Shown: positions 1 through 64,000 of the stretch, piece by piece | How positions within the stretch are numbered: position 1 is the first letter of the stretch | Layout of the letters: each line of letters starts with the position of its first letter | Origin: Mesorhizobium sp. M4B.F.Ca.ET.058.02.1.1 | GTDB lineage: Bacteria; Pseudomonadota; Alphaproteobacteria; Rhizobiales; Rhizobiaceae | DNA length: 64,000 nt | Direction of reading: 5' to 3' | Assembly (NCBI RefSeq): GCF_003952505.1 | Contig: NZ_CP034450.1 | Span: forward strand, 124,001 to 188,000 | The notes under the pieces: generated by a model | Database searches by the model: none | What the model saw: the letters and a program-made list of their open reading frames with translations, nothing else | What the model was told of the DNA's origin: nothing | Position numbers and translations under genes: made by a program

Positions 1-1
1 G

Positions 2-910
2 GCTGCGCTGGTCGTGCTGTGGGCGTTCAAGGCGGTCTACACCGTGCAGCCCGACGAGGTTGCGGTCGAACTGCGCTTCGGCAAGCCGAAGGCCGAGCTG
101 TCGCAGCCCGGCCTGCATTTCCACTGGTGGCCGGTCGAGACCGTCGAGACCGCCAACATTGCCGAGCAGCTGGTCGATATCGGCGGCGGCGCGAGCGGCA
201 GCAACAGTTCCGGACTGATGCTCTCGGGCGATCAGAACATCGTCAACGTGCAATTCTCGGTCGCCTACCAGGTCTCCGACCCGAAAGCCTATCTGTTCGA
301 CGTGTCGGATCCTGACGGCATGCTGAGGCAGGTCGCCGAAAGCGCCATGCGTGAGGCCGTCGGCCGGCGGCCGGCGCAGGACATCTTCCGTGACGATCGC
401 CAGGGCATTGCCGCCTCGGTGCGCGAGATCATCCAGACGACGCTGGACGGCTACAAGGCCGGCCTCAACGTCAACGCGGTCTCGATCGAGGACGCGGCGC
501 CACCGCGCGAGGTGGCCGACGCCTTCGACGAGGTGCAGCGCGCCGAGCAGGACGAGGACAAGTTCGTCGAGCAGGCCAACCAGTATTCCAACCAGAAACT
601 CGGCCAAGCGCGCGGCGCGGCGGCGCAGATCCGCGAGGACGCGGCAGCCTACAAGAACCGCGTCGTGCAGGAGGCCGAGGGTGAGGCGCAGCGCTTCATC
701 TCGGTCTATGACGAATATGCCAAGGCGCCCGAGGTGACGCGCAAGCGGCTTTATCTGGAAACGATGGAGAGGGTGCTGAAGGACTCGAACAAGGTGATCG
801 TCGAGCAGGGCAATGGGCAAGGGGTCGTTCCCTACCTGCCGCTGCCGGCACTGCAGCAGAAAGCGCCGGCGCCGGCCACCTTTGGCGCCACGACGGGAGG
901 AAACCAGTGA
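2..910 (+). CDS. hflK: HflK, FtsH protease modulator (5' end outside window)
   Basis: HflK is the larger subunit of the membrane-bound HflKC complex, which surrounds the FtsH protease and modulates its access to membrane substrates. The frame is open to the left edge (it reads A-A-L-V-V-L-W before the first internal ATG-like codon at 14), so the N-terminal cytoplasmic part and most of the membrane anchor are missing. What remains is the end of the transmembrane segment, the SPFH/band-7 domain (about residues 10-180) and an Ala/Glu/Gln-rich coiled region with EAEGEAQRF. The stop overlaps the hflC start in an ATGA junction, so the two are co-transcribed and probably translationally coupled. Confidence 0.95.
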   Translation, partial: AALVVLWAFKAVYTVQPDEVAVELRFGKPKAELSQPGLHFHWWPVETVETANIAEQLVDIGGGASGSNSSGLMLSGDQNIVNVQFSVAYQVSDPKAYLFDVSDPDGMLRQVAESAMREAVGRRPAQDIFRDDRQGIAASVREIIQTTLDGYKAGLNVNAVSIEDAAPPREVADAFDEVQRAEQDEDKFVEQANQYSNQKLGQARGAAAQIREDAAAYKNRVVQEAEGEAQRFISVYDEYAKAPEVTRKRLYLETMERVLKDSNKVIVEQGNGQGVVPYLPLPALQQKAPAPATFGATTGGNQ

Positions 911-1851
911 TGGCCAACCGTCTCCCCATCGTCGCCGTCGTCGCGGCGGTCATCCTGTTCCTGATCTATTCCTCGGTGTTCGTGGTCAACGCGCGCCAGC
1001 AGGCGCTGGTGCTGAGGTTCGGCGAGATCGTCGACGTTAAGACCGAGCCTGGCATTTATTTCAAAGCGCCTTTCGCCTTCTTCGATGCCGACAGCGTGCA
1101 GCTGATCGAAAACCGCGTGCTGCGCTTCGACCTCGACAACATCCGTGTCCAGGTGTCGGGCGGCAAGTTCTACGAGGTCGATGCCTTCATCGCCTACCGC
1201 ATCTCTAACCCGCGCGTGTTCCGTGCGGCGGTGTCCGGCAGCATCGAGCTTGCCGAGCAGCGGCTGAGGACACGTCTCGATGCGGCGCTGCGCCGTGTCT
1301 ACGGTCTACGCGACTTCGAGGCCGCGCTCTCCGAGGAACGCGCCGTGATGATGCGCGAGGTGCGCGACCAGCTCAGGCCCGACGCCACCTCGCTCGGCCT
1401 CGAGATCGAGGATGTGCGCATTCGCAGGACCGATCTCACGGCCGAGGTTTCGCAGCAGACCTTCGACCGCATGAAGGCCGAGCGTCTCGCCGAGGCCGAG
1501 CGGTTGAGGGCCCGCGGCAACGAGGCGGCGCAGCGCATCAAGGCCCGCGCCGACCGCGAGGTGGTCGAAATCGTCGCCGAGGCGCAGAAGGAATCGGAAA
1601 TCCTGCGCGGTGAGGGCGAAGCCCAGCGCAGCGCAACCTTCGCCTCCGCCTATCAGCGCGACCCGGCCTTCTTCGAGTTCTACCGCTCGATGAACGCCTA
1701 CGGTACGGCGCTGGACAACACCGGAACGACCATGGTGCTGTCGCCGGAATCCGAGTTCTTCCGCTATTTCCGCGACCCGAACAGCACGGAGACACCGGCA
1801 AAGCCAACGGCGCCGGCAACGCCGCCTGCGCAACCCGGCACCGGCCAGTAG
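910..1851 (+). CDS. hflC: HflC, FtsH protease modulator
   Basis: HflC is the partner of HflK in the periplasm-facing SPFH complex that regulates FtsH. The 313-residue product has one N-terminal membrane anchor (about residues 6-26), a band-7 domain, a long Arg/Glu/Ala-rich helix (MKAERLAEAERLRARGNEA), and a Pro/Thr-rich tail. I chose ATG 910, which overlaps the hflK TGA and has GGAGG 8-10 bases upstream; a GTG at 907 is one codon earlier and less likely. Order hflK-hflC-DUF2065-degP is typical of alphaproteobacteria. Confidence 0.95.
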   Translation: MANRLPIVAVVAAVILFLIYSSVFVVNARQQALVLRFGEIVDVKTEPGIYFKAPFAFFDADSVQLIENRVLRFDLDNIRVQVSGGKFYEVDAFIAYRISNPRVFRAAVSGSIELAEQRLRTRLDAALRRVYGLRDFEAALSEERAVMMREVRDQLRPDATSLGLEIEDVRIRRTDLTAEVSQQTFDRMKAERLAEAERLRARGNEAAQRIKARADREVVEIVAEAQKESEILRGEGEAQRSATFASAYQRDPAFFEFYRSMNAYGTALDNTGTTMVLSPESEFFRYFRDPNSTETPAKPTAPATPPAQPGTGQ

Positions 1852-1857
1852 CGTCCG

Positions 1858-2043
1858 GTGCAGGACTTTCTCGCGGCAATAGGCCTGGTCCTCGTCGTCG
1901 AGGGCCTGGTCTATGGCGGATTTCCTGGCCTCGCCAAGAAACTCGCCACCGAAGTCCTGTCGATGCCGGAGACGGCGCTGCGCATCGCCGGACTGGCGGC
2001 GATCGCCATCGGTGTCGGCATCGTCTGGCTGGTGCGCGGCTGA
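1858..2043 (+). CDS. DUF2065 small membrane protein
   Basis: A 61-residue protein with two hydrophobic segments (about residues 3-20 and 40-58) joined by a short basic linker with GGFPGLAKK. This matches the DUF2065 (YjeT-like) family, which has no established function. It starts with GTG six bases after the hflC stop and lies before a Do-family protease, the usual place for this family. A role in membrane proteostasis is only an inference from the neighbours. Confidence 0.85.
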   Translation: MQDFLAAIGLVLVVEGLVYGGFPGLAKKLATEVLSMPETALRIAGLAAIAIGVGIVWLVRG

Positions 2044-2186
2044 CGAAATTTCTTGGTGCCGGCGTAACGGACGATTTATCCTCTGCCGATAGCCACAGCC
2101 GCAAACGTGCCGTATTTCTTGCCAACATGACGCAACGCGGCGTTTTTGCGGAAGCGCTTTCTTTCAGAAACACCGGGAGGCCCTCG

Positions 2187-3701
2187 ATGACATCCAACAC
2201 CCTTCTGCGCGTGGCCAGGCGGACGCTTGTCGCCGGCGCAGCGGCGCTGCTCGTCGGCACCCTCGTTGTCCCGTCCACCGTCACACCGACCGTCGCCGCC
2301 GACGGACCGGCTTCGGTCGCCGACCTTGCCCAGGGGCTGCTGGGTGCCGTCGTCAACATCTCGACCTCGCAGACGGTAAAGGGCACAGAGGGACCCGGCG
2401 CGGTGCCGATGCCGCAATTGCCCGAGGGCTCGCCGTTCCAGGACTTCTTCGACGACTTCTTCAAGAACCGCGGCGGCGACAAGGGCGGCGGCGGCCAGAA
2501 GGTGCAGTCGCTGGGCTCCGGCTTCGTCATCGATGCCGAGCAAGGCATCGTGGTGACCAACAACCACGTCATCGCCGACGCCGACGACATCGAGGTGAAC
2601 TTCTCGGACGGCGTGACGCTGAAAGCGACACTGGTCGGCACCGACACCAAGACCGACGTCGCCGTGCTGAAGGTCGATCCGAAGGGCCACAAGCTGACGG
2701 CGGTGAAGTTCGGCGATTCCACCAAGATGCGCGTCGGCGACTGGGTGATGGCGATCGGCAATCCGTTCGGCCTCGGCGGCACGGTGACGGTCGGCATCGT
2801 CTCGGCACGCAACCGCGACATCAATTCCGGCCCCTATGACGACTTCATCCAGACCGATGCCGCGATCAACCGCGGCAATTCCGGGGGTCCGCTGTTCAAC
2901 AGCCTGGGCGAGGTCATCGGCATCAACACGGCGATCATCTCGCCGTCGGGCGGCTCGATCGGCATCGGCTTCTCCATTCCCTCGCAGCTTGCCTCGGGCG
3001 TCGTCGAACAGCTTCGACAGTTCGGCGAAACGCGGCGCGGCTGGCTCGGCGTGCGCATCCAGCCGGTCACCGACGACATTGCCGAAAGCCTCGGCATGGC
3101 GACCGCAAAGGGCGCGCTGGTGGCCGGCGTCATCAAGGGCGGACCGGTCGACAACGGCACGATCCTGGCCGGCGACGTCATCATCAAGTTCGACGGCAAG
3201 GACATCCACGAGATGCGCGACCTGCCGCGCGTCGTCGCGGAAAGCCCGGTCGGCAAGGCAGTGGACGTGGTCATCGTGCGCAAGGGCGTCGAGCAGACGG
3301 TGAAGGTGACGCTCGGCCGGCTCGAGGACGGCGAGAAGCTGGCGAGCGGCGAAGATGGCAACACCGACGAGGACAATGGCGACAAAGCGCCCGCGGTGTC
3401 TACGGCCGCCGTGCTCGGCATGACTATCGGCGAGCTCAATGACGAAACGCGGACCAAGTTCGGCATCGCCGCCGACGTCTCCGGCGTCGTCATCACCGAC
3501 GTCACCAAGGATTCGGCCGCGGCAGAGCGTGGCATCCAGCCCGGCGAGGTGATCACCGAGATCGCCCAGGAATCGGTCGCCACGCCGAAGGATGTCATGG
3601 ACCGGATCGGCGCTTTGAAGGAGCAGGGGCGCAAGAACGCGCTGTTGATGTTGGCGTCGAAGACCGGTGAGTTGCGGTTTGTCACGATCCGGATGGATTG
3701 A
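2187..3701 (+). CDS. degP: Do/DegP-family periplasmic serine protease
   Basis: A periplasmic HtrA-type protease and chaperone that degrades or refolds misfolded envelope proteins. From ATG 2187 (GGGAGG upstream) the 504-residue product has a signal peptide (RR near residues 11-12, hydrophobic to about 37), a trypsin-like domain with catalytic His127 (TNNHV), Asp157 (TKTDVAV) and Ser232 (GNSGGP), then two PDZ domains (about 275-370 and 400-495). An in-frame ATG at 2127 would add 20 residues before the signal and is unlikely. The symbol could equally be degQ or mucD; the family is certain. Confidence 0.93.
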   Translation: MTSNTLLRVARRTLVAGAAALLVGTLVVPSTVTPTVAADGPASVADLAQGLLGAVVNISTSQTVKGTEGPGAVPMPQLPEGSPFQDFFDDFFKNRGGDKGGGGQKVQSLGSGFVIDAEQGIVVTNNHVIADADDIEVNFSDGVTLKATLVGTDTKTDVAVLKVDPKGHKLTAVKFGDSTKMRVGDWVMAIGNPFGLGGTVTVGIVSARNRDINSGPYDDFIQTDAAINRGNSGGPLFNSLGEVIGINTAIISPSGGSIGIGFSIPSQLASGVVEQLRQFGETRRGWLGVRIQPVTDDIAESLGMATAKGALVAGVIKGGPVDNGTILAGDVIIKFDGKDIHEMRDLPRVVAESPVGKAVDVVIVRKGVEQTVKVTLGRLEDGEKLASGEDGNTDEDNGDKAPAVSTAAVLGMTIGELNDETRTKFGIAADVSGVVITDVTKDSAAAERGIQPGEVITEIAQESVATPKDVMDRIGALKEQGRKNALLMLASKTGELRFVTIRMD

Positions 3702-3729
3702 GTCCGGTAAGGCCTGCAACAATCTGATT

Positions 3730-4320
3730 TCAATATGAAAAGGGCGGCTGACGAGCCGCCCTTTTTCTTGCCTGCCAGTCCTTGCGCGACAGAGCGTAGA
3801 GGACATGCCGCTTGAGATGCGGGTGGCTATCGGGGATCGAGGGGTGGTCGAAATCGCGAGCCGGGTCGGGGCTCATGCCGAGGCGTTCCATGACGGCCGT
3901 CGAGCGGCGGTTGGCGGCGACGGCGAAGGAGACGATTTCATCGCGGTCGAGCGTTTCGAAGCCAAAGGCGAGCCAGGCTTCGGAGGCCTCCGTGACATAG
4001 CCCTTGCCCCAGAATTCCGGCGCCAGACGCCAGCCGATCTCGATTGTGTCGGAAGGCATGGACGGCACGTGATCGGTCTCTAAGAGGCCGACAAAGCCGA
4101 TGCATTCGCCCGTCGCGGCGATCTCGGCGGCGGCAAAGCCAAAGCCATCCTCGGCGATCCAGCCGCGAAATTCATCCATTTTGGCATCCGTCTCGGCGCG
4201 GTCGCGGCGGAACGGAAAGAATTCCATCACCTGCTCGTCAAAATTGATGCGATGGAAGAGCTCGCGATCACGGTCCTCCCAGTTGCGCAGGATCAGGCGC
4301 TCGGTGCGCATCGGTTTCAT
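3730..4320 (-). CDS. GNAT family N-acetyltransferase (RimJ/RimL type)
   Basis: A 196-residue acetyl-CoA-dependent N-acetyltransferase of the RimJ/RimL-like subgroup. It begins with TERLILR, the usual N-terminus of this group, and has the acetyl-CoA loop region PEFWGKGYVTEA and the late helix NRRSTAVMERLGM. Its substrate cannot be told from sequence. The start lies 4 bases from the serB stop on the same strand, so it is probably co-transcribed with serB. The 3' end encodes the arm of a terminator hairpin. Confidence 0.85.
   Translation of the reverse strand: MKPMRTERLILRNWEDRDRELFHRINFDEQVMEFFPFRRDRAETDAKMDEFRGWIAEDGFGFAAAEIAATGECIGFVGLLETDHVPSMPSDTIEIGWRLAPEFWGKGYVTEASEAWLAFGFETLDRDEIVSFAVAANRRSTAVMERLGMSPDPARDFDHPSIPDSHPHLKRHVLYALSRKDWQARKRAARQPPFSY
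3738..3770. terminator. Bidirectional terminator between degP and GNAT gene
   Basis: A 12-bp stem AAAAGGGCGGCT (3738-3749) with loop GACG and arm AGCCGCCCTTTT (3754-3765), flanked by A and T runs, so it can act as an intrinsic terminator on both strands. It lies between convergent genes and overlaps the last codons of the minus-strand acetyltransferase. Confidence 0.85.
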
Positions 4321-5204
4321 CCGGCAAACTCCTCCTGGCGATAGCCCTGGAGATAGAGCAGCGCCGTCAGATCGCCATGGTCGATGCGGACCTTGGCCTC
4401 CGCCGCCACCGAAGGCTTGGCATGCAGGGCAACGCCGGTGCCGGCAAGGCGGATCATGTCGAGGTCGTTGGCGCCGTCGCCGACGGCAAGCGCGTCGGCC
4501 GGTGTGAGGCCGAGGCGGGCAGAGATTTCAAGCAACGCCTCCGCCTTGGCGGCGCGGCCGAGAATTGGCTCGGCGACCAGCCCGGTGAAACGGCCGTGCT
4601 CTTCGATCAGGCGGTTGGCGCGGTTCTCCTGGAAGCCAAGCATCGCCGCGATGCGGCTGGTGAAGACATTGAAGCCGCCTGACACAAGTGCCGTCCAGGC
4701 GCCGTTGCCCCGCATGGTACGCACAAGCGCGAGGCCGCCGGATGCCAGCGTCAGCCGGTTTTCGATCAGACGGTCGACCACGGCGGTATCGAGGCCGTTC
4801 AACAGAGCCACGCGCTCGCGCAGGGCCGGCTCGAAGGCGATCTCGCCGTTCATCGAGCGCGCGGTGATCGCCGCGACACGGTCCTTGACGCCGATCTCGT
4901 CGGCCAGTTCGTCAATGCATTCCTGGTCGATCATCGTCGAATCCATGTCGGCGATGAGGATCTTCTTGCGCCGGCCCTCAGCCGGCTGGACGATCACGTC
5001 GACCGGGTGCGAGGCGAGCGCGGCGCGCAGGGCGGCGGCCGCTTCGCCTGCGTCGGCCTTCTCCGGCAGGACGAGATCGCAGGCAATGTCCTCGGCCAGC
5101 CAGCGAACAGCGCTTGCGCCGACCGACCGTGAGGCCATATTCGCAAGCGTGGCCGAGACAGCGCGGCCTTCGGGATGGGACACAAGCGTGGCGATCAGCG
5201 GCAT
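4317..5204 (-). CDS. serB: Phosphoserine phosphatase SerB
   Basis: Hydrolyses O-phosphoserine to serine, the last step of serine synthesis from 3-phosphoglycerate. The 295-residue product has an N-terminal ACT-like region (1-75) and a HAD phosphatase domain with DMDST (nucleophile Asp86, Asp88), SGGFNVF (motif II) and GDGANDLDM (motif IV). ATG 5204 gives the family's usual N-terminus; the frame is open 43 codons further upstream into miaA. It diverges from miaA with about 31 bases between starts, so promoters must lie partly within the opposite gene. Confidence 0.95.
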   Translation of the reverse strand: MPLIATLVSHPEGRAVSATLANMASRSVGASAVRWLAEDIACDLVLPEKADAGEAAAALRAALASHPVDVIVQPAEGRRKKILIADMDSTMIDQECIDELADEIGVKDRVAAITARSMNGEIAFEPALRERVALLNGLDTAVVDRLIENRLTLASGGLALVRTMRGNGAWTALVSGGFNVFTSRIAAMLGFQENRANRLIEEHGRFTGLVAEPILGRAAKAEALLEISARLGLTPADALAVGDGANDLDMIRLAGTGVALHAKPSVAAEAKVRIDHGDLTALLYLQGYRQEEFAG

Positions 5205-5235
5205 CGAGACTTCCGGGCAGGCGGGCGAGGGCCGC

Positions 5236-6135
5236 GTGAAGAACGCGATCCTGATAGCCGGGCCGACCGCCAGCGGCAAGTCGGCGCTTGCGCTGGAACT
5301 CGCCGAGCGCGAGGGCGGCGTCATCGTCAACACCGATTCGATGCAAGGCTATTCCGTGCTCGACGTGCTGACGGCGCGGCCGGGTGCCGCCGATCTCGCC
5401 CGCGCGCCGCATTTTCTCTACGGCCATGTCCATCCGTCGGTCGCCTACTCCACCGGCGCCTGGCTGCGCAACGTCACGAAGCTGATCGACGACGGCCTGC
5501 TCGCCGGACGGCCGGTGATTTTCGTCGGCGGCACCGGGCTCTATTTTCGTGCGCTGGCCGAAGGGATTTCGGACATGCCCGACATTCCGCCGGCGATCCG
5601 CGACCGCTGGCGGCACGAGCTCAAGGAGCAAGGCGCCGACCGGCTGCACCGCATCCTTATGCGCGAGGATTCGGCGGTCGGCATGCAGCTCAGGCCGACC
5701 GACGGCCAGCGGATCGTGCGGGCGCTGGAGGTGCTCGACGCCTCGGGCCGTTCCATAGCCGAATGGCAGGCGGCGCGCGGCCAGCCGCTGATCGACCGCG
5801 ACAGCGCGCGCTTCCTGGTGATCGAGCCGGACCGCGCGGAGCTGGTCGGCCGGATCGAGGCGCGGTTCGACAGCATGCTCGACAAGGGCGCGCTGGAAGA
5901 GGTCAAGCAGCTTATGGCGCTCGGCCTCGATCCGGACCTGCCGGCGATGAAGGCGATCGGCGTCCGCGAATTGCAGGCGGCGATGGCAGGACAGATGGGC
6001 TTCGCCGAAGCGATCGAGCGCGCCAAGATCGCGACGCGGCAATATGCCAAGCGCCAGGCCACCTGGTTCCGCCATCAACTGGGCCCGGAGTGGCGGCGCC
6101 TCCATTCTGCCGGCGACGCGATGCCTGCGATTTGA
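5236..6135 (+). CDS. miaA: tRNA dimethylallyltransferase MiaA
   Basis: Transfers a dimethylallyl group to N6 of A37 in tRNAs reading UNN codons. The product has the P-loop GPTASGKSALA near its N-terminus, the NTDSMQ element, the FVGGTGLYFRAL loop and the C-terminal QYAKRQATWFR motif that contacts tRNA. A GTG at 5236 gives a normal N-terminus (VKNAILIAGP) and 299 residues. GTG 5188 is in frame but would overlap serB. The open frame continues far upstream as an antisense shadow of serB. Confidence 0.95.
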   Translation: MKNAILIAGPTASGKSALALELAEREGGVIVNTDSMQGYSVLDVLTARPGAADLARAPHFLYGHVHPSVAYSTGAWLRNVTKLIDDGLLAGRPVIFVGGTGLYFRALAEGISDMPDIPPAIRDRWRHELKEQGADRLHRILMREDSAVGMQLRPTDGQRIVRALEVLDASGRSIAEWQAARGQPLIDRDSARFLVIEPDRAELVGRIEARFDSMLDKGALEEVKQLMALGLDPDLPAMKAIGVRELQAAMAGQMGFAEAIERAKIATRQYAKRQATWFRHQLGPEWRRLHSAGDAMPAI

Positions 6136-6262
6136 TCTCCGGCCACTAATGCAATCACAAAACTAAATCAAAAACCTGATATTCTCGCTCAGGTTGTCCG
6201 GGTTAACCGTCCGTAAGGCCCTGCATGGCATAAGGTCCTTGGGATGTTTCCACGGGCAGCAG

Positions 6263-7054
6263 ATGCGTTTCCATAAGGCGGAATCCGCTTTTTTCGTCTT
6301 TATTTTCGTGATCCTGGCAGCCGGCCTGGTGACGCTGCACGCCTATGGTTTCCTGCAAGCCATCGCCACTGACATGGACGCGGCTTCCCGCATCGAAAAG
6401 ATCAAGTATCTCAATAGACTGCTGTTCGCGACCGGCGTGCTGCTCGCAACCGCGCTGTTCTTCGGCGTGTTCTTCATCTACCCCCTGATCCGCAGGCAGG
6501 CGACGGAAGAAGGTAAGTTGCGCGCCATGACGGTCTCGCTCAGCGCGCGTTCGGAAACGCTGGAGCACGCGGCGCTGACCGACGGGCTGACCGGCATGCA
6601 GAACCGGCGCTATTTCGACGACGCACTGAAGGAGTATCTCGAGGAGTTTCGCCGCATCGAAAAGCCGGTCGGGCTGATGATCCTCGATCTCGACCATTTC
6701 AAGCAGGTCAACGACACGCATGGCCACGATGTCGGCGACGAGGTACTGAGGGCAGTCGCCGGCTGCCTGAAGGGCATGACACGCTACCACGACGTGGTGG
6801 CGCGGCTCGGCGGCGAGGAGTTCGCCGTGGTGACACCGAACATGGACGCCGAACTGCTGGCCAAATTCGCCGAACGTATCCGCAAAGCGATCGCCAACAT
6901 GTCGGTGCTGTCGGGCAATGTGCGCCTGAAGATCACCACCAGCGTCGGTCTTGCCGTCTGGGATCGCAAGGAAACGGCCGAGGACTTCTATCGCCGCGCC
7001 GACCGCCAGCTCTATGAGGCGAAGCGGCAGGGACGCAACCGCGTCTGCGCCTAA
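6263..7054 (+). CDS. Membrane-bound diguanylate cyclase (GGDEF)
   Basis: Makes cyclic di-GMP, the second messenger controlling motility and biofilm choices. From ATG 6263 the 263-residue protein has two transmembrane helices (about residues 9-30 and 56-78) flanking a short periplasmic loop, then a cytoplasmic GGDEF domain. The active-site motif is GGEEF at about 183-187, and RYHD five residues before it fits the RxxD inhibitory site, so product inhibition is expected. Metal-binding DLDHFKQVND is present. A TTG at 6194 is an in-frame alternative start. No EAL domain. Confidence 0.88.
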   Translation: MRFHKAESAFFVFIFVILAAGLVTLHAYGFLQAIATDMDAASRIEKIKYLNRLLFATGVLLATALFFGVFFIYPLIRRQATEEGKLRAMTVSLSARSETLEHAALTDGLTGMQNRRYFDDALKEYLEEFRRIEKPVGLMILDLDHFKQVNDTHGHDVGDEVLRAVAGCLKGMTRYHDVVARLGGEEFAVVTPNMDAELLAKFAERIRKAIANMSVLSGNVRLKITTSVGLAVWDRKETAEDFYRRADRQLYEAKRQGRNRVCA

Positions 7055-7066
7055 AATCCCATCATC

Positions 7067-7184
7067 AAATTCGTGATGCTGGCCGGCTGATGCCGTTTTT
7101 CTGCGCTTCCGGTGCTCACGGACTAAATGTCCGCTCCGCTCCGGTTCTCGAAAACGACACCATCCGACTCAGCCTGACGAATTT
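7067..7184. repeat. Structured intergenic repeat, copy A
   Basis: A 118-bp inverted repeat starting 13 bases after the cyclase stop. Outer arms AAATTCGT (7067-7074) and ACGAATTT (7177-7184) enclose partly paired sequence and a conserved core containing TGCGCTTCCGGTGCTCACG and CGCTCCGGTTCTCGAAA. The inner arms CGTTTT/AAAACG (7094-7099 and 7151-7156) pair. Related copies are at 19596 and 37131. Confidence 0.75.
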
Positions 7185-7235
7185 TCTGACGGAATTTACC
7201 CAGGCCCGCTCGGTGCTTTGGAATTTTCCCAGACA

Positions 7236-9074
7236 TCAATCGTTCTGCGGGCGCATGCCGAAGGTTGCGGGCTTGAGGCCGTAGCGCGTGTCGAAGTCCT
7301 CGTCCGGCTGCATGCGCGGGGCGGCAGGCTTGCGGTAGTCCGGGTCGCCAGCCTGGCGGGCCGTATCGACGACCTCGGCGAAGGCCATCTGCTGCTGCGG
7401 CTTCGGCACGTTGCGCAGCCGCTCGACGATCGCGGCGAGATCGACGTCTTCGCCGGTTTCGGACGGTACCGCCTTTTCGCGCGTGCCCGTGCCGGGAATG
7501 AGCTCCTGCGCCAGTTTCTCGAACTTCAATCGCATGGTCGTCGCCACGCCCTCGCCGAAGGCGATGGCTTCACGCTGGCCCATAGAGGACAGGAAGGCCA
7601 GCGTCGAGGCCGAGGAATCGGCGATCGCCGAACGGATGATCGCCTGGTCCTGCTCGTTGGCCAGCCGCATGGCGAAGAAGGTCGAGCACTGCGACAGGAT
7701 GGTCGGGTCGAGCTCGCCCGGACGCTGGGTGACGACGCCGAGATAGCAGCCGTATTTGCGGCCCTCCTTGGCGATGCGCGACAGCGCGTGCCGGGTCGGC
7801 GCGAAGCCGAGGCGCGGATCGGCCGGCATGTAGCGATGGGCTTCCTCGCACAGCAGCAGCAGCCGCAGCCGGCCCTCGCTCCACAGAGCCAGGTCGAAAG
7901 CCAGGCGCGCCAGCACCGAGCAGACGGAATTGACCACTTCGGAGGGCATGCCGGCCATCTCGAAGCAGGTTACCGGACGGCCATGGTTCGGCACGCGGAA
8001 GATGTTGCCGATCGTCTCGTGGATCGTGTCCTCGATCAGGCGCGAGTTGAACATGAATCGGTAGCGGGGATCGGACGCCGCCGATTCGATGCGCGTCTTT
8101 AGAGATTTCAACGTCGGGCGGTCGTTCTTGCTTTCGAGCATGCCCATGCGCTCGTCGATCTGCTTGATGAGATCGGCGATGCGGTAGGGCACCGGCGTAT
8201 CGGCCGTCAGCGCGTCGCTGCCGCGCCTCAGATAGGTGCCGGAACCCGGGTTGCGATAGAGGTTCTTGGCGGCGGGGATGAGATCGCGCAGCACATCGAC
8301 TTCCTCGGGCTCCGTCTCGCGCCCGCGAAACAGCACCTCGGCGAACTCTTCCAGCCTGAACATCCAGAAAGGCAGGTCCAGCGTCTTGGAATCGACCCTG
8401 ACGCAATATTCGGGCAACGAGGCGGCGAACTCGTTGTGCGGGTCGAGGATGAGGATGCGCAGATCCGGCCGGGCCTCGATCGATTTGCGCAAAAGCAGCG
8501 ACACGGCGGTGGATTTGCCGACGCCGGTGGTGCCGACGATGGCAAAGTGGCGCGCCAGGACATCGTCGATGGCGATGTTGGCGTCGATCGCCTCGTCCTG
8601 TGACAGCGTGCCAATGGTGATCGAATGCCGGCCGGCGAGGTCGTAGACGGCCTGCAAGTCGCGGCTGCGGATGCGATGCGCAATGGCGCCGATATGTGGG
8701 TAGGTGGTGATGCCGCGATCGAAGACCGGCTTAGCGCCCGGCTCGGCGCCGTCACGCACTTCGCCGATCAACTCGATGCTGACCTCGATCGGGTTCTGGC
8801 CCTCATTGCTCCAGGCGCGGTCCGACTTGCCGATTTCATAGACGAGGCCGACGGTTCGCGTCGAGCCGAGGTTGATCGAGATCATCTTGCCGACGGTCCA
8901 TAGACCGGTGACCGTGCCTTCGACATCGTCGGCATAGGCGCTGATGGTGGCGCGCGCGCCGTCGCATTGCACGACATTGCCGAGAATGCGCTTGTCGTTC
9001 TGTTCCCTGTTGCGGCGCTCCTGCGAGGTCGCTTCTCCAACGGAGACTTCGCGTTCGACAAACATAGATGGCAT
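7236..9074 (-). CDS. HerA-like FtsK-fold ATPase (DUF87)
   Basis: A 612-residue hexameric-type ATPase of the HerA/FtsK superfamily. It has a HAS-barrel-like N-terminal region (about 20-110), the Walker A VGTTGVGKSTA, Walker B LLLLCEEAHRY, and an arginine-finger region near VVTQRPGELDP. Such proteins translocate DNA, often with a NurA nuclease in archaea. No nuclease, SIR2 or other defence partner is adjacent, so a defence role is not supported here. Start is ATG 9074, with another ATG at 9065. The last 100 residues are low complexity and Pro-rich. Confidence 0.85.
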   Translation of the reverse strand: MPSMFVEREVSVGEATSQERRNREQNDKRILGNVVQCDGARATISAYADDVEGTVTGLWTVGKMISINLGSTRTVGLVYEIGKSDRAWSNEGQNPIEVSIELIGEVRDGAEPGAKPVFDRGITTYPHIGAIAHRIRSRDLQAVYDLAGRHSITIGTLSQDEAIDANIAIDDVLARHFAIVGTTGVGKSTAVSLLLRKSIEARPDLRILILDPHNEFAASLPEYCVRVDSKTLDLPFWMFRLEEFAEVLFRGRETEPEEVDVLRDLIPAAKNLYRNPGSGTYLRRGSDALTADTPVPYRIADLIKQIDERMGMLESKNDRPTLKSLKTRIESAASDPRYRFMFNSRLIEDTIHETIGNIFRVPNHGRPVTCFEMAGMPSEVVNSVCSVLARLAFDLALWSEGRLRLLLLCEEAHRYMPADPRLGFAPTRHALSRIAKEGRKYGCYLGVVTQRPGELDPTILSQCSTFFAMRLANEQDQAIIRSAIADSSASTLAFLSSMGQREAIAFGEGVATTMRLKFEKLAQELIPGTGTREKAVPSETGEDVDLAAIVERLRNVPKPQQQMAFAEVVDTARQAGDPDYRKPAAPRMQPDEDFDTRYGLKPATFGMRPQND

Positions 9075-9218
9075 GATCCCCATTCCCTCGACGTTCAGCC
9101 TACACAGATGAGGTTAAGCCGGGGTGAGGTCGGATGGTGTAGGCGGCGTTAAGCCGACCGCTAAGATTCGATCAAGCGCGCTCTTTCATTCCATGTCGTC
9201 ATTCGATATATTGAACGA

Positions 9219-9785
9219 ATGAATTATATAGCGAACGACATTTCATCCAGCCTTGGCTACAGGATACATTCGGAACGGACCTTGCGGAGCTGGTCGCTGG
9301 CGCAGCTGGCGGAGCGCTCCGATGTGTCGAAGGCAATGCTCAGCACCATAGAGCAGGGCAAGACCAGCCCGACCGCGGCGCTGCTGGTGCGCATCGCCGC
9401 GGCCTTCGGCATGACGCTGTCGACGCTCATTGCCAGGGCGGAACTCAAGGGCGGCGGCCTGCTGCGCGAAGGCGAGCAGCCGGTGTGGCGCGATCCGGCC
9501 ACCGGCTATCTCAGGCGGCACCTCTCGCCCGCGTCGGACATGCCGCTCGAACTGGTCAAGGTGCGCTTGCCGGCGGGCGCCAGCGTCAGCTTTCCCGCGG
9601 CGTCCTACGCCTTCATCAAGCAGCAGATCTGGCTGATCGGCGGACGGCTCGACTTCACCGAGGGCGATGTCGTGCACAGTCTTCGGGCCGGCGACTGCCT
9701 GGCGCTCGGCGCGCCGTCCGACTGCACCTTCCATTCCCCGGGTCCGGACGCCGCCGACTATCTCGTCGCGCTGGTCAGGGGCTGA
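9219..9785 (+). CDS. XRE-family regulator with C-terminal cupin domain
   Basis: A 188-residue transcriptional regulator. Residues 12-70 form an XRE helix-turn-helix (LAERSDVSKAMLSTIEQGKT), and residues 100-187 form a cupin/RmlC-like sensor (SYAFIKQQIWLIGGRLDFTEG, LRAGDCLALG). This HTH-cupin arrangement usually senses a small metabolite and controls nearby genes. The divergent neighbour is the HerA-like ATPase; downstream is a frame-broken small gene. Ligand and targets are unknown. Confidence 0.88.
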   Translation: MNYIANDISSSLGYRIHSERTLRSWSLAQLAERSDVSKAMLSTIEQGKTSPTAALLVRIAAAFGMTLSTLIARAELKGGGLLREGEQPVWRDPATGYLRRHLSPASDMPLELVKVRLPAGASVSFPAASYAFIKQQIWLIGGRLDFTEGDVVHSLRAGDCLALGAPSDCTFHSPGPDAADYLVALVRG

Positions 9786-9789
9786 CGGC

Positions 9790-10097
9790 ATGGCGCGGCG
9801 TCCCCGACGCTCGCACAATGGCGGGCCGCCGCTCGACGACTATGACGGCCCGCCCTGGGCCAGGGCGACGCCTACATTTTCCTTGCCTGGCAGGCCGCCC
9901 ACGCCAAAGCCTGGAAGGCGCCCAGCCGCGACGTCATGCTGATGCGGCTGGAGAGAGCCGAGCGGCTCGGCCTGACCTATGAGGAATACACGCTCGAGAT
10001 CCTCGAGCGCGGCCGCCACCTCGGAGAAGGGGACGCCGAAGGGATTGCCGAAATCCGCAGCGCACGGAAACGAAGGCGGTTCAGCCATCTGGCGTGA
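9790..10097 (+). pseudogene. Small NGGPPLDD-type protein, frame broken at a G run
   Basis: From ATG 9790 the frame reads RRPRRSHNGGPPLDDYDGPPW and then runs off. The family-like continuation (GDAYIFLAWQAAHAKAW ... LGLTYEEYTLEILERG ... stop 10095-10097) lies in another frame. Adding one G to the GGG at 9857-9859 restores a single frame of about 102 residues. I recognise this as a small rhizobial hypothetical family beginning with NGGPPLDD and containing LTYEEYTLEILERGR; its function is unknown. Whether the deletion is real or a base-calling error cannot be decided here. Confidence 0.7.
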
Positions 10098-10150
10098 CAC
10101 AGGTCTTCGCCGCGTCGCCGAAATTCACGTTTAGGGAATATGCCGCAACC

Positions 10151-10703
10151 ATGAGTTCCATAAAAATCAGCACTCTGAATGAGGCCGCCGAGACGGAAAA
10201 ACTGTTGGCCGCGCTTCTGGTCGAGACCGTGGCCGGCGGCGGCTCGGTGAGCTTCATGCATCCGTTGGCACAGGATGCGGCGGAGGCCTTCTGGCGGAAG
10301 TCGCTTGCCGCAGTTGCGCGAGGCGAACGGGTGGTGCTTGGCGCATGGGACGGCGAGGTCCTTGCCGGCACCGTCACCTTGCTGCTCGACTTTCCTCCCA
10401 ATCAGGCGCACCGGGCCGAGATCGCCAAGCTGATGACCCCGCGTCGACCGTCGCGGCCAGGGTGTGGCGACCCGGCTGATGCGGGCGGCGGAGGACATCG
10501 CCATGGAGAGCGGGCGCACCTTGCTGGTGCTAGATACTGCAAGCGAGGAGGGAGCCTCCCGCCTCTACGAGAAGCTCGGCTTCACGCTGACCGGCGAAAT
10601 CCCGGACTTCGCTCTGAAGCCGCATGGCGGATTGACCGGCACGCTGATCTACTGGAAACGGATCGGCGCAAGCCTACAGAGCGTCGATTCCGGCGAGGCG
10701 TGA
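10151..10703 (+). pseudogene. GNAT acetyltransferase, frame broken at a C run
   Basis: ATG 10151 opens a GNAT domain (MSSIKISTLNEAAETEKLL ... RVVLGAWDGEVLAGTVTLLL ... EIAKLM), then frame is lost. The acetyl-CoA loop RGQGVATRLMRAAEDIAMES and C-terminus GASRLYEKLGFTLTGEIPDF are in another frame ending at 10703. Removing one C from CCCC at 10437-10440 joins both parts into one protein of about 183 residues. It lies directly after another frame-broken gene and its 3' end overlaps the convergent LysR gene by 30 bases. Substrate unknown. Confidence 0.75.
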
Positions 10704-11561
10704 CAGCAGCCACAGACGAAAATCCTGCTCGGCCTGGGTCAGTCCCGCGGCCGAAGCGCGGGTCAGGAAATGGCCCGAGCTGCTGGAGAGCTCGAAGCCG
10801 GAAAGCGCCACAAGCGCCTTGCCGGCAAGTGCCGCATCGATCAGCGGCCTGGAGCCCAACAGGGCGCCGGCGCCGGCCTTGGCCGCCTCCATGGCGGCAA
10901 CGAAACTGTCGAAGCGGTGCGAACGTCCAGTATGTCCCGGCACGCCGGCAGCGGTAAACCATTCGGCCCACATCTCGCGCGCGCCGGCGACCAGGAGCAA
11001 GGGCAGGGATGTCCAGTCCGTATTGCCGGCCAGCGCCGGAGAGGCGACCGGCACCAGCCGCTCAACGGTCAGCCTGTCGGCCTCGCGGCCGGGGAAGTTT
11101 CCGTTGCCGAAGCGGATATCGAGCGCCGAGCCCGGCTGGTCGTAGTCGGCGGGACGATGGATGGTCACCACGTCGAGCTGGATCCGCGGCAGGGCTCTCG
11201 CCAGGTCGGGGAGCGCAGGCACGAGCACCAGCAAGGCAAAGGAGATCGGCACCCGCACCGCCACGGTCTGGACGGCGCGCGGCTCGAACAATTCCGTGGT
11301 GCTGTTGGCGATGGTGGCGAAGGCCGACTGGATGTGGGGAAGATAGGCGGCGCCCTCAGGCGACAGCGCGACACCGCGGGCAAGACGCACGAACAGCCTG
11401 GTCTTCAGCCGCTGTTCGAGGGCGCGAATGTGCTGGCTGACGGCCGCCTGCGTCAGGCCGAGTTCGGCCGCCGCGGCGGTGAAGTTCGAAAGCCGCGCCG
11501 CCGCCTCGAAGCTGCGCAACCAGTCGAGCGGAGGCAAGGCGTCGGCAACTCTTCCAGCCAT
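10674..11561 (-). CDS. LysR-family transcriptional regulator (GcvA-like)
   Basis: A 295-residue LysR regulator. Its N-terminal winged HTH (about residues 12-70) has FTAAAAELGLTQAAVSQHIR, followed by a substrate-binding domain. The LDWLRSFEAAARL start is typical of the GcvA-like subgroup. It diverges from the tmpA-like/tmpB-like operon across a 94-base region containing ATAATTTGAGTTAT (11592-11605), an inverted ATAA/TTAT element of the T-N11-A type used by LysR proteins. The likely role is to regulate that operon in response to a phosphonate or betaine ligand; this is inference from context. Confidence 0.9.
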   Translation of the reverse strand: MAGRVADALPPLDWLRSFEAAARLSNFTAAAAELGLTQAAVSQHIRALEQRLKTRLFVRLARGVALSPEGAAYLPHIQSAFATIANSTTELFEPRAVQTVAVRVPISFALLVLVPALPDLARALPRIQLDVVTIHRPADYDQPGSALDIRFGNGNFPGREADRLTVERLVPVASPALAGNTDWTSLPLLLVAGAREMWAEWFTAAGVPGHTGRSHRFDSFVAAMEAAKAGAGALLGSRPLIDAALAGKALVALSGFELSSSSGHFLTRASAAGLTQAEQDFRLWLLSRLAGIDAL

Positions 11562-11655
11562 TAGAATTCTATAGCCATAGTCTGCAAAATGATAATTTGA
11601 GTTATGACTACGAAGTCAGCATCATGCAACCCGAAACCCTGCGGATGCGGGAAAG

Positions 11656-12822
11656 ATGGAGCTGCTGGACATGCTGACCAAGGCGCTGATCGGCGACGAG
11701 GGACGGACGATCGAACTCAGCTGGGAGAACGGGACGCGCACCCGTTTTCACGCCATGTGGCTGCGCGACAATGCATTGGACGACAAGACGCGCAGCGCCG
11801 GCAACGGGCAGCGCCTGATCACCATCCTCGACATTCCGGCCGAGACGCGGATTGGAGCAGTCTCGATCAAGGGCGGCGCCCTGGAGATCAGCTTCGTGCC
11901 CGAGCAAAAGACCGTCAGCTTCCCGCAAGCCTGGCTGTACACGCATGCCTATGACCGCGTCGAACTGCGCAAGGGAGGCTGGACGGCCGACGTGGTTCAA
12001 TGCTGGACAAGGGCGACGATGCAGAACTCGGTGCCGCGCGCGGCATATGCGGCTGCCAGCCACGATCGCAGCGTGCTCAGGGAATGGCTTTCGGCGGTGA
12101 GGACTTACGGCTTTGCGGTGATGGATGGCCTGCCGGCGGAGTCGGGGGCGCTGTGCAAGGTGTCCGACCTGTTCGGTTACATCAGGGAAACCAATTACGG
12201 GCGCTGGTTCGAGGTGCGCGCCGAGGTTATTCCGAACAATCTCGCCTACACCAATCTCGGCCTGCAGGCGCATACCGACAATCCATACCGCGATCCGGTG
12301 CCGACGCTGCAGATCCTGGCCTGCATCGAGAACACCGTCTGGGGCGGCGAATCCACCGTCGTCGACGGTTTCGCGGTGGCGACTGCGCTGCAGGTCGAAG
12401 ATCCGCACGGGTTCCGTCTGCTGAGTTCCTATCCGGCGCGCTTCGAATATGCCGGCTCGTCTGGCGTGCGGCTCAAGGCCAAGCGTCCGATGATCGAGCT
12501 CGGACCGGACGGCGAGCTGATCTGCATCCGCTTCAACAACCGCTCGCTGGCGCCGACGGTCGACGTGCCATTCGCCGAGATGGACAAATACTACGCCGCT
12601 TATCGCCGGTTCGCCGAACTGATCGAGGATCCCGCCTTCGAGGTGACCTTCAAGCTGGAAGCTGGGCAGGCCTTCATCGTCGACAACACCCGCGTCATGC
12701 ATGCGCGCAAGGCGTTTTCCGGCTCGGGCAAGCGCTGGCTGCAGGGCTGCTACGCCGACAAGGACGGGCTGTTGTCGACGCTGGCGGCGATCGAGCACGA
12801 TTTCAGGGAGGCGGCGGAATGA
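11656..12822 (+). CDS. tmpA: TauD/GBBH-type dioxygenase, TmpA-like
   Basis: A 388-residue Fe(II)/2-oxoglutarate oxygenase with an N-terminal gamma-butyrobetaine-hydroxylase-like domain (about 15-105) and a TauD fold. Iron ligands are visible as His206-x-Asp208 (QAHTDNPY) and His349 (NTRVMHA); Arg360 (GKRWLQG) fits the 2-oxoglutarate salt bridge. The N-terminal domain has WLRDNALDD where GBBH has a Cys-rich zinc site, so zinc binding is probably lost. Pairing with a PhnZ-like HD oxygenase (4-base overlap) argues for TmpA, which hydroxylates 2-(trimethylamino)ethylphosphonate, rather than for carnitine synthesis. ATG 11671 is an alternative start. Confidence 0.75.
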
Positions 12823-13409
12823 ACGGGCAGGCGCTGAACAGCGGCAACATCGTCGAATTCATCGCCGACATTTTTGAGCGACGCGGTGCCGAATCCTATC
12901 TCGGCGAGCCCGTCACCATGTCGGAGCACATGCTGCAGGGCGCGTGGCTGGCCGAGCAGGACGGCGCGCCGGACGAACTGGTGGCGGCGGCGCTGCTGCA
13001 CGACATAGGACACTACACCGGCGAGTTCGGCACCTATTCGCCCGACGATGTCGAGGACAAGCACCATGACGAGGCGGGCGGCGAGGTGCTGGCGCCGTTC
13101 TTCCCGCCGGTCATCGTCGAATGCGTCCGGCTGCATGTCTCGGCCAAGCGCTATCTCTGCGCCACCGACCCGACCTATTTCGGCAAGCTCTCGCCGGCCT
13201 CTGTCCATACACTGTCGCTGCAGGGCGGGCCGATGAGCGCCGAGGAGGTGGCCGAGTTCCGCAGGAACCCGTTCCATGAGGAGGCGGTGCGCGTCCGCAT
13301 CTGGGACGAGGGCGGCAAGGTCGCCAACATGAAGACGCGCGCCTTTCGCGACTACGCGCCGCTGCTGGAGCGGGTGGTGAGGAAGTTCGCGGCCGAAAAG
13401 GCAGCATGA
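12819..13409 (+). CDS. tmpB: HD-domain mixed-valent diiron oxygenase, TmpB/PhnZ-like
   Basis: A 196-residue HD-fold protein. Visible residues match the PhnZ diiron oxygenase pattern with near-constant offset: Tyr27 and Glu30 (SYLGE), His37, His61-Asp62, His65, His83, His106, Lys110 and Asp163. PhnZ and TmpB oxidatively cleave the C-P bond of 1-hydroxyphosphonates, releasing phosphate plus glycine or glycine betaine. The tyrosine/glutamate gate pair separates these oxygenases from ordinary HD phosphohydrolases. The start ATG overlaps the tmpA-like stop (ATGA), so the enzymes are coupled. Which phosphonate is used cannot be proven from sequence. Confidence 0.8.
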
Positions 13410-13613
13410 TGCCTGGCGACAGATGTCATGCAATCGCGACCCATTTCAGAGAGACACACCGACAATAGTGGTTGCCTGAAAGACTAGAGATGCTTCCAGG
13501 CAACACTCTGTCACCGATCATAAGTCTTGAAAGAATGCCTCTTGCGTCAAATCTGCCGCGAGCCTAGAGAAGCCGCCCATTCTTAATCCGTCTTCCCGAA
13601 AGGAGACCTGTCA

Positions 13614-13751
13614 ATGTCCCGGCGATCCAGATCGACACATTCCGTGCCGACGCTGGAATTGCGTGCGGCTGACAGGGGGCCAATCAGGAAGAACGGCCAT
13701 GGCCAAGTCCATGATCCAGCGCCGGCAGGATGCCGCGCGCGAGCGTATTGA
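13614..13751 (+). CDS. Possible 45-residue upstream ORF
   Basis: ATG 13614 has a strong ribosome binding site (AAAGGAG, 6-8 bases upstream) and opens 45 codons (MSRRSRSTHSVPTLELRAAD...), ending at 13751 inside the start of the PcfJ-like gene in another frame. It resembles no family I know. It may be a coupled leader for the downstream gene or a chance ORF. The rest of 13410-13613 shows no gene. Confidence 0.3.
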   Translation: MSRRSRSTHSVPTLELRAADRGPIRKNGHGQVHDPAPAGCRARAY

Positions 13752-14844
13752 AGCATATGAAGCGACGCTGAGGCGGGTTTGCCTCGTCCCGCGTGCCGCT
13801 CCGGATTTCGAGCGGGCGCTCGACGAAGCACGCCGGGGCTTTGCCAACATGGCCATCCGCGACGGCGCCTTGTGGCGCCCGAAGCTGAAGACGCGCGACC
13901 CTGCGCGGCTGCGCCTCGCGGCGGTGCGCCATCTTTATGCGCGCTATCCGGTCTCGGCGGCGCTGGAGGCCATCTGGCTGGATAGCTCGGGGCTAAACGC
14001 CGACGAGGTCGCGCTTCGCAAGGCTTGGTACGTCGCGGCCGCGCGTGGCGACTCGCTCTACAAGGCGGGCGCCAATGCCTGGCTGTCGCGCAAGGAAGTG
14101 CATTGCTTCGTGAACGTCGTCGGCGATTTCACCTTCGAGGAGGCATTCTGGTTGGCGATCGCCCGGTCCTGCACGGACGATCCCGGCCTGGCCACGCGGC
14201 TCGCCCGGACGAAGATCGCGCGCACGCCACGCGGCGAGATTGCCTTCTGGCGCGGGGTGGCGCGATTCTTCTGCGGACATCCCACCTCGCGGGAGGAGAT
14301 CGACGACCTGTGCGACTATCTCGGCGCCATGCACCGGCGCGATCGAGCCTACAGCCTGAAGGGGCGCACGCTTGTCTCGCTGCGCAGGCAGATGGTGGAA
14401 TGGCACCGCGACATCGCCGCGATCGAGCGCATCGAGGCGCTGCGCCGCCGCGCCGCCGGGAAAGGGCAGCAGGCGCAAGGCCCTGCGTGGGACGGCTCGC
14501 GGCTCGAGGACTGGGACTGGGAGCCGTCCGCCAAGGAGGCGAAGGCGCATGGCGAGCGGTTCTTCGTTCGCCAGCTGAGGACGGCCGAGGACCTGGTCGC
14601 CGAGAGCCGCGCGATGCATCACTGCGTCTCGCTGTATGCGGCCAAGTGCATCGCCGGCAACGCCTCGATCTGGGTGCTGCGGCGCAAGGCGCTCGGCAAG
14701 ATCGAGCGCTTGCTGACGATCGAGCTCGACCCGCAAAACCGCGCTGTCCAGGTGCGCGGGTTCGGCAACCGTCTCGCCGCGGCGGAGGAGCGCAAGATCG
14801 TCGAGCGCTGGGCCAAGGCGAGGGGCGTGGTGCTCCGCGCCTGA
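13699..14844 (+). CDS. PcfJ-domain protein
   Basis: A 381-residue soluble basic protein with a C-terminal PcfJ-like domain (about residues 270-375). The family signature AMHHCVSLYAAKCIAGNAS is followed by a strand-rich RKALGKIERLLTIELD segment. PcfJ was named on an enterococcal conjugative plasmid, but chromosomal members are common and their function is unknown. No conjugation gene is nearby. ATG 13699 has AGGA about 10 bases upstream; a start at 13663 is also in frame. Confidence 0.75.
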   Translation: MAKSMIQRRQDAARERIEAYEATLRRVCLVPRAAPDFERALDEARRGFANMAIRDGALWRPKLKTRDPARLRLAAVRHLYARYPVSAALEAIWLDSSGLNADEVALRKAWYVAAARGDSLYKAGANAWLSRKEVHCFVNVVGDFTFEEAFWLAIARSCTDDPGLATRLARTKIARTPRGEIAFWRGVARFFCGHPTSREEIDDLCDYLGAMHRRDRAYSLKGRTLVSLRRQMVEWHRDIAAIERIEALRRRAAGKGQQAQGPAWDGSRLEDWDWEPSAKEAKAHGERFFVRQLRTAEDLVAESRAMHHCVSLYAAKCIAGNASIWVLRRKALGKIERLLTIELDPQNRAVQVRGFGNRLAAAEERKIVERWAKARGVVLRA

Positions 14845-15004
14845 ACGGAAGGCCTGCGCGGCCGTTGCGCCGCGCAGGTCTCACCAACGCCGTCATGTCT
14901 CGATGGTCGCGCAATCGTGATCGGTTTTTGCCGCATTGCGGCCATGGCGGCTCAAGACAACGAGCGCGGGGGCCGATGGCGATGCAAGGAACCGGGAGCG
15001 CGTC

Positions 15005-16144
15005 ATGCAATTGTCCTCGATCCATCCATTCGCCCGGCGCGGGCTGGCAGCGGCTGTCGCGGTCACCTTGGCTTTGGGCGCGACCATCGCATCCCCGTTG
15101 GCGGCGCCGTCCTACCAGGCCGCCCACGCGGCCGTGGTCTCCGTGACCGTCCGCGAGCGGCTCGCGACTTACGGCGGATGGCGGACTTCCAGCCGGTTCG
15201 GCGAGGTGTGGGTTCCCTCCGTCCGGCCTGAATGGCGGCCCTATACGGAAGGCAGATGGGTGTGGACCGACGAGGGCTGGTACTGGGAGTCGGCTGAGCC
15301 GTTCGGCGGCATCGTCTTCCACTACGGGCGCTGGGCATACGATCCCGAACTCGGCTGGGTCTGGATCGCCGGCTACAAATGGGCGCCGGCCTGGGTGGTG
15401 TGGCGCCAGGGCAGCGACGACATCGGCTGGGCACCGGCGCCGCCGCGTATTGCCGATGTCGCGGTCGACGAGGGCTGGTGGTGCTTCGCGCCGGTGGTAG
15501 CAATCGGCGCGGCCGATCTCGTCAGCGTCGTGCGGCCGGTGCGCGAAAACGTAACCATCATCCGCAACACGACGATCATCAACCAGACTGTGATCGTCAA
15601 CAACGCTCCGCGTGTGCGGCTCGGCAACCACGTCGTCGCGATCAATGCCGGGCCGCGCCTGCCTGAGCTTCCCAGGGCGGTCGTGACGTCGATCAAGGCG
15701 GCGAAGATCGTCCCGCCGCGCAAGGGCGACTTCTCCGAAGCCCGGCTTGATCCGTCAAACGGCGAGGCGGTGAAGATGCTGGCCGGCAACGCTTCCTTGC
15801 CGGCGCAAGGTGCTGCGCCGGCGATCGCGGGCATGCCCGATGCCGCCGGCCATGGGCCGAAGAAGCCCGCGGGCGTCAGGACGATCCGGCCCGCCGCGGC
15901 GATCGTCGAAGGGGAACCGAACGCCGCCGACCGAAAGCACAAGAGGGTGATCGCCGGCGCCGGGCAGGTGGAGATCGACGAGACATCCGACGGCAAGCAT
16001 GCGCCGCGCAGGAGGCTCAACCACCAGCAGATGCTGGCGATGCGCGCATCGCATCATGGCCCGGCGAAGGCCGAGCCGCATCGCCCGACCTTGGTGCAGG
16101 CGAGGATGGGAGCCAAATGCGATCCGCGTGTCGCGCATTGCTAG
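15005..16144 (+). CDS. Exported DUF6600-type protein
   Basis: A 379-residue exported protein. Residues 1-40 form a signal peptide (basic start, hydrophobic AAAVAVTLALGATIA, cleavage near AHAA). It is followed by repeated Trp/Tyr/Gly-rich stretches (RWVWTDEGWYWES, GRWAYDPELGWVWIAGY, GWAPAP) typical of DUF6600 proteins. The C-terminal third is basic, Ala/Pro-rich and probably disordered. The function is unknown; a cell-surface role is likely from export. An in-frame start at 14936 would add 23 residues before the signal and is unlikely. Confidence 0.75.
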   Translation: MQLSSIHPFARRGLAAAVAVTLALGATIASPLAAPSYQAAHAAVVSVTVRERLATYGGWRTSSRFGEVWVPSVRPEWRPYTEGRWVWTDEGWYWESAEPFGGIVFHYGRWAYDPELGWVWIAGYKWAPAWVVWRQGSDDIGWAPAPPRIADVAVDEGWWCFAPVVAIGAADLVSVVRPVRENVTIIRNTTIINQTVIVNNAPRVRLGNHVVAINAGPRLPELPRAVVTSIKAAKIVPPRKGDFSEARLDPSNGEAVKMLAGNASLPAQGAAPAIAGMPDAAGHGPKKPAGVRTIRPAAAIVEGEPNAADRKHKRVIAGAGQVEIDETSDGKHAPRRRLNHQQMLAMRASHHGPAKAEPHRPTLVQARMGAKCDPRVAHC

Positions 16145-16207
16145 CCGCCTCGCTGAAGCCGGTTGGGACGGCGCGCGAATGGTAGCGAGGCGGGAGCATT
16201 TTCCCGG

Positions 16208-16237
16208 TTGACAGGCCGGCTTTCCCGCCTCTACTGT
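16208..16237 (+). promoter_or_regulatory. Candidate sigma-70 promoter for ilvIH
   Basis: TTGACA at 16208-16213 followed after 17-18 bases by CTACTGT (16231-16237) as a weak -10. Transcription would begin just before the leader peptide at 16246. The -35 box is perfect; the -10 is only partly conserved. Confidence 0.45.
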
Positions 16238-16245
16238 CCGCCACC

Positions 16246-16296
16246 ATGAAAACGGCACTCATTCTCGTAGGACTGCGCGTGGGCAAGGCGGTGTAA
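16246..16296 (+). CDS. ilvI leader peptide
   Basis: A 16-codon ORF reading MKTALILVGLRVGKAV, in which seven of 16 residues are Leu, Ile or Val. It lies between a promoter-like site and a terminator-like hairpin upstream of ilvI. This is the layout of branched-chain amino-acid attenuation: ribosome stalling at Ile/Val/Leu codons when charged tRNA is scarce would prevent terminator formation. Its stop codon lies in the loop of the hairpin GGCGGT-gta-ACCGCC (16287-16301). Confidence 0.75.
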   Translation: MKTALILVGLRVGKAV

Positions 16297-16330
16297 CCGC
16301 CGGGCGAAAACCTCCCATGCGCATCACACA

Positions 16331-16353
16331 GGCTCCCTCGGGGCCTTTTTTAT
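16331..16353 (+). terminator. ilvI attenuator terminator
   Basis: Stem GGCTCC (16331-16336), loop CTC and arm GGGGCC (16340-16345), followed by TTTTTTATT. The stem is short but the U run is good. It lies 35 bases after the leader peptide stop and 63 bases before ilvI, where a regulated terminator is expected. Confidence 0.7.
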
Positions 16354-16415
16354 TGCCCGAAACACGACTAAACGACCAGCAACGCCCAAATGGCGACAGT
16401 ACGGGATCAGGACCG

Positions 16416-18197
16416 ATGAGCAACGAGCGGAACGAGCGGCGCGAAATGACGGGCGCCGAAATGGTGGTGCAGGCGCTGAAGGACAATGGCGTCAAGCATG
16501 TCTTCGGCTATCCGGGCGGCGCGGTTCTCCCGATCTACGATGAAATTTTCCAACAGGACGAGGTCGAGCATATTCTGGTCAGGCACGAGCAGGGCGCCGG
16601 CCATGCGGCGGAAGGCTACGCGCGCTCGACCGGCAAGGCCGGCGTGCTGCTGGTGACGTCCGGCCCCGGCGCCACCAACGCGGTGACGCCGCTCCAGGAC
16701 GCGTTGATGGATTCCATTCCGCTGGTCTGTCTGACCGGTCAGGTGCCGACCTCGCTGATCGGTTCCGACGCTTTCCAGGAATGCGACACGGTCGGCATCA
16801 CGCGCCCCTGCACCAAGCACAACTGGCTGGTGAAGGACGTCAACGAGCTCGCGGCCACGATCCACGAAGCCTTCCATGTCGCGACCACCGGGCGCCCTGG
16901 CCCGGTGGTGGTCGACATTCCGAAGGACGTGCAGTTCGCCAAGGGCACCTATGTGCCGCCGCAGACGGCGCCGCGCACCAGCTACCAGCCGAAGGTCCAG
17001 GGCGACCTGGAGAAGGTCAAGGCAGCGGTCGAGCTGATGGCCAGCGCAAAGAAGCCGATCATCTATTCGGGAGGCGGCGTCATCAATTCCGGTCCGGAGG
17101 CGAGCCATCTGCTGCGCGAACTGGTCGATCTCACCGGCTTCCCGATCACCTCGACGCTGATGGGGCTCGGCGCCTATCCGGCTTCCGGCAAGAACTGGGT
17201 GGGCATGCTCGGCATGCACGGCACCTACGAGGCCAACATGGCCATGCACGATTGCGACGTGATGATCTGCATCGGCGCCCGTTTCGACGACCGCATCACC
17301 GGGCGGCTCAACGCGTTCTCGCCAAACTCGAAGAAGATCCACATCGACATCGATCCGTCGTCGATCAACAAGAACGTCCATACCGACGTGCCAATCCTTG
17401 GTGATGTCGGCCGGGTGCTGGAGGATCTGGTGCGGCTGTGGCGGGCGACCGCCAAGGCCGACAAGAAGGCGCTCTACCCGTGGTGGGAGCAGATCGCCAA
17501 ATGGCGGGCGCGAGACTCGCTGGCCTATAAGCCGAACGCCGATGTGATCATGCCGCAATACGCCATCCAGCGGCTGTATGCGCTGACCAAGGACATGGAC
17601 ACCTACATCACCACCGAGGTCGGCCAGCACCAGATGTGGGCGGCGCAGCACTATCATTTCGAGAAGCCGAACCGCTGGATGACGTCGGGCGGGCTGGGCA
17701 CGATGGGCTATGGACTGCCGGCAGCACTCGGCGTGCAGATCGCGCATCCCAAGGCGCTGGTCATCGACATCGCCGGTGATGCCTCGGTGCAGATGACGAT
17801 GCAGGAGATGAGCACGGCGGTGCAGTACGAAGCGCCGATCAAGATCTTCATCCTCAACAACCAGTATATGGGCATGGTCAGGCAGTGGCAGCAGCTGCTG
17901 CACGGCAACCGGCTGTCACATTCCTACACCGAGGCGATGCCGGACTTCGTCAAGCTGGCCGAAGCCTATGGCGGCCACGGCATACGCTGCGACAACCCGG
18001 ACGAGCTCGACGACGCGATCAAGGAAATGATCGCGGTGAAGAAGCCGGTGCTGTTCGACTGCCGCGTGGCGACTTTGGCCAACTGCTTCCCGATGATCCC
18101 GTCGGGCAAGGCGCATAACGAGATGCTGCTCCCCGACGAGGCGACCGACGAGGCGGTGGCCAATGCCATCGACGCCAAAGGCAGGGAACTGGTGTAG
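16416..18197 (+). CDS. ilvI: Acetolactate synthase large (catalytic) subunit
   Basis: A thiamine-diphosphate enzyme that condenses two pyruvates to acetolactate, or pyruvate with 2-ketobutyrate, the first common step of valine/leucine and isoleucine synthesis. The 593-residue product has the N-terminal PYR domain with the catalytic Glu in VRHEQGAGHAAEG, the central FAD-binding domain, and the C-terminal ThDP/Mg motif GDASVQMTMQEMSTAVQY...NNQYMGM. ATG 16416 gives the normal start; the frame is open upstream through the attenuator. It is followed after 84 bases by the regulatory subunit ilvH. Confidence 0.97.
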   Translation: MSNERNERREMTGAEMVVQALKDNGVKHVFGYPGGAVLPIYDEIFQQDEVEHILVRHEQGAGHAAEGYARSTGKAGVLLVTSGPGATNAVTPLQDALMDSIPLVCLTGQVPTSLIGSDAFQECDTVGITRPCTKHNWLVKDVNELAATIHEAFHVATTGRPGPVVVDIPKDVQFAKGTYVPPQTAPRTSYQPKVQGDLEKVKAAVELMASAKKPIIYSGGGVINSGPEASHLLRELVDLTGFPITSTLMGLGAYPASGKNWVGMLGMHGTYEANMAMHDCDVMICIGARFDDRITGRLNAFSPNSKKIHIDIDPSSINKNVHTDVPILGDVGRVLEDLVRLWRATAKADKKALYPWWEQIAKWRARDSLAYKPNADVIMPQYAIQRLYALTKDMDTYITTEVGQHQMWAAQHYHFEKPNRWMTSGGLGTMGYGLPAALGVQIAHPKALVIDIAGDASVQMTMQEMSTAVQYEAPIKIFILNNQYMGMVRQWQQLLHGNRLSHSYTEAMPDFVKLAEAYGGHGIRCDNPDELDDAIKEMIAVKKPVLFDCRVATLANCFPMIPSGKAHNEMLLPDEATDEAVANAIDAKGRELV

Positions 18198-18281
18198 GCG
18201 ACGAGCCAAGGCAGGGCTGGTCGAAGGAAGCCGTGCGCAAACAGAGAATTAGACCCAAGAGTTGAAATCGAGATTCACCCC

Positions 18282-18854
18282 ATGAACGCACAGCTCCAAC
18301 CGACCGGCTCCGCCTATTTCATCGCCAAGGAAACGGAAAAGCCGGAGAACCACACCCTCTCCGTGCTGGTCGACAACGAGCCGGGCGTGCTTGCCCGGGT
18401 CATCGGCCTGTTCTCCGGCCGCGGCTACAACATCGAGAGCCTGACCGTCTCGGAAACCGAGCACGAGAAGCACCTGTCGCGCATCACCATCGTGACGCGC
18501 GGCACGCCGCATGTGCTGGAGCAGATCAAGCACCAGCTCGAGCGCATCGTGCCGGTGCACCGCGTGGTCGACCTCACCGTACGCTCGCACGAGCTTGGCC
18601 AGGAGCGGCCGCTGGAACGGGAACTGGCCCTGGTCAAGGTCGCCGGCACCGGCGACAGCCGCGTCGAGGCGCTGAGACTGGCTGACGCCTTCCGCGCCAG
18701 CGTCATCGACGCCAACACCGAGCATTTCATCTTCGAGATCACCGGCAAGGGCTCCAAGCTCGACCAGTTCATCGCGATCATGAAGCCGCTCGGCCTGGTA
18801 GAGATCTGCCGCACCGGCGTGGCGGCGATGAACCGCGGCCCGCAGGGCATGTAG
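18282..18854 (+). CDS. ilvH: Acetolactate synthase small (regulatory) subunit
   Basis: The 190-residue regulatory subunit confers valine feedback inhibition on acetolactate synthase. It has an N-terminal ACT domain (LSVLVDNEPGVLARVIGLFSGRGYNIESL, about residues 25-98) and a C-terminal ALS_ss_C domain (ELALVKVAG to the end). It is in operon with ilvI. ilvC, the next enzyme in the pathway, is about 17 kb downstream rather than adjacent. Confidence 0.96.
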   Translation: MNAQLQPTGSAYFIAKETEKPENHTLSVLVDNEPGVLARVIGLFSGRGYNIESLTVSETEHEKHLSRITIVTRGTPHVLEQIKHQLERIVPVHRVVDLTVRSHELGQERPLERELALVKVAGTGDSRVEALRLADAFRASVIDANTEHFIFEITGKGSKLDQFIAIMKPLGLVEICRTGVAAMNRGPQGM

Positions 18855-18857
18855 GAG

Positions 18858-18877
18858 GCCGGCGCCGAAGCGCCGGC
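18858..18877 (+). terminator. GC-rich hairpin after ilvH
   Basis: A perfect 8-bp stem GCCGGCGC/GCGCCGGC with a CGAA tetraloop, 3 bases after the ilvH stop. There is no long U run after it, so it may stabilise the 3' end rather than terminate. Confidence 0.5.
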
Positions 18878-19000
18878 AGGTCGTCATTTCCGTCCTGACC
18901 GTCTGGCCCGGTTGATGCTCCAGGGTGGCCTTTGCGCGCCCGGTATAAAAGGACAATTATACTGACCTATTCGACGCGATGACTTGTCTGGGAGGACGTC

Positions 19001-19597
19001 ATGCCGCTCGAGACGTTCCTTGCGCTCCTGGTCTACGCCTTCGTCACCTCGATCACGCCGGGGCCGAACAACCTCATGCTGCTGGCTTCCGGCGTCAATT
19101 TCGGCATCGTCAGGACCGTTCCGCACATGCTCGGCATCAGCATCGGATTTCTGGTGCTGCTGCTTGCCGTCGGCTTCGGGCTCGGCGCGGTGCTGACGGC
19201 GTTTCCGGTGCTGCACACCGGATTGAAGATCGCCGGCGGCGTCTATCTGCTCTATCTCGCCTGGAAGATCGCCATGTCGCGTTCGCTGAGCAGCAAGGGC
19301 GAGACGGAAGCGCGACCGATGCGCTTCATCGATGCGGCCGCATTCCAGTGGGTCAATCCCAAGGCCTGGGTGATGGCGATCACCGCCATGGCCGTCTATG
19401 CTAATGCGGAGCACCCGTTCCTGTCGGTGGTGCTGATCTCGGTCGCCTTCACCGTCGTCAACCTGCCGAGCGTCTCGGTGTGGGCGGGCTTCGGCACGGC
19501 GCTGCGTGGGTTCCTGTCGGATCCGGTGCGGCTGAAATGGTTCAACATCGCCATGGGTGTGCTGCTGGCGGCGACGCTGTGGCCGATGCTGCGCTAA
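19001..19597 (+). CDS. LysE/RhtB-family amino acid exporter
   Basis: A 198-residue inner-membrane protein with about six hydrophobic segments and the family's N-terminal signature SITPGPNNLMLLASGVNFG. It exports amino acids or related metabolites; the substrate cannot be assigned. GGGAGG precedes ATG 19001. The stop codon is the first part of a large inverted repeat that begins at 19596. Confidence 0.88.
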   Translation: MPLETFLALLVYAFVTSITPGPNNLMLLASGVNFGIVRTVPHMLGISIGFLVLLLAVGFGLGAVLTAFPVLHTGLKIAGGVYLLYLAWKIAMSRSLSSKGETEARPMRFIDAAAFQWVNPKAWVMAITAMAVYANAEHPFLSVVLISVAFTVVNLPSVSVWAGFGTALRGFLSDPVRLKWFNIAMGVLLAATLWPMLR

Positions 19598-19732
19598 GAT
19601 CTTTTGATATTCAGGTAAGGCCGGTCTGCAAACGGCGCCTTCCTGCGCTTCCGGTGCTCACGTAGCCAAAAGTTTCCGCTCCGGTAATCACCGTTTTCGA
19701 CTCGGCCTGACCTGAATCTCAACAGATCTTAG
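19596..19732. repeat. Structured intergenic repeat, copy B
   Basis: A 137-bp inverted repeat that begins on the lysE stop codon. The outer arms (19596-19624 and the complement of 19704-19732) agree at about 24 of 29 positions. The core TGCGCTTCCGGTGCTCACG is shared with copies at 7067 and 37131. Inner arms AAACGG (19630-19635) and CCGTTT (19691-19696) pair. The remainder up to the efflux gene (19733-19927) contains no evident gene. Confidence 0.75.
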
Positions 19733-19927
19733 GTCGCGATCCCGGCCCTTCGGTCGGGTTGCCTCCTTATTGTGCACTGCACATTAAATCTTCGTAATGC
19801 CGTGTTTTGGCCCTTTTCCGCCAAAGCCTTGTCCTATCTATTTCGGCGAAATTCGCTGCAAGGCGCCGCGGATCGAGCAGAAATAGACCACCGGATTCGG
19901 CGTGTCGCGTGAGAGGGCTTGTTGTCG

Positions 19928-21202
19928 ATGCGCGGAAAAATCGTCTTTGCGGTGATTGCGCTGGCCTGCGTTGCCGGGGCCGGTCTCTACCTTTCGCCGA
20001 CGGCGCTGGGCAAAGTCCAGCAACTGATTTCGGGCCAGCAGGCCGCCAGCAATGGCACGGACAAGACGGCCAAGGCACCGGACAATGCAAAGGGCGGCGG
20101 CGGTAGCACGCATTCGGCCTCGATCGTTTCCGCGGCCGCCACCACCGCCGATTTCCCCATCCGCCGCTATGCCATCGGCTTCGTATCCTCGCCAGCGGTG
20201 GTCGCCATCAATGCCCGCGTCTCCAGCCAGATCGTTTCGATCGCGGTCAAGGACGGGCAGATGGTCAAGGCCGGCGATCTTCTCTTCTCATTGGATGACC
20301 GGGCGCTGAAGGCGCAACTGGCGAAAGACCAGGCGACGCTGGTTAAGGACCAGGCGATGCTGGTCAGCGCCCAGGCCGACCTGCAGCGCGCCAAGGACCT
20401 CGTCGCCAAGCAGGCCGGCACCCAGCAGACCTACGATCAGGCGCTGGCAGCGCAGAAGGCGGCCGCCGCGACCATCGACGCGGACAAGGCGACGATCGAT
20501 TCCGATACGGTTCAGTTGAGCTATGCGACGATTTCGGCGCCGATCGCGGGCAAGCTCGGCGCCGTCAATGTCTCGGTCGGCGATCTCGTCACCACCAGCA
20601 ACGGCAGCAGCAGCGCGGCGCCGCTCGTCACCATCACGCAGATGGACCCGCTACAGGTGAACTTCACCCTGCCCGAGAGCAACCTCGCCTTGCTGCACAA
20701 GGCGCTGGCCGACCCGCAGCAAGGAGACGTGACGCTAACCAAGGACGGCGATCCGACGCCGATCGGCAAGGGCACGCTCGACTTCGTCGATTCCAGCGTC
20801 GACACCGCCTCCGGCACCATCGCCGCTCGGGCGAGCATACCGAACCCGGATCTCTCGCTATGGCCCGGCCAGTATGTGAACGTCGTGCTCGACGCCGGCA
20901 CGATGCCGCAAATGACCTCGGTCCCGACGGTCGCGGTGCAGCCCAGCCAGAAGGGGCCGTTCGTCTACGTCGTCAAGCCGGACAATACGGTGGAGATGCG
21001 CCCCGTCCAGGTGGCGCTGACCGAGGGCGACAACAGCGCCATCAGCCAGGGCCTCAAGGGTGGCGAGAAGGTGGTCGTCGAGGGCCAGACCAGGTTGAAG
21101 GACGGCGCGGCCGTGCATGAGGGCAAGGCGGCGACCAATGGCGGCGCCCAGCGCGCAGCCAAGGTGGCGCAAGCCGGCAAGGCGGGCGAGGCCAGCCAAT
21201 GA
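19928..21202 (+). CDS. RND efflux periplasmic adaptor subunit
   Basis: The membrane-fusion protein linking an RND pump to an outer-membrane channel. The 424-residue product has an N-terminal anchor/signal (residues 4-24), a biotinyl-lipoyl-like domain (ARVSSQIVSIAVKDGQMVKAGD), a coiled hairpin rich in Ala/Gln/Lys (about 125-190), a beta-barrel and a membrane-proximal domain. ATG 19928 is preferred over the TTG codons at 19919 and 19922. It overlaps the RND permease by 4 bases. No outer-membrane factor gene is adjacent. Confidence 0.92.
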   Translation: MRGKIVFAVIALACVAGAGLYLSPTALGKVQQLISGQQAASNGTDKTAKAPDNAKGGGGSTHSASIVSAAATTADFPIRRYAIGFVSSPAVVAINARVSSQIVSIAVKDGQMVKAGDLLFSLDDRALKAQLAKDQATLVKDQAMLVSAQADLQRAKDLVAKQAGTQQTYDQALAAQKAAAATIDADKATIDSDTVQLSYATISAPIAGKLGAVNVSVGDLVTTSNGSSSAAPLVTITQMDPLQVNFTLPESNLALLHKALADPQQGDVTLTKDGDPTPIGKGTLDFVDSSVDTASGTIAARASIPNPDLSLWPGQYVNVVLDAGTMPQMTSVPTVAVQPSQKGPFVYVVKPDNTVEMRPVQVALTEGDNSAISQGLKGGEKVVVEGQTRLKDGAAVHEGKAATNGGAQRAAKVAQAGKAGEASQ

Positions 21203-24200
21203 TCTCCGAATTCTGCATTCGCAGGCCCGTCGCCACCCTTCTGATGTCGTTCGCCCTCGTGCTGGGCGGACTGTTCGCCTACAAGTTCCTGCCGGTCGCG
21301 GCGCTGCCCAGCGCCGAGTTTCCGGTGGTCAACGTCTCCGCCCAACTGGCCGGCGCCTCGCCGGAGACCATGGCGACCTCCGTCGCGACGCCGCTGATCA
21401 AGCAGTTCGCCACGATCGCCGGCATCGATTCCATCTCGACCACCAATTCGCTCGGCCAGACCTCGATCGCCATCCAGTTCGTGCTCAACCGCGACATCGA
21501 CGCAGCGGCGGCGGACGTGCAGGCGGCGATCGCGCGCACGCAAAGGTCGCTGCCGCCCGAGATGACGGCGCCGCCGAGCTATCGCAAGGTCAATCCGGCC
21601 GACGCGCCGATCCTGTTGATGTCGCTGGTCAGCGACACGGTCCCGCTGACCGATCTCGATGCCTTCGCCGAGAACGTCATCTCGCCCTCGCTTTCGACCA
21701 TCGACGGCGTGGCGCAGGTTTCGATCTACGGCCAGCAGAAATACGCCGTGCGCATCCAGATCGACCCGACGGCGCTCGCCGCGCGCGGCATCTCGATCGA
21801 CCAGCTGCAGACGGCGGTGGCGTCGGCCAACAGCAACACGCCGCTCGGCGTGCTGCAGAACGACAAGCAGCAATTGACCATCACCGCCAATACTCAGCTT
21901 AACAACGCGGCGGGTTTCGCGAATCTCATCATCGCCACCAAAGACGGTCACCCGGTACGGCTGGGCGATGTGACCCGCGTCGTCGATTCGGTTCAGACCA
22001 CGACGACAGCGAGCTGGTATGACGGCACCCGCGCGATCATCATGGCCGTGCAGCGCCAGCCGGACGCCAACACGGTCGACGTCGTCGACAAGGTCAAGGC
22101 GATGCTGCCGTCCTTCCAGGACCAGATGCCGGGCGCTGCCTCGATCAAGCTGCTCAACGACCGCTCGACCTCGATCCGCCAGGCCGTCGACGACGTGCAG
22201 TTCACGCTGCTTTTGACCATCGCGCTGGTGGTGATGGTGATCTTCGTCTTCCTGCGCCGCGTCACCGCGACGATCATCCCGGCCGTCGCCGTGCCGATCT
22301 CGCTGATCGCCACGCTCGGCGCGATGTTCCTGTTAGGCTTTTCCATCGACAACATCTCGCTGATGGGACTGACGCTCGCCGTCGGCCTGGTCGTCGACGA
22401 CGCCATCGTCATGCTCGAAAACATCTTCCGGCACATGGAGGAGGACGGGTTTTCGGCCTTCGACGCGTCGCTGAAGGGCGCGCGCGAAATCGGCTTCACC
22501 ATCATCTCGATCTCGATCTCGCTGGTGGCGGTGTTCATTCCCGTGCTGTTGATGGGCGGCGTCATCGGCCGGATCTTCAACGAGTTCGCGGTCGTGGTGA
22601 CCGTCGCCATCCTGGCGTCGATGTTCGTCTCGCTGACGCTGACGCCGATGCTCTGCTCGCGCCTGCTTTCGGTCTCGAAGGCGGAGAGGGAAGCCCATGG
22701 AGGCGGCCACAGGCATGACTTCGTCACACGCTGCTACGACTGGCTGCTGAGCTTCTGCCTGCGCCACACCTTTTTGGTGTTCCTCGTCTTCATCGGCACC
22801 GCTGCGGCGTCGGTCTGGCTGATCGAGGTCTCGCCGAAGGGCTTCTTCCCACAGGAGGACATCGGCCAGATATCGGTGACGACGGTCGCACGCCAGGACA
22901 TCTCGTTCGACGCCATGGCCAAGCTGCAGGGCCAGGTGGCCAGCGTTTTCTCCCACTCGCCCTATGTCGATCATGTGGCGTGGTCGGCGGGCAGCGGCAA
23001 CAATGCGCTCAACCAGGGCCAGTTGTTCGTGCAGCTCAAGGACAAGGACAAGCGCCCGGACATCGAAAAGGTGCTCTCGGATCTGCGCAAGCAACTGGCA
23101 GGGGTGGCCGGCATCGAGACCTATATGCAGCCGGTGCAGAACCTGAGGCTGGGTTCGCGGTCGTCGGCCAGCGCCTACCAGCTCGTGGTTCAAGGCCTCG
23201 ATACCGGCCAGACCGATATCTGGGCACAGAAGCTGAATGACGCGATGGCGGCGGACCACAATTTCTTCGCCGATGTCACCAGCGACCTGCAGAACAATGC
23301 CCTACAGGCGTCGTTGGTGGTGGACCGCGACAAGGCCGCCCAGCTCGGCATCGATACCGATACGCTGCGCTCGGCCCTCTATGGCGGCTTCGGCACCGAT
23401 CAGGTCTCGACGATCTTCGGCTCGGCCGACAGCTATGCCGTGATCACCGAGCTCGACCCGAAGATCGAATGGTCGCCCGAGCGCATGCTCGCCATCCAGG
23501 TGCGGACGGCGAGCGGCAGCCTGGTGCCGCTTGGCGCCTTCGCCCATGTAGACCGCACGGCCGGCGCGCTCACCGTCAACCAGCTCGGCCAGCTTCCGGC
23601 GGTGACGATTTCCTACAATCTGCCGCCGGGCGTGGCGCTGGGCGACAGCGTGACCCGCATCGACCAGCTCAAGGAGCAGGTCGGCATGCCGACAACGATC
23701 GGCACCAGCTTTGCCGGCACCGCCAAGATCTTCCAGGATTCGCTCGCCAACCAGGGGCTGCTGATCGGCGGCGCTATCCTGACCATCTACATCGTGCTCG
23801 GCATGCTCTACGAGAGCTTCATCCATCCGCTCACCATCCTCACCGGCCTGCCGTCGGCGGTGCTCGGGGCGGTGGTGGCGCTGCGGTTTGCCGGCATGGA
23901 TATTTCGGTGATCGCGGTGATCGGCATCCTGATGCTGATCGGCATCGTCAAGAAGAACGGCATCATGATGGTCGATGTGGCGCTGGAGCTCAGGCGCGAG
24001 GGCATGTCGGCGGTGGAGTCCATCCACAAGGCCTGCCTGATGCGTTTCCGGCCGATCATGATGACGACGCTTGCCGCGCTGATGGGCACGTTCCCGATCG
24101 CGCTCGGCACCGGCGCCAGCGCCGAACTGCGCCAGCCGCTCGGCGTCGCGGTGGTCGGCGGCCTGCTCGCCTCGCAGGCATTGACGCTCTTCGTCACGCC

Positions 24201-24363
24201 GGTGATCTACGTCTATTTCGAGAATTTCTCCGGCTGGCTGCTCGGCTTCTCCTTTAAGAAGAGCCGGTCGGCGCTGCATGCTGTCGAAAGTGCGGAGCAA
24301 CCGTCGCTGTTCGATCCGGAAGAAGGCCGGGTCATCCAGCTCCAGAAAGCGGCGGCCGAATAG
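21199..24363 (+). CDS. RND multidrug efflux permease (AcrB/MdtB type)
   Basis: A 1054-residue proton-driven inner-membrane transporter. It begins with the family sequence ISEFCIRRPVATLL, has two six-helix bundles around two large periplasmic domains, and carries the proton-relay motif GLVVDDAIVMLEN in the fourth helix region (two adjacent Asp). The internal duplication is visible, as both halves contain the GRRPVATT-like and RPIMMTTLAAL/TIIPAVAVP segments. Substrate range is unknown. It forms an operon with the upstream adaptor. Confidence 0.94.
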   Translation: MISEFCIRRPVATLLMSFALVLGGLFAYKFLPVAALPSAEFPVVNVSAQLAGASPETMATSVATPLIKQFATIAGIDSISTTNSLGQTSIAIQFVLNRDIDAAAADVQAAIARTQRSLPPEMTAPPSYRKVNPADAPILLMSLVSDTVPLTDLDAFAENVISPSLSTIDGVAQVSIYGQQKYAVRIQIDPTALAARGISIDQLQTAVASANSNTPLGVLQNDKQQLTITANTQLNNAAGFANLIIATKDGHPVRLGDVTRVVDSVQTTTTASWYDGTRAIIMAVQRQPDANTVDVVDKVKAMLPSFQDQMPGAASIKLLNDRSTSIRQAVDDVQFTLLLTIALVVMVIFVFLRRVTATIIPAVAVPISLIATLGAMFLLGFSIDNISLMGLTLAVGLVVDDAIVMLENIFRHMEEDGFSAFDASLKGAREIGFTIISISISLVAVFIPVLLMGGVIGRIFNEFAVVVTVAILASMFVSLTLTPMLCSRLLSVSKAEREAHGGGHRHDFVTRCYDWLLSFCLRHTFLVFLVFIGTAAASVWLIEVSPKGFFPQEDIGQISVTTVARQDISFDAMAKLQGQVASVFSHSPYVDHVAWSAGSGNNALNQGQLFVQLKDKDKRPDIEKVLSDLRKQLAGVAGIETYMQPVQNLRLGSRSSASAYQLVVQGLDTGQTDIWAQKLNDAMAADHNFFADVTSDLQNNALQASLVVDRDKAAQLGIDTDTLRSALYGGFGTDQVSTIFGSADSYAVITELDPKIEWSPERMLAIQVRTASGSLVPLGAFAHVDRTAGALTVNQLGQLPAVTISYNLPPGVALGDSVTRIDQLKEQVGMPTTIGTSFAGTAKIFQDSLANQGLLIGGAILTIYIVLGMLYESFIHPLTILTGLPSAVLGAVVALRFAGMDISVIAVIGILMLIGIVKKNGIMMVDVALELRREGMSAVESIHKACLMRFRPIMMTTLAALMGTFPIALGTGASAELRQPLGVAVVGGLLASQALTLFVTPVIYVYFENFSGWLLGFSFKKSRSALHAVESAEQPSLFDPEEGRVIQLQKAAAE

Positions 24364-24433
24364 CTCGATCCGCCGCTTGCTGGCCCAAGCCGTCATGCTT
24401 GCGGCCACGTGTCGGCGGTTCTAGTCTGAGCTC

Positions 24434-25039
24434 ATGTCCCACGATCATGACCATGACAACGAACTCGATCCGTTCGCGGCGCGCGTGCGCGCGCTGGAAA
24501 CTATCCTCACCCAGAAAGGCCTGATCGATCCGGCCGCGATCGACGTCATCGTCGACACCTACGAGACCAAGATCGGCCCGCGCAACGGCGCCCGGGTGGT
24601 GGCCAAGGCCTGGACCGATCCGGCCTATGCCGACTGGCTGAGGCGCGATGCGACGGCGGCGATCGAATCGCTGGGCTATACCGGCCGGCAGGGCGAGCAC
24701 ATGCAGGCCGTCTTCAACAGCGAAGAGACGCACAATCTCGTCGTCTGCACGCTGTGCTCCTGCTATCCATGGACGGTGCTCGGCCTGCCGCCGGTCTGGT
24801 ACAAGGCGCCGCCGTATCGCTCGCGGGCGGTGATCGATCCGCGCGGCGTGCTGGCCGAATTCGGCCTGACCCTGCCGGCGGACAAGAAGATCCGCGTCTG
24901 GGATTCGACGGCGGAGCTGCGCTATCTGGTGGTGCCGATGCGGCCGGAGGGCACCGAGGGCTGGAGCGAGGAGCAACTGGCCGAGCTGGTGAGCCGCGAT
25001 GCGATGATCGGCACCGCGCTGGCCAAGGCGCCGCCATGA
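24434..25039 (+). CDS. nthA: Nitrile hydratase alpha subunit, cobalt type
   Basis: Hydrates nitriles to amides. The 201-residue subunit carries the metal claw CTLCSC (Cys105, Cys108, Cys110) in [18 protein letters not shown]; Thr after the first Cys is the mark of the cobalt type (iron types have Ser). The His/Asp-rich N-terminus ([10 protein letters not shown]) could bind metal. It is followed by the beta subunit and an accessory protein; no amidase gene is next to it, so the amide may be handled elsewhere. Confidence 0.95.
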
Positions 25040-25052
25040 CGGGGGAGCCGGC

Positions 25053-25712
25053 ATGAACGGGCCGCAGGATCTCGGCGGGCAGATGGGCTTCGGGCCGGTC
25101 GCGCCCGAGAAGGACGAGCCCTATTTCCACGCCGCCTGGGAAAGGCGGGCACTCGGCGTGACGCTCACTGCGGGTGCGATGGGCGCCTGGAACATCGACG
25201 AGAGCCGGCACGCGCGGGAATCGCTGCATCCGGCCGACTACTATGCCTCCAGCTACTACCAGATCTGGATCAAGGCGCTGGAAGTGCTGTTGAAGCGCCA
25301 TGGCTTCATCAGCGACCGCGATCTGGCCGAGGGCCGGGCGCTCGATCCGGCAGCTGCTCCCAAGAGAGTGCTGAAGGCGGAAAACGTGCCGGCTGCGCTG
25401 GCCAGGGGCGGCCCATGCAACCGGCCGGTCGCCACGCCGGCGCTGTTCAAGGCCGGCCAGCGGGTGCGGACGAAGAATTTCAATCCGAACGGCCACACGC
25501 GGCTGCCGCGCTATGCGCGCGGCAGGCAAGGCACCATCGAGGCGGTGCGCGAGGGTTTTGTCTTTCCCGACAGCAACGCGCACGGGCAAGGCGAGAACCC
25601 GCAATGGGTCTATACGGTCGTCTTCGACGGCACGGAGATCTGGGGCGATGGCGCCGACCCGACGCTGACCGTGTCGATCGATGCCTGGGAGAGCTATCTT
25701 GAGCCGGCGTGA
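25053..25712 (+). CDS. nthB: Nitrile hydratase beta subunit
   Basis: The 219-residue beta subunit pairs with NthA to form the active site. It has the N-terminal MNGPQDLGGQMGFGPV signature, the helical middle (YYASSYYQIWIKALEVLL) and the C-terminal SH3-like barrel (FKAGQRVRTKNFNPNGHTRLPRYARG, WVYTVVFDG). It starts 13 bases after nthA. Confidence 0.95.
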   Translation: MNGPQDLGGQMGFGPVAPEKDEPYFHAAWERRALGVTLTAGAMGAWNIDESRHARESLHPADYYASSYYQIWIKALEVLLKRHGFISDRDLAEGRALDPAAAPKRVLKAENVPAALARGGPCNRPVATPALFKAGQRVRTKNFNPNGHTRLPRYARGRQGTIEAVREGFVFPDSNAHGQGENPQWVYTVVFDGTEIWGDGADPTLTVSIDAWESYLEPA

Positions 25713-26052
25713 AGACCTGCCGGCGGCCTTCGACGAGCCGGTCTTCGCCGAGCCGTGGCAGGCCGAAGTCTTCGCCATGACGGTGGCGCTGCATGACAAG
25801 GGCCTGTTTTCCTGGCGCGAATGGGCCGACGCATTGTCCGCTGAAGTGAAGAAGCCGGGTGCAGCAGCGGACGGCCATGACTATTACGAGCACTGGTTGG
25901 ATGCGCTGGAGAGCTTGCTGTCGGCCAAGGGCGTCGCCGGCAGGGTCGAGGTCGACACGCTTGCCGCTGCCTGGGAGCGCGCCGCGCACGCCACGCCGCA
26001 CGGCAAGCCGATCCTGCTCGAGAACGATCCCCAACTCGACTGCGGGCGGTAG
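25699..26052 (+). CDS. Nitrile hydratase accessory/activator protein
   Basis: A 117-residue protein resembling the N-terminal part of the beta subunit ([31 protein letters not shown]), as expected for the activator that delivers cobalt to the alpha subunit. I prefer TTG 25699, which gives [16 protein letters not shown], overlapping nthB by 14 bases; ATG 25681 would add six residues. It is translationally coupled to nthB. Confidence 0.85.
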
Positions 26053-26060
26053 GGGGCCAG

Positions 26061-26954
26061 GTGGAATCGTCTGCCGCGCCATGGCCTTTGCTTCAAATCG
26101 CGATCGAGCCGAAGTCGAAAGCCAATCAGGAGAAGCTGCTTGTCGCCTTGTCGAAGCTGGCGGATGAGAATCCTGACTTCCAAGTTACGTCAGATGAGGA
26201 ATCGGGCCAAACTATCATCGCCGGCAGGGACGAGTATCACCTGGTCATCATGGTCGACCGCCTGCGCGACGAATTTGAGATCGGCGTGAATGTCGGTGCT
26301 CTGCAAGTGGCCTATCGCGAAACGATCACCCACGCCTGCGAACAGGACTACACCCACAAGAGGATTTTCGCCGGTAGGGGCCAGTTCGCTCGCGTCAAGA
26401 TTGCGTTCGAGCCGAACGCATACAACGCGAACTTCGTATTTGTGTCCACGATCGTCGACGGTGCGATGCCAGACGAATATGTTGCGGGAGTCGAAAAGGG
26501 GCTGCGCAGCGTCCTATCCTTGGGCCCCTTTGCAGGGTTCCCGATGATCGGCGTCAAGGCGACGTTGGTGGATGGCGCCTGTCACGAAACCGTCTCTTCG
26601 GCTTCTGCTTTCGAGATCGCAAGTCGCGCCTGCTTCAGGGAAGCAGCGCCCAAACTCGGCGTGCGGTTGCTTGAGCCGATCATGAAGGTCGAGGTGGTGA
26701 CGCCGGAGGATTATGTCCGCGACATTGCCGGCGACCTGAAGAGCCGTCGCGGCAAGATCGAGAGTCAAGAAATCCGGGGGATGGAGGTGGTCGTCGATGC
26801 GCTAGTGCCGCTCGCAAACATGTTCAAGCTGGAGGATACGCTCCGGTCGCGCTCGAAAGGGCAAGCGCGCGTCAGTGTCAGCTATGCCGGATACGTTCCT
26901 GTCCCCGTTCCACCCGACGATCGCGACCCGCCAGCGGCGATGGCTCTTGCCTGA
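26061..26954 (+). CDS. EF-G-like protein lacking the GTPase domain
   Basis: A 297-residue protein aligning by eye with domains III, IV and V of elongation factor G. Domain III covers about residues 10-85 ([25 protein letters not shown]), domain IV about 86-205 ([24 protein letters not shown]), domain V about 206-285 ([30 protein letters not shown]). The G domain and domain II are absent, and no remnant lies upstream: the GTG start is 9 bases after the nitrile hydratase accessory gene. It cannot hydrolyse GTP. Several codons rare in its neighbours (TCA, CAA, GTT, ACT) suggest different ancestry. Function is unknown; it may bind ribosomes or be a stable remnant. Confidence 0.8.
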
Positions 26955-27149
26955 CCTCCACGCCGTTCGAATCCAACTGAGACGCGATAAGATTTGTTCC
27001 CTTTACGTTCTAGTTGGCGCCTGATAGTTTGAGCCGCAGTAGACGCCGAGTTCACCACCGGCGGTGGTCGATATGGCCGCTGACCTTGTCTTTCGCTCGC
27101 GAATCCGGTCTTTCCAGCTGATGGAATTCTCCCCCAACAGGACGAGGCC

Positions 27150-28247
27150 TTGAAGGCGGTCGCGCGCTGGCTGAAGGATGGCCGGCCGCAGATTTTCCGG
27201 CTGTTCGGCTATGCCGGCACCGGCAAGACGACCCTGGCGCGCTATTTCGCCGAGCATGTCGACGGCCAGGTTCAGTTCGCCGCCTTCACCGGCAAGGCGG
27301 CGCAGGTGCTGCGCTCCAAGGGCGCGGTCAATGCCCGCACCATCCATTCGCTGATCTACAGGCCGAAGGGCGAGGAATCGGTGTCGGACGAGGTGACCGG
27401 CAAGACGTCGATCTCGCCGACCTTCTCGCTCAACCGGCAAAGCCCGATCGCGCGCGCCAAGCTGGTCGTCATCGACGAGTGCTCGATGGTCGACGAGCAA
27501 CTCGGCCGCGACCTGATGAGCTTCGGCACGCCGATCCTGGTGCTCGGCGATCCGGCGCAGCTGCCGCCGATATCCGGCGGCGGCTTCTTCACAGAGCACG
27601 AACCGGACGTTCTGCTCACCGAAATCCATCGCCAGGCGCGCGACAATCCGATCATACGGCTGGCGCTCGACGTGCGCGAAGGCCGCGAATTCATGCGCGG
27701 CGACTACGGCACGGCGCAGGTCATCGGCAAGGAAGACGTCAACCAGGAACTGGTGCTGAAGGCGGACCAGGTGCTGGTCGGCACCAACCGCACGCGCAGG
27801 CGCTATAACCAGCGGCTGCGCGAGTTGAAGGGCTTCAACGCCGACTTCCCGCAGGCCGGCGACAAGCTGGTCTGCCTGCGCAACGACCCCGCCAAGGGCC
27901 TGCTCAACGGCTCGCTGTGGAAGGTGATGACCTCGTCGCGCGAGACGGTGAAGCCCGGCATCAACCTGCTGGTCTCGCCGGAAGAGGACGATCCGGACCG
28001 CGGCGTCGCCAAGATCAAGCTGCTCAAGGCGGCGTTCGAGGACCCCGACGCCGAGATCCCCTGGCAGCAGAAGAAGCGCTTCGACGATTTCGACTATGGC
28101 TATGCGCTCACCGTGCACAAGGCGCAGGGTTCGCAATGGAACGACGTCGTGCTGTTCGACGAAAGCTGGGCCTTCAAGGAAACACGCCAGCGCTGGCTCT
28201 ATACGGCGATCACGCGGGCTGCGGAGCGGCTGACCGTGGTCAGGTAA
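27150..28247 (+). CDS. RecD/UvrD-like ATP-dependent helicase
   Basis: A 365-residue superfamily I helicase or exonuclease V-like ATPase. It has Walker A FGYAGTGKTTLAR, Walker B VVIDECSMVDEQ, motif III LGDPAQLPPISGG and C-terminal UvrD motifs (DYGYALTVHKAQGSQWNDVVL, RQRWLYTAITRAAERL). The usual N-terminus appears upstream from ATG 27121 as MEFSP, but frame is lost there; adding one C to the CCCCC run at 27131-27135 gives MEFSPQQDEALKAVARW in one frame. As read, TTG 27150 is the first usable start. Whether the indel is real is unclear. Confidence 0.85.
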   Translation: MKAVARWLKDGRPQIFRLFGYAGTGKTTLARYFAEHVDGQVQFAAFTGKAAQVLRSKGAVNARTIHSLIYRPKGEESVSDEVTGKTSISPTFSLNRQSPIARAKLVVIDECSMVDEQLGRDLMSFGTPILVLGDPAQLPPISGGGFFTEHEPDVLLTEIHRQARDNPIIRLALDVREGREFMRGDYGTAQVIGKEDVNQELVLKADQVLVGTNRTRRRYNQRLRELKGFNADFPQAGDKLVCLRNDPAKGLLNGSLWKVMTSSRETVKPGINLLVSPEEDDPDRGVAKIKLLKAAFEDPDAEIPWQQKKRFDDFDYGYALTVHKAQGSQWNDVVLFDESWAFKETRQRWLYTAITRAAERLTVVR

Positions 28248-28256
28248 GGCGGCCCG

Positions 28257-28661
28257 TCAACGTCGCGCGATCGGTACGGCGCCGAGCCACTTCCAGGCGG
28301 CGGCCTCGTCCTCGGCCTTGAAATACTTGAGGTCGACGGGCAGGGGTTTTGCAAGAAGGCCGTGAAACTCGCTAGTCCAGTCCGGCTCGCCGATCGTGGC
28401 GCAGCGGCCGACATGCCGCAGCGCCAAGGTCGTGCCCTGTGTGAGCGTTTCGCCGGCGACATTGCTCCAGTCAACACCACCGAGTTCGACGAGCCGCACC
28501 AGCACGTCGATCTTCGAATAGAGTGCGCAGGCGGCCTCCAGCAGGCCGAACAGGTTTTCTGCATCGGCGCCGGCGACATCGCCGACGACGTCGATGGCGA
28601 AAAGGTCGTCGCGGTCGGTGTCGATGCGGCGTATCACCGGCACGGTTTCGAGGAAATTCAC
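28257..28661 (-). CDS. SpoIIAA/STAS-like protein
   Basis: A 134-residue protein from GTG 28661 (VNFLETVPVIRRIDTDRDDLF), matching the SpoIIAA-like (DUF3478) family, with the FKAEDEAAAWKWL segment near its C-terminus. Members resemble anti-sigma antagonist folds but have no assigned partner, and none is visible here. The frame is open up to 28730, but the upstream part is basic and unlike the family. Confidence 0.75.
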   Translation of the reverse strand: MNFLETVPVIRRIDTDRDDLFAIDVVGDVAGADAENLFGLLEAACALYSKIDVLVRLVELGGVDWSNVAGETLTQGTTLALRHVGRCATIGEPDWTSEFHGLLAKPLPVDLKYFKAEDEAAAWKWLGAVPIARR

Positions 28662-28774
28662 AGGCACCTCCTTCCGCTTGCCGCCGTCCTTCCGTCTGGA
28701 ACACCGGAACCCCCTGTCTGTTCCCACCAAAGACGGTATAGATGCGCCGCCAATGCACTCGGGGACCCGAAGCC

Positions 28775-29515
28775 ATGCCCGCCAAGCTTTCCGTCAACCT
28801 CAACGCCATCGCCATGCTGCGCAACCGCCGCGATCTGCCCTGGCCGAGCGTGATCCGGCTCGGCCGCATTGCGCTCGCCGCCGGCGCGCATGGGCTGACC
28901 GTGCATCCGCGGCCCGATGAGCGGCACACGCGGCGCGCCGATTTGCCTCAGATCAGGGCGCTGATCGACGACGAGTTCCCGAAGGCGGAATTCAACATCG
29001 AGGGCCATCCCACGGAGGAATTCCTGGCGCTTGTGGAACAGCACCAGCCCGACCAAGTGACGCTGGTGCCGGACGATCCGAGCCAGGCAACGTCGGACCA
29101 TGGCTGGAACTTCATCGCCGACGCGGCGTTCCTCACTCCGATCGTCAAGCGGTTGAAGAAAGGCGGCTTTCGCGTGTCGCTGTTTGCCGATTCGGATCCG
29201 GGCGGCGTGAATGCCGCGCGCGATACCGGCGCCGACCGTATCGAGCTCTATACGGGCCCATACGGCAGTTGCCATTCCGATTCCATCAAGGCAGCCAAGG
29301 AACTGGAAAAATTGGGAAAAACCGCGGATGCGGCATTTGCCGCGGGGCTGCAGGTCAATGCCGGGCACGATCTGACGGTCGACAATTTGCCGGCGCTGGC
29401 AAAGCGCATTCCGGCATTGGCCGAAGTGTCAATCGGTCACGGGTTGACAGCCGATGCATTGGAGTATGGCATGGCCGGCACGGTGGGACGGTTTCTCGGA
29501 GCTTGCGGTTGGTAG
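28775..29515 (+). CDS. pdxJ: Pyridoxine 5'-phosphate synthase PdxJ
   Basis: Condenses 1-deoxyxylulose 5-phosphate with 3-amino-2-oxopropyl phosphate to form pyridoxine 5'-phosphate (vitamin B6). The 246-residue TIM-barrel protein has the N-terminal [13 protein letters not shown], the catalytic [37 protein letters not shown] and the C-terminal [11 protein letters not shown] phosphate-binding loop. ATG 28775 gives the family start. Confidence 0.96.
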
Positions 29516-29618
29516 AGAGGCAAGCCCCGCGTTGCCGGCATGGAAGCCATAACGTGACGGCACTTGATATTGCATCGCAGCAAGCGTAGAGCACCGCGCG
29601 TTTATCGGAGTGTCGTTT

Positions 29619-31538
29619 ATGGCCCTTGCCAACACTGGTAGTGAGGCAGAACCCGTCGACCAATCGAGCCATCCAGAAATCGAGCAGCACAGCACCAAGG
29701 TGTTGATGCTGGGCGCGCTCGGTGTGGTCTATGGCGATATCGGCACGAGCCCGATCTACGCGTTCCGCGAGGCGCTGGTGGCGTCGTCGGGCGGCGAGGT
29801 CGCCGAGCGCGGCGACATTCTCGGCGTGCTGTCGCTGATCATTTGGTCGCTGACCATCATCGTCACCATCAAATACATCATGTTCGTGCTGCGCGCCAAC
29901 AACCGCGGCGAGGGCGGCGTGCTGTCGCTGATGGCGCTGGCGCGCAGCAGTTTTGCCACGCGCTCGGCGATCATCCTCGCCATTGGCATCGTCGGCGCTT
30001 CGCTGTTCTTTGGCGATGCGGTCATCACGCCGGCCATCTCGGTGCTGTCCGCGGTCGAAGGCATGAATGTCGTCACGCCTGCCTTCCAGCCTTACGTGGT
30101 GCCGCTGACGCTGCTCATCCTAGCGATCCTGTTCGCGGTGCAGCGGTTCGGCACCGGCGGCGTGGCGCTGATCTTCGGCCCGATCACGGCTGTCTGGTTC
30201 CTCGCCATCGGCCTGTCAGGCCTCAACCACATCATCGACGATCCCGAAATCCTGCTGGCGGTCAGCCCGCACTACATCGTCGCCTTCCTGATCCATTCGC
30301 CGGACGTCGCCTTCGTCACCATCGGCGCCATCTTCCTCGCCGTCACCGGCGCCGAGGCGCTCTATGCCGATCTCGGCCATTTCGGCCGCAAGCCGATCGT
30401 GCTCGCCTGGCTGGCGATCGTGTTTCCCTGCCTGCTGCTCAACTACGCCGGGCAGGGCGCCTTCGTGCTGACGAAGAACGGCGTCGTCGGCCATCCGTTC
30501 TTTGAAATGAACGAGGGCTGGACGCTGATACCGATGGTGGTGCTGGCGACCGCCGCGACCGTCATCGCCAGCCAGGCGGTGATCTCCGGCGCCTTTTCGC
30601 TGACCAGGCAGGCGGTTCAGCTCAACATGCTGCCCAGGCTCGAGATCCTGCACACGTCGGAAAAGCAGTCCGGCCAGATCTACATGCCGCGCGTCAACCT
30701 GCTGCTGGCGCTGGTGGTGATGCTGCTGGTGGTCGGCTTCGGCGAATCCAGCAGGCTGGCCTCGGCCTACGGCATCTCGGTGACCGGCAATATGCTGGTG
30801 ACGACGGTATTGCTCTATGTCGTCATGTCGCGCATCTGGAAATGGCCGTCCTGGCTGGCGATCAGCCTGACGGCGCTATTCGCCTTCATCGACGTCGGTT
30901 TCTTCGCCTCCAACATCGTCAAGGTATTCGAGGGTGGCTGGGCGTCGCTGGCGGTGGCCTTCGCGATCATCATGGCCATGTGGACCTGGGTGCGGGGCAG
31001 CCGCTACCTGTTCGACAAGACCCGTCGCAACGAGATCCCACTCGATTTCCTCGCCGGCAACCTGCTGAAGAAGAAGCCGCAGCTGGTGTCGGGCACGGCC
31101 GTGTTCCTGACCAGCGATCCCTTGAGCGCGCCGACCGCGTTGATGCACAGCCTGAAACACTACAAGGTGCTGCACGAGCAGAACGTCATCCTCTCGGTGG
31201 TGACCGCGCCGCAGCCGGTGGTGCCCGACAGCGACCGCGTCAAGATGGAGACGGTCAACGAACTGTTCATGCGGGTGACGCTGAACTTCGGCTATATGGA
31301 GCAGCCCAACATCCCGCGCGCGCTGGCGATCTGCCGTAAGCAGGGCTGGAAGTTCGATATCATGACGACGTCCTTCTTCCTGTCGCGGCGTTCGCTGAAA
31401 GCCTCTCCCAATTCCGGCATGCCGCTGTGGCAGGACCGGCTGTTCATCGGCCTGGCAAGAACGGCGGCGGATGCGACAGAGTACTTCCAGATCCCAACCG
31501 GACGCGTGGTCGAGATCGGCACGCAGGTGGCGATATAG
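29619..31538 (+). CDS. kup: Low-affinity potassium transporter Kup
   Basis: A 639-residue KUP/HAK-type proton-coupled potassium uptake protein with 12 predicted membrane helices, the signature [19 protein letters not shown] near the N-terminus, and a cytoplasmic C-terminal domain of about 170 residues. GGAG precedes ATG 29619; GTG 29610 is three codons upstream. It is a single gene, closed by a terminator hairpin. Confidence 0.95.
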
Positions 31539-31541
31539 AGA

Positions 31542-31570
31542 AAGGCCGCGCCCGCAAGGAGCGCGGCCTT
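31542..31570. terminator. Terminator hairpin after kup
   Basis: Stem AAGGCCGCG (31542-31550) and CGCGGCCTT (31562-31570), 4 bases after the kup stop and between convergent genes. The U run is short on both strands. Confidence 0.7.
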
Positions 31571-31596
31571 CACAGTTGTGAGCGCGTGCTGCCGCC

Positions 31597-32490
31597 TCAG
31601 CCGGCGAGCGCTGCCTTGTTCGCCTCAAGGAACTGCTTCAGCGACTTCGGCTTGCGTCCCGACAGCGTCTCGATCGCGTCCGTCACCATGGAGATGCGGC
31701 CGGAGCGGGTGTTGGCGTCGAAGGAAACGATGATGCGGGCGAACTCCTCGGGAACGCCGGCTGCCTTCACGCCCTCGGTCAGGGCCTCGTCGGGCAACTG
31801 AATGACTTCCAGCGGTTTGCCGGTGACCTCGCTAACGAGGGCGGCGATCTCGGTCGTCGTATAGGCCTGCGGGCCGGTCAGCGTGTGGATCCGGCTGTCG
31901 GTCGAGCCGGAAGCGAGGCCGGCGGCAATCGCGGCGGCCATGTCGTCGCGCGCTCCATGGGCGATACGCCCTTCGCCCGCCGACGTATACCACTTGCCCG
32001 AGGCAATTGCGTGCGGCAGCGCCAGGAACAGGTTCTCTTGGTACCAGCCGTTGCGGAAGATCGTGTAGGCGATTCCACTCGCCTTGATCGCCTGTTCAGT
32101 GCCGTAATGGTCGCCGGCAAACAGCACCGGCGAACCCGGCTCCGGATTGGGCATCGAGGTGTAGAGCAGGTGGGAGACGCCGGCCGCCCGGGCGGCGGCC
32201 ACCGCGGCCTGATGCTGCTTCAGGCGCCGGTCGCTCTTGAGGTCGAGGTCGCCGGTCGAGATGATCAGCACGCGGTCGGCGCCCTTGAAAGCATGTTCCA
32301 GCGAGGCCTGGTCGTTGAAGTCGGCTGCCCTGACGGTGATGCCGAGCGCCGCGAGATCGGCGAGGCTTTCGGGATTGCGCGTGGTGGCGATGATGCGCGC
32401 CGGCGCAATCTTCTGCGCGTCGAGCAGATGGCGCAGGACGCTGCGGCCAAGCTGGCCGGAGGCGCCGGTGACGAGAAGGGTTTCGCTCAT
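31597..32490 (-). CDS. NmrA-like NAD(P)H-binding oxidoreductase
   Basis: A 297-residue atypical short-chain dehydrogenase of the NmrA/quinone-oxidoreductase QorB type, with Rossmann motif TGASGQLGRSVLRHLL and the downstream NGWYQENL. From ATG 32490 the start is normal; an open extension to 32541 is unlikely. It diverges from an HxlR regulator over a short promoter region, the layout seen for redox- or quinone-responsive HxlR pairs. The substrate is inferred only from family. Confidence 0.87.
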   Translation of the reverse strand: MSETLLVTGASGQLGRSVLRHLLDAQKIAPARIIATTRNPESLADLAALGITVRAADFNDQASLEHAFKGADRVLIISTGDLDLKSDRRLKQHQAAVAAARAAGVSHLLYTSMPNPEPGSPVLFAGDHYGTEQAIKASGIAYTIFRNGWYQENLFLALPHAIASGKWYTSAGEGRIAHGARDDMAAAIAAGLASGSTDSRIHTLTGPQAYTTTEIAALVSEVTGKPLEVIQLPDEALTEGVKAAGVPEEFARIIVSFDANTRSGRISMVTDAIETLSGRKPKSLKQFLEANKAALAG

Positions 32491-32627
32491 GGGGTGATCC
32501 TGATGTTGTGCCGAAGCGGCGAGTGCTCTTGATGGTCTCAAAAAGAGACCAGCACTAAATTAGGAATTGACCGCTCCCCGTAAAGAAGGCAGTTTTCCGG
32601 GAGGTAGGCACACGCAGGGAACCAGCG

Positions 32628-33038
32628 ATGGACGGCAAGATCGTCAATCTGAAATCGAAGATCGAGATCTACAAGGCGATGACGGACGGCGCCAATTTCG
32701 CCAATTGCCCGGTTCGCGACGTCATGCAAGGCATGAACGGCAAATGGAGCCCGTTGCTGGTAACGGCGCTTGCGGAAAAGCCTTATCGCTTCGGTGAACT
32801 GCGGCGGCTGGTTCCCGACATCTCGCAGCGCATGCTGACCCAAACCCTGCACGAACTGCAGCGCGACGGCTACGTTCATCGCGAGGTGTTCCCAACCAAG
32901 CCGCCAAGTGTCGAATACAGCCTGACCGATCTCGGGCGTTCGATGTTCGTGCCCCTGTATCAGCTCGTCCAATGGGCCGAACTCAACCATGACGCGGTGC
33001 GCGAGGCGCGTGCCGCATTCGACGCCGCGCAAGCCTAA
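32628..33038 (+). CDS. HxlR-family transcriptional regulator
   Basis: A 136-residue winged-helix regulator with NCPVRDVMQGMNGKWSPLL (the conserved Cys at about residue 26), FGELRRLVPDISQRMLTQTL recognition helix region and VEYSLTDLGRSM wing. HxlR proteins often sense electrophiles or aldehydes through the N-terminal Cys. It probably controls the divergent NmrA-like oxidoreductase gene. Confidence 0.9.
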   Translation: MDGKIVNLKSKIEIYKAMTDGANFANCPVRDVMQGMNGKWSPLLVTALAEKPYRFGELRRLVPDISQRMLTQTLHELQRDGYVHREVFPTKPPSVEYSLTDLGRSMFVPLYQLVQWAELNHDAVREARAAFDAAQA

Positions 33039-33099
33039 GGCGCGATGCGTTAGCGCGGCGGCTTGATTTGGCAATGCTGCTGTTCGGGCTGGGCGGGCA

Positions 33100-33510
33100 A
33101 TGCAAGAATCTCTCGATATCGCGATTGCCGGCGCCGGGCCGGCCGGGCCGGCCACGGCGCTCCATCTCAACCGGTCAGGACACCACGTCACCGTCTTCGA
33201 GCGGTTCGATGAACCGAAGCCGGTCGGTTCCGGGCTGATCCTGCAGCCGACCGGGCTCAGCGCGCTGGCCGAGCTTGGCTTGCTCGACGACATCCTCTCA
33301 CTGGGCAGCCGCATCGACCGACTGCACGGCGCCGACGCCGGAAGCGGCCGCACGGTGCTCGACGTCCGCTATGACGCCCAACGCGGCGGCCGCTTCGGGC
33401 TGGCGGTGCATCGTGCGGCCCTGTTCGCCGTGCTGTTCCGCGCCGCCCGGCGCGAGGCGATCGCTATCGAGACGAATGTCGAAATCGAGGCTAGGAAGCG
33501 CGGTGGCCTG
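33100..33510 (+). pseudogene. FAD-binding monooxygenase, 3' part deleted
   Basis: ATG 33100 starts a class A flavin monooxygenase (IAIAGAGPAGPATALHLNRS Rossmann motif, FERFDEPKPVGSGLILQPTG), recognisable for about 125-135 residues. The remaining roughly two thirds, including the GD motif and substrate domain, are missing. Beyond about 33490-33540 the sequence is the 3' end of the opposite GST gene and the open frame is only its shadow. The end given is approximate. The remnant should be non-functional. Confidence 0.8.
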
Positions 33511-34203
33511 ATCACCTTGCCGGATGATCTGAGACAAACGCGAAGCCTTGGCGCGCAGGAAGGCCTCGAGGCGCTGCGGATAATCCTGGTCGACCGCTTC
33601 CTTCACCGGCCGCCGATCGCTCAGCGCCTGGCGCCATTCCGCGATCATCGGCTTTCCATCGAGGATGCCGAAATCGCTGATCCGGTCGAAGACGTCGAAA
33701 TAGCGGAAGATCGGCCCGTAGACGGTGTCGACCAGTGAAAAATACGCGCCGGTGAACCAGGGCCCCGGGCTCGTGCGGTCTGCCAGTTCCGCCTCCAGCC
33801 GATCGAACATCGCCGACAGGCCGCTGGCTTCGGACCGGAACGCGGCCTCGCTGGAAGCGGAGTAGAACCGGCCGATGGCGTTCAGGATGGCTGAACCAAA
33901 CTCGATCCAGGCGCGGTGCCGGGCGCGCGTCAGCGGATCAACGGGGTGCAGCGGATTGGCTTCGGTTTCCTCGAGGTATTCGAGGATCACCGCCGATTCG
34001 AAAATCACCGTCTCCTCGCCATCGCGATCGACGCTGAGCAGCGGCACCTTGCCGAGCGGCGAGATCGCCCTGAACCAGTCCGGCTTGTTGGCGAGATCGA
34101 TCATCACGCGCTCGAATGGCACGCCCTTCTCTGTGAGTGAGATCGCCGCCCGCTGCACATAGGGGCACAAATGATGGCTGACGAGTGTGAGCTTGCCGGA
34201 CAT
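33298..34203 (-). CDS. Glutathione S-transferase family protein with aberrant C-terminus
   Basis: A thioredoxin-fold GST. Residues 1-80 form the N-terminal domain (SHHLCPYVQRAAISL, GKVPLL, ESAVILEYLEE), 90-220 the helical C-terminal domain. The GST-like part ends near SRLSQIIRQ (about 33,530); the following 75-80 residues are read from the antisense strand of the flavin monooxygenase remnant, so the native stop has been lost by deletion. As read it is 301 residues against about 225 usual. Start ATG 34203; ATG 34221 is an alternative. The Rieske gene follows upstream on the same strand with 1-2 bases between. Confidence 0.85.
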   Translation of the reverse strand: MSGKLTLVSHHLCPYVQRAAISLTEKGVPFERVMIDLANKPDWFRAISPLGKVPLLSVDRDGEETVIFESAVILEYLEETEANPLHPVDPLTRARHRAWIEFGSAILNAIGRFYSASSEAAFRSEASGLSAMFDRLEAELADRTSPGPWFTGAYFSLVDTVYGPIFRYFDVFDRISDFGILDGKPMIAEWRQALSDRRPVKEAVDQDYPQRLEAFLRAKASRLSQIIRQGDQATALPSLDFDIRLDSDRLAPGGAEQHGEQGRTMHRQPEAAAALGVIADVEHRAAASGVGAVQSVDAAAQ

Positions 34204-34204
34204 C

Positions 34205-34510
34205 TCACTCTCCCCAGACATAGTTGAGCGCGCCGTCCTCGACGCGAGTCGAGAGAAACATCAGGCGCGCGTTTTTAGGCGCCGGCCCTTCGACGCGGTC
34301 ACCGCTGGCCATATCGAAGGATGCGCCGTGCCACTGGCAGACGAGCTTGCCGTCCTTGCAGTCGAGTGGTCCGCCGAAATGCAGGCAGGCATTGGCGGCC
34401 GCGCGGACGCGGTCGCCGCTGCGCCAGACATGCACCTCGCGGCCAAAGAACGGGGCAATCAGGCTGCCCGTCTCCGGGATGTCGGCGATCTTGCAGATTT
34501 CGTGCTTCAT
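34205..34510 (-). CDS. Rieske [2Fe-2S] ferredoxin-like protein
   Basis: A 101-residue Rieske domain with both cluster motifs: CLH (ACLHFGGPL) and CQWH (LVCQWHGASFD). Single-domain proteins like this are electron carriers for oxygenases or redox subunits of nitrite reductase type. It is first in an apparent operon with the GST gene and diverges from a MarR regulator, with palindromic operators between. Confidence 0.9.
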   Translation of the reverse strand: MKHEICKIADIPETGSLIAPFFGREVHVWRSGDRVRAAANACLHFGGPLDCKDGKLVCQWHGASFDMASGDRVEGPAPKNARLMFLSTRVEDGALNYVWGE

Positions 34511-34529
34511 CGGATTTGCCTTTCATATC

Positions 34530-34590
34530 GATGCAGATGCATCTATATAGATGCAGATGCATTGATCGTCAAGCTTGATGCAATTGCATC
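34530..34590. promoter_or_regulatory. Palindromic operators between Rieske and marR genes
   Basis: Repeated GATGCA units: GATGCAGATGCATC (34530-34543), then AGATGCAGATGCAT (34549-34562), and a separate perfect palindrome GATGCAATTGCATC (34577-34590). They lie in the 98-base divergent promoter region and are the likely binding sites of the adjacent MarR protein. Confidence 0.6.
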
Positions 34591-34608
34591 TACCTTCTAT
34601 GATTTGGC

Positions 34609-35067
34609 ATGACCGAGAAAACCTCCCCTTCGCCTGCCGCCATCAAGGCCTGGGCCCGCCTGATACGCGTTTCGCGCCAGCTCGTGGAAAAGGTCGAGGA
34701 TGCGCTGAAGGAGAACGGCCTGCCGCCGCTTGCCTGGTACGACGTGCTGCACGAGCTTGCCGAAGCGGGCGAGGGCGGGCTGCGGCCGTTCCAGCTGATC
34801 GAGCGGACCTTGTTTGCGCAATACAACATCTCGCGGCTGCTGGCGCGGCTTGAGGCCGATGGCCTGGTCGAGAAGCTGCCGGTCGCGGATGACGGCCGCG
34901 GCCAGACCATCCGCACAACCGGCAGCGGGCGCGAGACGCGTCGCCGCATGTGGGCCGTCTACGGGCGGTCGATCGCCGAGTTGGTGGGCGCCAGGCTTCC
35001 GGTCGAGGACGTTGAGACACTGGCCACCCTGCTCGGCAGGTTGCGCGATCCGCCTGCCGGCGACTGA
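34609..35067 (+). CDS. MarR-family transcriptional regulator
   Basis: A 152-residue winged-helix regulator with the MarR architecture: dimerisation helices at both ends and a central HTH/wing (RTLFAQYNISRLLARLEADGLVEKLPVADDGRGQTI). It lies divergent to the Rieske-GST operon, and the region between carries strong inverted repeats, so local and autogenous repression is likely. The ligand is unknown. Confidence 0.9.
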   Translation: MTEKTSPSPAAIKAWARLIRVSRQLVEKVEDALKENGLPPLAWYDVLHELAEAGEGGLRPFQLIERTLFAQYNISRLLARLEADGLVEKLPVADDGRGQTIRTTGSGRETRRRMWAVYGRSIAELVGARLPVEDVETLATLLGRLRDPPAGD

Positions 35068-35165
35068 GCCAGCCAGACCTGGCGGTTTGCGCGCTGCATC
35101 TGGATACCAAAATGATTTTCTCCATTTTGTCCTTGCGTCGGCAGCAGGATTGCGCAATATGCCGA

Positions 35166-35180
35166 ACCGTAACGTACGGT
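35166..35180. promoter_or_regulatory. Inverted repeat, candidate TetR operator
   Basis: ACCGTA-acg-TACGGT, a perfect 6-bp inverted repeat with a 3-base spacer, 40 bases upstream of the TetR-type gene. Fits an autoregulatory operator. Confidence 0.45.
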
Positions 35181-35220
35181 ACGCAACCAGGCGTGACCTT
35201 TCATCAGGCGAGAAAGAAAC

Positions 35221-35871
35221 GTGTTGCAGGCAGGCGCCGAGATCGACAGCAGCGAGACGCTGACGGAGCGGCAGCAGGCCGTTCTCGACGCTGCCCTTCG
35301 CCTGCTCGTCGAGGAGGGCGATAGCCTGACCATGACCGCGGTGGCGCGGCGGGCAAGCTGCTCCAAGGAAACGCTCTACAAATGGTTCGGCGACCGCGAC
35401 GGGCTGTTGACGGCGACGGTGCAGTGGCAGGCCTCCAAGGTGCGCGTGGCGCCCGTCGACCGCAAGGGCCTCGATATCGCCTCGCTGACGGCGAGCCTCG
35501 AACGCTTTGCCTCGGACTGGCTCAAGGTGATTTCGAGCGACACCTCGATCGCGCTGAACCGGGTAGCCGTCGGCCATGCCGGTTCCGGCAAGGATGACCT
35601 CGGCGCCATAGTGCTGCAGAATGGACGTTTCGCGCTCGCCAGGCGCTTGAAGCCGGTGCTGGAAGCGGGACGCGAGGCCGGATTGCTGGATTTCGCGGAT
35701 GCCGAAACGGCATTCCGCACCTTTTTCGGGCTGGTCGCCCGCGATGTGCAGATGAGGCTTCTGCTCGGCGACCGGCTGGAATTGACTGAGGCGACGATCG
35801 GTGGCGATGCCGCCCGTGCGACGCAGCAGTTTCTCGCTCTCCATGGAGCAAACAACCGGCCGCTAGGCCCC

Positions 35872-35883
<12 letters not shown>
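35221..35883 (+). CDS. TetR-family transcriptional regulator
   Basis: A 220-residue regulator with an N-terminal HTH (residues 15-62; LTMTAVARRASCSKETLYKWFGDR) and a TetR_C-type ligand domain. GTG 35221 follows AGAAAG. The last few codons run into a palindromic repeat that starts at 35872, so the C-terminal LGPRAG may be encoded by inserted sequence. It precedes ilvC by 130 bases, but there is no sign that it regulates ilvC. Confidence 0.88.
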
Positions 35884-37033
<1,150 letters not shown>

Positions 37034-37088
37034 GGCGATCCACGGTCTTTGCATTGCGCGTCCTCGGGCTTCGCCCTGCGGGCGCGCG

Positions 37089-37125
37089 GTGATCGCCAAG
37101 AACAAGCTGGTCGGCAAGGCTAAAA
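37089..37125 (+). repeat. Duplicated ilvC 3' tail
   Basis: This segment repeats the last codons of ilvC (36995-37031) with a few changes: it reads VIAKNKLVGKAKT against [13 protein letters not shown] in ilvC. The 55 bases between carry a GC-rich hairpin (GCGCGTCCTCGGGC at 37056). It directly precedes structured repeat copy C. Confidence 0.8.
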
Positions 37126-37130
37126 CTAGG

Positions 37131-37270
37131 AAGCTTGCGCCAATTCTACCCTGCCGGCCATCTGCCGCGGGTTTCTGCGCTTCCGGTGCTCACGGACTTC
37201 AATGTCCGCGCCGCTCCGGTTCTCGAAACCCGCACCAGCTGACTCAGCAGGGCGAATTGTCATCAAGCTT
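37131..37270. repeat. Structured intergenic repeat, copy C
   Basis: A 140-bp inverted repeat bounded by AAGCTT at both ends (37131-37136, 37265-37270). The inner arms GCGGGTTTC (37167-37175) and GAAACCCGC (37225-37233) are perfectly complementary, and the core TGCGCTTCCGGTGCTCACGG matches copies A and B. The rest up to the PilZ gene stop (37352) has no evident gene. Confidence 0.78.
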
Positions 37271-37351
37271 CTGGTCGCGAAATACCAAGCCGGCGGAGCA
37301 ATCCGCCGACTTTTTCGTGCCAGCCCTTCGGCTAGCAGGGGACGCGGAGCT

Positions 37352-37636
37352 TCAGCCGTAGTGCCAGTGCGGCTTCGGTTCGGTGCCGGTGAACTCGACG
37401 CCGATACGGCCGTCGCGGCGCCAGCGCACCACGGCCTTGTAGCCGATGCCGTCGGTCGGCACGTAGAGCAGGAACTCGTCAGGCACCCGCGCCTCGATCG
37501 GCACTTTGAGCTCGGCGCCGCCGGCATGCATGTTGCGCAGCGTGCATTTGACCTCGGAATTGGCGATGCCGGTCAGGATCGACGCGCCTTTCAGCACGCG
37601 CTGCCGGTGCTTGTCCCTGTTTTCGTCCTCGGCCAT
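37352..37636 (-). CDS. PilZ-domain protein
   Basis: A 94-residue single PilZ domain, a probable cyclic-di-GMP receptor. The N-terminal RQRVLKGASI matches the RxxxR-type loop, and the second part CTLRNMHAGGAELKV stands where the (D/N)xSxxG motif lies; here it reads N-M-H-A-G-G, so the Ser is replaced, and binding may be weak. Its target is unknown; a GGDEF cyclase lies at 6.3 kb but is not linked. Confidence 0.83.
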   Translation of the reverse strand: MAEDENRDKHRQRVLKGASILTGIANSEVKCTLRNMHAGGAELKVPIEARVPDEFLLYVPTDGIGYKAVVRWRRDGRIGVEFTGTEPKPHWHYG

Positions 37637-37797
37637 GGCATTCCGCTTTCGGGCGATCCGCTCCGCCTATCCGATAGACCCGCCTGATGAAGAGCGCGTT
37701 AGCGCCGGTGGTGCTTGGCGCGTCTCATGGTGCCCCCGAGGCAAAAACGGCGCCGCTTGACACGGCGCCGTTTGCGCATTCCTCGATCCGTTGCTGC

Positions 37798-38373
37798 TCA
37801 GCTATATGGCGACCAGCACTGCTGGCGTGGGCCATTATAGGGCTGGAACGTGTTGTCCCAGGCCCGGTACGAGCGGTAGCGGTCGTAGCACCACTGGATG
37901 TGCGCGCTGGACAGACGCTGCGTCCGGTAGATCCGCCGGGGCTGAGCGTAGTAGCCGTTGTTGTAGTAGCCGTTGTTGTAGTACAGGCTGCCCAAGCCCA
38001 GACCGAGGCCGAGGCCCAAAATGGCGGCATCGGAGTCCCTGAAATGCCGGCGATGATGGTGGCGTCTCCAGCGCCAGTCGTCGCCATCCCAGTTACGATC
38101 ACCGTCCCAATTGCGGGAGAAATTCCGCTCGCGGAAATTGCCGGACCGCCACCGCCCGTCGCGGTTGCGCCAACGCCAATCCTCCTGGAGCTGCCGGTCA
38201 TTGCCGCCGGCCCACTCGTCACGAACAGGCGTGATGCCGGGCGCCGGCAGATTGGCCGGGACCGACAGGTCAGGCTCAAGGATCGGACCAGCCAGTGACG
38301 GTGCCGTCACGCCAGCCACAAGACCCAGGGTCAGCAGACCGGACCTCAACGAAGACAAAAAGTGCGGTTTCAT
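37798..38373 (-). CDS. Exported BA14K-family protein
   Basis: A 191-residue exported protein: signal peptide (1-28, ending SLAG), an Arg/Asp/Trp-rich middle ([18 protein letters not shown]), a Gly/Leu segment ([20 protein letters not shown]), and a C-terminal BA14K domain ([20 protein letters not shown]). BA14K was first described as an immunoreactive Brucella protein with lectin-like activity; the role in this organism is unknown. Start ATG 38373; the longer frame upstream lacks a signal. Confidence 0.85.
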
Positions 38374-38540
38374 TGCACACTCCGAAGACTTCAGGCCCCA
38401 CGCCCAGAATACCCCGGGAAGAGGCCTATTTATGGAACTTGTCGTCTGAACGGCGGATGAACGGAAAGGTTCCGTCAACCATCACGGCCCGCATCGCGGG
38501 CTCTTGTCTTCACCGGTACTTGCAGGCAAAGGTCACGGCC

Positions 38541-39653
38541 ATGTCGCTGCGCCTTGCCACCTTCAATGTCGAGAACCTGATGAACAGGTTCGATTTTTCC
38601 GGCTATCGCAACCAGCTAAACGAGGATCGAGCGCTGGCGCTGTTCGATATCCAGAGCGAGGCCGAGTACAAGATGCTGGAGCAGGCGCGTGCCATTGCGC
38701 AGTCCGACGACACGCGCCAGCTCACCGCGCTGGCGATCGCCGCCACCCGTGCCGACATCATCTGCATGCAAGAGGTCGACAACATCGAGGCGCTGAAGGC
38801 CTTCGAATACGGCTATCTGTTCAAGATGGTCGGGCAGGGCTATCGGCAGAAATACACCACGGCCGGCAATGATACCCGCGGCATCGACGTTGCCGTGATG
38901 ATGCGGAGCGAGACGGCTGACGGCCAGCCGATCGAATTCGTGCGCATGACCAGCCACGCCCATGTCACCTTCGAGCAATTTGGGCTGTTCACCTCGGAAC
39001 TCGCGGCGCTCGGCTATCAGGCAATCGAACGCATCTTCCGGCGCGACTGCCTCGAGGTCGACCTGAAGATCGGCGGCGTGCCGCTGACGCTCTATCTCGT
39101 GCACTTCAAATCGATGGGTTCGCCGCGCAATGGGCTGGACGGCCGCGAGGCGACGATGCCGCTGCGTATCGCTGAGGCGCAGGCGGTGCGCCGCATCATC
39201 GAGGAGCGCTTCGGCAAGGATCATGCTGCCGACAAGCGCTGGGCGATCTGCGGCGACATGAACGACTACCGGCAGCGGGTGAAGATCGAGGGCGACAGCG
39301 TCGACGGCTACCGTTTCCAGGTGATCGACGAGAGCCAGTCCTGCATCAACGTGCTGACCGCCGGCGGCTTCTGCGAAAACGTTGTCGAGCGACGGCCGGA
39401 GATGGACCGCTGGAGCTTTTACCACACGCGCGGTCCCGAGGAACGGCACCTCTGCCAGCTCGACTATATCCTGTTGTCGAAGGGGCTGGCGGCGAAGAAC
39501 GCGACCGCCGTTCCCGACATCGTCCGCAACGGCCAGCCCTGGCGCACCATCTTTCCGGCCGGCCAGGAGGTCGAGCGCTTCCCGCGCGCCGGCTGGGACC
39601 GACCGAAGGCCTCCGACCATTGCCCGGTGGTGATCGCCCTGGACATGGCCTGA
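38541..39653 (+). CDS. Endonuclease/exonuclease/phosphatase-fold protein
   Basis: A 370-residue metal-dependent hydrolase of the EEP fold. It begins LRLATFNVENL (first metal-binding Asn), has IICMQEVDN (catalytic Glu), LYLVHFKS, ICGDMNDYR (Asp/Asn) and the C-terminal KASDHCPVVI (Asp-His). No signal peptide is seen. Whether it acts on nucleic acid or a phosphoester cannot be told. ATG 38541 is the natural start; the longer open frame overlaps the antisense promoter region. Confidence 0.85.
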   Translation: MSLRLATFNVENLMNRFDFSGYRNQLNEDRALALFDIQSEAEYKMLEQARAIAQSDDTRQLTALAIAATRADIICMQEVDNIEALKAFEYGYLFKMVGQGYRQKYTTAGNDTRGIDVAVMMRSETADGQPIEFVRMTSHAHVTFEQFGLFTSELAALGYQAIERIFRRDCLEVDLKIGGVPLTLYLVHFKSMGSPRNGLDGREATMPLRIAEAQAVRRIIEERFGKDHAADKRWAICGDMNDYRQRVKIEGDSVDGYRFQVIDESQSCINVLTAGGFCENVVERRPEMDRWSFYHTRGPEERHLCQLDYILLSKGLAAKNATAVPDIVRNGQPWRTIFPAGQEVERFPRAGWDRPKASDHCPVVIALDMA

Positions 39654-39681
39654 GCTGCATCTTAACACACCTCAGAGCAAG

Positions 39682-40407
39682 ATGAGCTTCGACCTCCCAC
39701 GCAACGTCATCCTGCCGGTCGACAAGGTCGATGTCAGGCTCGACCCCGGCCGGCATCCGTTCGAACGCGACAACGCCGAGGCGATCGCCGAGAACTGGCG
39801 GCGCGAGATGGGGGCGAACCCAGCGCTGTTCGACGGCACGGTGGTGTTGCTCTCGGCGCTCGCCTATCGCGACGGCGGGCTCGTCGGCCGCTGCCATGCG
39901 GTGAAATATTCGACCTTCATGCTGTGGCGGAAGAAGCGCGAGGCGAGCGGCGCCGAGCATGCCTATGCGCATGCCATGCTGGTTGCCGGCGACAATGCGC
40001 TGGTGGCGATCCGCATGGGCGCGCATACCGTCAATGCCGGCCGCGTCTATTTCGCCGCCGGCTCGTTCGAGCCGATCGATTTCCGCGACGGCCTCGTCGA
40101 TGTCGACTTCAACATGATCCGCGAGGTGCGCGAAGAGACAGCGATCGACCTGTCGGGCGCCGAACGCGGCCGGCGCTATCATGCGCTGTCGACGCCGAGC
40201 GGCACGGTGATCTTCCGCCGCTATCAGGTGACCGAGCCTGCCGACGAGATCGCGCGGCGCATCCGCGCCTTCATTGTCACGGAGGCGGAACCGGAGATCG
40301 AAGGTCCCGTCGTCATCCGTGATGCCACCGACCTGCCGGACGGGCTGATGGGACATATGAAGCCGCTGATCGAATGGCATTTCGCGGGCGGCGACGAAGT
40401 CCCCTGA
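39682..40407 (+). CDS. NUDIX-family hydrolase
   Basis: A 241-residue protein with a NUDIX-like box: AAGSFEP (39 kb frame residues ~126-132), then DVDFNMIREVREETAIDL, where REVREET is the catalytic helix. The spacing between the Gly and the REVREET helix is slightly unusual. Substrate unknown. It starts 28 bases after the EEP-fold gene, so the two may be co-transcribed. It converges with acdS (5 bases between stops). Confidence 0.82.
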   Translation: MSFDLPRNVILPVDKVDVRLDPGRHPFERDNAEAIAENWRREMGANPALFDGTVVLLSALAYRDGGLVGRCHAVKYSTFMLWRKKREASGAEHAYAHAMLVAGDNALVAIRMGAHTVNAGRVYFAAGSFEPIDFRDGLVDVDFNMIREVREETAIDLSGAERGRRYHALSTPSGTVIFRRYQVTEPADEIARRIRAFIVTEAEPEIEGPVVIRDATDLPDGLMGHMKPLIEWHFAGGDEVP

Positions 40408-40411
40408 GTCC

Positions 40412-41482
40412 TTATGGGAAGATCGGCGGCAGCGCCTCGTCCGACATGCTTTTCCGGCAGCCGCCGTCGTCCTTGTAATAATAGCTGTAGCCGTTGATGG
40501 CCGGCGCGCCGCCGAGATGCGCGTAGAGAATTCGTGAGCCCTCGGGGAAGAAGCCCTTCCTGGTCAGGTCGATCAGGCCCTGCATCGACTTTCCCTCGTA
40601 GACCGGATCGGTGATCATGGCCTCGGTGCGGGCCGCCAGGCGGATCGCGTCGTTCGTGGCCTCCGACGGAACGCCATAGGCGGGATAAGCATAGTCGGGG
40701 TTGATGACGATTTCGTCGTCGCGGACGGCGCGGCCGAGCCCGACGAGGGCGGCGGTGTCGTCGACGATGCGGCGGACCTGGGCGCGGGTCTGGTCGAGCG
40801 TGCCGGAGGCGTCGATGCCGATCACCCGGTCGGCACGGTTCTGCGCGGCGAAGCCGACGATCATGCCGGCCTGCGTCGAGCCAGTCACGACGCAGACGAT
40901 CATGTAGTCGAAGGCAAAGCCGAGCTCAGCTTCCTGCCGAGCCACTTCTTCGGCGAAGCCGACATAGCCCAGCCCGCCGAACTTGTGCACCGAGGCGCCT
41001 GCCGGGATCGGATAGGGCTTGCCGCCGGCGTCCTTCACCGACTGGATAGCGTCCTCCCAGCTCTTGCGGATGCCGATGTCGAAACCGTCGTCGACCAGCC
41101 GGCTGTCGGCGCCCATCAGGCGTGTCATCAGGATGTTGCCGACCCGGTCATAGACCGCGTCATAGTGGGGCACCCATTTCTCCTGGATCACCACGCATTT
41201 CATGCCGATCTTGGCGGCCGTCGCGGCGACCATCCGCGTATGGTTCGACTGGACGCCGCCGATCGACACCAGCGTATCGGCGCCGGAGCGAAGAGCATCC
41301 GGCACGATGTATTCGAGCTTGCGCAATTTGTTTCCGCCCATGGCCAGCCCGGAATTGCAATCGTCGCGCTTTGCGTAGACGTGGACTTTGCCGCCCAACG
41401 CAGCGCTCAGCCGGGGCAGATGCTCGATGGGCGTCGGACCGAAGGTCAGCGGATAGCGTTCAAACTTCGCCAGAAGTGACAT
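40412..41482 (-). CDS. acdS: 1-aminocyclopropane-1-carboxylate deaminase
   Basis: A PLP enzyme degrading ACC, the plant ethylene precursor, to ammonia and 2-oxobutyrate; in root bacteria it lowers plant ethylene. The 356-residue product has the PLP lysine in [12 protein letters not shown] (Lys52), the [13 protein letters not shown] nucleophile region, YEGKSMQGL (Tyr-Glu pair typical of true ACC deaminase, not D-cysteine desulfhydrase) and [14 protein letters not shown] (Leu). The C-terminus extends about 17 residues beyond the usual INGYSYxF end. It diverges from an Lrp-type gene, as in acdR-acdS loci. Confidence 0.93.
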
Positions 41483-41573
41483 CGATCTGTCTCCGCTCTT
41501 TGTCGTTTTCGATGCTTTGATAATAGGCGCAGTCGGGCGAAAGGTGTTCTCGAACTTGCCGGCAGAATTTTCA

Positions 41574-41588
41574 TATCTCCCAGATATT
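41574..41588. promoter_or_regulatory. Inverted repeat, candidate AcdR box
   Basis: ATATCT-ccc-AGATAT, a perfect inverted repeat 42 bases upstream of the Lrp gene and about 92 bases upstream of acdS, followed by ATATGA and CATATAG half-sites. This is an AT-rich Lrp-type site in the right place. Confidence 0.55.
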
Positions 41589-41629
41589 TGCGATATGATT
41601 GACCTGTTCGTTCATATAGGCTGGCAAAA

Positions 41630-42103
41630 ATGGAAGAATCTTCCACCGAGTTGGACCGCATCGACGTCAGGATCCTGCGCACCCTTCAGGCCGAAGGACG
41701 GCTGACCAATGCGGAGCTGGCGGCGCGCGTGAATGTCAGCGCCGCCACCTGCCACAGGCGCACGCAACGCCTGTTCGAAGAAGGTTACATCACCGGGGTC
41801 AGGGCGGAGATTACGCCCGCTACGGTAGGGCTTGGCGCGCTGGTGATGGTCGGCGTCGTGCTCGACCGTTCGACACCTGAAAGCTTCGCCGCTTTCGAGG
41901 AAGCCGTGCTGAGACTCAAGGAGGTTCTCGACTGTAATCTCGTGGCCGGCGACTTCGACTACCTGCTGAAGATAAGGGTTCGCGACATGGCGGATTTCAA
42001 CAAGCTCCACGGGCAGAAGCTGATCGCGCTACCGGGCGTACGGCAAACCAGGACTTTCTTTGTCATGAAGGAGGTCAAGGAGAATGCGCGGCTTCCGTTT
42101 TGA
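41630..42103 (+). CDS. acdR: Lrp/AsnC-family regulator, AcdR-like
   Basis: A 157-residue Lrp-type protein: N-terminal HTH (LDRIDVRILRTLQAEGRLTNAELAARVNVSAATCHRR, split here by description) and C-terminal RAM ligand-binding domain (VVAGDFDYLLKIRVRDM equivalent). Divergent position to acdS and the inverted repeat between them support the AcdR role, which in known systems activates acdS in the presence of ACC. The symbol rests on context. Confidence 0.8.
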   Translation: MEESSTELDRIDVRILRTLQAEGRLTNAELAARVNVSAATCHRRTQRLFEEGYITGVRAEITPATVGLGALVMVGVVLDRSTPESFAAFEEAVLRLKEVLDCNLVAGDFDYLLKIRVRDMADFNKLHGQKLIALPGVRQTRTFFVMKEVKENARLPF

Positions 42104-42130
42104 CAGGCCGCGGAGCAAGGGCGCGCAAGC

Positions 42131-42373
42131 TCAGCGCTGCGCCTTGTCCTGCAAAGCCTTGCGATCGTTGCGGGCGGCGATGAAGAACAGGATGACGCCG
42201 AGGCCAAGCAGCGCGCCCATCGCCATTCCCATCGTCTGGCCGACGACCTCCTGAAAATTCGTGGCGACGCGATCGGGATTCTGGATACCGTAGCCGGCGA
42301 GATACCACCACAGCCCGGCCAGGGCGGCCTCGAAGATCGCCAACACCAGGATCAGCCGCGCCTTCTTGCTCAT
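42131..42373 (-). CDS. Small two-helix membrane protein, unknown
   Basis: An 80-residue protein from ATG 42373 (MSKKARLILVLAIFEAALAG). It has two hydrophobic segments (about residues 6-26 and 46-66) and a charged tail (RNDRKALQDKAQR). I recognise no family. It follows the Lrp gene in convergent orientation and lies downstream of the ABC exporter operon on the same strand, 97 bases after the permease stop. Confidence 0.65.
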   Translation of the reverse strand: MSKKARLILVLAIFEAALAGLWWYLAGYGIQNPDRVATNFQEVVGQTMGMAMGALLGLGVILFFIAARNDRKALQDKAQR

Positions 42374-42469
42374 TCGAATCTCCCCCATGTGCCGAGGCCA
42401 TGCAGTAGCATTGCCGGATGCGTGGCGACAGGGGTGGCGAGGGCATATTCCGGTAACGACCGCGCCGCC

Positions 42470-43683
<1,214 letters not shown>

Positions 43684-43687
<4 letters not shown>

Positions 43688-44391
43688 TGGGCCGCCTCCA
43701 GTTTGTTGGAGTCGGTGGCGACATGGCCGTCGAGGAAGCGGATCGTGCGCTCGGCATAGGCCGCCACGTCGGCCTCGTGCGTGACCATGACGATGGTGAG
43801 GCCAAGCTCGGCGTTGAGCCTGGTCAGGAGCTCCATGATCTCGTGCGTGCGGGCGGAGTCGAGATTGCCGGTGGGTTCGTCGGCAACGAGCAGCGTCGGC
43901 CTGGTGACGATGGCGCGCGCGATCGCCACCCGCTGCTGCTGGCCGCCGGAGAGCTCGGCCGGCGTGTGATGCTCGCGTCCCACAAGGCCGACCTCGGCCA
44001 GCGCCTGCATGGCAAGTTGGCGGCGCTCGCGCGCGGCGACACCGCGATAGATCAGCGGCAGCTCGACATTCTCTGCCGCCGTGGTGCGCGGCAGCAAATT
44101 GTAGCCCTGGAAGACGAAGCCGACATAGAGGTTGCGCAGCATGGCGCGGCGGTTGCGGTCGAGCCGGCCGGCGTCGATGCCCTCGAAACTGTAGGTCCCG
44201 GCAGTCGGCGTGTCGAGGCAGCCGATGATGTTCATCGCCGTCGACTTGCCGGAACCCGACGGGCCCATGATGGCGACGAACTCGCCTTTTCGGATGGCGA
44301 GATCGACGCCGGCCAGCGCATGCACGCGGGCTTCGCCCTGGCCGTAGCTTTTCCAGACCTTGTCGAAGGCAATCAGCGTGGAGCCCGACAC
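43684..44391 (-). CDS. MacB/LolD-type ABC transporter ATPase
   Basis: A 235-residue ATPase with Walker [14 protein letters not shown]-loop [10 protein letters not shown], signature [15 protein letters not shown], Walker [14 protein letters not shown] and switch His (VTHEADVA). It energises the adjacent permease. It lies between the adaptor gene (4 bases away) and the permease (4-base overlap). Confidence 0.94.
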
Positions 44392-44395
44392 GGCG

Positions 44396-45682
44396 TCAGT
44401 TCCGCAGCTGCGAGCCGGTGATGACCTGCGCGCCTTTGTCGAGGCCGGACGTAATCTCGGTCAGCTCGCCATCGGTGGAACCGACCTTGACATTGACCGC
44501 GTGGGGTCGGCCATTCTCCAGCACATAGAGCGTGCGCGAGCCGTCGGTCGGTCTCGGCGTGGCGTCGCGCTGGCGGCCAGGGCGGCCCATGCGGCCGGTG
44601 AACAGGTCGCGCAGGCTCCACGTGCGGGCGGCGGGCGGCGCCGGCCGGTAACGGAAGGCGGTGGCCGGCACGGTGAGCACACCCTTGGCCTGTTTGGTGA
44701 CGACCGAGACGGTGGCGGTCATGCCGGGCCTGAGCAGCAACTCGCTGTTGTCGACCTCCAGCCGCGCATTGTAGGTGACGACGCCGTCAGTGGTTACGGA
44801 CGCATAGGAGATGTCGCGGATCTCGGCGTCGAAGGGCCGCTCCGGAAAGGCATCGACGGTGAAGCGGGCATGTTGGCCGGGCTTGACCGAGCCGATATCG
44901 GCTTCGTCGACCGCCGCCTGCAGCTCCATGTTCCTGAGGTCGGCGGCAATGACGAACAGCACCGGCGCCTGCAGCGAGGAGGCGACCGTCTGGCCGGGGT
45001 CGACAGAACGCGTCAGCACGATGCCGTCGATCGGCGCGTAGATGGTGCTCTTGGCAAGGTCGGTCTGCTGCGCCTTGAGATCGGCATTGGCGATGGCAAG
45101 GTTGGCCTCGGCGCTGTCGAGGGCCGCCTTGGAGCGGTCGCGGGTCGCGGTCGCGGCCTCGAGCGACTGGTCGGTCGCCATGCCGCGCTTGGTGAGTTCG
45201 TTCGCGCGCGCCAGCGCGTTCTCGTTTTCCTTCAGCGTCACGGTGGCGTCCTCGACGGCTGCCGCGGCTGCCTTGGCGGAAGCCTCGGCGCGCTCGATCT
45301 GAACCTCGAGCTTGGCGGTGTCGAGCGTCGCCAGCACATCGCCCTTCTTGACCTGCTGGTTTTCCTCGACCGCGACCGAGCGGACGACGCCTGAAAGTTC
45401 GCTGGAGATGTCGACCTGCGTCAGCGGCTGCAGCGTGCCGGTGGCCGAGACCTGGACGGTGAGGTCGGCAACGGCTGCCGGCACGGTGGTATAGTCGATT
45501 TTGGCCTGAGAGCCGGCATACCACTGATAGAAGGCACCCGCCGCGGCAACGGCGATCAGCGCCAGCAGGGCATAGAGCCAACCGCGCCGGCGTGTCCTGC
45601 GCAGGCCGTTGCGGTCGAGGCCGAGCGCCGTCTCGATGGCGGAATCCGATTCCGTCTTTGGCGGATTGACAACCTGGTCCAC
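44396..45682 (-). CDS. MacA-like periplasmic adaptor subunit
   Basis: A 428-residue membrane-fusion protein: cytoplasmic basic start, membrane anchor (about 35-55), lipoyl-like half (GTLQPLTQVDISSELSGVV), coiled hairpin (about 105-200) and beta domains. It would couple the ABC permease to an outer-membrane channel, for which no gene is nearby. Substrate unknown (macrolide, peptide or lipid). First gene of the three-gene operon. Confidence 0.92.
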   Translation of the reverse strand: MDQVVNPPKTESDSAIETALGLDRNGLRRTRRRGWLYALLALIAVAAAGAFYQWYAGSQAKIDYTTVPAAVADLTVQVSATGTLQPLTQVDISSELSGVVRSVAVEENQQVKKGDVLATLDTAKLEVQIERAEASAKAAAAAVEDATVTLKENENALARANELTKRGMATDQSLEAATATRDRSKAALDSAEANLAIANADLKAQQTDLAKSTIYAPIDGIVLTRSVDPGQTVASSLQAPVLFVIAADLRNMELQAAVDEADIGSVKPGQHARFTVDAFPERPFDAEIRDISYASVTTDGVVTYNARLEVDNSELLLRPGMTATVSVVTKQAKGVLTVPATAFRYRPAPPAARTWSLRDLFTGRMGRPGRQRDATPRPTDGSRTLYVLENGRPHAVNVKVGSTDGELTEITSGLDKGAQVITGSQLRN

Positions 45683-45711
45683 GCTGGACCCCTATTATGC
45701 GCACAGTCCCT

Positions 45712-45725
45712 ATCTGTGCACAGAT
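45712..45725. promoter_or_regulatory. Perfect palindrome between exporter and phzF
   Basis: ATCTGTGCACAGAT, a 14-bp perfect palindrome in the 101-base divergent region between the macA-like gene and phzF, with a nearby half-site GCGCACAG (45700-45707). Likely an operator; the regulator is unknown. Confidence 0.4.
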
Positions 45726-45783
45726 CAGGCTTTGTGGTTCGAATTACAAATTAAATTTCGCCCATGTTGGGATTGAGGCAAGA

Positions 45784-46689
45784 ATGAAAACCCGGGATTA
45801 CTTGCTCTACGATGTCTTTACGACCGAGCGGCTGGCCGGCAACCCCGTGGCTGTCGTCCTGGACAGCAAGGGGCTGGACACGGCGGCTATGCAAGCCATC
45901 GCGCGCGAATTCAATCTTTCCGAAACGGTGTTCGTGCTGCCTCCCGACAACGCCAAGCACCGCGCCCGCATCCGCATCTTCACGCCCGACTATGAAATGC
46001 CGTTCGCCGGCCATCCGACCGTCGGTACGGCGATCGCGCTCGCCGATCTGGCTGGCGAGACCGCCGGCATCTTCGTTCTTGAAGAGAATATCGGCCCGGT
46101 ACGCTGCGCGGTGAGCAAGCATGACAGCGCCACTTTCGCCGAGTTCGACCTGGCGAAGCTGCCGGAGCCGCTGGAGCTCTCCGCCGACGCGGAAGCGATC
46201 GGCGCCGCGCTTGGCCTTGGACCGCATGAGATCGGCTTTGAGAATCACCGCGTCTCGTTCTGGTCGGCCGGCGTGCCCTACGTGACCATTCCGGTCGCCG
46301 ACCTGAAGGCGGCGGGCCAAATCCGGCTGGACAACCAGGCATGGTCGGAACTGGCGCCGCGCAAGAGCGAATGGGCTTTCGCCAGTCCCTATGTCTATTG
46401 CCGCGAGACGGTCAACCATGAGAGCGCCTTCCATGTGCGCATGATCGTGCCCGGCAGTCCCTCCTATGAGGACCCGGCGACCGGCTCGGCAGCGGCAGCC
46501 TTTGCCGGCGCCATCATGCATTTCGACGGCCCGACAGACGGTATTTCGCAGCTGTGGATCGAGCAGGGGCTGGAGATGGGCCGGCCGTCGCGAATCCGGC
46601 TCGAGCTCAATGTCGACGGCGGCAAACTGGCCGCCGCCCGCATCGGCGGCCATGCCATTAAGGTGGCGGAAGGCAGACTTTTTGTCTGA
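45784..46689 (+). CDS. PhzF-family isomerase
   Basis: A 301-residue PhzF-like protein with two similar lobes. It has DVFTTERLAGNPVAVVLD, the catalytic Glu47 in FNLSETVFVL, MPFAGHPTVGTA and the C-terminal EDPATGSAAAAFAG. Founding members isomerise a phenazine intermediate, but most family members act elsewhere and no phz gene is present here. ATG 45784 is the normal start; the frame is open to 45697. Confidence 0.9.
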   Translation: MKTRDYLLYDVFTTERLAGNPVAVVLDSKGLDTAAMQAIAREFNLSETVFVLPPDNAKHRARIRIFTPDYEMPFAGHPTVGTAIALADLAGETAGIFVLEENIGPVRCAVSKHDSATFAEFDLAKLPEPLELSADAEAIGAALGLGPHEIGFENHRVSFWSAGVPYVTIPVADLKAAGQIRLDNQAWSELAPRKSEWAFASPYVYCRETVNHESAFHVRMIVPGSPSYEDPATGSAAAAFAGAIMHFDGPTDGISQLWIEQGLEMGRPSRIRLELNVDGGKLAAARIGGHAIKVAEGRLFV

Positions 46690-46700
46690 TCGGTGCGGCT

Positions 46701-46741
46701 GCCCCATCCCGATAGAATCGGGATGGGGCTCCATCTTTTTT
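46701..46741 (+). terminator. Strong intrinsic terminator after phzF
   Basis: A 13-bp perfect stem GCCCCATCCCGAT/ATCGGGATGGGGC with an AGA loop, followed by TCCATCTTTTTTG, 11 bases after the stop. Confidence 0.9.
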
Positions 46742-46746
46742 GTTTG

Positions 46747-46793
46747 AGCATGATCTCTTCCGAAAACCGGATTCCACTTTTCGGGATCATGCT
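46747..46793. repeat. Rhizobial intergenic palindrome (AGCATGATC type)
   Basis: Arms AGCATGATC (46747-46755) and GATCATGCT (46785-46793) around CCGAAAACCGG...CCACTTTTCGG. Same type as 35935-35985. It directly follows the phzF terminator. Confidence 0.8.
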
Positions 46794-46885
46794 TTAGCGA
46801 TTTATCGGGAAATGATCCCGGCGGGGCTAGACATCCCCAAGATCGGCGGCTATATGCCCGCCAACGCTGGGTTTACCGGCCGTGT

Positions 46886-46961
<76 letters not shown>

Positions 46962-47032
46962 AATCCTCTTCAGATCCTGCTGAAAAAACATCGGAAGCCG
47001 GCGCCCCGCCGCGTTCAGGGGGCTTTCGATTT

Positions 47033-47773
47033 TTACTGGATGGTTGGCCTGAGGTAGCTGAGAATCGCTCGCGTTATGGCCAGGACGCCGTCAACGGCAT
47101 CGAAGTTTGTCTTGCTTTTGCCGACGATCCATTCGAATTCGGGGGCTTGTGGTAGCCGGAGCGCATTGCGTACGAGCCAGCCAGAAAGCGTGAAGAGGTC
47201 AAGTGATCTCGGTTCGCCGCCCGAGTAGTAAGGAAATTGCAGAAACAGCCTTATTGGGCCTCCGTATCCAAGCTTGAAGGTCATGCTGACTGCAACTCGG
47301 TGGCCAAATCTGTCTTCAAAAACACCACCAAAAGTAAGATCTCTAGCATCGTAGTTGTGCCATTGCCCCGCCAACCCTAGAGAGCCCCATCTGTTTTGAG
47401 TATGTTCCTTCAGTTCCTTGCGATTGGGAAATTTTGATTTTTCAGGATCAAAGCGCAGGGGCGGGTCGACGTTACCTGTCTCGTCTCTCCACTCCTCCGC
47501 AGCGCCTCGAAGATCTTCAAAGACCGGAGATATTCTAGGATCCATCGGCTCGCCCGAGCAGCGTGAAATCCGCCACTGAGAAATCACCTCGCACAGAGAT
47601 TCGACCGTATGGCCCGATCGTTCGGCCCAATCCTCGGTGGCCAGCATCCACGGGGAGTTGTATTTCAGCGCGGCAAAGGCGCCGCGCTTGCTGTCGAAAT
47701 CGCGAATAATCCGAGCCAGAGCGTCGCGTAGCCCATGTTTGGGATCACCAAAAATCTTTGAGGGTTCCTCCAT
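47033..47773 (-). CDS. Unknown protein next to tRNA-Lys
   Basis: A 246-residue soluble protein (MEEPSKIFGDPKHGLRDALA...) with no family I recognise. It has many aromatic residues, no signal and no membrane segment. Its codon use is visibly less GC-rich than its neighbours (TTT, AAA, TCA and AGA codons are frequent), which with its place between a tRNA gene and the cob operon suggests acquisition by transfer. It is on the same strand as the cob operon, 24 bases after the cobT stop, so it could be read from it. Confidence 0.65.
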   Translation of the reverse strand: MEEPSKIFGDPKHGLRDALARIIRDFDSKRGAFAALKYNSPWMLATEDWAERSGHTVESLCEVISQWRISRCSGEPMDPRISPVFEDLRGAAEEWRDETGNVDPPLRFDPEKSKFPNRKELKEHTQNRWGSLGLAGQWHNYDARDLTFGGVFEDRFGHRVAVSMTFKLGYGGPIRLFLQFPYYSGGEPRSLDLFTLSGWLVRNALRLPQAPEFEWIVGKSKTNFDAVDGVLAITRAILSYLRPTIQ

Positions 47774-47797
47774 CAGCGCACCCCAGCATCTAGGTCA

Positions 47798-48808
47798 CTA
47801 TTTGTCCGAAACCCCTGCCTCTGCGAAGCTCGCCATACGGGCGTGGCATTCCAGCGCCGAGCGCACGATGTTGACGGCAAGGCAGGCGCCGGAGCCTTCG
47901 CCGAGCCGCATGCCGAGGTCGAGCAGCGGCGGCAGGCCGAGCGCTTCGAGCAGGCGGCGGTGGCCGGATTCGGCCGAGACGTGGGCAGCGATGGTGTGGG
48001 CGAGGCCGGTCGGGTGCAGCCGCGCCAGCGGCGCCGCGGCAGCGGTGCAGACAAAACCGTCGAGCAGGACCGGCACATTGTTGCGGCGCGCGGCGAGCGT
48101 GGCGCCGAAGATGGCGGCGAGCTCGCGGCCGCCAAGGGCTGCGGCGATCTTCAGCGGGTCGGACAGCGCGTCGGCATGGCGCTTGAGGCCGGCTTCGATC
48201 GCGGTCACCTTGCGCTCCAGGCCGGCATCGTCGACGCCGGTGCCGCGCCCGGTCCATTTCTCGGCGCCGCCGCCGAACAGGGCGGCAGAAATCGCCGCCG
48301 CCGGCGTGGTGTTGCCGATGCCCATTTCGCCGAAGCAGACGAGGTCGATATCCTTGGTCACCGCGTCATGGCCGGCCGAGACGGCGGCGAGGAAGGCCTT
48401 CTCGTCCATCGCCGGCACTTCGGTGAAGTCGCCGGTCGGATGGTCGAGGTCGAGCGGGATGACGTCGAGCTCGGCGCCAGCGATGCGGGCGAGCTGGTTG
48501 ATGGCGGCGCCGCCGCCGGCGAAATTCGCCACCATCTGTACGGTGACTTCCGACGGGAAGGCCGAGACGCCCTGCGCGGTGACGCCGTGATTGCCGGCAA
48601 AGACGAAGACCTTCACCTTGTCCAGCTTCGGCATGTCGCGGCCCTGCCAGCGCCCCAGCCAGGCGGCGATGGTTTCCAGCCGGCCGAGGCTGCCTTGCGG
48701 CTTGGTCAGCGTGTCCTGGCGGCGGGCGACGGCATTGGCCGCGGTGTCGCTGCCGGCCGGCAGATCGAGGCAGGCAGCGCGAAGTTCATCAAGCGATTTG
48801 AAAGACAT
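47798..48808 (-). CDS. cobT: Nicotinate-nucleotide:dimethylbenzimidazole phosphoribosyltransferase
   Basis: Activates dimethylbenzimidazole to alpha-ribazole phosphate for the lower ligand of cobalamin. The 336-residue product has the N-terminal RQDTLTKPQGSLGRLE, KVFVFAGNHGVTAQGVSAFP, CFGEMGIGNTTPAAAI and the C-terminal catalytic-Glu region LDLGMRLGEGSGAC. It is called CobU in the Pseudomonas denitrificans naming. Last cob gene of the operon as read here. Confidence 0.96.
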   Translation of the reverse strand: MSFKSLDELRAACLDLPAGSDTAANAVARRQDTLTKPQGSLGRLETIAAWLGRWQGRDMPKLDKVKVFVFAGNHGVTAQGVSAFPSEVTVQMVANFAGGGAAINQLARIAGAELDVIPLDLDHPTGDFTEVPAMDEKAFLAAVSAGHDAVTKDIDLVCFGEMGIGNTTPAAAISAALFGGGAEKWTGRGTGVDDAGLERKVTAIEAGLKRHADALSDPLKIAAALGGRELAAIFGATLAARRNNVPVLLDGFVCTAAAAPLARLHPTGLAHTIAAHVSAESGHRRLLEALGLPPLLDLGMRLGEGSGACLAVNIVRSALECHARMASFAEAGVSDK

Positions 48809-48832
48809 GGGGGCAAAGTCTCCGAAAGAGAG

Positions 48833-49609
48833 TCAGGATAGGGATACGGAAGCGACGAGCAGGACTGCGATCTCGCCAAGTTGCTGAAGGGCGCCGATCG
48901 TGTCGCCGGTCTGGCCGTCGATCTGGTTGAGGCAAAGGGCGCGGAACGCGGCAAACAGCAGACCAAGCAGGACGATCGCGACTATGGCGCCGCCTGGCGC
49001 AAGCAGGAGGAGTGGTATCGCGCCGAGCACGGCGCCGGCTATTGCGGCCTCGGCCGAGACGCCGCCGGCGCCGGCCGAGAGGCCGTCGGACCGCGCCGGG
49101 GGCAAGAGATGCATGAAGGCGCCCAGCAATCCGCGCGAGGCGGCGTGCGCGGCAATGAGCGCCAGAAGGGCCTGTGTGGGGTCGGCGAATTCCGAAATCG
49201 CGCTCCAGCGGATCAGCAGCGACAGGGCCAGTGCCGACGCGCCATAGGCGCCGATGCGGCTGTCGCGCATGATCTCCAGTTTTCCACCGCGCGACTTGCC
49301 GCCGCCAAAGCCATCGGCGACATCGGACAACCCATCCTCGTGCAGGCAGCCGGTGGTGAGCAATGTTGCGGCAAGCGCAAGTGCTGCCGCCGGACCCATG
49401 GCAAGGCCGAACCGTTCCGCAGTGGCGTAGACGACCGCGCCGATCAGTCCGACGGCAAGCCCGGCGACCGGGGCGGCCCAGATCGCGGCGGCGAGGCTGC
49501 GCCCGCGAAAATCAAAGACGGGCAGCGGCAGCCTGGTGAAGAAGACCAGGCAAAGGGCGATATCATCGAGGACTTGCCGGAGCGAAAGGGGAAAGTTCTT
49601 GAGCTTCAT
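48833..49609 (-). CDS. cobS: Adenosylcobinamide-GDP ribazoletransferase
   Basis: A 258-residue inner-membrane enzyme joining alpha-ribazole to adenosylcobinamide-GDP, the final assembly step (CobV in P. denitrificans naming). Signature FFTRLPLP near the N-terminus, the acidic motif EDGLSDVADGFGGGKSR, and DSRIGAYGASAL are all visible, with five to six hydrophobic segments. It is 3 bases from cobB and 24 bases from cobT on the same strand. Confidence 0.95.
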   Translation of the reverse strand: MKLKNFPLSLRQVLDDIALCLVFFTRLPLPVFDFRGRSLAAAIWAAPVAGLAVGLIGAVVYATAERFGLAMGPAAALALAATLLTTGCLHEDGLSDVADGFGGGKSRGGKLEIMRDSRIGAYGASALALSLLIRWSAISEFADPTQALLALIAAHAASRGLLGAFMHLLPPARSDGLSAGAGGVSAEAAIAGAVLGAIPLLLLAPGGAIVAIVLLGLLFAAFRALCLNQIDGQTGDTIGALQQLGEIAVLLVASVSLS

Positions 49610-49612
49610 GCC

Positions 49613-50926
49613 CTAGCCCCTCGCAATGGCATGGAAGAACGTCCCGCTGACATGGCCGCGCCGATAGCCGGAGGCGCCGAGCGGATTGCCCTGGCCGTCG
49701 GCAAGGTCGGCCAGCGGCTCGTCGTTGCCGGCAGCGAGCATCTGCGCATAGTGGAATTCATGGCCGCGGATCAGCGTGCCCTCGGCTCCGAGCGGGCAAG
49801 CGGCGCGCAGCCGCGCCTCGCGGTAGCCGAGGTTCATTTTGCGCTTGGCGAAGCTGGTCGAATGGCCGAGCAGGCCAAGCATCGGATGCGTGTCGCCTGC
49901 CGCGTCCTCAAGAGTCTCGCCCAGCACCATGAAGCCACCGCACTCGCCGTGGATCGGCTTGGTCGCGGCGAAGCGCGCCATTGCGGCCCGGAAGTTGGTG
50001 GCGGCGGCCAGCCTGCCGGCATGAAGCTCGGGATAGCCGCCGGGCAGCCAGCAGACATCGCAGCTGTCGTGGGGCGCTTCGTCGGCGAGCGGCGAGAAGG
50101 GGACGATCTCGGCGCCGGCCTTGTGCCAGTGGGCGGCGACGTGCGGGTAGACGAAGGTGAAGGCGGCGTCCTCCGCCAGCGCAATGCGCTGTCCAGGTGG
50201 CGGCAGCGCGTCGCCGAAATCGCCAGCCGCGGGCACCAGCGGCGTGGCCAGCGCCATGATGGCGTCGAGATCGAGCGACTTCTCGGCCATGTCGGCCAGC
50301 CGGTCGAGATGCGCCATCAGGTTCTGGTATTCGCCGGCCTGGACGAGGCCGAGATGGCGCTCCGGCAGGTTGAGCGTGGGATCGCGCAGGATGGCGCCGA
50401 CGACCGGCAGGCCGATCGCCTCGATGGCATCGCCGGACAGCCGCCGGTGGCGCTCGCTGCCGAGCCGGTTAAGGACGACGCCGGCCATGCGCACGCCCGC
50501 GTCGTAGGTTGCAAAACCCTTGGCAACGGCGGCCGCCGTGGTCGACTGGCCGGACACATCGAGCACGAGCAGCACCGGCAGGCCGTAGAGCCGCGCAAGG
50601 TCGGCGGCCGAACCCGTGCGGCCTTCTGGGGCGGGAATGCCGTCGAACAGGCCCATGGCGCTTTCGAGGACGACGAAGTCGGCATCGTCAGCCGCTTGCC
50701 CGGCCAGCGCATTGAGCAGGGAAGGCGGCATTGCCCAGCTGTCGAGGTTGACGCCGGAGAGGCCGGTGGCGGCGGTGTGGAAGCCCGGATCGATGTAATC
50801 GGGCCCGGATTTGGCGCCACGCACCTTCAAGCCGCGCCTGGCGAGCGCGCGCAGGATGCCGATGGTGACGCTGGTCTTGCCCGAACCGGAGCGCGGCGCG
50901 CCGATGATGATGGCGCGTGCCGTCAT
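49613..50926 (-). CDS. cobB: Cobyrinate a,c-diamide synthase (hydrogenobyrinate type)
   Basis: Amidates carboxylates a and c of hydrogenobyrinic acid using glutamine and ATP. The 437-residue protein has an N-terminal DTBS-like ATPase domain (IGAPRSGSGKTSVTIGILRAL, GAKSGPDYIDPGFH) and a C-terminal class I glutamine amidotransferase domain with nucleophile Cys in HGECGGFMVLGE. Its length and the absence of further CobQ features distinguish it from cobyrate synthase. Overlaps cobA by 4 bases. Confidence 0.95.
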   Translation of the reverse strand: MTARAIIIGAPRSGSGKTSVTIGILRALARRGLKVRGAKSGPDYIDPGFHTAATGLSGVNLDSWAMPPSLLNALAGQAADDADFVVLESAMGLFDGIPAPEGRTGSAADLARLYGLPVLLVLDVSGQSTTAAAVAKGFATYDAGVRMAGVVLNRLGSERHRRLSGDAIEAIGLPVVGAILRDPTLNLPERHLGLVQAGEYQNLMAHLDRLADMAEKSLDLDAIMALATPLVPAAGDFGDALPPPGQRIALAEDAAFTFVYPHVAAHWHKAGAEIVPFSPLADEAPHDSCDVCWLPGGYPELHAGRLAAATNFRAAMARFAATKPIHGECGGFMVLGETLEDAAGDTHPMLGLLGHSTSFAKRKMNLGYREARLRAACPLGAEGTLIRGHEFHYAQMLAAGNDEPLADLADGQGNPLGASGYRRGHVSGTFFHAIARG

Positions 50927-51738
50927 GTCTCGCCCGCCAGTGCCGCGCGCATGGCGACGATACCGCCGACGACGATCAGCGCCGGCGAAGCCAGGCCGGC
51001 GGCCGCGGCCTCTTCGGCAATGGTGGCGAGCGTGGCGACAACGGCCCGCTCCTGCGGCGTGGTCGCGGAAACGATCACCGCGGCCGGCGTCGACGGCGCC
51101 AGCCCGCCTTCCAATAATGAAGCGGCGATCTGAGGCAGATTGGCCATTCCCATATAGACGACCACCGGCTGGCCGGTGCGGGCAATCGCGGCCCAGTCGA
51201 GATCGTCATCGGTGCCGGCGGCATGGCCGGTGGCCAGGATGACCGCCTTGTTGATGCCGCGCATGGTGGCGGGAATGCCGGTGGCGGCGAGCGCGCTCAG
51301 GCCCGAGGTCAGGCCGGACAACACACGAAACGGAATAGCTTCGCGCGCCAGCGCCAGCGCCTCTTCGCCGCCGCGCCCGAAGATATAGGGGTCACCGCCC
51401 TTGAGACGGACGACGCGACGTCCCTCGCGCGCCAGCCGCACCAGCAAAGCTGTGATATCGTCCTGCTTCATCGACGGCTGGCCACCGCGTTTACCGGCAT
51501 AGAAAAGCTCCGCGCTTGCGGCGACCGCGACGACATCGGGCGAGACCAGCGCATCGTAGACCAGCGCGTCGCATTGGCCGAGAGCGGCCAGCACTTCGAG
51601 CGTCAGGCAGCCGGGATCGCCGGGGCCCGCGCCGGCCAGCCAAACGTGGCCGGGTTCCAGCTCTCGCGGCTTGAACTTCAGCCGCGCCAGCGCCTGCTCC
51701 ACCGTGGCATGTCCGTTTCTGTTGGTGCTGCCGTTCAC
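50923..51738 (-). CDS. cobA: Uroporphyrinogen-III C-methyltransferase
   Basis: A SAM-dependent enzyme making precorrin-2, the entry to corrin synthesis. The 271-residue product has [37 protein letters not shown] and a C-terminal half typical of SUMT. It is not fused to a siroheme (CysG) domain. GTG 51738 overlaps the cobM stop (GTGA). In many Rhizobiales cobA lies within this cob cluster. Confidence 0.96.
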
Positions 51739-52499
51739 AATCCGTCCCGTCCGCGAAAACGCCGCTGGTAGTGGGCGTCGTAAAGTGAGCTTTCGCCGAA
51801 ATCCTGGGCGCCGAGCGCGCTGCCGATGAAGATGATCGCCGTGCGCTCAATCGGGTTTTCCGCCAGCTTCGCCTCGATGGTGGCCAGCGTGCCGGTCAAC
51901 AGACGCTCGTCCGGCCAGGAGGCACGAAAGACAACCGCCACCGGGCAGTCGGCGCCGTAAAGCGGCGTCAGCTCGGCGACGACACGGTCGATGGCGTGGA
52001 TGGCGAGATGGATGGCAAGCGTCGCGCCGGTGCGGCCGAAGCCGGCCAGCGTCTCGCCGGGCGGCATCTTCGAGGCACGGCCGGAGACACGGGTCAGCAC
52101 CAGGCTTTGCGCGAGTTCGGGAATGGTGAGCTCGCGGCGAAGGGCCGCCGCCGCGGCGGCGAAGGAAGGCACGCCCGGCGTCAGCGTGTAGGGGATGTTG
52201 TGCTTTTCCAGCCGGCGGATCTGCTCGGCCACCGCGCTCCACACCGACAGGTCACCGGAATGCAGGCGCGCGACATCCATGCCGGCGGTGTGGGCGGCAA
52301 CGTATTCGGCCTCGATCTCGTCGAGCGACATCGGCGCCGTGTCGATCAGTTTGGTGCCGGGCGCGCAATGTTCGAGCAGTTCGGGCGCAACGATCGAGCC
52401 GGCATAGAGGCAGACCGGGCAACTCGCCAGCAGTCGGCTGCCGCGCAGAGTGATGAGGTCGGCCGCACCGGGGCCGGCGCCGATGAAATGAATGGTCAT
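51735..52499 (-). CDS. cobM: Precorrin-4 C11-methyltransferase
   Basis: A 254-residue SAM methyltransferase of the CbiF/CobM group ([56 protein letters not shown]). It methylates C11 of precorrin-4. Overlaps both cobE and cobA by 4 bases. Confidence 0.96.
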
Positions 52500-52882
52500 G
52501 CGGCATCTCCGGCAAGTGCGATGGCGCAGGTGACAGGACCGAGCACCGTGCGCGGCCCGAGCAGTTTCGCGCCCTTTCCGGCCGCGGCAAGCGCGGAGGC
52601 TTCCGAAACCGACGGCGAGCCGGCCTTCGACTGCGAGAGAACGGAGTGGCTGAGCACGCCGGACGATGCGGCTTGCATCGCATCGTTCGAGACGACGATC
52701 ACAGGCAAAGCGAGGTCGCTGCCGGCGAGGAAGATCGCTTCCTCATCGCGTTTGATTTCACCGGTCGCCAGGGCGGAAAGCGCCGTCACTGCCAATCCAT
52801 GCGCTTCCAAGGCGGTCTCGACGGCGGCGCGCACGTCGCTCGCTGTCACGCCTTTCCGGCTGCCGATGCCCGCGACCATCAT
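52496..52882 (-). CDS. cobE: CobE/CbiG-C-like cobalamin biosynthesis protein
   Basis: A 128-residue protein equivalent to the C-terminal domain of CbiG ([43 protein letters not shown]). CobE is needed in the aerobic pathway and may carry intermediates; an enzymatic role is not settled. ATG 52882 overlaps the cobL end by 4 bases; the longer frame upstream is shadow of cobL. Confidence 0.9.
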
Positions 52883-54120
52883 GGCTTCACCCAGCTCCAT
52901 TGGGTGACCGGCATGGCCGGCCGCCAGGCCTGCATCGAGCCGACGGGCGAGGCTCGCGAGATGGCGATGCGGGTGAGATCGCCGCCGCGCTTGGTGTGTT
53001 GGTCGAGAAGCAGCGTCTCCATCTCCAGCGTCACCGCGTTGGCGACAAGCCGGCCGCCGGGGCGCAGTGCCTTGATCGCCTTCTCCAGCACGCCGGCGTC
53101 GCTGCCGCCGCCGCCGATAAAGATGGCGTCGGGCGTTTCCAGCTTGGCGAAAGCCCTGGGCGCCGGGCCCTCGATCACGACAAGACCGGGCACGCCGCAA
53201 TGCGAGGCGTTACGGCGGATGCGGGCAGCGCGCTCCTTGTCGGCCTCGATGGCGATGGCGCGCAGCGAGGGGTGAGCGAGCATCCATTCGATGCCGACCG
53301 AGCCCGAGCCCGCGCCGACATCCCACAGCAGCTCGCCGCGTCGGGGCCCGAGTGCCGACAGCGTCATGGCGCGGACCTCGCGCTTGGTGATCTGGCCGTC
53401 ATGCTCGAACAGGTGGTCGGCAAGGCCCGACGTCAGCGGCAGGATGCGGGCATCCGGCGTCGATTCAACTTCCAGCGCCAGTACGTTGAGCGGACTGATG
53501 TTCTTGAGATCGAAGCCGTCGGCGCGTGCGCTTCGGCGTGCTTCATCCGGTCCGCCGAGCGCTTCAAGGACCGTCAACCGCGAGGGACCGAAGCCGAGTT
53601 CGTCGAGCAGCCCGGCGATCGCTGCCGGCGCATCGCCGTCGGATGTCAGCGCAAGGATGCGCGCGCCAGGGTGGAGGAGGGGGCGGATAAGGTCGATCGC
53701 GTGGCCGTGGAGCGAGATCGCCTCGACATCCTGCAGCGCCCAGCCCAGCCGGGATGCCGCTAACGAAAGCGATGAAGGCGCCGGCAGCACCCGCATTTGC
53801 TTGGGTTTCACCTTGCGCGCCAGCGTGACACCGACGCCGTGGAAGAACGGGTCGCCGGAAGCGAGCACGCAGACATTCTTCCCGGCCAGCGCCAGCACGT
53901 CGCGCATCTCGGCGTCGAACGGCGTCGGCCATTGGCGGGCCTCGCCCCTGGCCAGGGCTGCGACGAGCGCGAGGTGTCGCTTGCCGCCGAAGATGAATTC
54001 GGCTTGCGCTAGGTGCTGCTTGGCCTCGTCGCCGAGACCCGCTACACCGTCCTCGCCGATGCCGACGACCGTTAGCCATTTTGGCGTGAGCTTGGCGCCG
54101 CGCGGACCCTTAGCAGGCAT
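52879..54120 (-). CDS. cobL: Precorrin-6Y C5,15-methyltransferase (decarboxylating)
   Basis: A bifunctional enzyme: CbiE-like methyltransferase (residues 15-210; WLTVVGIGEDGVAGLGDEA, ASGDPFFHGVG) and CbiT-like methyltransferase/decarboxylase (about 230-400; ALGPRRGELLWDVGAGSGSVG, IFIGGGGSD). Together they methylate C5 and C15 and remove the C12 acetate carboxyl. 413 residues from ATG 54120. Its start abuts the divergent cobK start, so neither gene has its own promoter gap. Confidence 0.96.
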   Translation of the reverse strand: MPAKGPRGAKLTPKWLTVVGIGEDGVAGLGDEAKQHLAQAEFIFGGKRHLALVAALARGEARQWPTPFDAEMRDVLALAGKNVCVLASGDPFFHGVGVTLARKVKPKQMRVLPAPSSLSLAASRLGWALQDVEAISLHGHAIDLIRPLLHPGARILALTSDGDAPAAIAGLLDELGFGPSRLTVLEALGGPDEARRSARADGFDLKNISPLNVLALEVESTPDARILPLTSGLADHLFEHDGQITKREVRAMTLSALGPRRGELLWDVGAGSGSVGIEWMLAHPSLRAIAIEADKERAARIRRNASHCGVPGLVVIEGPAPRAFAKLETPDAIFIGGGGSDAGVLEKAIKALRPGGRLVANAVTLEMETLLLDQHTKRGGDLTRIAISRASPVGSMQAWRPAMPVTQWSWVKP

Positions 54121-54121
54121 G

Positions 54122-54889
54122 ATGACCCACCGCATCCTGATCCTTGGCGGCACCACCGAAGCCCGGCAACTGGCGGGAAAGCTCGCCGCGCGCGCCGATC
54201 TCTCGGTCACGCTTTCGCTGGCCGGCCGCACCGAAAGCCCTGTCGCGCAAGGCGTGCCGGTGCGAAGCGGCGGCTTCGGTGGCGCGGAGGGACTGGCGAC
54301 CTATCTCGACCAGGAAAAGGTCGAGCTGCTGATCGATGCCACACATCCCTATGCGGCGCGCATCTCCGCGAATGCCGCCGAAGCGGCCAGGCAGGCCGGC
54401 GTGCCGATCCTCGCCTTGCGCCGTCCGGGCTGGGAGCCCGTGGCCGGTGACCGCTGGACGCTGGTCGACAGCGCGGCCGAGGCGGCGAGGGCGCTCGGCA
54501 CGGCGCCGCGCCGCGCCTTCCTGGCGATCGGCAGACAGGAGGCCAGCGCTTTCGAGGCGGCACCGCAGCACCGTTATCTCATTCGCAGCGTCGACCCCGT
54601 CGAGCCTAAACTGGGTGTGCCCGACGCGATCTATCTGCTGGCGCGCGGGCCGTTTCCGGAAGCGGAGGAACGCGCGCTGCTCGAAAAGCACGGCATTGAT
54701 GCCGTCGTGTCCAAGAACAGCGGCGGCGGGGCGACCTACGGCAAGATCGCCGCGGCGCGCGCCTTCGGCATCGAAGTGGTCATGGTCCGTCGGCCGCCCG
54801 TGCCGGACGTTCCGTCGGCCGAGACCGTCGATCAGATGGCCGCCAAGGTCGATCATCTTTTCGCGCCCGTTGCCGAGCGTGGCGTGTAG
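54122..54889 (+). CDS. cobK: Precorrin-6A reductase
   Basis: An NADPH-dependent reductase forming precorrin-6B, the substrate of CobL. The 255-residue product has ILGGTTEARQLAGKLAARAD, LLIDATHPYAARISANAAEA and VVSKNSGGGATYGKIAAARA, as in the family. It is the only cob gene on the plus strand. ATG 54122 (or 54119) lies directly against the cobL start; the 3' end overlaps cobJ by 37 bases on the opposite strand. Its promoter must lie inside cobL. Confidence 0.95.
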   Translation: MTHRILILGGTTEARQLAGKLAARADLSVTLSLAGRTESPVAQGVPVRSGGFGGAEGLATYLDQEKVELLIDATHPYAARISANAAEAARQAGVPILALRRPGWEPVAGDRWTLVDSAAEAARALGTAPRRAFLAIGRQEASAFEAAPQHRYLIRSVDPVEPKLGVPDAIYLLARGPFPEAEERALLEKHGIDAVVSKNSGGGATYGKIAAARAFGIEVVMVRRPPVPDVPSAETVDQMAAKVDHLFAPVAERGV

Positions 54890-55617
54890 ACCAGCGACGG
54901 CTTGTCGCCACGCCGGATGATCCTCGTTTCCGGCGAGCCGATGATGATGCAGGTGGCCATGTCGGCCTTTTCCGCATCGGCATCCGCAAGCAGATGCACG
55001 TCGATACGTTCGTCCGGCCGGCCGGCGGCGCGGCCGAAGATGACCGGCGTGGTGCCGGGCAGGATCGCTTTCAGGCATTCGAAGGCGCGGCCGAGCTGCC
55101 AGGGGCGCGCCTTGCTGATCGGGTTGTAAAGCGCAATGACGAAGCCGGCGCCGGCGGCAGCCAGCAAGCGCAGCTCGATCAACTCCCATGGCTTCAGATT
55201 GTCGGAGAGCGAGATGGCGCAGAAATCGTGGCCGAGCGGTGCGCCGATGCGGGCGGCGACCGCAAGCATGGCGGTGACGCCGGGAACGACCGCAAGGTCG
55301 ACCGCGCGCCATTCCGTCGGGCCGGCCTCGATCGCTTCGCAGACCGCTGCCGCCATGGCGAACACGCCGGGGTCGCCGCCGGACACGACAGCAACGTTAT
55401 GGCCCTCGGCGGCCTTGGCCAGAGCTTCGTTGGAGCGGGCAAGCTCCTCGCGGTTGTCGGATGCGATGCGGGTCTGGTCCGCTCTCAACTCCAGCCGGTC
55501 GAGATAGGGCTTGTAGCCATAGAAGAAGGAAGCCTCCGCCACGGCGCGTCTTGCCTCCGGCGTAACCTGGTCGGCATTGCCGGGGCCGAGACCGATGACG
55601 GTGAGACGGCCGCTCAT
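54853..55617 (-). CDS. cobJ: Precorrin-3B C17-methyltransferase
   Basis: A 254-residue SAM methyltransferase that also contracts the macrocycle ring (TVIGLGPGNADQVTPEARRAV, AVVSGGDPGVFAMAAAVCE, VVPGVTAMLAVAARIGAPLGHDF). Acts on precorrin-3B made by CobG. ATGA overlap with cobI. It converges onto cobK with a 37-base overlap. Confidence 0.96.
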   Translation of the reverse strand: MSGRLTVIGLGPGNADQVTPEARRAVAEASFFYGYKPYLDRLELRADQTRIASDNREELARSNEALAKAAEGHNVAVVSGGDPGVFAMAAAVCEAIEAGPTEWRAVDLAVVPGVTAMLAVAARIGAPLGHDFCAISLSDNLKPWELIELRLLAAAGAGFVIALYNPISKARPWQLGRAFECLKAILPGTTPVIFGRAAGRPDERIDVHLLADADAEKADMATCIIIGSPETRIIRRGDKPSLVYTPRSATGAKR

Positions 55618-56363
55618 GCCTTTGCTCCGGGGCGGGCGGACCAGCCGGCGACCAGCACGATGGCGAAGTAGGGCGCCTTGTCGTCCGGCTTGTCGGCTAG
55701 CCGCATCGAGACGCTGCCCGGCATGGAGCCGCGCTCGACATAGACGGCTTTCGCAAGCTTGCCCGTCGCCTGCAGCGCGCGCCGGATCTTGGGCAGGTTG
55801 CGGCCGACCTTCATGATCACCGCTGCGTCGGTGTCGGCCAGCCGCCGCGTCAGCTCGAACTCGCTCATCGTGCCCGGCAGGACAGTCAGTACGTCGTCGC
55901 CCTGGACGATAGGCAGGCCGGTCGCCGACCAGCAGCCGGACATGGCGGTGACGCCGGGGATGACCTCGGTCGGGAAGCGATGCGCGAGGCGAACGTGCAG
56001 GTGCATGTAGGAGCCGTAGAACAGCGGGTCGCCTTCCGACAGCACCGCCACCATCCTGCCGGCGGCAAGATGTTCCGCGACCGCCTCCGCCGACTGCGCG
56101 TAGAAATCGGCGATCTGCGAGCGGTAGTCGTCGTGATCCTTGTCGATCTCGGTCGTCACCGGATAGAGCAGCGGCAGCTCGATCATGTCCGGCCGGAAGC
56201 GGGCCTCGACGATGGCGCGCGCATTGCTGTTGTTGCCGCGCTTGGCGAAATAGGCGACGACGTCGGCCTCTGCCAATGCCCGCGCAGCCTTGAGCGTCAG
56301 TAGCTCGGGATCGCCGGGACCGGTGCCGACGCCGACGAGGCGGCCTTTTACAATCGCGTTCAC
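55614..56363 (-). CDS. cobI: Precorrin-2 C20-methyltransferase
   Basis: A 249-residue SAM methyltransferase (GRLVGVGTGPGDPELLTLKA, LSEGDPLFYGSYMHLHVRL, VIPGVTAMSGCWSATGLP) converting precorrin-2 to precorrin-3A. Overlaps cobH and cobJ by 4 bases each. Confidence 0.96.
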   Translation of the reverse strand: MNAIVKGRLVGVGTGPGDPELLTLKAARALAEADVVAYFAKRGNNSNARAIVEARFRPDMIELPLLYPVTTEIDKDHDDYRSQIADFYAQSAEAVAEHLAAGRMVAVLSEGDPLFYGSYMHLHVRLAHRFPTEVIPGVTAMSGCWSATGLPIVQGDDVLTVLPGTMSEFELTRRLADTDAAVIMKVGRNLPKIRRALQATGKLAKAVYVERGSMPGSVSMRLADKPDDKAPYFAIVLVAGWSARPGAKA

Positions 56364-56998
56364 AGGCCGGGCCTCGCCAATGCGTTGAGGGCAGCGGCGG
56401 TCATGGCGCTGCCGCCCAGCCTGCCGCGCACGATGGCGTAAGGCACGCCATAGGAATTCTCGGCCAGCGCGTCCTTCGATTCGGCGGCCCCGACGAAGCC
56501 GACCGGCATGCCGATGATCGCCGCCGGCTTCGGCTCGCCGTCGCGCAGTTTTTCCAGCAGATAGAAGAGCGCCGTTGGCGCGTTGCCGATGGCGACGACC
56601 GAGCCGGCGATGCGCTCGCCCCAGAGGTCGATTGCCGCGGCCGAGCGGGTGTTGCCGATTTCTTTCGCGATCTCATGCGTACGCGGATCGCGCAGCGTGC
56701 AGATCACCTCGTTGCCGGCCGGCAGGCGAGCGCGGGTCACGCCATGCGAAACCATCTCGGCGTCGCAGAAGATCGGCGCGCCTGCGGCAAGCGCCGCGCG
56801 CGCCGCATCCACGAAACCGCTGGAGAAGACGAAATGGCTGGCGGCCTCGACCTGGCCGCAGGCATGGATCATGCGGATCGCAACATCGGCCTCGGCGTCC
56901 GAGAAGCGCGACAGGTCGGCCTCGGCGCGGATGATGGCGAAGGAGCGCTCATAGATCGCCGTGCCGTCGTGGATGTAGTCGTAGGCCGCCATGCTCAT
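56360..56998 (-). CDS. cobH: Precorrin-8X methylmutase
   Basis: A 212-residue enzyme moving the methyl group from C11 to C12 to form hydrogenobyrinic acid. Conserved DGTAIYERSFAIIRAEADL, CDAEMVSHGVTRARLP (with the catalytic His) and IGMPVGFVGAAESKDAL. ATG 56998 overlaps the cobG stop in ATGA. Confidence 0.96.
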   Translation of the reverse strand: MSMAAYDYIHDGTAIYERSFAIIRAEADLSRFSDAEADVAIRMIHACGQVEAASHFVFSSGFVDAARAALAAGAPIFCDAEMVSHGVTRARLPAGNEVICTLRDPRTHEIAKEIGNTRSAAAIDLWGERIAGSVVAIGNAPTALFYLLEKLRDGEPKPAAIIGMPVGFVGAAESKDALAENSYGVPYAIVRGRLGGSAMTAAALNALARPGL

Positions 56999-58367
56999 TC
57001 CTGTCGGTAGATTTCGGCGATGCCGGCCGCGCCAAGCCTTGTGAGGCAAGCCGCGGCGGTTTCGCCTCGATGTCGTTGCGCGCGGATCGCTGCAAGGATG
57101 CCGCCTATGCCGCGCGCGGCGTCATAGCCCGGCCTGTATCCGGCAGGAAGAGCCTTTGCCGTCCCGCCAACGACAAGTCCGGCTCCGTTTTCGTCGCCGA
57201 CCAGTGTGAGGGCGGCCAAGCCGGGATGCGCGCAGCCTTTGGCGCAGCCGGAAACGTGCAGGCTGAGCGAGGCGTCGAGGAGGTCGCTGTTTTGCGCCGC
57301 GATGGTTTCGGCGATGGCTCGGGTGGCGATGCGGCCGGAGGCGCAGGCCGGTGTGCCGGGGCAGGCAGCGATGCGGGTTCGCGGATCGGCGGCGTCGGTG
57401 ACGAAGCCGAGGGCGGCGGCGGAGGTTTGCAGCGAGGTGCCGGCGGATGGGGCGAGGCCAAGGAAGAGCATGGCGCGGCCGGGGGACAGGCGGATCTCGG
57501 TCACGCCGAGATCCGAGGCTTGGCCGGCGAGATCGATGAGATTCCGTGCCGGCATGCTGCCGAAGGGTAGGCCGATGCCGAGGGCTTGGCCATTCGCGAG
57601 ATCAAAGATGCCGATGGGGGAGCGGGCTGGCGCAGGATGGCGCTCTACGGCGCCCCCTCTGTCCTGCCGGACATGTCCGGCAGGACAGAGGGGGGCGCGA
57701 AGGAATGCCAGCCTGCGAGAGAGGCCAGCTGTCGCTCCGACAAATCCCGCGCATGCGCCTCGCGACCCCTTTCGGCGACCATCCGGAGAGCAGCCACCGT
57801 GATATCCCGGGCCAAATCTGCTTCGACCACCGCAAGGGGCGTCGCGCTTCCGCCATCACCGGAAACCGATACCCTCCAAAGAATTTCGTCCTCAGCCTGT
57901 ACCGCGCTTAGCCGTATGTCGGCCGTCACCGCGTCCATCGTCAGTTGCCCACCGCCGTCGATCACCACCGAAACCTTCGGTCCCAGCCGTGGCGTCAGCC
58001 CGGCCTCTTCAACGGCCGCCCTGATCCGCTCGGCGAGCGGGCGCGGATCGGCAACCTCCTGTGGGTCAATACCCGCCAGTGGCCCGGTCTCGACCGGCAC
58101 GCCCGTGCGCACGGCAATCCCCAGCGCATCCACTTCGGCGGCCAGCAGGCGCGCGCTTTCCGCCGTCAGGCCACGGATCTGCAAACTGCCGCGCGCGGTC
58201 ACCTCCATGATACCGTTGCCGTGGCGCAAGGCGGATTCGCCGAGTCCGATCAAAAGCTTCGGTGGCATTCCTCCAGCGACCGGGTTGAGCCGCACCAGCA
58301 GTCCGTCGCCGGTCTGCATCGGCGTGCTGAGGGCAGGGCAGGCGCCACGGCGGGAGAAGGCGTTCAT
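56995..58367 (-). pseudogene. cobG: Precorrin-3B synthase cobG, frame broken inside a palindromic repeat
   Basis: CobG is the oxygen-dependent, iron-sulfur and haem-type reductase that starts ring contraction. The N-terminal half (58367 to about 57700; two ferredoxin-like/sirohaem-reductase segments, GIMEVTARGSLQIRGL) and the C-terminal half (from about 57640; SACPGTPAC-like IAACPGTPACASGR, HVSGCAKGCAHP Cys motifs) are in different frames. Between them sits a palindrome (57651-57697) whose arms have C5 on one side and G6 on the other. With C6 the whole gene is one frame, reading APPSVLPDMSGRTEGGAVE through the repeat. So either a recent frameshift or a homopolymer miscall. Confidence 0.85.
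57651..57697. repeat. Palindromic repeat inside cobG
   Basis: A near-perfect 47-bp palindrome centred on GGACATGTCC, with arms CGCCCCCTCTGTCCTGCC and GGCAGGACAGAGGGGGGCG. It shares its arms with the larger element inside cobN at 60319-60477. Read on the cobG strand it encodes APPSVLPDMSGRTEG. Confidence 0.9.
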
Positions 58368-60318
58368 GCCGCCACCCGCTGGGCTTCGGCGATCAGCGCG
58401 GCGAGATCGTCATCGATGGAGTTCCGCAAGGGGTGCCACAGGCCGCGCCGCCGCGCGGAGAGGAAGCGTTCCGCGATCACCTTCGCGGCGGCCGGGTTCT
58501 CGCGCAGGATGAAGGCGCGAACGTCCGCGTCGCCGAGATAGGCATCGTGCACCGCCTCGATCAGCGCGCCCGATATGGCATGCGTGGTCTCGGCAAAGCC
58601 GACGAGGCGGTCGACGGTCTCGGCGAACTCCGAGGCGCCGCGCGGACCATGGCGCATCTGGCCGGCGATGAAACGCGGATTGACGGCGCGGGCGCGGACC
58701 ACTCTGGCCACAGCTTCGCCCACCGAGCGCGGCTTCGGTTTCTGCGGGTCAGTGGTGTCGAGCACGATGAGGTCAGCATTCCTGCCGAGCGCGGCGAGGG
58801 CGGCCGAGAACCCGCCGATGAAGGCGACGTCAGCCGAACCCTCGAGGATGTCGCGGCCGGGGTCGTCGCCGGTGTGGACTAGCAGGTCGGCCTCGGCGAT
58901 GCGGCCCTCGAAGGCGCCAGGCGCGGAAATCGCTTCGCCGTCAGCGCCGCCATAGGCATGCGAGGTGGCGTCGAGATAGGCACGGCCAATTTCCTCGCGC
59001 GCGGTCCAATCGCCGCGCGATAATAGATCCTCGACGCCGGCGCCGTAGGTGCCGGGCGAGGTGCCGAAAATGCGCGGGCCGACCTTGCCCTCGGCGCGCG
59101 TCGCCGCGGCAAGCGGATTCTCGGCATCGTCCTCGTCGCGGCTCGAAACCGCGCTGGCGGCGGCATCGATCAGCGCGATCTGGGTCGGGAACATGTCGCG
59201 GAACAGGCCGGAAATGCGCCAGGTGACGTCGACGCGCGGCCGGCCAAGGGCTGCCGGTGGCAGCACCTCAATGCCGGTGACGCGGCCGGTGGCGCCATCC
59301 CATTGCGGCCGGCAGCCCATCAGCGCCAGGCCTTGAGCGATCTCCTCGCCGCCCGTGCGCAGCGAGGCCGAGCCCCAGAGGTCGATGACCAGCGTGCGCG
59401 GCCAGTCGCCATGCGACTGCATGTAGCTGCGCACGACTTCTTCCGCCGCTGCGTGGCCAAGGTCATAGGCGGTCGGCGTCGGCATAGTGCGGGGATCGGC
59501 GGTGAACAGGTTGCGGCCGGTCGGCAGCACGTCGGAGCGTCCGCGCGCAGGCGCGCCGGCCGGCCCGGCCTTGGTGTGGCGGCCGTCCAGCGCGGCTAGC
59601 AGGGCTGTCTTTTCCGCCTCTGCGCTTTGCCTACGCAGCGGATCAGCCTCGCCCTCGGGCGCGCGGCCGTAGACGTGCAGTCCGTCCTTGACGGCGAAAT
59701 CCTTGAGGTCACAGAGCCAGGCGTCGATGCGGCGCAGCGCTTCGTCCGGCGCGTCGGTTCTGGCAACGCCAGCTTCGGAGGCAAGCCCGGTTTTTCGCGC
59801 GGTCTCGACGATCAGCCTGGCCAGGCGGTCGCGGCGGCGACGGTCGAGCCCGTCGGCCTGCGCATATTCGTCGACCAGCCGCTCGAGGCGCTGCTGGTTC
59901 TCATCGAGGCCCGCACCAGTCAGCGGCGGCGGCAGGTGGCCGAGCGTGACGGCGGCGATACGGCGCTTGGCCTGCGCCGCTTCGCCGGGATTGGAGACGA
60001 TGAAGGGGTAGATGACGGGCAGCGCGCCGGTGACGATCTCGGGAAAGCAGGTGCCGGAGAGCGCGACGGTCTTGCCCGGCAGCCATTCCAGCGTGCCGTG
60101 CGCGCCGACATGGATGAGGGCGTGGACCCCGAGCGATTTTTGCAGCCAGAGGCCGAAGGCGATCAGGTCGTGGCGCGGGGGCAAAGTGGGGTCATGGTAG
60201 TCGGCGCGGCGGTCGACTGAGCGGCCACGATCGGGGGCGAGTGCCACGGTGAGGTTACCGAAGGTTGCGGCGCGGAAGGGGAAGTGCTGTCTGCATGATG
60301 AAGGTTGGCGTTCTGTCG

Positions 60319-60477
60319 CGCCCCCCTCTGCCCTGCCGGACATCTCCCCCACTTGGGGGGAGATCATGCCGTCACCGCCACCTTCGCTAATCGCCGCCGT
60401 TGCAAGAGGAGAGCCGATGCCAGAACTGCCAATTTCCCCCTTAGTGGGGGAGATGTCCGGCAGGACAGAGGGGGGCG
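60319..60477. repeat. In-frame palindromic element inside cobN
   Basis: A 159-bp element (exactly 53 codons) with 32-bp outer inverted repeats starting CGCCCCCCTCTG and ending CAGAGGGGGGCG. Each arm carries its own smaller hairpin (CTCCCCCACTTGGGGGGAG at 60344; CCCCCTTAGTGGGGG at 60436). On the cobN strand it encodes APPSVLPDISPTKGEIG ... ISPQVGEMSGRAEGGA. The cobG palindrome is the same element without its middle. Confidence 0.9.
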
Positions 60478-61309
60478 CCTCGCGCGAACCTGTCTCGTCT
60501 GATTTTCCCCAGGCAGCTTCGACGGCAGTCATTGCCTCAGTGGGCAACTCTTTCGACAAGTCTAGATAGTTCGTCAGCCCTAGCCCGCCACCACCCACCT
60601 CCAGCGCATCCAGCAACGCGCGCGGCGATTGCGGAATCGCGTCAACCGCATAGCCCTGTTCCTTCAGGTCGTGCAGCATCGCGAGCACGCTCGACGGCAC
60701 GTCGAGGCCGACGGCATAGCCGGTACGGCCGGGCGCGCTCGGATAATCCGGTATCAGGATCGCCAGCTTGCGCTCGGCCCGCTCGGTCCGCCGCAAGCGA
60801 ATGAACGCCGCGATGCGCTTGGCGACCTGCGCGACGCGATCGATCTCCGGCCGGTTGGCGAAGGCGCGGAAAGCTAGCGCCGGGTCGGTTTCGCTCTCGC
60901 CCTTGAACGAAATCGCGCCGGCCAGGATGCGGCCGTCGAGTTCCGGCAGCACGACATGCATGGCAAGGTCGGCGGGAGCCAGGCCGCGCTGGTTTTTCTC
61001 CCAGACCTGGCGGCGCGTGGTCGCGACGATGACCTGGAAGACCGGCACGCCGGCACGGTCGAACAGCGTCTCCGCGCCGGGCTCGGCGCCGGAGGCGAAT
61101 GCGGTGGCGGTGACGATGGCGGCCGGGTTCAGTGAGGCGAGGGCGTTCTCGACGAAGGCCAGAGACGCCTGATCCTTGAGACTCGAAACGAAGATCGGCA
61201 CCGGCGCGATGCCTTGCGCGTGCAGTGCGTCGACCAGCGCATCGATCGGCGCGACATCGGCGGCGAGCAGCATCGAGCGGTAGAAGAGGATGGGGACGAT
61301 GGGAGCGCC

Positions 61310-61471
61310 GTCTCCCTCCCCTCGAGGGAGGGTGGCCCGCAGGGCCGGGAGGGGTCGGGACGACTGGGCTTAACGTCTCTTCCTGCGGTCGTTCTTCAGG
61401 GTGTCGGCGCGTGTCGCGGAGGACCCCACCCCCGGCCTGCGGCCGGACCCTCCCCTCAAGGGGGAGGGGGA
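61310..61471. repeat. Second-type palindromic element inside cobN
   Basis: A 162-bp element with outer inverted repeats: left arm GTCTCCCTCCCCTCGAGGG (61310), right arm ending in CCTCAAGGGGGAGGGGGAC (61471). Each arm has an internal hairpin (GGCCCGCAGGGCC; CGGCCTGCGGCCG). The left arm has shorter C and G runs than the right arm's complement, which accounts for the frame change of cobN here. Confidence 0.85.
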
Positions 61472-62047
61472 CGACGCCGTGGCCCGGCTGATAATACCCT
61501 GCCTTCGGCACTCTAACCGGCTCGGCCACCGCCGTGTCTGACCCAGCCAGCCGCGCCAGCCTCTTCACCAGCGCTGTCATATTGGCCGGGCCGCCTTCGC
61601 GGAAATAGCCGAGCAGGGCGTCCAGTTCGGCGCGTGGCAGGGTCGAGCCCTCGATCAGCCGGAGGTCCTCGTCGTGGCTTTCGCCGGGCAGCAGCGCCAG
61701 CTTGATGCCGCGTTCGCGCGCGACCGCGGCGAGCTGGTCGCAGCCGTAGCGCCACCAGTCATAGCCGCCGAGGATGCGGACCAGGATGACCTTGGCATGG
61801 CGGGCGACGCTGTCGATCCAGAGGTCGACCGACATCGGATGGCGGAGATCGCGCAACGCGGCGAGCCGCATTGAGGGCAATCGTTCCGCGTCGGCCTTCC
61901 ATGCAGCCGCGAGCCCCGAGAGATCGCTGTCGGTGAAGGACAGCGCCACGACATCCGCAGGCGTCTGCCTGAGATCGACAGGCTCGGCGAGATCGTCGAG
62001 CGAGGCGGATGTGGTGGTGAGGATGTGCATGGCGGTTCGGGTTTGCC

Positions 62048-63085
62048 TCAGCCGGCGAGGATACGCTCGATCGCCGGGCGGTTCAGCCCCTTCAGGCCGA
62101 TGACGACGAGGCGCGAGCGACGGTCGTCTTCGGCGGTCCAGGCGCGGTCGTAGTAGTGGTTGACGCGCGGCCCGACGGCCTGCAGCAAAAGCCGCATCGG
62201 CTTGCCGCCGACCTCGACGAAACCTTTTACGCGCAGCACGTTTTCCTCTTCGGCGGCGGCGGCGACGCGTTTTGCGAGCTCGTCCGGATTGGCGATCGAT
62301 GGAATGTCGACAATGAAAGTGTCGAAGTCGTCATGTTCGTGGTCGAATGCGCCGTCATGATGGGATTTGCGATTCTCGATGTCGTCCTCGACGGCAAGAC
62401 CAAGCCCCAGCAGCAGGGAAGGATCGACCTTGCCGTGCGACGTCGGCACGATCTTCACGGCGCGGGCGGAGTGTTCGTTGATGATGGCGTTGGCGCGGGC
62501 CGAACCGGCGGCGTCCATCAGGTCGCTCTTCGACAGGATGATCAGGTCGGCGCAGGCGACCTGATCTTCGAACACTTCCTCGACCGGATCGTCGTGGTCG
62601 AGCGTCTCGTCTTGCGCGCGCTGCGCCTGCAGGGCGTCCATGTCGTTGGCGACGCGGCCTTCGGCCAGTGCCGGGCCATCGACCACGGCGATGACGCCAT
62701 CGACGGTCACGCGGCTCTTCACGCTCGGCCACTGGAAGGCCTGGACCAGCGGCTTGGGCAGAGCGAGGCCGGAGGTTTCAATCAGGATGTGGTCGACCTT
62801 CGGCGTCAGCGACAGGATCTGGTCGAGCGCCGGCACGAAATCGTCGGCGACGGTGCAGCAGATGCAGCCATTGGCCAGTTCGACGATGTTCTCCTCCGGA
62901 CAGGTGTCAATGCCGCAGCCCTTCAGGATCTCGCCGTCAATGCCGATATCGCCAAACTCGTTCACAATGATCGCAATACGCTTGCCGCCGGCGTTTTCCA
63001 GGAGGTGGCGGACCAGTGTCGTCTTGCCGGCGCCGAGGAAGCCGGTGACGACGGTGCAGGGAACACGTGAGACGGAAGCGGTCAT
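62048..63085 (-). CDS. cobW: CobW metallochaperone GTPase
   Basis: A 345-residue COG0523 GTPase that supplies cobalt to the chelatase. P-loop TGFLGAGKTTLVRHLLE, the metal-binding CICC in LANGCICCTVADD, the switch ETSGLALPKP, NKSD-like LSKSDLMDA, and a His/Asp-rich stretch SHHDGAFDHEHDDFD before the C-terminal CobW_C domain. ATG 63085; the longer frame to 63163 overlaps the DUF1636 gene. 17 bases upstream of cobN. Confidence 0.96.
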   Translation of the reverse strand: MTASVSRVPCTVVTGFLGAGKTTLVRHLLENAGGKRIAIIVNEFGDIGIDGEILKGCGIDTCPEENIVELANGCICCTVADDFVPALDQILSLTPKVDHILIETSGLALPKPLVQAFQWPSVKSRVTVDGVIAVVDGPALAEGRVANDMDALQAQRAQDETLDHDDPVEEVFEDQVACADLIILSKSDLMDAAGSARANAIINEHSARAVKIVPTSHGKVDPSLLLGLGLAVEDDIENRKSHHDGAFDHEHDDFDTFIVDIPSIANPDELAKRVAAAAEEENVLRVKGFVEVGGKPMRLLLQAVGPRVNHYYDRAWTAEDDRRSRLVVIGLKGLNRPAIERILAG

Positions 63086-63087
63086 GG

Positions 63088-63516
63088 TCAGTCCTTCAGC
63101 AGATCGAGGGGAGGGATGCGGGCAACAAGGCCGCGCTTCAGGGAATCGGGCCGGCCGCGCCACGGGATGAGGCCGTCGGTCGAGGTGGCGAAGAGCTTGG
63201 CGCAGGTGACGAGGTCGGTGCCACGGGTCGCATCCAGATCGCCGAAGACGTAGCTCCAGCAGCCATCGCGCAGAAGTGCCGCGCTCAGTCGGCGCTTACA
63301 ATTGCCGAGGCATTCGACGGTGCGGATGTTGATCTTTTCGCCGGAAGCCGCCCGGCGCGTGTCCTCGGCGAGCAGCGCGCCGGCGCGCGGATGGGCATCG
63401 GAACCGGTCTCGTCGCGGCAGGACGAGCAGACGATGACGGTCACGCCGGCCGGACCATCGTCGTCGCCGGACGGTAAGTCCGCTCTATCAGCCGGAAAAC
63501 TGCTGTCGCGCTCCAA
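63088..63516 (-). CDS. DUF1636 protein, first gene of the cob operon
   Basis: A 142-residue protein of the DUF1636 family, thioredoxin-like [2Fe-2S] ferredoxin type: Cys pair VIVCSSCRDE, then VECLGNCKRRLSAALL, and a Trp-rich end. Its usual place is beside cobW/cobN; a role in cobalt or corrin metabolism is inferred. TTG 63516 is chosen because AAGGAG lies six bases upstream, just beyond the riboswitch; GTG 63444 is the alternative. The 3' end is 2 bases before cobW. Confidence 0.85.
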   Translation of the reverse strand: MERDSSFPADRADLPSGDDDGPAGVTVIVCSSCRDETGSDAHPRAGALLAEDTRRAASGEKINIRTVECLGNCKRRLSAALLRDGCWSYVFGDLDATRGTDLVTCAKLFATSTDGLIPWRGRPDSLKRGLVARIPPLDLLKD

Positions 63517-63565
63517 ATCAGGCTCCTTGCCCGGAAACCCGCCGGGCGATCGGATTCTTTTCTCG

Positions 63566-63760
63566 CAGACGGCAGGTCTCCTGGCTCGCGGGTCATCGCC
63601 TTGGTTAGCCGCCTTCCCGGGGAACATCCCAGTGGCTTTCGGCCTTGGCTCTTCGCTTACAGTTGCGGGGACAGCCGCGGATTTGGGCATTTTTCCCGCA
63701 CCGCATTCCCTCTTGGCTCCTCCTTTTGCCGGGAGGAGACCGTCTGGCCATGGATTTAGG
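63566..63760 (-). ncRNA. Cobalamin riboswitch
   Basis: On the minus strand it has the standard cobalamin riboswitch elements in order: a 5' stem region, the conserved GCGGGAAAAATGCC-like internal part, CCCGCAACTGTAAGCG (core), AAAGCCACTGGGA, GGGAAGGCGG, and the B12 box AGCCAGGAGACCTGCC (63571-63586). It precedes the DUF1636-cobW-cobN operon with the first start about 55 bases after the B12 box. High coenzyme B12 should repress the operon, probably by blocking translation, since I see no clear terminator between box and start. Confidence 0.95.
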
Positions 63761-63819
63761 CTTCTGCGGGCAGATGTGTCAACGCGCGGCTACGACATGG
63801 CTATGTCGGTCAGAGGCTG

Positions 63820-63999
63820 TCATGTGCCGCCAATCGGCAGGGCCAGGATAACTTGCCGGACTGCTTGATAACCATCGCCGTGGTCCCAGTCATGGCTGAG
63901 GGCTAGGTCCTGTCCTTCTTGCCAAACCTTATTATCCAGAAGGACCTCGGTGCAAATAAGCTCGCCTTTCAAGGCTGCAAAAAAGGTGCGTACAAAGTG
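63820..63999 (-). CDS. C-terminal end of an unidentified gene cut by the window edge
   Basis: An open frame of 59 codons runs from the right edge to TGA at 63820-63822 (FVRTFFAALKGELICTEV ... RQVILALPIGGT). It looks like protein-coding sequence (mixed hydrophobic/charged pattern), less GC-rich than the cob genes, but is too short to identify. It ends just upstream of the riboswitch. Confidence 0.45.
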   Translation of the reverse strand, partial: HFVRTFFAALKGELICTEVLLDNKVWQEGQDLALSHDWDHGDGYQAVRQVILALPIGGT

Positions 64000-64000
64000 A

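Follow-up and report, generated by a model that had tools for sequence, protein, structure and literature searches.

Palindromic repeats in linkers of CobG and CobN of Mesorhizobium, probably translated as disordered segments

Introduction

In-frame insertion of palindromes into conserved proteins is best known in Rickettsia and Wolbachia (coding palindromes); shorter REPs have been reported within genes of other bacteria, and intragenic invertible segments (invertons) are known elsewhere. The Mesorhizobium elements described here share with invertons an intragenic segment between inverted repeats that is found both ways round, but their inversion is seen between species and not within a culture.

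RPE are palindromes of 105–146 bp that occupy intergenic regions and, as in-frame fusions, 19 protein genes; in the tested case, RPE-bearing Gmk retained activity with an altered substrate affinity (available text of PMC2229807). The original prediction likened the Mesorhizobium elements to the RPE of Rickettsia, and this likeness is borne out for the mode of operation, to which openness on both strands, occurrence in both orientations and inversion are added. However, the elements belong to another lineage and have G+C-rich arms, and their orthologous sites display inverted copies, exchanged loops, remnants reduced to arms and a second family at one site, features not met for RPE in the available part of the source.

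GTAG/CGTC REPs are situated mostly downstream of genes, with some copies within ORFs, including UvrABCD genes, and RPE have struck uvrB of R. conorii as well (available text of PMC3733652). The Mesorhizobium elements resemble these REPs as palindromic repeats that are in part intragenic, but they are longer than the REP units, given as 20–40 bp in the available text. Mobilisation by RAYT was rejected, since the Y1 (RAYT) transposase family PF01797 had no match in the genome of the strain studied; the control search was positive in 5 of 14 genomes. Rhizobium-specific intergenic mosaic elements (RIME) are repeats of rhizobial intergenic regions (available text of PMC2573895). The elements are similar to RIME in description, as rhizobial intergenic repeats; RIME are termed intergenic in that text, whereas the Mesorhizobium copies are found in genes as well. 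A search of the open-licence literature found no report of inserts of this kind in Mesorhizobium.

Results

Elements and Host Genes

The window, i.e., the whole stretch of DNA analysed, comprises 64,000 nucleotides of Mesorhizobium sp. M4B.F.Ca.ET.058.02.1.1. Palindromic elements had been predicted inside cobG (one) and cobN (two), and measurement of the arms together with the reading frames confirmed all three (Table 1). The predicted sizes of 47, 159 and 162 bp were near the measured limits but not exact.

Table 1. Palindromic elements and their host genes in the window
Feature	Position	Strand	Description
E1	57651..57697		Palindrome in cobG, site g; cobG frame shifts here
E2	60318..60478	-	Full type-A palindromic element, 161 bp, in cobN, site n2
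E3	~61311..61471	-	Type-2 imperfect palindromic element in cobN, site n3; cobN frame shifts here
cobN, cobaltochelatase subunit	58364..62030	-	Bears E3 (site n3) and E2 (site n2)
cobG, precorrin-3B synthase	56995..58367	-	Bears E1 (site g); two frames

E1 is a perfect palindrome of 42 bp (arms 57653–57673 and 57674–57694, 21 nt, 100% complementary, spacer 0), and from its sequence it is read as a type-A element remnant that lost its loop. E2 has the form of a stem-loop element with terminal inverted repeats (~100–200 bp); its arms (60318–60364 and 60432–60478, 47 nt, 91% complementary) are separated by 67 nt. As predicted for the 159-bp element, the cobN frame passes open through E2, which reads as APPSVLPDISPTKGEIG...ISPQVGEMSGRAEGGA. 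E3 has the stem-loop form imperfectly: an ungapped arm pair of at least 15 nt is absent, and the ends resemble imperfect inverted copies by eye. It is read as PLPLEGRVRPQAGGG...TPPGPAGHPP, and its segments recur in the genome (15 matches, the next best of 67 of 174 bases).

The cobN reading starts at 62030 in one frame, which holds as far as E3; past E3 a different frame continues to 58364. In cobG, the frame beginning at 58367 reaches E1 and meets a stop right past it, and the other frame continues to 56995. The CobN orthologue L009 scored above the NCBIfam thresholds for NF008973 and TIGR02257, and the CobG orthologue L011 above that for TIGR02435.

The Same Sites in Related Genomes

The sites g (cobG), n2 and n3 (cobN) were compared in 93 distinct genomes, chiefly Mesorhizobium, which gave 258 distinct sequences holding full inserts, remnants or short linkers. 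A length that is a multiple of three without stops was found in 252 of the 258 (g 79/82, n2 88/90, n3 85/86). The comparison with relatives suggested in the original prediction thus revealed frame-keeping inserts at shared sites; strain-specific insertion is ruled out, the three sites being common to the genus. The nearest relative, L009, carries a full 171-bp insert at site g, where the window strain has E1. E2 has in-frame counterparts in relatives, and 22 of 23 distinct type-2 inserts at n3 keep the frame and lack stops, with E3 as the sole exception. At n3, differing element families substitute for one another. Short versions free of any arm-like trace occur at each site (g 2/82, n2 18/90, n3 24/86), and none of the genomes compared was free of element traces at all three sites. 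As far as sequence can tell, these data show sites fixed genus-wide, a kept frame that stays open, element-free versions of each site and in-place inversion between arms; they likewise show turnover, seen as remnants of arms, exchanged loops and, at n3, the presence of another element family.

Core lengths are multiples of three in 59 of 61 copies at g and 51 of 52 at n2, and 13 of the 14 cores at n3 leave a remainder of one. The frame actually read is open in 60/61, 52/52 and 14/14 cores, respectively.

Orientation and Inversion

Both orientations are found at g (32/29) and n2 (27/25), and a single one at n3 (14/0). Of the 120 proteins among the matches listed, 103 could be parsed for CobG: 58 showed one orientation and 45 the opposite one. 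An inverted copy would meet an open frame in 51 of 61 cases at g, 51 of 52 at n2 and 1 of 14 at n3. By its predicted translations, the type-A element at g and n2 can be read through on either strand, the registers being mirrored; at n3 an inverted copy would lose its open frame, and a single orientation occurs there. Openness in both orientations could be partly a by-product of symmetric arms and shared ancestry.

Genomes L062 and L075 at n2 share 171 of 226 identical columns when aligned directly and 202 of 219 once the core is inverted, so that, judged by alignment, they are a species pair with a clean in-place inversion between the arms. In-place inversion is indicated solely by this pair, by L045/L114 and perhaps by L044/L047. 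Mean loop similarity is 0.71–0.80 for orthologous loops and 0.70 between different sites; since orthologous loops are barely more alike than non-orthologous ones, most orientation differences are indistinguishable from replacement. A tree built quickly from 91 cobN flanks, with stars on 29 of its 88 inner branches and no control by label shuffling, required at least 15 orientation changes at g (59 copies) and 21 at n2 (52 copies), counts that recombination in the cob region could have inflated.

The chances are even that type-A is an orientation-independent coding cassette whose strands both carry one benign open frame, in mirrored registers. With both strands open, a copy in a gene could invert or exchange its loop and stay translated; the asymmetric n3 element (14/14 in one orientation) is a natural control for this reading. 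If it is true, flipped or swapped peptide segments at fixed linkers would be standing protein variation in the genus.

Copies Elsewhere in the Genome and in Other Proteins

With as many as 3 mismatches allowed, the 19-base pattern of the arms gave 67 + 47 matches in the 6.46-Mb genome against 2 + 0 for the reversed control, an excess over chance. Type-A clusters are present in many copies, intergenic as well as intragenic: by the gene model, 43 of the 53 are intergenic, 7 lie partly across a gene end and 3 inside genes. The lengths of 38 copies outside cob in this genome show no preference (remainders 0/1/2 in 13/14/11 copies), and each of the six frames is open in 14 to 29 of the 38. Frame preference as a property of all copies is rejected on these lengths. 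Copies outside the cob sites are mainly intergenic and unbiased in length, so the frame rule acts on copies within genes and not family-wide.

Within the order, 11 of 297 genomes contained the arm pattern, all of them members of the window's own family. Relatives of E2 with ~70–76% identity across most of its length occur in at least 30 plasmid records among the matches listed, and the element occurs in other genera also. Related inserts are present in UvrD-, UvrB- and nitrate-reductase-like proteins and in an ABC ATPase; in-frame fusion therefore extends to conserved genes of unrelated function (CobG, CobN, UvrD-like and others). By eye, the right arm reads as GEMxGRxEGG or near it in the genes examined, a pattern partly biased because one search used that peptide as the query, whereas the left arm has three or more readings (DISP, LSCRTSPPQGG, PAGHLPLK).

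In CobG of L011, residues 222–286 have an AlphaFold2 pLDDT below 50, i.e., the insert of this relative is a predicted disordered stretch. The UvrD insert maps to the loop between residues 237 and 242 of the E. coli UvrD structure (3lfu). The idea that in-frame insertion is tolerated gains support from this loop, the predicted CobG disorder and the frames of the relatives.

Discussion

Very probably, rhizobial palindromic repeats came to occupy linkers of the CobG and CobN proteins, where they are translated as disordered segments. The source would be non-autonomous palindromic repeats of rhizobia (~130–200 bp, largely intergenic), copies of which would have lodged in these linkers. Selection would purge frame-breaking copies, and type-A could persist at g and n2 because its arms and loop would form an open, Cys/Trp-poor frame either way. 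We infer that the segments are produced and that the proteins retain activity. In these culturable soil bacteria, empty, remnant, swapped and inverted states stand side by side at orthologous sites in ~90 genomes, which makes the old question of whether insertions of this kind are neutral or a source of protein novelty directly testable in an organism that can be grown in the laboratory.

Adoption of the inserts for protein function (binding, regulation), beyond tolerance, is improbable. It could be suggested by the UvrD insert, which, in a view of one in four of the parsed proteins, is nearly unchanged across many proteins of Mesorhizobium, and by the n2 loop, where variability is 0.24–0.25 at codon position 3 and 0.18–0.21 at the others, a hint of residue constraint; however, loop variability at g is flat across codon positions, every site has versions without the element, and families replace one another at n3. 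Ordinary variable linkers with palindromes arising by chance have a negligible probability: linkers n2 and n3 do vary in length even where elements are absent, but the dozens of copies in the genome, and those in other genera, refute chance palindromes.

The frame breaks of the window strain bear on two further alternatives. Real frameshifts in the arms, which would inactivate cobG and cobN in a strain with decaying B12 synthesis, are rather unlikely: each gene does shift frame in the assembled sequence, but both are open apart from the two break points, at E1 and E3. Four genomes (L023, L079, L109 and that of the window), all few-contig, account for the six broken sequences; broken frames occur in 4 of 13 such genomes and in none of the remaining 78 (p = 0.00027, Fisher test). 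Few-contig, a proxy for long-read, denotes an assembly of at most five contigs or one titled 'complete genome', contig counts for the other named genomes not being known. When the translations are inspected by eye, the breaks in L023, L079 and L109 coincide with C/G runs in the arms. These positions could also suit contingency tracts, in which slippage would turn CobG and CobN on and off; this is highly improbable, since the breaks are confined to few-contig assemblies and an advantage of switching a biosynthetic enzyme is not evident. That only homopolymer runs put E1 and E3 out of frame, as originally predicted, is plausible on the same C/G-run breaks and few-contig assemblies, though unproved. 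Sequencing errors in G/C runs of the hairpin arms are the likelier source of the two breaks in the window strain, with recent genuine slippage as the alternative. Such errors may give intact genes the look of pseudogenes in long-read genomes.

Palindromic Elements in cobG and cobN

The finding of palindromic repeats within cobG and cobN, apparently translated, is upheld and extended. Judged from sequence, the Mesorhizobium inserts seem to form a palindrome system that is tolerated, translated and subject to high turnover, and that is probably orientation-independent. The genome of the window is complete (a single contig of 6.46 Mb). The presence of one palindromic element in cobG and two in cobN, as originally predicted, was borne out by measurements of arms and frames. 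The cobG element (E1) is a perfect palindrome of 21+21 nt. The type-A element of cobN (E2) has arms of 47 nt, 91% complementary and separated by 67 nt; its predicted reading in frame with cobN was confirmed, since the gene stays open through it. The type-2 element of cobN (E3) belongs to another family and is imperfectly palindromic; an inverted-repeat search of it returned no ungapped arm pair of 15 nt. The frame switches at E1 in cobG and at E3 in cobN. A cobalamin riboswitch and an Atu_C8 sRNA were also observed in the window.

Coordinates of the genes, RNAs and repeats (L167, a stretch fetched from the window's genome, G000)
Feature	Location	Strand	Remark
cobN	window 62030 to 58364	minus	followed by cobG
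cobG	window 58367 to 56995	minus	next after cobN
Cobalamin riboswitch	window 63554-63759	minus	near cob genes
Atu_C8 sRNA	window 16248-16362	plus	
UvrD-like helicase with a type-2 insert of ~60 residues	L167 1-2514	minus	insert in a loop between conserved blocks
Identical 19-mers CCTGCCGGACATTTCTCCC	G000:C1 1258337, 3227622, 3744143, 4116962, 5189268, 5460891, 5491599, 6452554		

Insertion Sites in Relatives

The sites of E1, E2 and E3 (g, n2 and n3) were searched by anchors in 110 loci (L009-L118, including the window's own, L089), some of them too short or too distant to show all three. Duplicates and sequences with N (1, 1 and 2 loci at g, n2 and n3) were dropped before counting. Comparison with related strains, proposed with the original prediction, showed that inserts at the same sites keep the frame: 79/82, 88/90 and 85/86 distinct sequences at g, n2 and n3 are a multiple of three in length and stop-free. 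The sites contain full type-A elements, remnants such as APPSGRTEGGAV, type-2 elements or short linkers; several further types at n2 and n3 were classed as inserts regardless of palindromy. In the nearest relative (L009), site g is occupied by a full element instead of E1, and site n3 by a type-A element instead of the type-2 E3. Three recognised full elements are present in 23 of the 91 genomes of the tree set, two in 33, one in 19 and none in 16. Short sequences free of traces (no arm-like 7-10-mer, one mismatch allowed) account for 2/82, 18/90 and 24/86 distinct sequences at g, n2 and n3. Both cobN sites are trace-free in 7 loci (two with identical sequences), and none of the loci examined is trace-free at all three sites. 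In M. carmichaelinearum (L064), the type-A elements of cobG and cobN both contain the same second insert, GGEEWSAQRTESQLLGFPSDERPERQRRAGSG, with the frame kept; it is a repeat within a repeat, common to two sites.

The six frame-broken sequences come from the window and three relatives (L023, L079 and L109). Among 91 distinct genomes without N, breaks occur in 4/13 few-contig genomes vs 0/78 others (Fisher p=0.00027), the few-contig label (at most 5 contigs, or 'complete genome' in the record title) being a proxy for long-read sequencing. In the translations of the three relatives, judged by eye, the breaks fall at C/G runs of the arms, and relatives carry intact copies. The simplest reading of these patterns would be sequencing error.

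Reading Frame, Orientation and Turnover

Core lengths are multiples of three in 59/61 copies at g and 51/52 at n2, and equal 1 mod 3 in 13/14 at n3. Among 38 cores elsewhere in the window's genome, one of which sits in a nitrate-reductase-like gene, lengths are spread over the remainders 0/1/2 as 13/14/11. The read frame is open in 60/61, 52/52 and 14/14 copies at g, n2 and n3. Cys and Trp together make up about 0.5-2% in the read frame vs 3-8% in the two remaining frames of the same strand. Loop variability at g is about equal over the three codon positions, and at n2 it is somewhat higher at position 3 (0.24-0.25 vs 0.18-0.21), so there is little sign of residue constraint beyond openness.

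After inversion, a copy would be read in a frame that is open in 51/61 copies at g and 51/52 at n2; the best remaining frame, read and inverted frames excluded, is open in 30/61 and 26/52. By position arithmetic, the inverted-copy frame is distinct from the antisense frame that is in phase with the codons. Among the 38 copies elsewhere, which are unoriented and of differing length, each of the six frames is open in between 14 and 29 copies, with the same-numbered frame at 14. Both orientations are common at g (32/29) and n2 (27/25, one copy with a low margin). The register at n3 is asymmetric: 1/14 copies there have an open inverted frame, and all 14 are oriented alike (two with low margins).

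On a quickly built tree of 91 cobN flanking sequences, the minimum number of orientation changes is 15 at g and 21 at n2 (raw counts). The n2 cores of L062 and L075, both open, are identical in 202/219 columns after inversion vs 171/226 before, and are nearly one sequence in opposite orientations. For L045 and L114, identity passes from 159/219 to 177/216 columns upon inversion. Loops at orthologous sites resemble one another scarcely more than loops from different sites do (means 0.71-0.80 vs 0.70), so most other orientation differences are indistinguishable from replacement. Within each of the genomes L032 and L100, identity between the loops at g and n2 reaches 93% (same-genome mean, 72%), which suggests recent exchange between the two sites.

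Similarity to Known Systems

Rickettsia palindromic elements (RPEs) are palindromes of 105-146 bp, found in intergenic regions and as in-frame fusions within 19 genes; activity was demonstrated for one enzyme (PMC2229807). Short palindromic repeats (REPs) were reported from genes that include UvrABCD and the uvrB of R. conorii (PMC3733652). The predicted likeness to RPEs holds for the mode of working. In-place inversion, openness both ways and a second family at the same site, as seen in Mesorhizobium, are not met in the RPE and REP descriptions in the accessible parts of these sources. No earlier report of such inserts in Mesorhizobium was found in the open-licence literature, which is not proof of absence.

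Distribution of Copies

DNA and pattern searches of the window's genome gave at least 53 type-A clusters (E1 and E2 counted; some one-armed) and at least 8 type-2 places (E3 counted). The cluster counts derive from the matches listed among 114 pattern matches and from the best 40 of 69, 95 and 48 DNA candidates; weak copies may be missing, since only part of the matches was listed or scored. Copies outside the window were taken with flanks as 52 stretches, on which the gene model used for placement was trained. By this model, 43/53 type-A clusters are intergenic, 7/53 partly overlap a gene end (E1 is counted here on account of its frame break) and 3/53 are inside a gene: E2, a copy in the nitrate-reductase-like gene (L123) and another at the tail of a uvrB-like gene (L164, truncated at the stretch end). 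Of the type-2 places, a UvrD-like helicase (L167) and a weakly scored ORF contain one each; E3 is left between two gene calls owing to its frame break. The three enzyme names rest on NCBIfam scores below curated cut-offs and on Pfam domains. No Y1 transposase was found in the window's genome. The eight CCTGCCGGACATTTCTCCC 19-mers, without a second arm nearby among the matches listed, are of another kind and were excluded from the 53 clusters; they possibly represent a multicopy element carrying one arm.

The arm pattern (at most one mismatch) occurs in 11/297 genomes of the order, every one in the window's family. With E2 as query, a distant DNA search matched 170/72,556 plasmid records, 136 of them from Rhizobium or Sinorhizobium.

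Inserts in Proteins and Structures

On the structure 9uk9, to which the CobN insertion sites were mapped as originally proposed, n2 lies in the gap separating aligned blocks one and two (chain 441 and 493), and n3 maps close to chain residue 190, where the match is poor. The AlphaFold2 model of CobG from a relative (L011), built on 38 sequences, has a mean pLDDT of 73.9. The regions around the insert are modelled confidently, pLDDT is <50 at residues 222-286, and the model matches nitrite and sulfite reductases. On E. coli UvrD (3lfu), the UvrD insert is flanked by residues 237 and 242.

The CobG insert region as query retrieved 365 proteins, and the 120 matches listed include CobG, CobN and ABC ATP-binding proteins. 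In a second search (8000 candidates scored), whose query included UvrD flanks, nearly all of the 120 matches listed are UvrD-like. Where parseable, their insert site comprises 30-92 residues. Most UvrD-like proteins sampled (every fourth) contain a type-2 segment and some a type-A-like one, the carriers of the latter including Rhizobium sullae and Ciceribacter; the L167-type insert was found in many Mesorhizobium proteins. The nitrate reductases sampled mostly carry a type-A variant read PAGHLPLK...GEMAGRPEGG, which is also present in a cobalamin protein of Rhizobium (P0324) and in an acyl-CoA synthetase (P0318). Two type-2-like segments occur in one protein, the pyruvate dehydrogenase E2 of Mesorhizobium sangaii (P0206).
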